Assembly: GCA_903826635.1 (NCBI GenBank)
Contig: CAIKFI010000004.1
Span: forward strand, 1 to 36,941
Direction of reading: 5' to 3'
Source: an uncultured Spartobacteria bacterium
GTDB lineage: Bacteria > Verrucomicrobiota > Verrucomicrobiia > Chthoniobacterales > UBA6821
Length of the DNA: 36,941 nt
How positions within the stretch are numbered: position 1 is the first letter of the stretch; every line of letters starts with the position of its first letter. The notes under the pieces are model-generated. The model saw nothing but the letters and a program-made list of their open reading frames with translations, searched no databases and was not told where the DNA came from. Positions 1 through 36,941 of the stretch are shown piece after piece. A program made the translations under genes and the position numbers.

Positions 1-148
1 CAGGCTTGATACCGGGAATCCAGGATAGAGCTGCTGCCACCCCGATAAGACAGATTGCTGGCACGCAGTAGATAAGGCGCGCACCGCCGATGAATACTTC
101 CAAAACCGACAAGGCGGCCAACAGTGGCAGAAGTATCAAATTGTTCAC
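1..148 (-). CDS. N-terminal part of a multi-pass membrane protein (edge-truncated)
   Basis: Reading the minus strand from a GTG at 148 gives about 49 residues running off the left edge. They form two hydrophobic stretches, one beginning NNLILLPLLAAL and another around YCVPAICLIGVAAAL, separated by a short loop containing FIGGARL. This is what the start of a polytopic inner-membrane protein looks like. The pattern reminds me of the N-terminus of O-antigen ligase/polymerase-family proteins, but that is recall only and the diagnostic parts lie outside the window. The frame stays open upstream to about 262, so the true start could be farther upstream (for example TTG at 220). No convincing ribosome binding site is visible at either place. 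Confidence 0.5.
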   Translation of the reverse strand, partial: MNNLILLPLLAALSVLEVFIGGARLIYCVPAICLIGVAAALSWIPGIKP

Positions 149-508
149 ACGAGGATCTTTTCTACAATCCCGCAGGCATGGCGAGACTACAATTGAATGG
201 GCTATTGTTTCACGATCCAAATAATACTTAGGGTTTACTGCAGTTAAGGGATTGGTTATGAGTTAGTTTTTGGGACTTTTCATGGAATGGGTTTAATGAA
301 GGGTTGGTGCCCTCAAAGTGCTCTTAAAATCCGGAGAGGTATTCTTTATCAGAGGATAAAATCCAGACCGGCTTCATGGATCAGTCGAAGGGAATCGGCT
401 ATCCCCTCACAGGATGTGACACCTCCCCAGTGGAAATATATCCCGATTGGAAAGTGGTCCGTGGTAGGCTGAAAGACTGATGATAAGAACTCTCCTCCTG
501 CGATTGCC
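149..508. other. intergenic region upstream of engB
   Basis: About 360 bases between the divergent membrane-protein fragment and engB. A 61-codon reading frame at 287-472 has no recognisable features and no good start context, so I do not call it. I see no tRNA, no strong hairpin with a T-tract and no convincing sigma-70 promoter. The stretch presumably contains promoters for both flanking genes. Confidence 0.4.
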
Positions 509-1114
509 GTGAAGATTGCAACCTCCGTCTTTCAGGGAAGTTGTCCTGATCTCGCTTCGTGCCCCAAATCGGTGCTTCCGGAGTTCGCGCTGATCGGACG
601 CTCAAATGTCGGCAAGTCCTCCCTCGTCAACATGCTCACCCGTTCGGAGGGATTGGCAAAGGTGTCTCAGATTCCCGGCAAAACCCAGTTGATCAATTTT
701 TTCACGATCAACGGCGCTTGGAATCTGGTGGACCTTCCGGGCTATGGCTTCGCAAAGGTCGGAAAGGCGGAACGGGGTGGATTCAGCACGATGGTTGCCG
801 ACTACCTTCAGAATCGATCGAGCCTTGTCGGAACCTTCGTGCTGATCGACGCCCGACTCAGCCCCCAGGCCTTGGATCTGGAGTTTCTCCGCTGGATGGT
901 CGGATGCGGACTGGCGTTCATCCTCGTCTTCACCAAGACGGACTCGCTTTCCAAAACGGCGGTGCAGAAAAACATCGGGGTTTTCCTGAGCGCGATGGGT
1001 GGAATCACCGAGGAGCCTCCTGCCTATGTGCTCAGCTCCGCCAAAGAGGGGGTGGGGCGGAGGGAAATCCTCGCCCTGATTGATTCCGCCCTTTCCGAAA
1101 TCGGCGGATCGTAA
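509..1114 (+). CDS. engB: ribosome biogenesis GTP-binding protein YihA/YsxC (EngB)
   Basis: A 201-residue TRAFAC-class GTPase of usual family length. It shows the G1 P-loop GRSNVGKS (residues 30-37), G3 DLPGYG (75-80), G4 TKTD (142-145) and a G5-like SSA (176-178). The G2 threonine lies in the IPGKTQ segment, as is typical of EngB. Family members are needed for late 50S subunit assembly and act in the cytosol. The start is GTG at 509. It places the usual short leader before the P-loop, although there is no clear Shine-Dalgarno sequence. rsgA follows 19 bases downstream on the same strand, so the two are probably co-transcribed. Confidence 0.95.
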   Translation: MKIATSVFQGSCPDLASCPKSVLPEFALIGRSNVGKSSLVNMLTRSEGLAKVSQIPGKTQLINFFTINGAWNLVDLPGYGFAKVGKAERGGFSTMVADYLQNRSSLVGTFVLIDARLSPQALDLEFLRWMVGCGLAFILVFTKTDSLSKTAVQKNIGVFLSAMGGITEEPPAYVLSSAKEGVGRREILALIDSALSEIGGS

Positions 1115-1133
1115 ATTCACGACATCCCCTCCC

Positions 1134-2225
1134 ATGACACTGGAAGAGCTCGGTTGGAACGAAGAGTTTGCGTTCGAATTCTCCCCTTATCTTGAAAAGA
1201 AATGGGAACCCGCCCGTCTGATCCGGGACAACAAGATCACTTACGGAGCCTTGTTGGGAGATGGGCGGGAGTTGGAGGTGGTGATGAGCGGCAAGGTCTA
1301 CCATGACGCCGAAACAGACGCGGAACTTCCCGCCGTCGGGGATTGGGTTGCGCTCGAGGTCGGGGGTGAGAACGAGGAGCATGTCATCCGCGCAAGACTC
1401 CCCAGACAGACTTGCCTCTCCAGAAAAATGTCTGGTAGGAGCACCGAGGAGCAGGTGATTGCCTCCAACGTCCAGATCGTGGTCGTGGTCACCGATGCCG
1501 GACCAGACTTCAATCTCCGGAGGATGGAGCGCTATTTCGCCATCATCGGCCGCAGTCGTGCAAAGGCTGTGGTCCTGATCAACAAGGCGGATCTTTTTTC
1601 CGAAGAGGAGAACCAGGCCGCTGCGGAGGCGATCAGGATGCAGAATCCGTCGGCCGAGGTGCATGTTACCACCCTGAGGAAAAAAAGCAGCCTGAAGGCT
1701 CTGAAATCTTATCTCCGGACTGGGGTCTCGATGACCTTCATCGGATCCAGTGGCACCGGGAAATCCTCCGTGATCAATCACCTGCTGGGAGGAGAGTATC
1801 AGTGGACCGACGAGGTCAACGAAATCACCGGGAAAGGCCGGCACACCACCACCGCCCGGGAGCTTATGGTGCTACGGCAGGGCGGGATCATCATCGATAA
1901 TCCGGGCATCCGCGAAGTGCACATGTGGACGGACGAATCGACCCTACGGGATCAGTTTTCCGACATCGAGGAGCTTGCCGGTAAGTGCCGCTTTGACGAC
2001 TGCAGGCATGGTCCGCACGCCGGTTGTGCGATCCGCGATGCCGTGAGCGAGGGGAAGTTGGCGCTCTCGAGGCTTGAGGGATTCTTCAAACTGGAGGAGG
2101 AGATCGCAAAACTGCGTCTCAGCCGTGAGAAACGCCAGATGACGGTCGACCGTAGGGATCGACGCGACCTAAGGATCAAATCCCGGAACTACGAGGCCAA
2201 GCGCAACCGCTACTCCGAGGAGTGA
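1134..2225 (+). CDS. rsgA: small ribosomal subunit biogenesis GTPase RsgA
   Basis: A 363-residue circularly permuted GTPase. An N-terminal OB-fold (about residues 35-85) is followed by G4 NKAD (150-153), then G1 GSSGTGKS (204-211) and G3 DNPG (255-258). This order, with G4 before G1, is diagnostic of the YjeQ/RsgA family. A C-terminal zinc site is visible as C285, C290, H292 and C298, followed by a basic helical tail. Family members check the 30S subunit at a late maturation step and release RbfA. I chose ATG 1134 over an in-frame TTG at 1080 because 1080 overlaps engB and would add 18 unconserved-looking residues. A minus-strand hydrolase gene ends 14 bases beyond the stop. Confidence 0.95.
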   Translation: MTLEELGWNEEFAFEFSPYLEKKWEPARLIRDNKITYGALLGDGRELEVVMSGKVYHDAETDAELPAVGDWVALEVGGENEEHVIRARLPRQTCLSRKMSGRSTEEQVIASNVQIVVVVTDAGPDFNLRRMERYFAIIGRSRAKAVVLINKADLFSEEENQAAAEAIRMQNPSAEVHVTTLRKKSSLKALKSYLRTGVSMTFIGSSGTGKSSVINHLLGGEYQWTDEVNEITGKGRHTTTARELMVLRQGGIIIDNPGIREVHMWTDESTLRDQFSDIEELAGKCRFDDCRHGPHAGCAIRDAVSEGKLALSRLEGFFKLEEEIAKLRLSREKRQMTVDRRDRRDLRIKSRNYEAKRNRYSEE

Positions 2226-2239
2226 GTGTTTGGTAGAAA

Positions 2240-3250
2240 TCAGTTGGCGAAGAAGCATTCGACCTCACCCATCGCCTTGTTGCGGATGCCATCCCGCTCC
2301 ATCAGGATCTCATGCTTGGAATCCGGAAAGAGGACGAGTCGGGCATTGGTAAACATTTTGTGCAGTTCTTCCGGAGAGGGGTTGACCACAAAGGCATCTT
2401 TTCCAGCTTGGAAAATAAGGACCGGGCTCGTGATGGCCCCCTTGTGAGCGCGGATCCGAGTGGTCTTATCCAGGGCCTGATTCACCCAGTCAATGGAGGG
2501 GCCGCCCAGAACAGCCTCGGGGTGATTCTTCCAGACTTCATTGTTGGCGCTCCAGCGCGCACGGCTTGAGGTCACGGAGTTTACCTCGAAGGATTCGTAG
2601 GGATTATGATCGCGCTTGCCCGGTGCGTAGCCCGCCCCGAGTCCCGACATGTGCAGAAGCTTCATCACAAGGCTGGCAATAGGTTCCGGGAAGGGCGCCG
2701 TGTTGATCCGGATCATGGGCGCGCTGAGGATCACTGCACGGAATGGGGATTGATAGCGTTGCAGGTAATCGGTGGCGACCCCTCCGCCCATCGAGTGGGC
2801 GATCAGGCAGAGGTTGTTGGGATGGGTTGGCAGGATAACCTCCCGGACAAAGGCATTCAGATCGGCCGCATAGAGTGAGAAATCATCGATCTGGTCGATC
2901 TGGGGGTTGCTTTTGACAAGGTGGGGTGAGAGTCCTTGTCCTCGATGATCGTAGGAGAAGATGCTGAAGCCTTTTTTGTAGAGGTCATAAAAAAACTCAC
3001 CGTATTTTAGCCACGATTCCGTACTGCCGTTGACCACGACAATCGTCCCTTTGGCGTTCGGATGCACAAAGCGGATCCCCTGAAGCTCCGTCACCCCGTC
3101 GGCGCTCCGAAAAGTGAAACGCTCTCCGGAGTCCAGAAAAGGGAGGATGGTTTTTTCCCATTCGGAATCGTAGTTCTTCTCTGGCAGGGCCTGGACACAC
3201 TCCATTGCCGGGAGTGTCAGGATGAGGGCGAGGGACCATAGCAGGCGCAT
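2240..3250 (-). CDS. exported alpha/beta hydrolase, lysophospholipase (PldB/monoglyceride lipase) type
   Basis: A 336-residue protein with a hydrophobic N-terminal signal sequence (about residues 1-21, probably cleaved after the VQA region). The alpha/beta-hydrolase core shows the Ser nucleophile elbow AHSMGG (Ser153), Asp285 in AGKDAF and His313 in SKHEI. The oxyanion-side motif DHRGQG (101-106) is characteristic of the lysophospholipase L2/monoacylglycerol-lipase group. It probably hydrolyses lysophospholipids or acylglycerols in the periplasm; the substrate is inferred from the family. The ATG at 3250 has an AGGA sequence seven bases upstream, which supports the start. A near-palindrome at 3262-3279 lies just ahead of this ribosome binding site. 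Confidence 0.85.
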   Translation of the reverse strand: MRLLWSLALILTLPAMECVQALPEKNYDSEWEKTILPFLDSGERFTFRSADGVTELQGIRFVHPNAKGTIVVVNGSTESWLKYGEFFYDLYKKGFSIFSYDHRGQGLSPHLVKSNPQIDQIDDFSLYAADLNAFVREVILPTHPNNLCLIAHSMGGGVATDYLQRYQSPFRAVILSAPMIRINTAPFPEPIASLVMKLLHMSGLGAGYAPGKRDHNPYESFEVNSVTSSRARWSANNEVWKNHPEAVLGGPSIDWVNQALDKTTRIRAHKGAITSPVLIFQAGKDAFVVNPSPEELHKMFTNARLVLFPDSKHEILMERDGIRNKAMGEVECFFAN

Positions 3251-3676
3251 CCCGAGTTCCTAGCAGAACCGGTCCTGCTCGTCGTTGAGAATTACGTTCA
3301 GCAGCAACGATCGCCGCCAAAGCCCTTCATAGGTTTTAGCCACAGCAGTCTTCGGCTGTGCACATAAATCAGAGGAGGTCGAGAGGGCGGAGGGCAGAGC
3401 TCATTGTGGCGAACAGGAACCTGATTTTACAAGAATCTGATCTCACTGGGATTAAGGGGATCAAGAGGATGGGGGATCGCCATTTCATTCTTCATCATTT
3501 TGACTTCATTCTTTTTTCTGGCTCCCGACGCACATCGCTCGTCCCTCAAAGGCTCGTTGGAACAATGGAGCATCTTCCTGGCTGGATTCGAACGCTCTCT
3601 GGTATCCGAGAAAATCCCAAATTCTAGACTGATCCGTTTTGGCATGCTTTGATCGATCTCCTCGTAACCACACATC
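3251..3676. other. 426-bp non-coding stretch between two divergent hydrolases
   Basis: No reading frame here looks like a protein; the frames at 3358-3627 (+) and 3427-3774 (-) have odd composition and overlap the real downstream gene or nothing recognisable. A small hairpin CACAGC-(8)-GCTGTG sits near 3342-3361 without a T-tract. The central part, about 3420-3520, is rich in repeated text such as ATTAAGGGGATCAAGAGGATG and CATTTCATTCTTCATCATTTTGAC. This resembles the degenerate intergenic repeats seen in some genomes. It must contain promoters for the genes starting at 3250 (-) and 3677 (+). Confidence 0.4.
3262..3279. promoter_or_regulatory. imperfect 18-bp palindrome upstream of the hydrolase
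   Basis: AGCAGAACCGGTCCTGCT reads as its own reverse complement except for one mismatched pair (3267/3274). It lies immediately upstream of the hydrolase ribosome binding site on the minus strand. It could be a repressor operator or a short leader hairpin. Neither is demonstrated, and short palindromes do occur by chance. Confidence 0.25.
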
Positions 3677-5425
3677 ATGAATCGATCATCCGACACCTCC
3701 TTCCCAAGCGTGTTATGCTGGGGAGTTCTCCTCCTCGCCGTTCTTGGACTGACGGCCTGCGCCAGTGATGCCACGGTCCGGGAGAGGGCTCCGCACTACG
3801 TGTCCTTAAATGCTCAATCAACAAACTCCGCAATCAAAGTTGCCAAAAGTGCCAGAGGTGTCATTCCTGATACAGGAGCCAAGATCCTGCATGCAATGAG
3901 GCTCGCCAACACGACTCCTCTCGTGGCGCTTGGAGAGGATATCCAAGCTTCGCAGGAGGCCCTCGAACGCCTGAAGGCTAACCCAAAAGATGGCGGTGCT
4001 CTCCATGACTACAACTTCTCCGTGGCGAGAATGATCGGGATCATCCGCCGCTCCAAGCTGGATCCGTGGACCCGCCCCCTGATTGTTCCTGCGCCCTCCG
4101 GAAAGGGGAACTATGTCCTCGAGCACAAACCCGATCCCCGTCCCTCGTGGAATCCGGCACTCTACAACTTCACCCCGGCAGACGAATTCATGATCGGTGG
4201 GAAGTATGTCGAGCAGCATGTCTCCCGTCCTGGAATCGGCGCTCCGGTGGTCGCCGTCGGCAAAGGATTGAACAAGGATTGGCAGAAGAATTATTTCACG
4301 AAGAAGGTCTTTTACGGGGTGACAGCCGTTGCCAGATTCCAAGGGAATCGATGCATCATTGCCTTCGAGGACCCTCTGGCCAAGGAGACGACCACGGTGA
4401 ATGGTCGGACAATGGACCTTTCAGCCGACTTTACCGTGCCGCTGGCGGTGATGCTTGCGAGCACCGCGTCCAAGGTTCCGAAACTGGAACGCATGCTCAA
4501 CCCCGAGAAATATGCCGAGACGGCGCAATTGGCCCGGCTGGAGCCATACAATCCGAATAAGACCGTGGTCCTTGTGATCCATGGGTTGATGGATTCCCCT
4601 TCGACCTGGGCACCGATTATCATCAACCTGAGGAGCGATCCGGAGATCCGGAAACACTATCAGTTCTGGTTCTACAGCTACCCCTCCGGTTATCCGTATC
4701 CTTATTCGGCCTCGATTCTGCGTGAGAATCTGGATGGTGCCGAGAAACGCTTTCCGCTTCAGAAACCGATGGTCGTGATCGGTCACAGCATGGGGGGGTG
4801 CATCAGCAGACTCCTGATCACCGATACGGGGGAGACTCTCTGGAAGAAGCTTTTCCATCATTCCCCCTCCAAGACCCTCCTGCCAGCCGCTTCAAAGAAA
4901 CTCTACACCGACGCCCTGATCTTCAATCACCGCCCGGAAATCGGCAGGGTGATCTTTATTTCCTCTCCCCTCAAGGGAAGCGAAATGGCCTCGCTTTCGA
5001 TCGGCAGGATCGGATCCATGCTCATCAGAACTCCAAGCAAACTGCTCCTTGCCGGCAATGACGCTCTCAAGATTGCCACCTTTCATGCCAACGATCTGAA
5101 GCTCAGGCGGGCGCCGAACAGCATCGACACCCTCTCGCCGAAGAACCGCTTCGTCCGCATGATCAACTCGATTCCGATTGTATCGGATATCCCCTACCAC
5201 ACGATCATTGGTGACCGGGGGAAGGGAGACTCCCCACACTCGTCCGATGGGGTGGTGCCTTACTGGAGTTCGCACATGGACGGGGCGCAGTCCGAGTGCA
5301 TCGTACCGAGCGACCACGGAGCCCATCAGAATCCGCAGGCCTTTGCGGAGGTGAAGAGAATTCTCAAGCTCAACGTCGATGAGGGAAAAAAGAAGCAGCC
5401 ACACAAGCACAGTGATCTGTCGTGA
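3677..5425 (+). CDS. lipase-like alpha/beta hydrolase lipoprotein
   Basis: A 582-residue protein. A signal peptide with lipobox LTAC (lipidated Cys28) indicates membrane anchoring. Residues about 30-290 form a region I do not recognise. A lipase domain follows: HGLMDSPSTW (302-311, oxyanion region), GHSMGG with nucleophile Ser371, a probable acid Asp524 in SSDGVVPYW, and His547 or His550 in PSDHGAH. The SDGVVP acid motif and the triad layout fit esterases/lipases of the PGAP1/triacylglycerol-lipase type. The substrate is unknown. ATG 3677 is the only start giving the full signal peptide. The gene diverges from the exported lysophospholipase-type gene at 3250, so the two might share envelope-lipid functions. 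Confidence 0.85.
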   Translation: MNRSSDTSFPSVLCWGVLLLAVLGLTACASDATVRERAPHYVSLNAQSTNSAIKVAKSARGVIPDTGAKILHAMRLANTTPLVALGEDIQASQEALERLKANPKDGGALHDYNFSVARMIGIIRRSKLDPWTRPLIVPAPSGKGNYVLEHKPDPRPSWNPALYNFTPADEFMIGGKYVEQHVSRPGIGAPVVAVGKGLNKDWQKNYFTKKVFYGVTAVARFQGNRCIIAFEDPLAKETTTVNGRTMDLSADFTVPLAVMLASTASKVPKLERMLNPEKYAETAQLARLEPYNPNKTVVLVIHGLMDSPSTWAPIIINLRSDPEIRKHYQFWFYSYPSGYPYPYSASILRENLDGAEKRFPLQKPMVVIGHSMGGCISRLLITDTGETLWKKLFHHSPSKTLLPAASKKLYTDALIFNHRPEIGRVIFISSPLKGSEMASLSIGRIGSMLIRTPSKLLLAGNDALKIATFHANDLKLRRAPNSIDTLSPKNRFVRMINSIPIVSDIPYHTIIGDRGKGDSPHSSDGVVPYWSSHMDGAQSECIVPSDHGAHQNPQAFAEVKRILKLNVDEGKKKQPHKHSDLS

Positions 5426-5453
5426 AGGAAATGGGGCTGATTCCGAGGAGTGA

Positions 5454-5487
5454 CCTGATGGAAAAGCCTCCTTCGCGGAGACTCAGG
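5454..5487. terminator. possible stem-loop between convergent genes
   Basis: CCTGA (5454-5458) can pair with TCAGG (5483-5487), enclosing a smaller CTCC-TTCGC-GGAG hairpin (5468-5480). It lies between the lipase stop at 5425 and the convergent gene ending at 5483, just overlapping that stop. No T-tract follows on either strand, so a terminator role is only a guess from position. Confidence 0.2.
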
Positions 5488-5821
5488 CGGGTATGTAATC
5501 GGGACTCCTGACAGGTTTCTGGTTGGGGGAGGGAAGGACTTCATCGAGATGAAAAATATCCTCTTCCTTGTTTTCGTCCGTCTCCAACGGTGCAAAGCGT
5601 TCCGCCTTGAAGCCACGCTCAATTCCTAGCTTGTTGCACGGATTGCGAAGTTCGGTCAGATAGACCGCGATCTCACCGGGATTGGCATTGAAGTCGCAAC
5701 CCGGCACCAGGTCGCGGATGTGGTAGGTGTTCCCTTTCTTGGGAAGTTGGTCGTAGAGGGCCTGAATCCCGAGGGGGAAGGCGGCGTCGATGCATACAAC
5801 TGCTTGGCCGGGTAGGAACAT
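5483..5821 (-). CDS. conserved hypothetical protein, 112 residues
   Basis: A small soluble protein starting MFLPGQAVVCID. It has hydrophobic beta-like segments (AVVCID, EIAVYL), a Pro/Gly-rich middle and an acidic, Pro-rich tail. I recall similar unnamed proteins with the FxPGQxVVCID opening from Verrucomicrobiota, but no function is known to me. It has no signal peptide or membrane segment. I prefer ATG 5821 to an in-frame TTG at 5866, because the extra 15 residues look unconserved. It converges on the lipase gene and diverges from a small membrane ORF, with a palindromic operator candidate in the shared upstream region. Confidence 0.65.
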   Translation of the reverse strand: MFLPGQAVVCIDAAFPLGIQALYDQLPKKGNTYHIRDLVPGCDFNANPGEIAVYLTELRNPCNKLGIERGFKAERFAPLETDENKEEDIFHLDEVLPSPNQKPVRSPDYIPA

Positions 5822-5903
5822 CCCATGATCGTTGCCGAAGTGCTGCTGTTGGTCAATGAGCAGCAAATGTCGAATTTAATAAAAACACAAAGTCAAGAGA
5901 ATA

Positions 5904-5925
5904 ATTGTTACGATATTGTAACAAT
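5904..5925. promoter_or_regulatory. 22-bp near-perfect palindrome, operator candidate
   Basis: ATTGTTAC (5904-5911) and GTAACAAT (5918-5925) are exact reverse complements around the six-base spacer GATATT, which is itself nearly symmetric. Only one base pair of the 22-bp element breaks symmetry. It lies in an AT-rich divergent region between the genes starting at 5821 (-) and 5966 (+). On the minus strand a TTGACT at 5893-5898 lies between the palindrome and the gene and could be a -35 box. Size and symmetry fit a dimeric repressor site; the regulator is unknown. Confidence 0.4.
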
Positions 5926-5965
5926 ATGCTTCACGGCCTGTTATCTTGGATTCAGTATCCGAGAC

Positions 5966-6154
5966 ATGGAAACAAACAGGTGTCCATCTCGTGCCGAAAA
6001 ATCGGCAAAACCCCAACTTGTAACAGTTTACGAGTTCATACCCAGAAACTTCCCGACCAAGATGTCCTTGGTAAAAGTTATCTGCATCGGTGTGGGAATA
6101 ACGATTGCCCAGTATGCATTTCTGGTGCTGCTGATCGCCAAGCCCTGGCACTGA
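5966..6154 (+). CDS. possible small single-pass membrane protein, 62 residues
   Basis: From ATG 5966 the frame encodes a polar N-terminal half of about 33 residues and a hydrophobic C-terminal helix (around VICIGVGITIAQYAFLVLLIA) ending in KPWH. This is the layout of a small tail-anchored or single-span membrane protein. I do not recognise the family. The reading frame is open farther upstream to 5825, but that part overlaps the divergent gene start and the palindrome, so it is unlikely to be coding. There is no clear Shine-Dalgarno sequence, and the call rests mainly on the convincing helix. Confidence 0.4.
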   Translation: METNRCPSRAEKSAKPQLVTVYEFIPRNFPTKMSLVKVICIGVGITIAQYAFLVLLIAKPWH

Positions 6155-6254
6155 ACGGAACAATCCAAGTCCCAATCTCTGGTTGTGTCTTCAGGTTGGC
6201 TAAATTGAATTGCCGAGTTGGCATCAGATGTTCTCTTGTCGCAGGATGGTGCGC

Positions 6255-6986
6255 ATGATTATCCAAATTTATGAGATTCAGGAACCGAAGGAGGCGGCCC
6301 TCATGGTCGAGTGTGGAGTCGATCACATCGGGGGTGTCATCCTATCCCCCGAAGAGTGGAGGATCCCCGCCCTGAAAGATTCGGTGAGGGTGATCCGCGA
6401 TGCCGGCCGCAAGAGCAGTATTATCCCTCTCTTTGCTGATCGGGATGCGGTTCACCGGGTAATCGATTGGTATCAACCCGATATTGTTCATTTCTGTGAG
6501 ATCATGAACATGGGTCGGGATGTGGATGAGGCGGATATGGAGGCTGATCTTCTTTTGCAGTCAGGAATCAGGGAGCGTTTTCCTCAGATTGAGATCATGC
6601 GGACCATTCCGATTGCCGAGCCCGGATTCGGAGCGGAGGTCCCGACCCTGGAACTGGCCCGACGCCTTGAGGCAGTAAGCGATTGGTTCCTGACCGACAC
6701 AATGCTTGTCGGTGCCAAACAACCTGTCGATGGTCATGTTGGAATCACCGGCAAGGTTTGCGATTGGGAGTTGGCCCGTGATCTCGTCAATCAAAGCAGC
6801 ATACCGGTGATTCTTGCAGGGGGCCTCTCCCCGGAGAATGTCGCGGAGGGCCTTCGCTTCACGAGACCTGCCGGAGCGGATACCTGCACAGCGACCAACC
6901 TGCTGGACGGAGAGGGGAAGCCGATCCGCTTCCGCAAGGATCCTAAAAAGGTCAGGCGGTTCGTGGAATCCTGCCGGGGAGTATGA
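6255..6986 (+). CDS. TrpF-like (phosphoribosylanthranilate isomerase-type) barrel protein with altered active site
   Basis: A 243-residue protein that follows the TrpF (beta/alpha)8-barrel pattern. It has a GVDHIG segment near residue 21, HVGITGKVCDW (161-171) matching the family GGTGxxFDW loop with its catalytic Asp (Asp170), and PVILAGGLSPENV (184-196), the phosphate-binding strand. The C-terminus KDPKKVRRFVE is also typical. However, the first strand reads IQIYEI where TrpF has KICG, so the catalytic cysteine is replaced by Tyr6, and the late SSGVE phosphate loop reads CTATN. It may act on another phosphorylated substrate. No other trp genes are nearby. ATG 6255 was chosen because an AGG lies nine bases upstream. 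Confidence 0.7.
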   Translation: MIIQIYEIQEPKEAALMVECGVDHIGGVILSPEEWRIPALKDSVRVIRDAGRKSSIIPLFADRDAVHRVIDWYQPDIVHFCEIMNMGRDVDEADMEADLLLQSGIRERFPQIEIMRTIPIAEPGFGAEVPTLELARRLEAVSDWFLTDTMLVGAKQPVDGHVGITGKVCDWELARDLVNQSSIPVILAGGLSPENVAEGLRFTRPAGADTCTATNLLDGEGKPIRFRKDPKKVRRFVESCRGV

Positions 6987-6991
6987 CCTGA

Positions 6992-7588
6992 TTAACCGGC
7001 GGCGGGCTGTGGGGCGGGGGAGGCGCCTCCACTTTTTCCCCTCCGACGGCGATTGGGTCGAGGGCGTTGCACCTGGGGTGCCGAAGGTTCGGTTGCGCTC
7101 ACCGCTTGGGATGGGGATTGATCCGACTGTTCGTCATGGTGCTCGTCATGATTTTGGATTGTCATGTCCGAATCCCGAGGATCCTCCCGGTAGGAGGGTG
7201 CCGACTCATCCCGGGAGTCGAGCTCTGCAACGGATTGTCGATCCTCCTCATGATGATCCTCTTTCCGTTCTTGAGGTCGGTTATCCTGTCGGTGGGGACG
7301 TTGATGACGATCGTCGCGTCGTCCCTGTTGCTGCTGATGGCGTTGTCCCTGCTGAGGCTGGACGCTTCGTTCCGACTGGGCCCGTTTGTGGAGAACTGAG
7401 GTAAGATCCTTCAGCGAGGAGACAAGGTGGACACCCAGGTCCCCCTCGGGCTCATGGGCCCGCTCGATGGATTCAGCGACCCCCTCAACCGCAGCCGTGA
7501 GGTGTTCGAGGGAGTTGTGAATCCCTTTCAAGCTGATCGAGATGGATTTTAGAAGTTCGTGAGTCGCGTCGGGATCGGAAGAGTTCAT
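6992..7588 (-). CDS. charged, mostly disordered hypothetical protein
   Basis: A 198-residue protein with two parts. Residues about 1-75 look amphipathic and helical, possibly a short coiled coil (LLKSISISLKGIHNSLEHL). The rest is low complexity, very rich in Gln, His, Arg, Asp and Glu, and ends in a basic NRRRRGK stretch with a Pro/Ala tail. It has no signal peptide. The ATG lies two bases after the stop of the DUF1365 gene (stop at 7591-7593), so it is probably translationally coupled and the last gene of the desaturase operon. The plus strand carries a hydrophobic frame over the same bases (7067-7399), which I regard as the antisense shadow. Function unknown. Confidence 0.6.
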   Translation of the reverse strand: MNSSDPDATHELLKSISISLKGIHNSLEHLTAAVEGVAESIERAHEPEGDLGVHLVSSLKDLTSVLHKRAQSERSVQPQQGQRHQQQQGRRDDRHQRPHRQDNRPQERKEDHHEEDRQSVAELDSRDESAPSYREDPRDSDMTIQNHDEHHDEQSDQSPSQAVSATEPSAPQVQRPRPNRRRRGKSGGASPAPQPAAG

Positions 7589-7590
7589 CG

Positions 7591-8439
7591 TCAAGATTGG
7601 TGATTTTTGGAATCTGTGTCCTGAGCAGAGTGGGCGCAGGAAGAGGGGTGGTTGGCGAGAGATTTATGGGGTCGATGGATCCCTTTTTGAAGTTCGGGTT
7701 CGAGTTCCTTGCGGCGTGCCTTGAGACCCTTCCTCCAGATCAAAAGGGCCTGCCAGTGAATGCCCAGGATGACTTGAAGCGTCAGGAAGGGATACTTCAG
7801 GGAAAAGTGAAGGAGGTTGCGGTCATTCAGGGGAACACGCTCACCGGTCAGCACGCTGATCAATTCACGCTCAGCGCCCCTGTAGTCATCGATGAACACC
7901 TGAAGTCTCTCTCCGGGAAGGTGAAACCGAAATTCGAATTCAAGATCGAGATCGGAGAAAGGAGAGACATAGAAATGCTTGATTACGCGGCATCGGAATG
8001 TCCCGTCCTCCTGCAAGGGCACCAAATACGGTTTCCATTCACCGAATGTGTTGCCAACCTCGGCCACTGCAATCAATGGAGAACCTTCCGTGTCGTGGCA
8101 GTAGTAAATCGAGATCGGATTGAAGAGATATCCGGCGATCCGGGGTAGTGTCAGGAGCAGAATCTTGCCTACGGGGTTCGTGATGCCGTTTTCCGCAAGA
8201 TATCGGTGGATATTCTCACGGAGGGAAGGGGCTCCATGGCTGATATGATCATCCTCATGAAAGCTGTAGAGACCGGGAGCATTGACTTTGAGAAGTCGCA
8301 ACGAGGAGGAAAGCTCCGGAAGTTCGTCAAGATCGATGAGGAAGTAAAAAACCCGGTAAAGGAATTCATGCTTCTTGGGTGCCAACCTTCGGTGGAAGAC
8401 CATGCACTCGTAGAGGCATGAGTGAAGGGGGGGTGGCAT
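7591..8439 (-). CDS. DUF1365 family protein
   Basis: A 282-residue protein with the DUF1365 hallmarks: HSCLYECMVFHRRLAPKKHEF at the start, then LIDLDEL, LPRIAGYLFNPISIYYC in the middle and VSPF plus a FHLPGE segment after it. The biochemical role is not settled. Members are usually found beside COG2907 FAD-dependent oxidoreductases and fatty-acid-modifying enzymes, and are thought to act on membrane lipids. Here it lies 75 bases after the COG2907 gene and just before the disordered protein. A hydrophobic segment (LTLQVILGIHWQALLIW, late in the protein) suggests membrane association. The ATG at 8439 gives the normal family N-terminus. Confidence 0.88.
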   Translation of the reverse strand: MPPPLHSCLYECMVFHRRLAPKKHEFLYRVFYFLIDLDELPELSSSLRLLKVNAPGLYSFHEDDHISHGAPSLRENIHRYLAENGITNPVGKILLLTLPRIAGYLFNPISIYYCHDTEGSPLIAVAEVGNTFGEWKPYLVPLQEDGTFRCRVIKHFYVSPFSDLDLEFEFRFHLPGERLQVFIDDYRGAERELISVLTGERVPLNDRNLLHFSLKYPFLTLQVILGIHWQALLIWRKGLKARRKELEPELQKGIHRPHKSLANHPSSCAHSAQDTDSKNHQS

Positions 8440-8514
8440 GGGGGGTATTTTATGAATCTGATAGCCCGACCGCTCTTTTGCATCCGTAAAAGCGGAGTTC
8501 CATCCTCATTCTTT

Positions 8515-9834
8515 TTATCCCCTTGAACCCTTTGAATTCTTTAAAAATCGGACTACTGCCTTGGAGGCTTCGAATCCTGCCATGCAGGCATCCTCATGGA
8601 ATCCATACCGGAAGTAACTTCCGCAGAAAAAAAGCCGGCCCGCGTGATTCAGTTTGGGAAGCTCCCTCTGTGCGCGGATTGCAGGCAGATCGAAGATGGG
8701 ATGATCGTAGACCGTCCTATAGAGGATGTGCGAGGGATCGATCCTGTCGTCGCTGTTTAGGGAGACAAAGTAGTCCCTCGACACGGAAACTCCTTGCAGG
8801 GCATTCATCCAGTAGTGGGTGGCTGCACGACGATGATCGTGACCTTCCTCGACCCGGAAATTCCAGGAAGCCCAGGCAAGGCGACGTCGCGGCATTACGG
8901 AGGTGTCGGTATGAAGGGAGGCCTCGTTGCACTGATAGTGAAAAACCGATAGCAATCGTTGCTGGTCTTCCGTGGGTTGCTTGAGGAGTTTGAGACTCTG
9001 ATCGGCATGAGAGGCCAGGATCACCGCATCGAATCGCTCGCACACCCCGGATGCGGTTGTCACCCAGGCTCCCTCCCCATTCTCTTCCACGGACGTGACA
9101 GGATCTCCAAGGCGTGGCTGGCCCAAAGTCTCCAGCATCTTCTGCACATAGGTGCGGGCACCCCCATCGACAGTATACCAGGGATGATGGGTACTGACTC
9201 CCAGGAACCCGTGGTTGTGGAAGAAGTGGAGCAGGGTGGAGGCGGGAAAATCCAGAATGCGTCCGGGTTCCGTCGACCAGACAGCGGAGCTCATCGGGAC
9301 AAGATAAAGATCCAGAAAATCCGCCCCGAAATGGTGCCTCTTGCAGAAGGTGGCCAGATCCTCCTGGTCAAAATTGGCGTTCTCTTGGGTGGTATCGCCC
9401 TCGGATTCCTGACGAAGCCACTTTCTTCCCACACGGAAGAACCGCATGATTTCCGCGATCAGCTTCAGGAAGCGGAGATTTCCCAAATTGCGGCGTTGTG
9501 CGAAGAGCTTGTTAAGCCCCATACCGTTATATTCCAAGCCCCTGGCCGGATGCTGCACGCTGAAGGACATCTCGCTCGGTTTGATGGAGATCCCAAGCTC
9601 ATCGAAAAGACGACAGAGATTCGGATAAGTGATTTTATTGAAAACAATGAACCCCGTATCGATGGGAACTTCCCGATCCCCCTCAAGCACGGTCACTGTG
9701 TTCGTATGCCCGCCGGGGCGCAGTGCGGACTCAAAAAGGGTGATGTTGCAACGATCGCGCAGCCCCCATGCCGAGGAGAGACCCGCGATCCCGGTGCCGA
9801 CCACGGCCACCCGGGGAGGAGTGCTAGGTTCCAT
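8515..9834 (-). CDS. FAD/NAD(P)-binding oxidoreductase, COG2907 amine-oxidase-like
   Basis: A 439-residue flavoprotein. An N-terminal dinucleotide-binding motif VVGTGIAGLSSA (Gly13, Gly15, Gly18) is followed by ESALRPGGHTNTV, the second flavin-contact region of amine-oxidase-like enzymes. IDTGFIVFN and the C-terminal FCGSYFRYGFHEDA segment are typical of COG2907 predicted NAD/FAD-binding proteins. These are repeatedly linked with DUF1365 and cyclopropane-fatty-acid synthase-like genes, so a role in modifying or desaturating membrane fatty acids is inferred. ATG 9834 lies inside the end of the desaturase gene (stop at 9824-9826), indicating coupled translation. A GGAG lies 13 bases upstream. 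Confidence 0.88.
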   Translation of the reverse strand: MEPSTPPRVAVVGTGIAGLSSAWGLRDRCNITLFESALRPGGHTNTVTVLEGDREVPIDTGFIVFNKITYPNLCRLFDELGISIKPSEMSFSVQHPARGLEYNGMGLNKLFAQRRNLGNLRFLKLIAEIMRFFRVGRKWLRQESEGDTTQENANFDQEDLATFCKRHHFGADFLDLYLVPMSSAVWSTEPGRILDFPASTLLHFFHNHGFLGVSTHHPWYTVDGGARTYVQKMLETLGQPRLGDPVTSVEENGEGAWVTTASGVCERFDAVILASHADQSLKLLKQPTEDQQRLLSVFHYQCNEASLHTDTSVMPRRRLAWASWNFRVEEGHDHRRAATHYWMNALQGVSVSRDYFVSLNSDDRIDPSHILYRTVYDHPIFDLPAIRAQRELPKLNHAGRLFFCGSYFRYGFHEDACMAGFEASKAVVRFLKNSKGSRG

Positions 9835-10765
9835 TTCTGATGGTGTTCTCCTCACGGAACGCGCTCTCGGGGATGCGTTTTAGATTGCTGATGATGCCCA
9901 GAGCGGAAAAACCCTTCAGGACGTAATAGGTTGGGTCGATCTCCCACCAGTAAAACCCCTGCCGTGCCGAGGACTGGTAACGGTGATGGTTGTTATGCCA
10001 TCCCTCTCCAAGAGTGATGATCGCCAGCAGTAAACTATTTTTACTGTCGTCACCGGTATCGTAGCGGGGTTTCCCGAAAACATGGGCCATGGAGTTGATG
10101 CAGCAGGTGCCGTGAAAAAGTAAAACCGTGCTGACGAATCCCCCCCAGATCAGCATTTGAAGCCCGGATGTGTGGAGGGAGGGCTCCAAAGCCTCAAGCA
10201 GGGCCCCCATCCCGTAGGTTAGGATGGCTAGAGCGAGGGGGCCGATCAGGTCGAACCGGTTCAGAAAAACAAGTTCGGGGAACTTGGCAAGGTCGGGAAT
10301 CAGGGAGTAATCGGTGGGGAAATTCCTGCTGCTTGTCATCCATCCGATGTGAGCCCATAGGAATCCCTTTTGCCTCGGCGAGTGGACATCGATCTCCTCG
10401 TCCGAATGGGCATGGTGATGGCGGTGCACGGCCGCCCACCAGAGGGCACCGCGCTGGACCGAGAGAAGGCCAAACAGGGCAAAAAGGAACTGGACGGTTC
10501 TGCCGGCCTTGAAGGCTTTGTGACAGAAATACCGATGGTAAATCCCCGTGACAAAAAACATCCTGACCACGTAAAGGAGGGCGCAGACGAGCAGCGCCAC
10601 CGGACTCCAACCCACCCAAAAGACCCCCAGGCATCCCAGGTGCAGGATGATGAATGGGAGCGCGCGGCTCCATTCCATCTTTTCGGGCAGGGCCCTGGTG
10701 GCCTCAACACCGCGAGGGAAGTAATCGGAATCGATGAAACGGACCATTCCTAAGAGGTTTTTCAT
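9824..10765 (-). CDS. membrane fatty acid (acyl-CoA-type, delta-9-like) desaturase
   Basis: A 313-residue integral membrane di-iron enzyme. All three histidine boxes are present: HRYFCH (77-82), HRHHH (114-118) and HNNHH (257-261). Several hydrophobic segments lie between them (around 37-75, 93-113, 172-190 and 205-222). It would introduce a double bond into fatty-acyl chains using oxygen and an electron donor; the position is inferred from the family. It is the first gene of a minus-strand cluster with the overlapping COG2907 oxidoreductase and the DUF1365 gene. The oxygen requirement suggests an aerobic or microaerobic host. Met7 (10747) is an alternative start. Confidence 0.92.
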   Translation of the reverse strand: MKNLLGMVRFIDSDYFPRGVEATRALPEKMEWSRALPFIILHLGCLGVFWVGWSPVALLVCALLYVVRMFFVTGIYHRYFCHKAFKAGRTVQFLFALFGLLSVQRGALWWAAVHRHHHAHSDEEIDVHSPRQKGFLWAHIGWMTSSRNFPTDYSLIPDLAKFPELVFLNRFDLIGPLALAILTYGMGALLEALEPSLHTSGLQMLIWGGFVSTVLLFHGTCCINSMAHVFGKPRYDTGDDSKNSLLLAIITLGEGWHNNHHRYQSSARQGFYWWEIDPTYYVLKGFSALGIISNLKRIPESAFREENTIRNGT

Positions 10766-10828
10766 GTGACACTGTTGGAGAGAATGGAGGAACGTATCGC
10801 TCTCTTACCCTTTCGTCCTGATCAGGGT

Positions 10829-11782
10829 TTATTCGTTTGAGATGCCAAACTCTCCAAGCAGGCGGTGCAGATCGTCCGAGCCGTAATATTCGATGGAGAT
10901 GTGACCTTTTTTCGGCGCATGGGTCAGGGAGACCCGGGTGGAAAAGCGATGCTGGAGTTTGTTTTCGATGTTCTTGAGGGCCGGGGGAAGCTCCTGCAAC
11001 CTGCGCCCGCGTCTGCTTTTTCCATCCCGCGGTTTGGTACCGGCAAGATGGTCCGCAACAAATTGTTCGGCTTCCCTGACGGAGGCTCCGGTGCGGATGA
11101 GCTTCTCAGCCAGAATCCGTTGCTCCGCTGGATCCTTGATTCCAAGAAGAACCTTTGCGTGACCTTTGGTGAGGCGGGACTGGATCAGGTGGGTTCTCAC
11201 CTCGGGATCCAATTCCATCAACCGCATGGCGTTGGCAACATCGGATCGGCTTTTCCCAACGCGCTTGGCGATCTCATCCTGGGTGAGGCGGAACTCCTTG
11301 GAAAGACGCTGGTAGGCTGCAGCCTCTTCAATGGGATTGAGTCCCTCCCGCTGAAGATTCTCGATCAGGGCCAATTCCAGAACCTCCTGATCGGAGGCCT
11401 TGCGCACGATGACCGGAGCCTCGGAGAGGCCGACCTCAAGAGAGGCCCTCATCCTGCGCTCACCTGCAATGAGTTCGTATTTACCTCCCGCCATCCTGAC
11501 AATCAGCGGTTGGATGATCCCCCGTTCCCTGATGGAATCGATAAGTTCGACAAGATGCTCAGCTGGAAATTCCGTTCTAGGTTGGAGGGGGCTGGGCACA
11601 ATCTGGTCGATCCTGACCATTTGGATGCGCTCACCATTCTCTTCGGAGGGGAGCGGAGCTGCTACGCGGGTGTTGATAAGGGCTCCAAGCCCCTTGCCCA
11701 GACCTTTACCAAGGCCCTTCCCGAGGTTTTTTGCCCCGGTTGCTTCTCCTCCACCCTCTTTTCCAAACTCAGACTTAGCCAT
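10829..11782 (-). CDS. parB: chromosome partitioning protein ParB
   Basis: A 317-residue ParB/Spo0J protein. It contains QPRTEF, the GERRMRA box of the CTP-binding domain (107-113), ENLQRE (141-146), and a helix-turn-helix around 166-189 for parS binding. The C-terminal segment (about 265-317) is the dimerisation region. Such proteins form CTP-dependent sliding clamps near the origin. Residues 20-36 repeat the LGKG unit three times before LGALI, expanding the usual single N-terminal ParA-contact motif. No parA lies next to it on this stretch. It diverges from the acyltransferase gene that starts at about 11907. Confidence 0.95.
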   Translation of the reverse strand: MAKSEFGKEGGGEATGAKNLGKGLGKGLGKGLGALINTRVAAPLPSEENGERIQMVRIDQIVPSPLQPRTEFPAEHLVELIDSIRERGIIQPLIVRMAGGKYELIAGERRMRASLEVGLSEAPVIVRKASDQEVLELALIENLQREGLNPIEEAAAYQRLSKEFRLTQDEIAKRVGKSRSDVANAMRLMELDPEVRTHLIQSRLTKGHAKVLLGIKDPAEQRILAEKLIRTGASVREAEQFVADHLAGTKPRDGKSRRGRRLQELPPALKNIENKLQHRFSTRVSLTHAPKKGHISIEYYGSDDLHRLLGEFGISNE

Positions 11783-11906
11783 GAGGCTAGCGTAGAGCAG
11801 TCTTCAAGAGATGGGGAAGGAAAAGGTTGTTTTGATAACCCCATATCTGTCAGAGGCAGATCTCCATGCTAGGCTAACGGGATCTCTTGCATCATTTTTA
11901 TCTCCG

Positions 11907-12620
11907 ATGACGTTCCCCATGTTTGAGCATCTTGATCTGATTCTCCCGGAGAAGGCTTTCAACGGAGCGATGCAGATGGCCCTGGACGAGGTCTTGTTGC
12001 CGCTGGTCAAGATGCCGACCTTGAGGATTTATCATTGGGAGGCTCCCTGTGTAACCTTCGGATATTTTCAAAAACATTCGGAGGTGCGCTCGCTCCATCC
12101 CGCAATGGAGGTTGTCAGGCGCTGGACGGGAGGGGGCATGGTGGTGCATGGGGAGGATCTGACCTTTTCCCTGATGGTTCCCGAGTTGCATCCCGCAGCC
12201 TCCATGAGACCCTCACTCTTTTATAAATTATTGCATGCCTCCCTTGGTGAGTGGCTGAAGAAACGGCTTCCGAAAGGGATTCGGATGGCCTGTCCCGAGG
12301 ATGTCACCAATGGACCTGCATGTTTCGCTGCACCGGCTCTGGATGATCTTCTTGTGGAAGGTCGAAAAATCCTGGGTGGTGCTCAAAGGCGCAGTCATGG
12401 GGCGTTACTCTATCAGGGGAGCTTGCAGTGCAGGGATCTCGGGACGTTTGATCCCTCGAACATGGGGGCTGCCCTCAGTGCTTCGGAGACTTTGCGTCTT
12501 TTGGATGAATACCGATGGAATAACAACGACGACAACGGTTATGACAACGATCTTCTCAAAAGTGCTGAGAGGATCGCTGAGGCCCGCTATTCCTGCCGTG
12601 AGTGGAATGAGCGCAGATAA
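11907..12620 (+). CDS. LipM/LplA-type octanoyl- or lipoyl-transferase
   Basis: A 237-residue protein of the biotin/lipoate A/B ligase fold. It shows RRWTGGGMVVHGEDLTFS (71-88), corresponding to the RRxxGGG(A/M)VxHxxxLxFS motif, and the substrate-lysine loop GRKILGGAQRR (Lys154). Cys139, in GPACFAAP, occupies the position of the acyl-accepting cysteine of LipM octanoyltransferases, so octanoyl transfer is more likely than ATP-dependent ligation. A short Asn/Asp-rich stretch (about residues 204-216) is unusual. The reading frame begins upstream at 11811, but the family N-terminus fits ATG 11907 or 11919. The start is therefore uncertain by a few residues. Confidence 0.82.
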   Translation: MTFPMFEHLDLILPEKAFNGAMQMALDEVLLPLVKMPTLRIYHWEAPCVTFGYFQKHSEVRSLHPAMEVVRRWTGGGMVVHGEDLTFSLMVPELHPAASMRPSLFYKLLHASLGEWLKKRLPKGIRMACPEDVTNGPACFAAPALDDLLVEGRKILGGAQRRSHGALLYQGSLQCRDLGTFDPSNMGAALSASETLRLLDEYRWNNNDDNGYDNDLLKSAERIAEARYSCREWNERR

Positions 12621-12739
12621 CCATGTCTCTGGGGATCACCAAGTCCCGAGAGAGGCTTTGTGACCAGAACGTTACAGGAAAGAGGTTGTTTTTCTTCGGT
12701 TGTTCAAGCTGAATCAAAGATTCATTCCATCACACACCC

Positions 12740-13747
12740 ATGAAACATATCCTCGCAGCAGTTGCTGTCGTCATCACAGGTCTCGCCAATCAGGCTATGG
12801 CTGTCACAGCCTTGAATGGATCCGGTGCCACATTTCCCGCACCTCTCTACCTAAGATGGGCTTCTGATTTCGGCAAAACAAACAGCTCGATCGCCGTGAA
12901 TTATCAGGGTGTGGGCAGCGGTGCGGGCGTTAAACAATTCGGAGATGGAATCACGGATTTCGGTGCAAGCGATGTGGCCATGACAGACGCTGAGATTGCC
13001 AAAGTGGGAGGGAATGTCCTGATGCTCCCCGCAACAGCCGGGACCATTGTCCTAGCCTATAACATCAAGGGTGTTGAAGGTGGGCTGAAGCTCTCACGGG
13101 CGGCTTACACGGGCATTTTGCTCGGGACACTCAAAAAATGGAATGATCCCTTGATTGTGAAGGATAATCCGGGCATTGCCCTCCCAAGCCTACCCGTCAC
13201 CGTGGTGACGCGTTCGGATGGTAGCGGCACCACCGCCGTATTCACGGCGCACCTTGATGCGGTCAGTCCAGAATTTGCCTCCAAGGTGGGAAGTGGAAAG
13301 TCGGTGACTTGGCCGGTGGGACTTGCAGGAAAGGGTAATGACGGTGTCACGGCGCTGATCAAACAGACACCCGGAGCAATCGGATATGTCGAGTTCGGTT
13401 ATGCTGACAACAATAAGCTCACGATGGCCTCATTACAGAACAAAGCCGGCAACTTCATCGTTCCGACGATTGAGAGCGGGGCGGCCACCCTTGCCTCGGT
13501 GGTGCTTCCCGAAAATCTGAGGGCCTTCATCACCGACCCGGAAGGTGCCAATGATTATCCCATCGCCACCTTCACCTGGTTGCTTGTGAAGAAAAGCTAT
13601 AGCGACCAGAGAAAGGCCTCGGCAGTAAAGGAGTTTGTGAACTACGGATTGACGATCGGGCAACAAGCCGCCCCGGGGTTGGGATACATCACGTTGCCTG
13701 CCACTGTGGTGGCGAAAGTTCAAGCCGCCCTTGAGACCGTCAAATAA
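12740..13747 (+). CDS. pstS: phosphate ABC transporter substrate-binding protein PstS
   Basis: A 335-residue periplasmic protein with a signal peptide ending near QAMA (about residue 21). The mature protein opens NGSGATFPAPLY, the standard PstS start, and includes GVGSGAGVKQF, DFGASD and RSDGSGTT, the loops that hold the phosphate anion. It captures phosphate and delivers it to PstCA. It is the first gene of pstS-pstC-pstA-pstB-phoU, with a 54-base gap to pstC. The 119-base upstream region has two GGTTGTT repeats (12684-12690 and 12698-12704), but I see no classical enterobacterial Pho box. Confidence 0.95.
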   Translation: MKHILAAVAVVITGLANQAMAVTALNGSGATFPAPLYLRWASDFGKTNSSIAVNYQGVGSGAGVKQFGDGITDFGASDVAMTDAEIAKVGGNVLMLPATAGTIVLAYNIKGVEGGLKLSRAAYTGILLGTLKKWNDPLIVKDNPGIALPSLPVTVVTRSDGSGTTAVFTAHLDAVSPEFASKVGSGKSVTWPVGLAGKGNDGVTALIKQTPGAIGYVEFGYADNNKLTMASLQNKAGNFIVPTIESGAATLASVVLPENLRAFITDPEGANDYPIATFTWLLVKKSYSDQRKASAVKEFVNYGLTIGQQAAPGLGYITLPATVVAKVQAALETVK

Positions 13748-13801
13748 CCGGCATCACGGTTGAATTAAGGACAAACCAAGGCCACTGAGAAATCTCCGAT
13801 T

Positions 13802-14764
13802 GTGGGCAGTTCACTCTCCAACTCCGGGATGGCTGGCCCTGTGACTTGCGAATACAGGCGCCGTCCCGACCTTTTCAGGGCGACCTGCTTTCTTGCCTCG
13901 GTCCTGACTATTCTCCTCTTGGTATTCATCTTCGGGGAAATCCTGACCAAGGCCTGGCCTGCCATCCATCGCTTCGGATTTGGCTTCATTACCGGTGTTC
14001 AGTGGAGTCCCAACCGGGAGGTGTTCGGGGTGCTTCCAGTCCTCATTGGAACCGCCGCAAGCAGTTTGCTGGCATTGCTGATCGCACTTCCCCTTGGAAT
14101 GGCCATCGCACTTTTTCTCAGTGAGGATTTCCTTCCCGAATCGGTGCGTCAGATCATTCGCTTTGTGGTGGAATTGTTGGCGGCTATTCCGAGCGTCGTT
14201 TACGGGCTTTGGGGCATCTTTGTGGTGATTCCGATTGTCCAGCAGTTTGGGACGGTTCTCTCCGAACACTTCGGATTTCTCCCGATCTTCGCGGGTCCCG
14301 CCTACGGGAATAGTCTCCTCACTGCGAGTCTGGTGCTGGCCCTAATGGTTCTTCCCACCATCACGGCAATTTCACGCTCTTCACTCGTGGCGGTCCCCTA
14401 TTCGCTTCGCGAGGGTTCCTATGCGCTTGGAGCCACGCGTTGGGAGACCATTTTGGGAGTGATTCTTCCGACAGCATCCCCGGGTATCGTGGCCTCGGCG
14501 ATCTTGGCATTCGGCAGGGCAATGGGTGAGACCATGGCGGTTGCCATGCTGATCGGAAACAGTCAGCGTCTTTCCTGGTCGCTTCTCTCTCCCTCCAATA
14601 CCCTCTCTGCATTGCTCGCCAACCAATTTGCCGAGGCTGACGGAATCCAGGTCAGCGCCCTCATGTATGCGGCGGTGATCCTTGTTTTGATGACCCTTGT
14701 CGTCAATCTTGCCGGTGAAATGGTTCTTCGGCAGACACAAAGAGCCACGGCGGGCTTGCGTTAA
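13802..14764 (+). CDS. pstC: phosphate ABC transporter permease PstC
   Basis: A 320-residue inner-membrane permease with about six transmembrane helices, the first around residues 27-47. The cytoplasmic EAA loop that couples to the ATPase is visible as EGSYALGATRWETILGVILP, followed by the conserved GRAMGETMAV region. It forms the channel with PstA. The start is given as GTG 13802; ATG 13829 is an equally reasonable choice and would remove nine residues without touching the first helix. Confidence 0.95.
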   Translation: MGSSLSNSGMAGPVTCEYRRRPDLFRATCFLASVLTILLLVFIFGEILTKAWPAIHRFGFGFITGVQWSPNREVFGVLPVLIGTAASSLLALLIALPLGMAIALFLSEDFLPESVRQIIRFVVELLAAIPSVVYGLWGIFVVIPIVQQFGTVLSEHFGFLPIFAGPAYGNSLLTASLVLALMVLPTITAISRSSLVAVPYSLREGSYALGATRWETILGVILPTASPGIVASAILAFGRAMGETMAVAMLIGNSQRLSWSLLSPSNTLSALLANQFAEADGIQVSALMYAAVILVLMTLVVNLAGEMVLRQTQRATAGLR

Positions 14765-14778
14765 TTGGCCCGGACACA

Positions 14779-15657
14779 ATGAAATCCTATCAACAGAATT
14801 TCTTTTCGGGTTCCGTGAGGAAAACCTCTTTTCTTAGATTGTTCCGCAATCGTTTCCTGAGCGGTCTCTGCATCGCCCTCTCGTTGTTGACCTTGGTTCC
14901 TCTGTTCTCGATCGTCATTCTCGTGATTCGCAACGGCCTGCCCCTGCTGAATCTGAACCTATTTACTCAGTTGCCTCCTGCTCCGGGACTTGATGGTGGA
15001 GGTTTTGGAAATGCCATCCTGGGAACACTTGTCATGGTTGGTATTTCCCTGCTGCTCTCCGTTCCCCTTGGAGTCCTCTCGGCCATTTACATTAACGAAT
15101 ACGCCCCCGTTTCGGCGATGGCTTCCGCTGTAAGGTTCGTGGCCAAGTTGCTGACCGGCATTCCCTCCATCATCTGCGGTGTCTTTGCCTTTGCAGCCGT
15201 GGTCATGACATCCCATCACTTTTCAGCCATAGCCGGGGGAGTCGCGCTTGCGATCCTGATCCTTCCGATCATCCTGCTGACCACGGAGCAGGCTCTTCTG
15301 GGGGTTTCCGCGGCGCATCGGGAGGCTTCCTTCGGGGTTGGAGCCACCCCCTTCCAGACTATCTGGCGCATCGTTCTTCCCGATGCAATGCCAGCGATCA
15401 TGACAGGAATCATGCTTGCGGTATCCCGTGCCGCCGGTGAGACCGCCCCCGTGCTGTTCACTGCGCTCTTCAGCCAGAATTGGATCAGATCCGTGCTGGA
15501 GCCCACGGCCTCTCTCTCGGTGCTGATCTACAACTTCGCGTCACTCCCCTATGCCTATCACATCAAACTGGCCTGGTCGGCCTCCCTTGTCCTCGTCACC
15601 CTTGTGACTCTGACCAACATTCTGGCCCAAGTGATTTTTAGTCCCAAACACCGATAA
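14779..15657 (+). CDS. pstA: phosphate ABC transporter permease PstA
   Basis: A 292-residue polytopic permease of usual PstA length. Hydrophobic helices are visible near residues 28-55, 75-100 and onwards, with the EAA-loop sequence [21 protein letters not shown] and the [14 protein letters not shown] motif. It pairs with PstC in the phosphate import complex. The gene starts 14 bases after pstC and ends 19 bases before pstB, consistent with one operon. Confidence 0.95.
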
Positions 15658-15676
15658 CCCTTCGATCAAAGACGCC

Positions 15677-16486
15677 ATGTCCACCGAAAAAAACCCGACC
15701 CTTGTGCTAACCGATGATTTTGCCCCTGGTGAGGTGAATTTCATCAAGGTCGATAATTTCAAATTCTTTTACGGCAAGAAAGAGGCCCTTCATGGGATCA
15801 ACCTGGAGATTCCGTCCCGGAGGGTGACTTCCTTTATCGGCCCTTCCGGATGTGGGAAATCGACCCTTCTCAGGAATTTCAACAGGATGAACGAACTCAT
15901 ACCGGGTGTCCGTCATGAGGGGGACATCACCATTCACGGAACAAGTATTTTTGATCCTTCGGTCGAAATCATCGCCCTTCGACGTCGGATTGGTATGGTT
16001 TTTCAAAAATCGAACCCATTCCCGATGTCGATTTACGAAAACATCGTCTATCCCTTGCGGATAGCCGGTCAGAACAACCGCTTCATCCTTGATGAGACCG
16101 TCGAACGCTGCCTTCGTTCCTCGGCACTCTGGGACGAGGTGAAGGATCGTCTTCACGAGAGCGCTCTCGGACTTTCGGGCGGCCAAATGCAGCGGTTGTG
16201 CATTGCCCGGGCGATCGCCAGCAAACCCGAGATTCTTCTCATGGATGAACCCTGTTCGGCTCTTGATCCCATTGCAACGGCGAAGGTCGAGGAACTGATT
16301 ATTGAGTTGAAGAAGGATTTCACAATCATCATCGTGACGCATAACATGCAGCAGGCCAGTCGTGTCTCCGAACTCACGGCCTTCTTCTATCTGGGGAATC
16401 TGGTGGAGTTCGACGAGACGCGCAAAATATTTACAAATCCCTCCAAACAGCAAACAGAAGAATATATCACTGGCCGATTCGGTTGA
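15677..16486 (+). CDS. pstB: phosphate ABC transporter ATP-binding protein PstB
   Basis: A 269-residue ABC ATPase. It has Walker [10 protein letters not shown] (55-63), Q-loop VFQKSNPFP, the signature LSGGQ (166-170), Walker B LLMDEP (187-192) and the H-loop His222. The [16 protein letters not shown] stretch and the [13 protein letters not shown] segment are typical of PstB. It powers phosphate uptake through PstCA. The unusually polar first 20 residues precede the usual beta strand. phoU begins seven bases after the stop. Confidence 0.96.
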
Positions 16487-16493
16487 GACAATC

Positions 16494-17177
16494 ATGCATT
16501 CCCACCCTTCTCGCCCCCACACCCTTTCGGACTTCACGACGGCCCTGGATCAACTCCGGGGCAGTGTCCTGACGATGGCCAGTCTGACGAAGCATAACTT
16601 GCAGAACGCCATACAAGGTCTTTACGAACGCGATGACGATTCCTGCAACCATTCCATCGCCGACGACGAGGAAATCGACCTTCTCGAGATCCAGATCGAC
16701 CGGGAAGGGATCGAGGTCATGAGCCGTTTTCAGCCTGTGGCAAAAGATCTTCGCGAAGTGATCTCTTCGATCAAGATCGGAGCCAACATCGAGAGGATTG
16801 CCGATCAGGCCGTCAACATCGCCCGCCGTGCCCGCAAACTCAACGAGCACCCTGAGTTGCCCGAACTCCATCATCTGGATTCCGTGATCAAGCTCGCCCT
16901 CTCCATGTTTGAGGATGCCACACGGTCCTTTGCCGAGCGTAACGCTTCCCTTGCCGTGGAACTCAAATCCCGTGACAAGAGCCTCGACAACCTGAACAAG
17001 GATCTGACCAACGAATTGGTCAACAGGATGCAGGATGATTCACCAAACCTTCCCTCCTACCTGAACATGATCTTTATCAGTCGATGCCTAGAACGCATTG
17101 GAGACCATGCCTCCAACATTGCCGAGGATGTGGTTTTTGCGGTCAGGGCTGAGGATATCCGACATCTCGGGAAATAA
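16494..17177 (+). CDS. phoU: phosphate transport regulator PhoU
   Basis: A 227-residue all-helical protein built of two PhoU repeats. Metal-binding E/DxxxD motifs occur twice, in the first repeat as IGANIERIADQAVNIARRA and in the second as ISRCLERIGDHASNIAEDV. PhoU binds the Pst transporter and, in model organisms, the PhoR kinase to signal phosphate sufficiency. No phoB or phoR lies in the window. The frame opens upstream at 16362 inside pstB, but ATG 16494 is the family-like start. Confidence 0.95.
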   Translation: MHSHPSRPHTLSDFTTALDQLRGSVLTMASLTKHNLQNAIQGLYERDDDSCNHSIADDEEIDLLEIQIDREGIEVMSRFQPVAKDLREVISSIKIGANIERIADQAVNIARRARKLNEHPELPELHHLDSVIKLALSMFEDATRSFAERNASLAVELKSRDKSLDNLNKDLTNELVNRMQDDSPNLPSYLNMIFISRCLERIGDHASNIAEDVVFAVRAEDIRHLGK

Positions 17178-17265
17178 TCCAAGATCCTTCCGATTCTAGG
17201 GGAAACGGTTGATTTTCTCCTTGAACGAGGGGGGGTGCGACTTAGCCTTTTACGGTTCCCTTCCA

Positions 17266-19656
17266 ATGCGATTCTTTTTTCTGATATTTCCCCTCTTTCT
17301 TGCCCTTGGAGTTCCTCTCAGGGCCCAATTTGGAAATTTCAGTGATAAGCCCGTTGAGATCACTGCGGATGGTGATACCCGATTTGAGAATGGAACAGCC
17401 GTTGCGGACAAAAATGTCCAGATCCACTACAGTGGCATTTCCATCTACGCCGACCATGCCGAATACAACCCCGACACGCGCGATGTCCTGCTGGTGGGGA
17501 ATGTCAGGATCTATAGCGGTGAGGATCTCTTCAATGGGCAGAGGGTTTTTTATAATTTGGAGACCAAGCAGACACGGGCCCTGGAATTTGATGGGAGCCA
17601 CGATCCTCTCAAGTTCAGTTCGCTGTCGGCCAGGGGATTTGGTACGAAGGAATTCCGCCTGAGTGAATCGGACCTCACGACGTCCGACTCCTCCATGCCC
17701 GATTGGCATGTTCATGCCAAGACCATCCGGATTTATCCCAATGACAGGGTCGTCCTCCTCAATTCGACTCTCTATGTCGGCAAGATCCCCGTGATGTGGG
17801 TGCCCTATGCCTTTTCCAGTCTGAGCCACAACGGACTTCAATTTTCTCCCGGTTATGACTCCCAGTGGGGAGGTTTCCTGTTAAGCGCCTACACCGTCGC
17901 ACTCGGAACGGGAGACAATTTTCTGGCTACGTTCAGGTCGGACTACAGAACCCTCCATGGGTATGCCATTGGATTCGACGCCAATCTGAAGTTCGGCAAG
18001 AACGATCGTAATATGGGCAAGTTCATCTCCTATTACGCCAATGATACAAATCCGAATGAGTTCAAGGATGCCCTGCCATCCTCTTCAAACCCAAGTCGAT
18101 ACCGTGTCGGGTATCAGGGAAATGTTTTCCTCACCGATGACATCTACGTCACTCTCGACATGACCAAGTTAAGTGACGCCAATTTCATGCAGGACTATTA
18201 TCCCGCGGAAAACCGGATCAATCCCCAGCCTGATAACAATGTTGCGCTCACTAAGTTGGATGACATCTACAGCCTCTCGCTCGTGACGAGGTGGCAGATG
18301 AACCAATTCCAGGAGACCACGGAGCGGTTGCCCGAACTGGCCTTTGATTTCAAACAGGAGCCCTTGTTTGGCCTGCCTGTCTATTACGACGGAACGACAT
18401 CTTTGGGACAGCTGAACAGGAAGTTCTCAACGAATGCCCCGATCGGATTCACCAATACAACGATCAACACCGCATTCAGTTCTTCAAAAATAGATTACGG
18501 TGCCGCCAGGTTCAACACGTTTCACCAGATCAGTGCACCAATGAATCTCTTCGGATGGCTTTCAACGATCCCAACCGTTGGCATTCGCGGTGTCTTTTAC
18601 AGTGAAGGTGGCTATTTTACGAATTCTCAGGGGAGGCAGTCGGCTCCCTACTTGACTGGGTCCACAAATACCATAAATGCGGTCCACACCACCGGTAATG
18701 TCGTTCGTCCCATTTTTAATGCTGGATTGGAGAACTCTTTCAAGGTTTCACGCGATTTTGAAGGAGTTCAATCGAGTTTCCTTGGATTGGATGGACTGAG
18801 GCATGTTTTTCAGCCTTACAGCGATCTCTCCTATGTCTATGCGGGTGGCCCGAGTGCGAATCAGGTCCTCCAGTTTGATCGTCTGTTGCCAAATAATCCT
18901 GCTGCAAAAACCAAGTCCGGATACCAACCGAGTTCCACTCAGTTGGAGCCGCTCGACTTCCCTCAATTCGCCGCCATTGATTCCATCGATTCCTGGGCCA
19001 TCTGGAGACTTGGTTTTCGGAACCGTCTGCAGACCCGTCGTAACGGGGAGACCTTTGACTGGATCTTTCTCGATACCTTTGCCGATGTGAATGGCAACAA
19101 TCCTTACATCAATGGGCCCATCTCCAACCTCAATGACCGCCTAACCTTTGTTCCCATCAGTTGGCTGAGCTTTGGCATTGGATCCCAGGTCCCTCTTTGT
19201 TCCGAAGGATTCACAGAGCTCAACTCCGACATCAAGGTCATGCCGACTCGTAATCTGGAGTTTAGTTTTGGAACCCGCTATCTGAATAACTACACGGGGG
19301 TTGCCAGCACAAACAGTGTTGGTGCGATCTCCACGGCGACCGGAAACCAGTATCCCTTCAATGTGTTCTGGCGGGCTAACGACCACTGGTCCGTGAGTGC
19401 CCAGGAACTTTATAATGTGCAACCCGGCCAACCGAATTCCCTGATCTATCAACGGTATATGATCAATCGTGACCTCTCCAGTTGGATCCTTTCGTTCGGC
19501 GCTGAGGTGCGTAACAATCAGGCTTCTGGAACCACCTCCCAGCAGACCCAATACGGTGCCCTGCTCAGCATGACGCTGAAGGATCTTCCTCAAGTGACTC
19601 TCCCCTTTGCCTTCAGTCCCGCCTCCCAAGCCGGATCCAGTCCATTGGCTCCCTAA
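17266..19656 (+). CDS. lptD: LPS-assembly outer-membrane protein LptD (OstA)
   Basis: A 796-residue exported protein with a signal peptide ending near LRAQ (about residue 20). Residues about 28-170 form an OstA/LptA-like beta-jellyroll (PVEITADGD, ADHAEYNPDTRDVLLVGNVRI), and the rest is a long beta-barrel with alternating aromatic strands. Such proteins insert lipopolysaccharide into the outer leaflet with LptE. Only one cysteine is visible (in PLCSEG), so the disulfide pairs of E. coli LptD are absent. ATG 17266 gives the signal peptide; the frame opens farther upstream at 17209. It follows phoU by 88 bases and may have its own promoter. Confidence 0.85.
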   Translation: MRFFFLIFPLFLALGVPLRAQFGNFSDKPVEITADGDTRFENGTAVADKNVQIHYSGISIYADHAEYNPDTRDVLLVGNVRIYSGEDLFNGQRVFYNLETKQTRALEFDGSHDPLKFSSLSARGFGTKEFRLSESDLTTSDSSMPDWHVHAKTIRIYPNDRVVLLNSTLYVGKIPVMWVPYAFSSLSHNGLQFSPGYDSQWGGFLLSAYTVALGTGDNFLATFRSDYRTLHGYAIGFDANLKFGKNDRNMGKFISYYANDTNPNEFKDALPSSSNPSRYRVGYQGNVFLTDDIYVTLDMTKLSDANFMQDYYPAENRINPQPDNNVALTKLDDIYSLSLVTRWQMNQFQETTERLPELAFDFKQEPLFGLPVYYDGTTSLGQLNRKFSTNAPIGFTNTTINTAFSSSKIDYGAARFNTFHQISAPMNLFGWLSTIPTVGIRGVFYSEGGYFTNSQGRQSAPYLTGSTNTINAVHTTGNVVRPIFNAGLENSFKVSRDFEGVQSSFLGLDGLRHVFQPYSDLSYVYAGGPSANQVLQFDRLLPNNPAAKTKSGYQPSSTQLEPLDFPQFAAIDSIDSWAIWRLGFRNRLQTRRNGETFDWIFLDTFADVNGNNPYINGPISNLNDRLTFVPISWLSFGIGSQVPLCSEGFTELNSDIKVMPTRNLEFSFGTRYLNNYTGVASTNSVGAISTATGNQYPFNVFWRANDHWSVSAQELYNVQPGQPNSLIYQRYMINRDLSSWILSFGAEVRNNQASGTTSQQTQYGALLSMTLKDLPQVTLPFAFSPASQAGSSPLAP

Positions 19657-19672
19657 GGTCTTTAGGAATCTT

Positions 19673-20734
19673 CTATTCCGATCGTTTCGATTGATCGAGC
19701 ACCAGAAAGGAATCCCCCGCATCGTCGGGAGTTGAAAAGCGGTCGAAAGAGGAAGTTTTCGTTTTGCAGGAGTTCCATCGGTTCACAAATTCACGTTGCG
19801 TGACGAGAGGCTCATTCTTCCAACCCAAGCGCCCCCCCCAGTCCATCAGATCGCTGAAATTCACATCGGCAGTCAGATCCTGTTTTCCAAATCGTGCATA
19901 CACCTGATTCCCATGAAATCGTTCGTGACGGAAGTAGGCCCGCATGGAACCACCTGGCCTCCGGTTGTAGAGGAGATCTGCCGTATTTCCATAATCGATG
20001 GTGAGCATGGAACCCTGCTTCCATAAGGAGTTCAGATCCTTCATCCAGTCTTGGAAGGAATCGATGCGCTCCACCCGCTGACCCACGGGAAGGTGATCAA
20101 ATTGAGTAAACCAAGGATCCTCCTGGAGGGAGCCAACGAGGGTTTCCTCGAGGGATCCCTCCGCAGAGATCCGAACCCCGAGCTCACTCCATCCCGTAAT
20201 GCCTTTTTCAAAAATCCGGCAGGGGAAGGCATCCACCAACTCGTTGCTGAAAATAAGGGCCCTGCCATCATTCCGCTCGAAGGCTTCGTCTAAGGAGGTA
20301 ACCCAGCGCACTCCCCTCCACTGGAGTCTTGATTTCTGTTGTTCCCTTAGGAGGGGAGAAGTCTCAAGAATCATGTAGTCGGTTATCCAGGGAGCTTTCC
20401 AGCCAAGATGGTGAAGGACAGTTCGTGCCAGTTGCCCATTTCCGGCTCCCACTTCCAGGATCGGGATTTGTCTCCAACTGAGATCACTCGCACGATCTCT
20501 TATCCAAGCTGCGATTGCTCCTCCGAGAGAGCTGTCCAGTGAGGCGCTTGTGGAAAAATCACCTCCTGCTCCGACACCTTGGATATTCGCCGTGTAGTAG
20601 CCAAATTTCGGATGGTAGAGGGCCTGACGCATGAACTGCTCGAAGGGAATAACCCCCTCGTGATCCTCCTGCAACTTGTGGAGGAGTGTCAGGAGGTCTG
20701 GGACGCCCACTGGATTTTGAGGAGACTCCTGCAA
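19673..20734 (-). CDS. SAM-dependent methyltransferase, MidA/NDUFAF7 family
   Basis: A 353-residue protein of COG1565. Family landmarks are HPKFGYYT (41-48), GGDFSTSA, the SAM-binding loop VGAGNGQLA (95-103) and SNELVDAFP. The mitochondrial relative NDUFAF7 methylates an arginine of complex I; the bacterial substrate is not established. The start is probably TTG 20734, which has an AAGGG seven bases upstream; GTG 20710 is the alternative. The 5' end overlaps the end of thiE by 46 bases. Its 3' end converges on lptD. Confidence 0.85.
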   Translation of the reverse strand: MQESPQNPVGVPDLLTLLHKLQEDHEGVIPFEQFMRQALYHPKFGYYTANIQGVGAGGDFSTSASLDSSLGGAIAAWIRDRASDLSWRQIPILEVGAGNGQLARTVLHHLGWKAPWITDYMILETSPLLREQQKSRLQWRGVRWVTSLDEAFERNDGRALIFSNELVDAFPCRIFEKGITGWSELGVRISAEGSLEETLVGSLQEDPWFTQFDHLPVGQRVERIDSFQDWMKDLNSLWKQGSMLTIDYGNTADLLYNRRPGGSMRAYFRHERFHGNQVYARFGKQDLTADVNFSDLMDWGGRLGWKNEPLVTQREFVNRWNSCKTKTSSFDRFSTPDDAGDSFLVLDQSKRSE

Positions 20735-21336
20735 TCGAGAGCCCTTCTGGTGGGATCCTCCGCCTGCAAGAGATCGGAGACGATCACGACCCGACGGGCC
20801 CCTTCATTCAGAACCTTTTGAAGGTTGGACCGTTTGATTCCCCCGATGCAGAAGATTGGAATGGAAAGCCGGCGATGGATTTCCCGGATCTGCTCTGTTC
20901 CAATGGGTGAGTAATCCGGTTTTGTCGGCGTTGCAAAGAGGGGACCGAAGCCGATGTAGTCGGGTGATTCCGCCGCAGCCGCGATAGCCTGTTCCACGGA
21001 ATGGGTTGATTTTCCGATGATGGCTCCCGGTCCGGCAAGTCGGCGTGCCTCCGACACGGGAAGATCATCCTGTCCGACATGGGCGCCGTCTGCGCCGGCC
21101 TCACGAACAAGTTCCGGATGATCGTTCAGGATAAAGGGTATACCCGCTGCACGGCAGAGAGGTGCGATTTCCAGCGCGATCGCAAGAACCTCCCGGGGCA
21201 TGTATCCTTTGGCACGAAGTTGAATGATATCAGCGCCACCCTGAAGGAGTTGGCTTGTGATGGTGGGAAGGAGTTCCCGGGAGACATAGCCCATATCGAC
21301 GATTCCATAGAGGAAGCATTCGGAGAGCGGTTTCAT
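20689..21336 (-). CDS. thiE: thiamine-phosphate synthase
   Basis: A 215-residue TIM-barrel enzyme that joins HMP-pyrophosphate and the thiazole phosphate to make thiamine monophosphate. It shows IIQLRAKG near residue 37, FILNDHPELV with the metal-binding Asp, GAHVGQDDLP, GKSTHS, YIGFGPLFATPTKPD and the phosphate-binding FCIGGI strand. All are typical of ThiE. The gene lies 67 bases after accC on the same strand. I see no TPP riboswitch upstream and no other thi genes nearby. Length is normal. Confidence 0.93.
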   Translation of the reverse strand: MKPLSECFLYGIVDMGYVSRELLPTITSQLLQGGADIIQLRAKGYMPREVLAIALEIAPLCRAAGIPFILNDHPELVREAGADGAHVGQDDLPVSEARRLAGPGAIIGKSTHSVEQAIAAAAESPDYIGFGPLFATPTKPDYSPIGTEQIREIHRRLSIPIFCIGGIKRSNLQKVLNEGARRVVIVSDLLQAEDPTRRALDCRSLLKIQWASQTS

Positions 21337-21403
21337 GAAATGAAAAGATACTTTTTGAGGAAGTTTTTGGAATGCCCCCTCCCTGATCCTCAGGACGACT
21401 CTC

Positions 21404-22768
<1,365 letters not shown>

Positions 22769-22797
22769 TGTTTCGGTGATCCGTTATTCCGAATATC

Positions 22798-23376
22798 TCA
22801 GCTGACCCGGAAGAGGACCTGACCGAACTGGACGGGTTGGCCGCTTTCGGCAACAACCTCGACGATCTTTCCCGAAATCTCCGCTTTGATTTCGTTCATC
22901 ACTTTCATGGCCTCGACAATGCAGACGACGGTCTCGGCATTGACGCTCGTGCCAACTTCGACAAAGGCAGGAGATTCCGGAGAGGGTGCGGCGTAGAACG
23001 TGCCGACCATGGGGGAGGTGATTTCCTTGAAGTTTCCTTTGTTTTGTTCTGTGGAAGGTTCTTTCTCGATGGATGCAACGGAGGTTTGCGGAGCGGGCGG
23101 GGTGGGGGCAGCGGGAGAAGAGTGTCCCTGGATGACCGTGGCTCCACCGGAAGCTCCGGCCGGAGTTTTCAAAATAATACGGAAATCACCCTGCTCGAAC
23201 TCCAGGACCGCAAGATCGTTTTTCTTGAGGAGTTCGATGAGAGTCCGGATCTCCTGAAAATCAGCGTTTTTCTCACGGATTGGCCCCTTGGCTTTCACCG
23301 GGGAAATTTTCTTTTTGACGGAAGGCTTGGACGGTGCGGTCGCGGCTTTTTTGGAGATCTTGGTGTTACGTGCCAT
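22798..23376 (-). CDS. accB: acetyl-CoA carboxylase biotin carboxyl carrier protein
   Basis: A 192-residue carrier protein. The C-terminal biotinyl domain (about 117-192) contains EAMKVMNE, with biotinylated Lys158. The central part, about residues 80-115, is a flexible Ala/Pro/Ser linker. The N-terminal 35 residues are unusually Lys- and Ala-rich before the [19 protein letters not shown] segment that normally opens BCCP. This basic extension makes it longer than the E. coli protein. It is the first gene of accB-accC and diverges from secG. Confidence 0.95.
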
Positions 23377-23399
23377 GCTGTTTTTAATGGAAAGATGGA

Positions 23400-23428
23400 T
23401 TCTGAATGGGATGGGTCTCCAAGGTCAA
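23400..23428 (-). promoter_or_regulatory. candidate sigma-70 promoter for accB
   Basis: On the minus strand a TTGACC (23423-23428) is followed after exactly 17 bases by TCAGAA (23400-23405), ending 23 bases upstream of the accB start. The -35 match is good and the -10 match weak, so this is a suggestion only. Confidence 0.25.
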
Positions 23429-23479
23429 GTAACCGATCCCTCTTTACAGCAGGAAATGTTCCGGTTCTATTAAAGGACT

Positions 23480-23788
23480 ATGTGGCTCCTCATGCCTATC
23501 CTCGTAACATTCCTGGTCATCATCTGCCTTCTGATGATCCTCACCATCCTCATGCAACGCCCCAAGAGTGAAGGACTGGGTGCGGCCTTCGGAGGTGGCC
23601 TCACGGACAATCTCTTCGGAGCGCAGACTACCACGGTGTTGACGAAATTCACCGTATGGCTCGGAGCCCTCTTCTTTTTGCTGACCCTGCTGATCTCCGT
23701 GTTGCAGGTGAAATCTTTCTCGGGCCCCACATCCATCCAGAAACAGCTTCTGAAGGCACCCGCACCGGTCTCTTCACCTGCAAAGTAA
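23480..23788 (+). CDS. secG: preprotein translocase subunit SecG
   Basis: A 102-residue inner-membrane protein with two transmembrane helices (about residues 3-24 and 55-77). Between them is the SecG loop RPKSEGLGAAFGGGLTDNLFGAQT. It assists SecYE-mediated protein export. An AAAGGA lies only two bases before ATG 23480; ATG 23492 is an alternative. panC begins 12 bases after the stop, so secG appears to lead a secG-panC-nadB transcript. Confidence 0.93.
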   Translation: MWLLMPILVTFLVIICLLMILTILMQRPKSEGLGAAFGGGLTDNLFGAQTTTVLTKFTVWLGALFFLLTLLISVLQVKSFSGPTSIQKQLLKAPAPVSSPAK

Positions 23789-23800
23789 GAGGGAGAGGGT

Positions 23801-24703
23801 GTGAAAACGGCCGCGCAGATCCGCGCCGCCTCTTCTTGGTGCCGAAAGGCCCCTTCCCCAGTGGTGTTTGTCCCCACCATGGGGGCCTTGCATGAGGGAC
23901 ATGCCTCGCTGATACGAAAGGCACGCCGGGTCGCCGACTCGACTGCTTCTAGGGCCTCCACGGCTTCTACGGCTTCTACGGCTTCCAAAGGGAGTGTCGT
24001 TGTCTCGATCTTCGTGAATCCGAGGCAATTTGGTCCCAAGGAGGATCTTAGTCGTTATCCCAGACCGTTTGCAGCCGATCGGGCCCTCTGCAGGAATGAG
24101 AGGGTGGATCTGCTCTTTCATCCCTCCGTTGAGTCGATGTATGCCGGCGATCATTCCGTATCTGTGCATGAGACCACCCTCTCCAAGGGCTTTTGCGGAG
24201 CCTCGAGGGTCGGACACTTCGATGGTGTCTGTACCGTCGTGGCCATGCTCTTCCAGATCATCGCTCCCGATATCGCCATCTTTGGCGAGAAGGACTGGCA
24301 GCAACTGGCGGTGATCCGGCGTATGGTGCGAGATCTCAGGATGCCGGTCAAGATCATGGCTCATCCAACAATTCGGGAGAACGATGGTCTCGCTCTTAGT
24401 TCCAGAAATCGTTTTCTGACAAGCGAAGATCGATCCGTTGCCCCCCGTATCTACGAATCCTTGAAGGCAAGATCCAAGGAGGCCTCGGAGGGGGAGGTTT
24501 CCGTGGCCAGACTTCGTCGGGATTTGATCCGGGATCTCTCTGCCATCCCGGGAGCCAAGGTTGAATATGCGGAAATTGTGAATGAATCCACACTCTCCCC
24601 AATGAAAAAAATCGGCGAGGGGGGCACGGCACGCGCCCTTGTGGCTCTTCGTCTTGGTGCGGTCCGCCTCATCGACAACATGGCACTGCCCTCCCCCCGA
24701 TGA
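23801..24703 (+). CDS. panC: pantothenate synthetase
   Basis: A 300-residue ATP-dependent ligase making pantothenate from pantoate and beta-alanine. It has PTMGALHEGH (25-34), FVNPRQF (71-77), FGEKDWQQ (161-168, Trp instead of the commoner Tyr or Phe) and SSRN (200-203). Between the first helix and the next strand it carries an Ala-Ser-Thr insertion (about residues 47-64) encoded by a 9-bp tandem repeat. The start is GTG 23801 with GGAG five bases upstream. The last codons overlap the nadB start (ATGA at 24700-24703). Confidence 0.94.
   Translation: MKTAAQIRAASSWCRKAPSPVVFVPTMGALHEGHASLIRKARRVADSTASRASTASTASTASKGSVVVSIFVNPRQFGPKEDLSRYPRPFAADRALCRNERVDLLFHPSVESMYAGDHSVSVHETTLSKGFCGASRVGHFDGVCTVVAMLFQIIAPDIAIFGEKDWQQLAVIRRMVRDLRMPVKIMAHPTIRENDGLALSSRNRFLTSEDRSVAPRIYESLKARSKEASEGEVSVARLRRDLIRDLSAIPGAKVEYAEIVNESTLSPMKKIGEGGTARALVALRLGAVRLIDNMALPSPR
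23945..23989 (+). repeat. 9-bp tandem repeat within panC
   Basis: Five consecutive 9-bp units lie in frame: GCTTCTAGG, GCCTCCACG, GCTTCTACG, GCTTCTACG and GCTTCCAAA. Two units are identical and the others differ at one to three positions. They encode Ala-Ser-(Arg/Thr/Lys) repeats, so unit gain or loss would change protein length without a frameshift. Confidence 0.9.
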
Positions 24704-26295
24704 AGACCTTTGATTATGTCGTCGTGGGAAGCGGCCTTGCAGGCCTCACTTTTGCGTTGAAAGCTGCGGAATGGGGCAGCGTTGCCATCGTCACGAAGAA
24801 ATCCCGGGCCGATTCCAACACCGCCTGGGCACAGGGGGGAATCGCCTGTGTCACCAGCAGTGAGGACTCTGTTTCCCTTCATGTGAGCGACACCCTGACG
24901 GCCGGCGATGGTCTCTGTGATCCTGAGGTCGTCCGCAGGATTGTGAGCGAGGGGCCCGAGCGCATTGCCGAGCTTGTATCCCTGGGAATGCATTTTGACG
25001 AAAGGACCAGTCCCGACGGTGTCAGGGAGCCTGATTTGGGACGCGAGGGGGGGCATTCGAAGCGCCGGATCCTGCACGCCAAGGATGCCACCGGATTCGA
25101 GATCGAGAGGACGCTGCTCGAAGCCGTTTCCGCCCATCCCAATATCTCGGTCATGGAGAACCACATGGCCGTCGATCTCATCACAACGGGAAAACTCGGT
25201 TATGACATGCAGGATGGCTGCGTGGGACTCTATGTCCTCAACGAGGTAACCGGAGAGGTCGAGACGCTGAGAACCGATGTGACCGTCCTTGCCACCGGGG
25301 GGTGCGGCAGGGTCTATCTGTATACGACGAACCCCGGCATCGCCACGGGTGACGGGGTTGCGATGGCATGGCGTGCCGGTGCCACGATCTCCAACATGGA
25401 GTTCATGCAGTTTCACCCGACCTGCCTTTTTCATCCCAAGGCAAAGTCCTTCCTGATTACCGAAGCGGCAAGGGGTGAGGGGGGGATCCTTGTTGATGAC
25501 CGGGGGGAACGCTTCATGAAAAAATATGACAAGCGTCTGGAGCTTGCTCCCCGTGACATTGTGGCACGGGCGATTGATGCCGAAATGAAGCGCACCGGCA
25601 AGCCCTGTGTCTACCTCGATATTTCGCATCTGGGGGAGGGGTTCATCCGGGAGCGCTTCCCGATGATCTACGAGACCTGCCTAAGGCTGGGGATCGACAT
25701 CACCCGGCAACCAATCCCAGTCGTTCCGGCGGCCCATTACCAGTGCGGCGGGGTGAAGACCGACCTGCATGGTGAGACCTCGCTGAGGGGGCTTTATGCC
25801 GTCGGAGAAGCCGCCTGCACCGGCTTGCACGGGGCCAATCGCCTGGCCAGCAACTCACTTCTGGAGGCACTCGTGATGGCGCACCGCGCCGAGGTCAAGG
25901 CGAGTCGCAACCATCATCGGCAGGGAATTGAGATGGAACTGCCCGAGTGGCGTCCCGGCAAGGTTCAAGATGTCGACGAACTGGTCGTTATCTATCACAA
26001 TTGGGACGAAATCAGGCGATTGATGTGGGATTACGTCGGCATCGTCCGAACCGACAAGCGCCTCCAGAGGGCGGCCCACAGACTTCGGAACCTTCAGAAC
26101 GAAATCCAGGAATTCTACTGGAACTTCAAGATCACCGCAGACCTCCTTGAACTTCGCAATCTGGCAACAACCGCCTCCTTGATTGTGGATTGCGCCATGA
26201 GCAGGCGGGAGAGCAGGGGACTTCACTACACGCTCGATCATCCCGGTCACGATGACGTGAAGTTCCTCAGGGATACCATGATGAGAAGGGTCTGA
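24700..26295 (+). CDS. nadB: L-aspartate oxidase
   Basis: A 531-residue flavoprotein that oxidises aspartate to iminoaspartate in de novo NAD synthesis. It shows the FAD-binding VVGSGLAGL (8-16), SNTAWAQGGIA, the EFMQFHPT active-site strand, LITEAARGEGG, and HYQCGGVKTD with GEAACTGLHGANRLASNSLLE. The C-terminal helical domain is complete. Succinate dehydrogenase flavoprotein is the main look-alike, but the SNTAWAQGG and TGLHGANRLASNSLLE motifs favour NadB. ATG overlaps the panC stop by four bases. nadA and nadC are not in the window. Confidence 0.94.
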   Translation: MKTFDYVVVGSGLAGLTFALKAAEWGSVAIVTKKSRADSNTAWAQGGIACVTSSEDSVSLHVSDTLTAGDGLCDPEVVRRIVSEGPERIAELVSLGMHFDERTSPDGVREPDLGREGGHSKRRILHAKDATGFEIERTLLEAVSAHPNISVMENHMAVDLITTGKLGYDMQDGCVGLYVLNEVTGEVETLRTDVTVLATGGCGRVYLYTTNPGIATGDGVAMAWRAGATISNMEFMQFHPTCLFHPKAKSFLITEAARGEGGILVDDRGERFMKKYDKRLELAPRDIVARAIDAEMKRTGKPCVYLDISHLGEGFIRERFPMIYETCLRLGIDITRQPIPVVPAAHYQCGGVKTDLHGETSLRGLYAVGEAACTGLHGANRLASNSLLEALVMAHRAEVKASRNHHRQGIEMELPEWRPGKVQDVDELVVIYHNWDEIRRLMWDYVGIVRTDKRLQRAAHRLRNLQNEIQEFYWNFKITADLLELRNLATTASLIVDCAMSRRESRGLHYTLDHPGHDDVKFLRDTMMRRV

Positions 26296-26314
26296 TAACT
26301 TTCTGCCCTGGCAG

Positions 26315-27580
26315 TTACCCCTTCTTCCGAATCTCGACGCAGAATAACAGCGCGATCAGACTGATCATTGCCATGCCCGCAAGATAGAGTCCGACAGATC
26401 CCAGGCCATGAGAGAGTGCTAGGGATGTTGCAAGATAGGGAGTCAGGGAGGCTCCAAGGATCCCGGCGATGTTGAAGGTGATCGAGGCTCCGGTGTAGCG
26501 AACCTCCACGGGGAAGAGTTCCGAGAGGTAGGTTCCGAGCGGCGCATACGTGACGCCCATGAGTAGAAATCCGATCACAAGAGTCGCCACCACGCCTGGA
26601 GTTCCCGATGAAAAGAGCCGTCCGAACGACAAGCCAAAAATCAGGATCGCCACGGTGGCCAGGAGGAGCATCTCCCTGCGTCCTATCCTTGAGGAGACCC
26701 ATGCCGTGCAAGGGATTGAGAGGGCAAAGAAGAGCACTCCGGCGAGTTGAATAATCAGGAATGTCTCCCTGGAATAGCCAAGTTGGGTCGTTCCCCAGGA
26801 GAGTGAGAAGACGATCAGGATATAGAAGATCACAAAGGTCGCGACCGCGGCCAGAGTTCCCAGGATCACGACACGAAGATGATTCCTAAGAAGGTCGATC
26901 ATCGGCAGGGCGACATGGCGGCCTTGGGAAGATGCTTCGAGAAAGGCGGGTGTTTCGGTGATGTTAAGACGAACATAGAGTCCGACGATCACCAGAACGC
27001 TGCTTGCGAGAAAGGGCACACGCCATCCCCAAGACAGGAAGCTTACGGCGTCGAGGTATCTGCTGAGCAGGAGGAAAATGGTCCCCGAAAAGAGAAAGCC
27101 GATCGGGGCGCCAAGCTGCGGAAACATTCCATACCAGTCGCGTTTGCCGGGCGGGGCATTCTCAGTGGCCAGCAGAACAGCCCCGCCCCATTCTCCTCCC
27201 AGACCGAATCCCTGTCCGAAGCGGCAGAGAGCCAGCAGGGCGGGAGCCACCAATCCAATCGATGAGTAGGTCGGCAGGAGGCCGATCAAGACTGTGGAGA
27301 GTCCCATTGTCATAAGGGCGGCAACCAACGTTGCCTTCCTGCCGATGCGATCACCAAAATGTCCGAAGAAAATCGATCCGAACGGACGTGCGAGAAAAGC
27401 CAGAGAAAAGGTTGCGAGTGATTGGAGGATCGCCGCCGCCTGATCCCCCTGAGGAAAAAAGAGTTTTGGAAAAACAAGGACCGCCGCCGTGGCGTAGATA
27501 TAAAAGTCGAAGAACTCGATGGCTGTCCCGGCGAGACTTGCAAGAAGAACCCTGAATGCGGAGTTTTTGGAGGAATGCAC
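26315..27580 (-). CDS. major facilitator transporter, metabolite:H+ symporter (MHS) type
   Basis: A 421-residue, roughly 12-helix transporter. The N-terminus GTAIEFFDFYIYATAAVL and the loop FGHFGDRIGRKATL are classic for the MHS group (ProP, KgtP, ShiA-like), as are RFGQGFGLGGEWGGA and the WGWRVPFL segment. These import organic acids, osmolytes or aromatic precursors with protons; the substrate cannot be told from sequence. The start is GTG 27580. Its end converges on nadB with a 19-base gap containing a small CTGC-CCTG-GCAG hairpin (26303-26314). Confidence 0.88.
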   Translation of the reverse strand: MHSSKNSAFRVLLASLAGTAIEFFDFYIYATAAVLVFPKLFFPQGDQAAAILQSLATFSLAFLARPFGSIFFGHFGDRIGRKATLVAALMTMGLSTVLIGLLPTYSSIGLVAPALLALCRFGQGFGLGGEWGGAVLLATENAPPGKRDWYGMFPQLGAPIGFLFSGTIFLLLSRYLDAVSFLSWGWRVPFLASSVLVIVGLYVRLNITETPAFLEASSQGRHVALPMIDLLRNHLRVVILGTLAAVATFVIFYILIVFSLSWGTTQLGYSRETFLIIQLAGVLFFALSIPCTAWVSSRIGRREMLLLATVAILIFGLSFGRLFSSGTPGVVATLVIGFLLMGVTYAPLGTYLSELFPVEVRYTGASITFNIAGILGASLTPYLATSLALSHGLGSVGLYLAGMAMISLIALLFCVEIRKKG

Positions 27581-27675
27581 AGTGGTTGGGAGGGGGATAT
27601 TTGGCGGCTATCTTCTTTCCGCGAAGGGCATAACTCCACGAGATAAGAGATTCTCTCGGATAACAGGAGATGTTA

Positions 27676-28833
27676 ATGAAAGGAATGAAATTTCCCCGAT
27701 TGTTCTTCCTGGCTCTTGCTGGATTTTTTGCTCTAGTTCCCCGGACGCCTCTTCGGGCCGAGCCAAAAGTTGTTCCCCCTGGTGCCGTGGTTCCGGTGAC
27801 GCCCGTGCCCCCCGGGGGATCCTTGAATGCCGGGAAGCTACGCATTGCTGTTTGCTATCGCCCGCCTTTTAGCTTCAAGGACGGGGAGGGAGCCTGGAGC
27901 GGTCTCAGCATCGATCTCTGGGAGCAGATCGCCGGCAGGCTTGGAATTTCTTACACCTATGTCGAGATGCCGTTGCAGGAGATCATGAAAAAGCTGCACT
28001 CGGGCGAGTGTGATCTGAGTCCCGTCATCGCTCTTTCGGGTGAGGATGCTGGCGAAGTTGATTTCACCGAACCGTATCTCTTCAGCCATGGAGCAGTTTT
28101 GACCGCCCGTAAATCCCTCCTGCAAACGCTCGGCACGTTCCATGGTATTCTTCTGAACAAGAAGGTTCTGGTAATCTTCATCGCGATGCTGCTCGGGATG
28201 ATTTTCTTCAGTTTTCTCCTCATGCTTGTTGAGAGAAAGCATGAAAAAGGCCATTTCAGCGGCCCCTCTGCAAGAGGCTTTGGGTCGGCTCTCTGGTTCT
28301 CGGCCGTCACCATGACAACAGTCGGGTATGGGGATCAAACGCCACTCTCGCTGGTGGGTCGTATGGTCACCTTTCTCTGGATGCTAGCGGGAGTGCTGCT
28401 CATTGCCGTATTCACCGGAACTGTTGCTTCCTCGATAACCCGTGCCGAGATGAACGATGGCCTTGTCAGCTTTAATGATCTCCCTCGATTCAAGGTTGGT
28501 TGTTTCGCCGGTTCTCGGATGGATTATCTTCTTCAAGGGCGGGGGATTCCGGCTCAACGCTTCAACACCTTCGACGAAATCAAGCTGGCGAGTGAGAGTA
28601 AACGGATCACCGCGTTTGCCGGTGATATCGTTCCGCTAAAATACATGATGAACCGAAATCCTGATTTGGAGTGCCAACTCTACACACTCCCGGACTCGGC
28701 GATGATTTATGCATTCGCCTCGAGGTTGGGCCTGCCCCAGTTGTCAGCCATCAACCGCGAACTGATCAAGATCTCGCTCCTTCCCGATTGGCGTTCAAAG
28801 GCCGAACGATGGACCGGGCCCCTGAGTCTTTAG
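27676..28833 (+). CDS. GluR0-like ligand-gated potassium channel (prokaryotic ionotropic glutamate receptor type)
   Basis: A 385-residue protein in the order signal peptide (1-28), Pro-rich linker, binding lobe S1 (about 54-150), membrane helix M1 (163-185), pore loop with selectivity filter TTVGYGD (214-220), helix M2 (228-250), and lobe S2 (about 265-375). This is the architecture of GluR0: a periplasmic solute-binding fold split by a potassium-channel pore. The S1 position that usually holds the ligand-carboxylate arginine (before DFTEPY) is Asp124. ATG 27676 was chosen because AGGAG lies six bases upstream; ATG 27670 directly abuts it. The stop overlaps the convergent tex stop. Confidence 0.88.
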   Translation: MKGMKFPRLFFLALAGFFALVPRTPLRAEPKVVPPGAVVPVTPVPPGGSLNAGKLRIAVCYRPPFSFKDGEGAWSGLSIDLWEQIAGRLGISYTYVEMPLQEIMKKLHSGECDLSPVIALSGEDAGEVDFTEPYLFSHGAVLTARKSLLQTLGTFHGILLNKKVLVIFIAMLLGMIFFSFLLMLVERKHEKGHFSGPSARGFGSALWFSAVTMTTVGYGDQTPLSLVGRMVTFLWMLAGVLLIAVFTGTVASSITRAEMNDGLVSFNDLPRFKVGCFAGSRMDYLLQGRGIPAQRFNTFDEIKLASESKRITAFAGDIVPLKYMMNRNPDLECQLYTLPDSAMIYAFASRLGLPQLSAINRELIKISLLPDWRSKAERWTGPLSL

Positions 28834-31133
28834 AATTTCTTCTGTTGGGCCATGGAGAACCAATCTCCACCCGTGCCCGGTTTGCCGCAATCTTGTCGCA
28901 TGAAGCGGCTATGATCCTCTCCGCGCCCGCCACGATTGGAGCCGGGAGCCCCTTTTGATTGACGCGGGGCGAGGTCGACCTTCGTTTTTAGCGAAAGGGC
29001 GATGCGCTTGCGCTCCAGATCGACCTCCATCACGGTCGTCTGCACTTTTTGGCCTACCTTGAGGAACTCGGCGGGATTTTTCACGAAATCATCGCTGATC
29101 TGGCTGATATGCACCAAACCATCCTGATGCACGCCAATATCAACGAAGGCACCGAAGGCTGTGACATTCGTCACGATACCGGGAAGCTTCATGCCTGGTT
29201 GAAGATCGCCCACCTTCTCGACCCCGTCCGCGAAACTAAAAGCCTCGAACTGCTCGCGCGGGTCGCGGCCCGGTTTGGCCAACTCCGCAATGATATCCCT
29301 GAGGGTCGGCAGTCCTACCTCTGGCGTGACATAGCCATCGAGTTTGATGGCATTCCTTTTGACGGGATCCTTCATCAACTGTTCCACGGTGCAGCCAAGG
29401 TCTTCGGCCATACGGTCCACGACTTCGTAGCGCTCGGGATGGACGGAACTTGTATCTAGGGGATGAATGCCGCCTCGTATTCGGAGAAATCCTGCCGCCT
29501 GCTCGAAGGCTTTTGGTCCAAGACCGCTGATTTTCAGGAGTTCCGAACGGGATTTGAAGGGACCGTTGGTGTCACGATGGCTGACAAGACTGGCCGCTGT
29601 GCGGGAGTTGAGACCGGAAACATAGGCTAGGAGATGCCTTGAGGCTGTGTTGAGTTCGACTCCAACCCTGTTCACGCAGGAGATGACGACATCGTCCAGC
29701 GAACGTTTGAGGGCGGACTGATCGACATCATGCTGGTATTGGCCGACGCCGATCGACTTGGGGTCGAGTTTCACAAGTTCGGCAAGCGGATCCATCAGTC
29801 GGCGTCCGATCGAAATGGCGCCGCGAACCGTGAGATCCAGATCGGGGAACTCCTCGCGTGCGATCTCGCTGGCTGAATAAATGGAGGCCCCGCTTTCGCT
29901 GACCACCACGATTTGAATGGAGGGGGGGAGTTTCAGTTTCTTGATGAAGGCTTCTGTCTCTCTGGAGGCCGTGCCGTTCCCGATGGCAATCGCCTCAATC
30001 TTGTGAAGGCGGACCATGTTGAGGATGGCTTCCGCCGCCTCGAGTTCCTCGCTCCGCCCCCTGCCTGGATAGATCACCTCATGGGCAAGAAGCTTTCCCT
30101 GACGATCCAGAAGCACGACTTTGCAACCTGTCCTGAATCCGGGGTCGATGCCGAGCGTGATTTTCTGGCCCAACGGTGAGGCAAGCAAAAGCTCGCGTAG
30201 ATTATCGGCAAAGACCCGGATCGCCTCCTCATCGGCTTTTTTCTTATAGAAACCTCGGGCCTCGACCTCCATCGCGAATCCAAGCAGACGCTTGAGTGAG
30301 TCTTCGCAGGCAAGTTGAACCTGCTTGGCCGCCGGTGAAGAGCCTCTGACAAAGAGTTGAAAGAGTGTCCCGAGCGCCTCGCTCTCGGGGGGGGTCAGGC
30401 GAAAGTAGAGAAAGCCCTCCGTCTCTCCCCGGCGCATCGCCAGAATACGGTGGGAGGGAGCGGTGGCTGCCGGTTCGCTCCAGTCGAAGTAATCCTTGAA
30501 TTTTGCACCCTCGACCTCCTTCCCTGAAATCAGGGTCGATTTCATGATCCCCTTGTTCAGGTAAAGACTTCTGAGTTGGGCACGTGCCGTGGCGTCATCA
30601 TTGATTCTCTCCGCCAGGATGTCGCGGGCACCGGCAAGAGCTGCGGCGATGTTGTCGAGAGACGAGGTCTTGCCGTCGACGGTGACGGTATTTCCGACAT
30701 ACGGTGCCGCCAAGGCCTCGGGATCGGTCGCCACATCCTGTGCCCAGAGAATTTCGGAGAGAGGTTCCAGACCGAGTTCCTTGGCGATCGTTGCACGTGT
30801 CCTTTTGCGGGGTTTGTAAGGAAGGTAGATATCCTCCAAGGAAGTGAGTGAAAGCGCCCCGTCGACCTTGGCGCGGAGTTCTTCGGTGAGGAGTTTGCGC
30901 TCCTCAAGCGAGGAAATGATGGATTCACGGCGTTTGTCGAGGGCCTCAAGCTGTTCGAGGCGATCCCGGATGGCCGTGATTTTCACCTCATCAAGTTCCC
31001 CGGTGCGTTCCTTGCGGTAGCGGGCAATGAATGGGACGGTGGCTCCCTCCTCGAGCAGGACCGCCGTGGCGGCGACCTGTCTTGGTTGAAGGCCCAGCTC
31101 GGAGGTGATTTGGACGAGATGTTTTTCGATCAT
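28830..31133 (-). CDS. tex: Tex family RNA-binding transcription accessory protein
   Basis: A 767-residue protein with the full Tex layout. The helical N-terminal region contains FIARYRKERTG (35-45) and EDIYLPYKPRKRTRA. A YqgF/RNase H-like domain starts near ITLGIDPGFRTGCK (325-337), helix-hairpin-helix segments lie around 505-560, and a C-terminal S1 RNA-binding domain spans about 645-716. A Gly/Arg-rich tail follows. Tex binds nucleic acids and influences transcription; the exact role is unclear. Its TAA stop overlaps the stop of the convergent channel gene by three bases (28830-28833). Confidence 0.95.
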   Translation of the reverse strand: MIEKHLVQITSELGLQPRQVAATAVLLEEGATVPFIARYRKERTGELDEVKITAIRDRLEQLEALDKRRESIISSLEERKLLTEELRAKVDGALSLTSLEDIYLPYKPRKRTRATIAKELGLEPLSEILWAQDVATDPEALAAPYVGNTVTVDGKTSSLDNIAAALAGARDILAERINDDATARAQLRSLYLNKGIMKSTLISGKEVEGAKFKDYFDWSEPAATAPSHRILAMRRGETEGFLYFRLTPPESEALGTLFQLFVRGSSPAAKQVQLACEDSLKRLLGFAMEVEARGFYKKKADEEAIRVFADNLRELLLASPLGQKITLGIDPGFRTGCKVVLLDRQGKLLAHEVIYPGRGRSEELEAAEAILNMVRLHKIEAIAIGNGTASRETEAFIKKLKLPPSIQIVVVSESGASIYSASEIAREEFPDLDLTVRGAISIGRRLMDPLAELVKLDPKSIGVGQYQHDVDQSALKRSLDDVVISCVNRVGVELNTASRHLLAYVSGLNSRTAASLVSHRDTNGPFKSRSELLKISGLGPKAFEQAAGFLRIRGGIHPLDTSSVHPERYEVVDRMAEDLGCTVEQLMKDPVKRNAIKLDGYVTPEVGLPTLRDIIAELAKPGRDPREQFEAFSFADGVEKVGDLQPGMKLPGIVTNVTAFGAFVDIGVHQDGLVHISQISDDFVKNPAEFLKVGQKVQTTVMEVDLERKRIALSLKTKVDLAPRQSKGAPGSNRGGRGEDHSRFMRQDCGKPGTGGDWFSMAQQKKF

Positions 31134-31193
31134 GGGAAAAAAGGGCGGAGTCTAAACGTTCAGAGGGTTGAAAGGGATCTGGAGAATATTGTA

Positions 31194-31904
31194 TCAGCCC
31201 TGGAGTGGCTTTGGGGTGGCCTTAAAAAGCCGGAACCAGTTGCCGAAGTTTTTTTTCATCGCCTCGGAGAAGGGCAGGTAGTTCTCATTCCTTTGTCCGC
31301 CTTGCGGAATGGCCTTCAGGACGGCACTCAAAGAAAGTTCAGGAAGTTCATAGGCCGTGGAACAGATGCCCGCTGCCGAGGCATGGTGGGCATCGCTTGC
31401 AGCGGTGCCTTGGAGGCCGCGGCGCATGGCGTAGGCTGCGGCCCTGACGTTGAAGCTGCGGAGAGTGACCGCCGCATTGAAGGTCTCAAGGGCGGAGAGA
31501 TCAAGTTGGTCGAGGATCTCCTCACGGATTCCGGCACGGAACGAATCATACGGGTGGGGAGCGATGATGACCCCTCCCCGTTCAAGGACCGCCGCGGCCA
31601 CATCGATTGCAGGGCGTCCCTTCATGTTCGGGAGGGTTGTTCCCAGGCAGAGAAGGTGTCCGTCGGCAGTGGAAACCTCCACGCCGGGAATGATCAGGAA
31701 TCCATCAACGGCCGCACCATCCTCTCGGATCAGTCCGGTGGAGGTCAGGTGCTGGACGGCTTCACAGGTGTTATGGTCGGTGATGGCGATGCCGCTCAGC
31801 CCGCGTGCTTTGGCTGCCTTCACCATGTCCTCGGGAGAACAGCGTGCGTCCGCAGAATAATGGGTGTGAAGGTGCAGGTCGAAGGCGTGAAGCATCGTTG
31901 ACAT
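31194..31904 (-). CDS. PHP-domain metal-dependent phosphoesterase
   Basis: A 236-residue protein with the PHP metal ligands in order: DLHLHTHYS (His11, His13), ITDHNT (Asp43, His44), PGVEVS (Glu76), APHPYD (His117) and SDAHH (Asp171, His173). Related proteins hydrolyse phosphate monoesters or nucleotides such as AMP or 3',5'-bisphosphates. The substrate here is unknown. It ends 60 bases before tex starts on the same strand. The start may be ATG 31904 or 31895; the longer frame from 31970 adds residues without homologous character. It diverges from the DUF1802 gene. Confidence 0.88.
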   Translation of the reverse strand: MSTMLHAFDLHLHTHYSADARCSPEDMVKAAKARGLSGIAITDHNTCEAVQHLTSTGLIREDGAAVDGFLIIPGVEVSTADGHLLCLGTTLPNMKGRPAIDVAAAVLERGGVIIAPHPYDSFRAGIREEILDQLDLSALETFNAAVTLRSFNVRAAAYAMRRGLQGTAASDAHHASAAGICSTAYELPELSLSAVLKAIPQGGQRNENYLPFSEAMKKNFGNWFRLFKATPKPLQG

Positions 31905-31993
31905 TCTTGATGCGGAAGGCGGGGTTGCCAAGGGAAAGGAGAGATCGCACGGAATTTTACTTTTTGACACGTTTTTTTGCGTTAAACAGATTC

Positions 31994-32566
31994 ATGGCTA
32001 TCGCATTCAAAGAGTGGTCACTCGTCTGCGAGGCCCTTGGCAAGGGGGAACAGAGCGTGATCCTACGCAAGGGCGGCATTGCCGAGGGGAGGAGCGGATT
32101 TGGCTTTGAGCACCGGGAGTTTTACCTCTTCCCGACATGGTTTCACGGCCAGATCGAAAAAATCAGGAAATCCGAGATCTCCCTCCCTGAGCAGGCGCCG
32201 GACAGCATTGTCATCAGCCATGCCGCCTCGGTTGAGTGGTGTGGAAGGATCGGGGACAAGGAGATCGTGCACCGGCTCAGAGACCTGCACGTTCTGGACG
32301 ACTCGGTGGTCGAGGATCGATTTGTCTATGACTCCGGGTCGGGGTCGCTCGGTGGGCATGGAATCCATGTCGCCTTTGTCCGCATCTACCGGATGGAGCC
32401 CTCCTCGGTTCTGGACATGGAGAAAGGCTTCGGGGGTTGTCGTTCGTGGATCGAGATTCCAGATGTTGATGCCATCACCATGATTTCCGTGCTCAGCGAT
32501 GAGGAGCATGAGCGACGCAGGGAGCTTTTTTTAAGGCATCTGGAAGGGGTAGAGGGAAGCTCCTGA
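31994..32566 (+). CDS. DUF1802 family protein
   Basis: A 190-residue protein. FKEWSLVCEALGKGEQSVILRKGGI and FEHREFYLFPTWFH near the N-terminus are the defining motifs of DUF1802. The family has no established function that I know of. No signal peptide or membrane helix is visible. ATG 31994 matches the family start; the frame remains open upstream to 31805 but overlaps the divergent PHP gene. A TTGACA at 31964-31969 lies upstream, but any 17-base-spaced -10 would abut the start codon, so a promoter there is doubtful. pyrG starts 66 bases downstream. Confidence 0.82.
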   Translation: MAIAFKEWSLVCEALGKGEQSVILRKGGIAEGRSGFGFEHREFYLFPTWFHGQIEKIRKSEISLPEQAPDSIVISHAASVEWCGRIGDKEIVHRLRDLHVLDDSVVEDRFVYDSGSGSLGGHGIHVAFVRIYRMEPSSVLDMEKGFGGCRSWIEIPDVDAITMISVLSDEEHERRRELFLRHLEGVEGSS

Positions 32567-32620
32567 TCAGGAATTTTGATGTCGTCGTGCACGGATGCTG
32601 GATTTTCCCGAAGTGCACCT

Positions 32621-32626
32621 TATGAT
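32621..32626 (+). promoter_or_regulatory. TATGAT -10-like box immediately upstream of pyrG
   Basis: TATGAT matches the sigma-70 -10 consensus at five of six bases and ends six bases before the pyrG ATG. If used, transcription would start at or next to the start codon, giving a leaderless mRNA. No good -35 hexamer is found 17 bases upstream, so confidence is low. Confidence 0.2.
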
Positions 32627-32632
32627 CGGTCA

Positions 32633-34252
32633 ATGAAGTATATTTTTGTCACGGGAGGCGTGGTCAGTTCGCTCGGGAAAGGACTTGCAGGTGCATCCCT
32701 GGGGACCCTGCTTGAGCATCGTGGATTGAGGGTGACACTTCAGAAACTGGATCCGTATCTCAACGTTGATCCGGGAACCATGAATCCGCTTCAACACGGA
32801 GAGGTCTATGTGCTGGCCGACGGTGCTGAGACGGACCTTGATCTCGGCCACTACGAGCGCTTCACAAAATGCGTCCTCACACGTGAAAACAATCTGACAA
32901 GCGGTCAGGTCTACGAGACTGTTTTGTCCAATGAACGCCGCGGAGATTACCTCGGCAAAACAGTCCAGGTCATCCCGCACATCACCGACGAGATCAAGCG
33001 GCGTATCCGCAGTTTCGAACAGGTCGGCAATGCGGATATTCTGATCACCGAGATCGGAGGCACGACCGGCGACATCGAAGGGCTTCCTTTTCTCGAGGCA
33101 ATCCGTCAGTTCATCCTGAATGTGGGCCATGAGAACGCCATCCTCCTTCATGTCACCCTGATTCCCTACATCAAGGCGGCCGGAGAGTTGAAGACCAAGC
33201 CGACACAGCAGAGCGTGGCTAAGTTGAGGGAGATTGGTCTCCAGCCCGAAGTGCTGATCTGCAGGACTGAGAAGCCCTTGGAGTTAGATGTTCGGGAGAA
33301 GCTTTCGCTGTATTGCAATGTCCCCACGGATGCCGTGATCGAGGCAAGGGACGTTGATAACTCGATCTACGAATTTCCCCTGATGCTCCAGGAGGAGGGC
33401 TTGGATGAGAAGGTCTGCAAACTCCTTCGGTTGGAGACTCCCCCCGCGGATATGTCGGTCTGGAAAAAGACAGTCCACGCCATGATTCATCCCTCCCGCC
33501 GCATCACGGTGGCCGTCGTCGGAAAGTATGTGGAACTTCAGGATGCCTACAAGAGCATCTATGAGTCACTCTGCCATGCGGGTGGCGCCAATGATTGCGG
33601 GGTTGACCTTCAGATCGTTGATGCCGAGGAGATCGAGGCGGAGGGTCCCGAAAAGTATCTGACGGGAGTTGCCGGAATCCTTGTGCCCGGAGGTTTTGGA
33701 GACCGTGGCACCGAGGGTAAAATCGCAGCTGCACGATTTGCCAGGGAGAACGGGATCCCGTATTTTGGGATCTGCCTCGGAATGCAGATCGCGACCATTG
33801 AATTTGCCCGCAACGTCTGTGGTCTTGAGGGAGCCAACAGCACGGAGTTTGATCCTAAGACTGCACATCCAGTCATCGCGCTTCTTGATGATCAGAAAGA
33901 AGTGACCGGCAAGGGGGGGTCGATGCGACTCGGATCATGGCCCGCAATTTTAAAACCTGGTTCCAAAGCTCATGAGGTTTACGCCCATACCGAGATTGCC
34001 GAACGGCACCGCCATCGTTATGAGTTCAACAATGCCTACCGGACAATCATGGAGGAGAAGGGGATGGTTGTTTCAGGCACCTCACCGGATGCCGCTTTGG
34101 TGGAAATTATTGAGCTCAAGGATCATCCCTGGTTTTTGTCCGTCCAGTTTCATCCCGAATTTTTGAGCAAACCCCAGTCTCCGCATCCTCTTTTCAGGGA
34201 GTTCATCCGAGCGTCAATGGAGTCCTCACCACGTGGGGGTATCCAGTCCTGA
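32633..34252 (+). CDS. pyrG: CTP synthase
   Basis: A 539-residue enzyme converting UTP to CTP with glutamine as nitrogen donor. The synthetase domain (1-270) has [12 protein letters not shown] (6-17) and [12 protein letters not shown]. The class I glutamine amidotransferase domain (about 290-530) has PGGFG, the nucleophile Cys381 in GICLGMQ, and His507/Glu509 in FHPEF. Length is standard. ATG 32633 gives the canonical MKYIFVTGG start. No Shine-Dalgarno is visible, and a TATGAT lies seven bases upstream of the ATG (see the related site). Confidence 0.97.
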
Positions 34253-34319
34253 TTCAACTCCGGAATTGCTTTTCCAAGTTTTAACCTCCACTAATTATTA
34301 AACCGAACCAAAAACAAGC

Positions 34320-35273
34320 ATGAACCAACTCCAATCTCTCAAGCAATTCACCACAGTCGTCGCCGATACCGGCAACTTTGAGGATATCCGTAAGTTTCAG
34401 CCCCAGGATGCCACGACGAATCCTTCCCTGATCCTCAAGGCCGTGCTTGATCCCCAGTATCGCACGCTCCTCGACAAGGCGATTGCAGATAACAAGGGAT
34501 CGAGTCTTGCAGGGTCCGATCTTTTCAAAAAGGTCATCGACGACACACTGATTCTTTTCGGTTGTGAGATCCTGAAGATCGTTCCGGGACGCGTCAGCAC
34601 GGAGGTTGACGCCCGTCTTTCCTTCGATACCAAAGCAACCCTTGACAAGGCCCGTTACCTGATCAGTCTCTATGAGAAGGTCGGGGTGAGTCGTGAGCGC
34701 GTGCTGATCAAGATCGCCTCCACCTGGGAGGGGATCCGCGCCGCCGAGATTCTCCAATTAGAGAAGATCAACTGCAATCTTACCCTCATGTTCTCAATGC
34801 CCCAGGCAGTTGCATGTGCCGAGGCCGGCATCCGCCTGATCTCTCCGTTTGTCGGTCGTATTTACGACTACTACAAGGCAACCACCGGCAAGGAATATGC
34901 GGGGATGGAGGATCCTGGCGTGCAGTCCGTCCACAAGATCTACAACTACTTCAAAAAATTCGGATTCGAGACGCAGGTCATGGGTGCCAGTTTCCGCAAT
35001 ACCGGTCAGATTGTCGCTCTTGCGGGATGCGATCTGCTCACGATCAGCCCCGAAATCCTCGAGAAACTCGAGGCCTCTGATGAACCGATGGTACGCGTCC
35101 TTTCTCCCGAAGCTGCCAAGCAAATGGAGATCGAGAAGGTTCCCGTTGACGAGAAGAGCTACCGTTGGTTGCTCAACGAGGACGCCATGGCGACGGATAA
35201 ACTCGCCGAGGGCATCCGCAAATTTGCCGCCGATATCGTGAAGCTCGAGGGCATGATTGCCCAGGCTTCCTGA
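34320..35273 (+). CDS. tal: transaldolase (TalB type)
   Basis: A 317-residue pentose-phosphate enzyme that transfers a dihydroxyacetone unit from sedoheptulose 7-phosphate to glyceraldehyde 3-phosphate. It shows DATTNPSLI (30-38), [14 protein letters not shown] (90-103) and the Schiff-base Lys131 in [22 protein letters not shown] and MGASFRN also match. Length fits the classical TalB subfamily rather than the shorter fructose-6-phosphate aldolase-like group. ATG 34320 follows an AT-rich 67-base leader after pyrG (around CTAATTATTAAACC), which may hold its promoter. Confidence 0.96.
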
Positions 35274-35325
35274 TCGAGGGGCTGAACGTTTCCTAAATTC
35301 GGTCTCCATCCATCGTTCATAATCC

Positions 35326-36054
35326 ATGAAGCATCTCCTTCCACTCTCGCTCGCATTCCTCTTGGTTGCCATGACGGGTTGTTACACCTCTGTTCAGTCT
35401 CCCTCTGCGGGTGGATCGGTCACGGGTGGAAGTGGAGTTGTGAGCGGGGGAGGGGATGAGCATCCTGGATCTGTTGCGATCCTGTTGGGATTGGATCCCG
35501 TCCGTCAGGACCTGAAGCTCTCCTCGCTTCAGTGCGCCCTTCTGGATTCCTTGCGATCGGAATACAAGTCCCGTTCCCGCAAGATCACGGCGATCGGGAT
35601 GGATGGCGAGGATGCCGCCCTGCGCTCTGGTTGGGATCTTAGAAAACTCCGGAAACAGTATAACGCGCGTGCCATGGCAGTGCTGAGTTCCTCACAGCAG
35701 GACAGGTTGCGTCAGATTGAGAGGCAACAACTCAAGGGGAATCTGCTGACATCACCCTCGGAGCAGCAATTGCTTGGACTCAATGCCTTGCAGCAGCAGC
35801 AGATTGCCACCATCGCAGCCAGCAAAGGCTCCCAGATCGCGGCCATCAATGCGAAGTATAATAACTCCCTGGGATCTTCCTTCATGAAGGATTTGAAACT
35901 TCACCAACTTCAACAGCAGACATCGAACGAGATGCTTGCGGTCCTAACCGACAAGCAGAAGAAGAGTTGGCTCGTTCTGAGCGGTCAGAAGATGGCATTG
36001 CCAAAGATTCAGGATCCTGACGCCCAGACCAAGAGCTTGTTCGAGGGATATTAA
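35326..36054 (+). CDS. putative lipoprotein with Gln-rich helical domain
   Basis: A 242-residue exported protein. The signal peptide ends in AMTGC (lipidated Cys19), followed by a Gly/Ser-rich linker (to about residue 47). The rest is predicted helical, with Gln-rich stretches (LQQQQIA, LHQLQQQ) and repeated segments resembling the L-T-x-x-Q-type helices of Spy/CpxP periplasmic proteins (SSSQQDRLRQIE, LTDKQKKSWL). That resemblance is weak. No enzyme motif is seen. It starts 52 bases after the transaldolase gene and is followed by another exported protein. Confidence 0.75.
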   Translation: MKHLLPLSLAFLLVAMTGCYTSVQSPSAGGSVTGGSGVVSGGGDEHPGSVAILLGLDPVRQDLKLSSLQCALLDSLRSEYKSRSRKITAIGMDGEDAALRSGWDLRKLRKQYNARAMAVLSSSQQDRLRQIERQQLKGNLLTSPSEQQLLGLNALQQQQIATIAASKGSQIAAINAKYNNSLGSSFMKDLKLHQLQQQTSNEMLAVLTDKQKKSWLVLSGQKMALPKIQDPDAQTKSLFEGY

Positions 36055-36111
36055 AAAGAGGGAGGGGATTGCTGATTCATCTCAGTCCCGAGGCACCCGT
36101 TTGATTCGTTC

Positions 36112-36780
36112 GTGAAGCTGATTTTCAAGATGCGCCGACTGTCTAGGGCGGGTTTATCAATATTTCCCGCGATTCTGCTTCAGTTGGGTGCTTATCCGGC
36201 TACCGGTTATGCAGAATCCGCAGAACCACAAAAAAATGATTCCCCTGCCGCAACCTCTGCTGAATCGTCGGGAGTGGATGCCTCGGGAATAACGTTGATA
36301 CCTGTCGTTTTGAACGGGGGGCATGACACGGACCCCCGGGATCATGGTCGGCCTGTTGACCTGATTGCGGGTGCTCTCGGTGTGACATCGGAGGTTTTTC
36401 GAGAGGCTTTCAGCAAAGTGAATCCGGTCGCTCCCGGCTCTCGTCCCGATGATGCGACTGCACGACGGAACAAGGAAATCCTACTGCAAGTATTGGCAAA
36501 GTTCGAAGTCACGAAGGAGATGCTCGATGCTGTCTCCGACCGATATCGCTATCAACCCGGAGAGGGGCGGGTTTGGCCCAATAAACCCGCGCAGATTCTG
36601 GCCGTTGTAAAAAACGGTGACATCTTGGCCTTCAAGGTTACCGACGGGGGATACGGTTATAGTTCGGCACCCGAGATCTCGGTTCCAGGAGGAAGTTGTG
36701 GCCCTATCAGTATCAGGCTCTCCTTCGGCAAAGACATGGAACAAAATGGATCCATTTCGTCGGTGGATTTTGTCCCTTGA
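36112..36780 (+). CDS. exported hypothetical protein with a GGYGYSSAP motif
   Basis: A 222-residue protein with an N-terminal signal-like segment (about residues 11-34, ending near GYAES). A disordered Ser/Ala/Pro-rich linker follows, then a helical region (about 78-145). The C-terminus contains AFKVTDGGYGYSSAPEISVPGG, a pattern seen repeatedly in secreted proteins of marine and environmental bacteria. Function unknown. GTG 36112 is the given start; ATG 36130 would also retain the hydrophobic segment. Confidence 0.65.
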   Translation: MKLIFKMRRLSRAGLSIFPAILLQLGAYPATGYAESAEPQKNDSPAATSAESSGVDASGITLIPVVLNGGHDTDPRDHGRPVDLIAGALGVTSEVFREAFSKVNPVAPGSRPDDATARRNKEILLQVLAKFEVTKEMLDAVSDRYRYQPGEGRVWPNKPAQILAVVKNGDILAFKVTDGGYGYSSAPEISVPGGSCGPISIRLSFGKDMEQNGSISSVDFVP

Positions 36781-36870
36781 GTCGCGCTGAAAAATTTTTT
36801 CTGCCACGAGTTGAGATGGGGCTTTTTTTAACGCTTCAACCCGCTCCCGCTCTGGGTATGATAATCATTC

Positions 36871-36941
36871 ATGGCAAGCAGAGGGTGGTTCATCACGTTT
36901 GAAGGATCCGAGGGGTGCGGCAAATCGACACAGATCCGCCG
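36871..36941 (+). CDS. tmk: thymidylate kinase, N-terminal fragment cut by the window end
   Basis: From ATG 36871 the frame reads 23 complete codons before the window ends. FITFEGSEGCGKSTQ contains the P-loop GSEGCGKST of thymidylate kinase, with the preceding FEG that is also typical. The enzyme phosphorylates dTMP to dTDP. Only the start is visible, so nothing can be said about the rest of the gene. The 90 bases upstream contain T-rich runs but no clear terminator hairpin. Confidence 0.85.
   Translation, partial: MASRGWFITFEGSEGCGKSTQIR

Follow-up and report, generated by a model that had tools for sequence, protein, structure and literature searches.

The window analysed here, a 36,941-nucleotide stretch of a contig from an uncultured Spartobacteria bacterium (Verrucomicrobiota), raises the question of why a fatty acid desaturase gene should stand upstream of a FAD oxidoreductase gene and a DUF1365 gene with no methyltransferase gene beside them. 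An earlier note on this DNA had taken the arrangement for a methyltransferase-free variant in which the desaturase occupied the methyltransferase's place. That interpretation did not survive, since the methyltransferase lies on another contig of the same genome, C119, and related families hold both sets of genes in one cluster. Our essential contention is that the window carries the desaturase-UfaD-UfaO half of a probable furan fatty acid pathway, and that its desaturase-led, split cluster is a variation on a pathway that is already known.

The window genes and the second half on contig C119

The four genes lie where the earlier note had placed them, all on the minus strand (Table 1), and its account of their spacing was accurate: S and D share 32 bases, D beginning at a GTG codon, and two bases separate O from dis, while the gap between D and O is 75 bases. 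The desaturase does stand upstream of D, O and dis, as was claimed, but it may not head the transcript, as the minus strand also carries parB, whose end is only 63 bases further upstream. COG2907 was the earlier note's label for D, our own family evidence being PF01593 together with NAD_binding_8.

Table 1. Genes of the window and of contig C119 considered in the text (coordinates refer to the window unless C119 is named)
Gene	Description	Position	Strand	Family evidence
parB	parB, upstream of the desaturase	11782..10829	-	ParB domains
S	Membrane fatty acid desaturase	10765..9824	-	PF00487, 68 bits
D	FAD amine-oxidase-like/COG2907, UfaD-like	9855..8515	-	PF01593, 83.5 bits; NAD_binding_8; GTG start
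O	DUF1365 protein, UfaO-like	8439..7591	-	PF07103, 243.7 bits, E 2.6e-72
dis	Low-complexity ORF	7588..6992	-	No Pfam or NCBIfam match
M	UfaM-like CMAS methyltransferase	C119:13564-14865		PF02353, 278.8 bits
r	DUF1295 gene	C119, between M and F
F	Second methyltransferase, FufM-like	C119, beside r

Among proteins of solved structure, S is related to two acyl-CoA desaturases, 4ymk at E 3e-24 and 4zyo at E 4e-23, and its three histidine boxes are present as HRYFCH, HRHHH and HNNHH (pattern HxxxxH, HxxHH, HxxHH), the box histidines being kept in 57 or 58 of 58 aligned desaturase rows; the double bond in the chain used as substrate probably comes from S. D carries a GxGxxG motif, has the amine oxidase LkcE as its solved relative and is predicted to be an FAD-dependent oxidoreductase desaturating the methylated chain; an RSP_1091 homologue is named a flavin-containing amine oxidase in print (PMC5507510). 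O, found in a single copy in this genome (a 97.5%-complete draft), is predicted from its sequence to be UfaO-like and to catalyse O2-dependent furan formation. Its AlphaFold2 model (11 sequences; pLDDT 75.8, pTM 0.76) is a beta-barrel with VIA Z values of 8.1 to the spirocyclase OssO, 7.9 to OlmO, 7.1-7.6 to nitrobindins and about 4.4-5.9 to fatty-acid- and bile-acid-binding proteins, a level usual for common arrangements and one from which no mechanism can be derived. Neither a Foldseek search with the model, at E 0.001 or better, nor a sequence search for solved relatives returned a match; a barrel of lipid size is plausible from the model.

The earlier note's statement that there was no methyltransferase holds for the window but not for the genome, since two CMAS genes, M and F, lie side by side on C119 with the DUF1295 gene r between them. 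The best solved relative of F is the coclaurine N-methyltransferase 6gkv, a type to which the plant protein AT4G33110 presumably also belongs, and F is 25% identical to M. FufM, for its part, is 38% identical to AT4G33110 (PMC10940516) and 26% identical to UfaM (PMC7380195). F thus resembles FufM, and may perform a second methylation.

The expectation that COG2907 and DUF1365 usually accompany a cyclopropane-fatty-acid-synthase-like enzyme was well founded, for a CMAS gene occurs in 84 of 85 DUF1365 genomes (33 from the order and 52 further ones from the phylum). In 52 of these M lies downstream on the same strand, in three nearby on the other strand and in 29 elsewhere, with one in which it was not found. 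DUF1365 occurs in 54 of 240 sampled phylum genomes, and a strong CMAS gene is present in all 54 as against 7 of the 186 without DUF1365 (Fisher p 2e-46, a value that overstates independence as the genomes are related).

Synteny, gene trees and regulation

The desaturase-led form is no peculiarity of the window, and our survey of DUF1365 neighbourhoods finds it widespread: in 26 of 34 order-level loci DUF1365 is preceded by S on its own strand (the order and phylum counts take in desaturase matches of at least 40% identity). Immediately after DUF1365, dis recurs in 14 of the 15 loci of the window's genus with a sufficiently long contig (the exception is G010), and these two frequencies show that the arrangement of the genes is not due to chance. 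The dis alignment (15 rows from 14 genomes, L037 and L047 being one contig) is of a small protein with a conserved N-terminal part and a disordered tail, whose gene is spaced -4 to 29 bases from DUF1365; among the loci read, dis is confined to the window's genus. D and O are neighbours in 31 of 34 order-level and 47 of 52 further phylum loci, and the order D-O-M found in relatives matches ufaD-ufaO-ufaM of Rhodopseudomonas palustris. With parB on the DUF1365 strand in 22 of 34 order-level loci, the parB site is the probable ancestral location of the cluster, parB itself probably standing outside the pathway.

All six genes occupy one locus, S-D-O-M-r-F, in other families of the order. This locus starts at parB in f10 (L088, L093, L097) and f13 (L092 and L082, both with inserted genes and the latter with an extra DUF1365 fragment), and is also found in f6 (L066, L094); the window's genus has therefore split an ancestral single cluster into two loci. 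The M tree broadly agrees with those of D and O (all three are built from those order-level or named rows that exceed a length limit, namely 50 of 93 CMAS1, 44 of 94 UfaD and 48 of 101 DUF1365 rows, with SH-aLRT support only): the 14 split-off M rows of the genus join family f7 (97), then f10 (99), then f13 (96), while its D rows join f7 and f10 (96) and its O rows f10 (94). A second genus of the same family, g2, also has the single locus (L063). Its clusters branch apart from those of the window's genus in all three trees, yet g2 has five additional CMAS copies that fall with M of the window's genus (100), a pattern suggesting that g2 acquired its cluster separately.

The earlier note had held that a co-regulated cfa homologue elsewhere would count against its reading; the homologue exists on C119, but the motif and ChrR searches gave no sign of co-regulation. 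One motif, picked by eye upstream of CMAS1 (TGG[CT][AG][CT], 15-19 bases, GATAA), was sought in the regions upstream of parB, the desaturase and CMAS1 in the genus; it is present in 7 of 14 CMAS1 regions and in none of the 14 parB or 14 desaturase regions, and no motif shared by both halves emerged. The ChrR profile TIGR02451 had no match in the genome, and no sigma-70-like site was found in positions 6000-12200.

A probable furan fatty acid pathway and its alternatives

In Rhodobacter sphaeroides and R. palustris, where the functions of UfaM, UfaD, UfaO and FufM have been worked out, UfaD and UfaO convert a methyl-branched phospholipid chain to a furan fatty acid (PMC7380195). By analogy, a saturated chain would first receive a cis double bond from S, as the family of that enzyme suggests, and M would methylate the bond with SAM as donor to yield a trans-alkene with a methyl branch, as published for R. 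sphaeroides UfaM. D would then use FAD, probably with O2 as its acceptor, to add a conjugated double bond, and O would insert one oxygen of O2 and close the furan ring, steps in print for UfaD and UfaO. F, which resembles FufM, may add the second methyl that yields a dimethylfuran in the published system (PMC7380195), and r is a further candidate member of the set. If S has delta-9 specificity, the products would be 7M5 from 16:1 or 7M7 from 18:1, unlike the known 9M5. Gene content, split location, descent from one cluster as read from synteny, matching trees and near-complete co-occurrence are established here, and we consider it likely that the S-D-O genes of the window and the M-r-F genes of C119 are the two halves of a furan fatty acid pathway. 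UfaD belongs to the COG2907 family and UfaO to DUF1365. The earlier suggestion that the genes help to make an unusual membrane fatty acid is very probably right.

The end product could instead be a cyclopropane or methyl-branched chain that D and O remodel or repair, with no furan formed, which we regard as improbable. M does belong to the CMAS family, and its residues 43-402 align to E. coli Cfa (6bqc) over 360 residues. However, where non-plant Cfa enzymes have the bicarbonate-binding residues C139, E239, H266, I268 and Y317 (PMC3132707), M has A, E, Q, I and Y, so that Glu239, Ile268 and Tyr317 are kept, but Cys139 and His266 are replaced. Gln stands at the His266 position in 89 of 91 CMAS1-type rows (the remaining two, with His, are paralogues that lie outside the clusters) and in each of the 11 M genes that are not adjacent to DUF1365 in genomes carrying it, as against His in 14 of the 26 other CMAS genes fetched. 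Ten of those 26 nevertheless have Gln (in five of the ten, all g2 copies, Glu239 and Tyr317 are lost as well) and two have Asp, and cotton cyclopropane synthases likewise have Gln (PMC3132707); the residue was therefore dropped as a clean discriminator and is supporting evidence only. A furan-free outcome is also at odds with the DUF1365 protein UfaO, which forms the furan in two bacteria (PMC7380195).

Two other explanations would sever the halves from one another. It is very unlikely that the window's three enzymes work on a chain without a methyl branch while the C119 genes form an unrelated system, even though another PF00487 desaturase is encoded on contig C89 of the genome and the assembly of the congener G001 contains S-D-O but no CMAS gene that we could find. 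Nor does G001 have a close match to the gene located after F in other genomes, which suggests that this assembly is missing a contig; and we reject the explanation on the presence of M in 84 of 85 genomes, the broad agreement of the M tree with those of D and O, and the substrate of UfaD, for which PMC7380195 reports that no conversion of unbranched 18:1 was seen with the recombinant enzyme. We give equally little credence to a divergence of the halves, with M-r-F alone making a methylated lipid and S-D-O a remnant or put to other use. G006 has M-r-F without DUF1365, the reverse of G001, and G017 and G020 (both g2) have M-r-F with no DUF1365 found; but in these last two the contig ends inside M, so that D and O may merely be unassembled, and both halves persist in 13 of the 15 DUF1365-bearing genomes of the window's genus. 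G037 and G199 also have a Gln-type M but no DUF1365.

Known systems and wider occurrence

The divided furan pathway proposed here has its closest described analogue in the Ufa system (RSP2144, RSP1091 and RSP1090 in R. sphaeroides; RPA2569-2571 and RPA0924 in R. palustris), a likeness drawn from family, gene order and published descriptions. The FAD oxidoreductase gene is directly upstream of DUF1365 in both, a second, more distant methyltransferase resembles FufM, and the CMAS gene lies apart, much as R. sphaeroides ufaM is distant from ufaD and ufaO (PMC12089945). The differences are the added desaturase and DUF1295 genes, the linkage to parB, the separation of S-D-O from M-r-F, and the lack of a match here to ChrR, the R. 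sphaeroides genes being under RpoE/ChrR. A D-O-M or O-M core also occurs in plasmid loci of Azospirillum (L108), of Shinella (L190) and of Burkholderia (L191), and the latter two have DUF1295 directly before a FufM-like gene. These loci are linked to a sigma factor accompanied by a gene of the cupin, ChrR-family or anti-sigma kind, whereas ChrR was not found in the genome studied here, and no desaturase is annotated in the stretches examined.

An identical succession of the six genes, all on a single strand, is found in Lysobacter and relatives (L040, L041, L043, L044, L045), whose proteins are 35-58% identical to those here, and on the Acinetobacter piscicola plasmid pYH12207-1 (L192), where a lipocalin gene precedes them; these are single clusters, in contrast to the two loci of the window's genus. 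A broader proposal, which we offer tentatively as possible but doubtful, is that Verrucomicrobiota, Lysobacter relatives and Acinetobacter share a six-enzyme furan cassette, whole or halved, with its own delta-9-type desaturase and DUF1295 as unrecognised parts, making dimethylfurans of a 7-series with a carboxyl arm shorter than the alphaproteobacterial one. Among open-licence papers we found none that names a desaturase or DUF1295 as part of the furan pathway, or that describes a desaturase-led or DUF1295 cluster.

Plants, fish and microbes all contain furan fatty acids, which have been linked to protection from membrane-damaging agents, but it was in two alphaproteobacteria that the bacterial pathway was elucidated (PMC7380195). 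The frequency of DUF1365 in our phylum sample suggests that the pathway is common in Verrucomicrobiota, and the clusters add two further candidate genes to it, the desaturase and DUF1295. They also illustrate that a partner absent from a window can lie at a different place in that genome. In Chlamydomonas the singlet-oxygen induction of DUF1365, DUF1295 and two CFA genes requires SAK1 (PMC4067076), so that the link to DUF1295 may extend to algae.

Location of the methyltransferase genes

The four genes described in the earlier note, a desaturase (S), a UfaD-like FAD gene (D), a UfaO-like DUF1365 gene (O) and a low-complexity ORF, are indeed present in the window, separated in that order by -32, +75 and +2 bases, but the view that this operon lacks a Cfa methyltransferase does not hold for the genome. 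A PF02353 search of the whole assembly identifies two genes on contig C119, with matches 1.1 kb apart and a DUF1295 gene (r) between them. The first, CMAS1 (M), has 434 aa and is Cfa-like; the second, CMAS2 (F), has 346 aa, is 25% identical to M, and finds its best solved relatives in coclaurine and pavine N-methyltransferases. An MGDG-synthase-like glycosyltransferase follows F (L003 8865-9998) and, since similar sequence occupies this place in L093 (family f10) and L092 (f13), it may be a further part of this lipid programme.

The absence of a methyltransferase from the window is explained by a split cluster. DUF1365 neighbourhoods were fetched from all 33 DUF1365-positive genomes among 58 relatives searched. 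In f10 (L088, L093, L097) there is one locus, parB-S-D-O-M-r-F, and f13 (L092, L082) has the same order but with inserted genes; in f6 (L066, L094) and the other genus of the family, g2 (L063), the six genes lie together away from parB. Among the 15 DUF1365 genomes of g1, the genus of the window, 13 carry S-D-O in one place and M-r-F on a separate contig, and S-D-O of the split genomes is at parB wherever the contig shows the site. Separate contigs are not themselves proof of distance, but in five genomes (the window's own, G003, G004, G012 and G014) both pieces have several-kb flanks on each side from which the other is absent. Three f7 genomes (G027, G045, G053) are also split. In G001 (g1) no CMAS gene was found in the genome, nor any close match to the gene following F, while the cluster of G010 (g1) is unsplit and much more divergent.

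Features of the window operon and adjoining genes
Feature	Coordinates	Strand	Remark
Membrane desaturase (S)	10765..9824	minus	
FAD amine-oxidase-like gene (D)	9855..8515	minus	
DUF1365 gene (O)	8439..7591	minus	
Low-complexity ORF	7588..6992	minus	
parB	10829-11782	same as desaturase	upstream of desaturase
TrpF-like gene	6210-6986		

The closest named relative is an uncultured Spartobacteria (Verrucomicrobiota) contig with identical gene order and a DUF1365 protein 80% identical. The immediate upstream neighbour of the desaturase is parB, which ends 63 bases before it in the same orientation, so this chromosome-partition gene and the lipid operon may share one transcript. The same parB-desaturase arrangement is seen in genus g1 and in families f7, f10 and f13, and by eye a CTTTTTCTTCC...CTACGCT-like block 5' of parB recurs in most g1 members. 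Among the loci read, the low-complexity ORF was seen in the window's genus only, frequently overlapping the DUF1365 stop codon; its small protein product is conserved in an N-terminal segment around AHEPEGDLG, and its disordered tail becomes arginine-rich towards the end. The TrpF-like gene adjoins the operon in many g1 loci, its protein exceeding the Pfam PRAI cut-off and falling far under every NCBIfam isomerase cut-off.

Catalytic residues and a predicted pathway

According to PMC7380195, DUF1365 is carried by UfaO, the enzyme that uses O2 to turn a methylated diene into the furan ring, UfaD is an FAD protein acting one step earlier, and R. palustris RPA2571, 2570 and 2569 are ufaD, ufaO and ufaM. 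We liken D and O to UfaD and UfaO through domain family and gene order. In a Pseudomonas paper the homologue of RSP_1091 is listed as a flavin-containing amine oxidase (PMC5507510), which fits PF01593 in D. An Azospirillum plasmid carries, in a row, genes for a cupin protein, a sigma factor, an FAD protein, a DUF1365 protein and a CFA-like protein.

In our alignment of M with E. coli Cfa (6bqc, whose chain numbering we read as shifted by one), Glu239, Ile268 and Tyr317 are kept, while Cys139 is replaced by Ala and His266 by Gln. Gln occupies the latter position in 89 of 91 CMAS1-type rows; the remaining two, with His, are paralogues outside the clusters. In 26 other CMAS genes the residue is His (14), Gln (10) or Asp (2). 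Cotton cyclopropane synthases also carry Gln there (PMC3132707), so that judged by this residue alone M may still make a cyclopropane. In the desaturase the histidine boxes are intact, and among solved structures it resembles acyl-CoA desaturases. The only FabA-family gene found in the genome lies within an open frame of 466 codons, probably an LpxC-FabZ fusion, so a desaturase would be a reasonable origin for the double bond. A second membrane desaturase of this genome (L106 6219-6863, G000:C89) is 36% identical to that of the window.

In the pathway we propose, S would make an alkene, M would methylate it, D would add a conjugated double bond, O would insert oxygen and close the furan, and F may add a second methyl. 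UfaM-UfaD-UfaO chemistry applied to a delta-9 alkene would predict a 7M5/7M7 product. The DUF1295 gene usually adjoins F or M in the loci read. One and the same singlet-oxygen regulator is needed by DUF1365, DUF1295 and two CFA genes in Chlamydomonas (PMC4067076). Proteins resembling UfaO, UfaM, UfaD and FufM also occur in Arabidopsis, where some of them are found on lipid droplets (PMC10940516).

Gene trees and distribution across the phylum

The M, D and O trees are broadly consistent. All 14 M rows from split clusters fall in a single clade adjoining f7, then f10 and f13; g1 rows join f7 and f10 in the D tree and f10 in the O tree, which does not settle f7 and f13. In the trees of M and D, G010 falls with f6, and its f6-like cluster (L056, G010:C56), in a genome assigned to g1, would be either a misbinned contig or a horizontal transfer. 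Genus g2 branches elsewhere in all three trees, yet extra CMAS copies in five of its genomes (L224, L225, L226, L227, L228) group with g1 M at support 100 and have lost Glu239 and Tyr317. These may be the inherited methyltransferase, decayed or of changed function; because of this grouping and these losses, it seems that the inherited M decayed in g2 and that its present cluster is a later arrival.

DUF1365 occurs in 54 of 240 genomes sampled across the phylum, and every one of these 54 has a strong CMAS match, at E 4.5e-75 or better; of the 186 genomes that lack DUF1365, 7 have a CMAS gene (E below 1e-50). Of the 52 beyond our order-level reading, 38 have M downstream in the same orientation, three have it nearby on the other strand and 11 have it elsewhere; a Gln-type M was found in all 11, with DUF1295 adjoining in nine, and in three f14 genomes a desaturase is also beside it. 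The neighbourhood survey that the earlier note had suggested for the desaturase variant places a desaturase upstream of DUF1365 in 26/34 order-level loci and, counted at >= 40% identity, upstream on the same strand in 17/52 phylum stretches (anywhere in 23/52). The desaturase-led form is thus widespread and not peculiar to the window; the novelty left lies in the six-gene cassette and in its splitting in g1, of which we found no description in the open-licence papers searched. Gene order varies, with S-D-O-M-r-F, S-r-F-D-O-M, F-D-O and S-r-M all found, so the cluster acts as a cassette whose halves can move; D adjoins O in 31/34 order-level and 47/52 phylum loci, and so not invariably.
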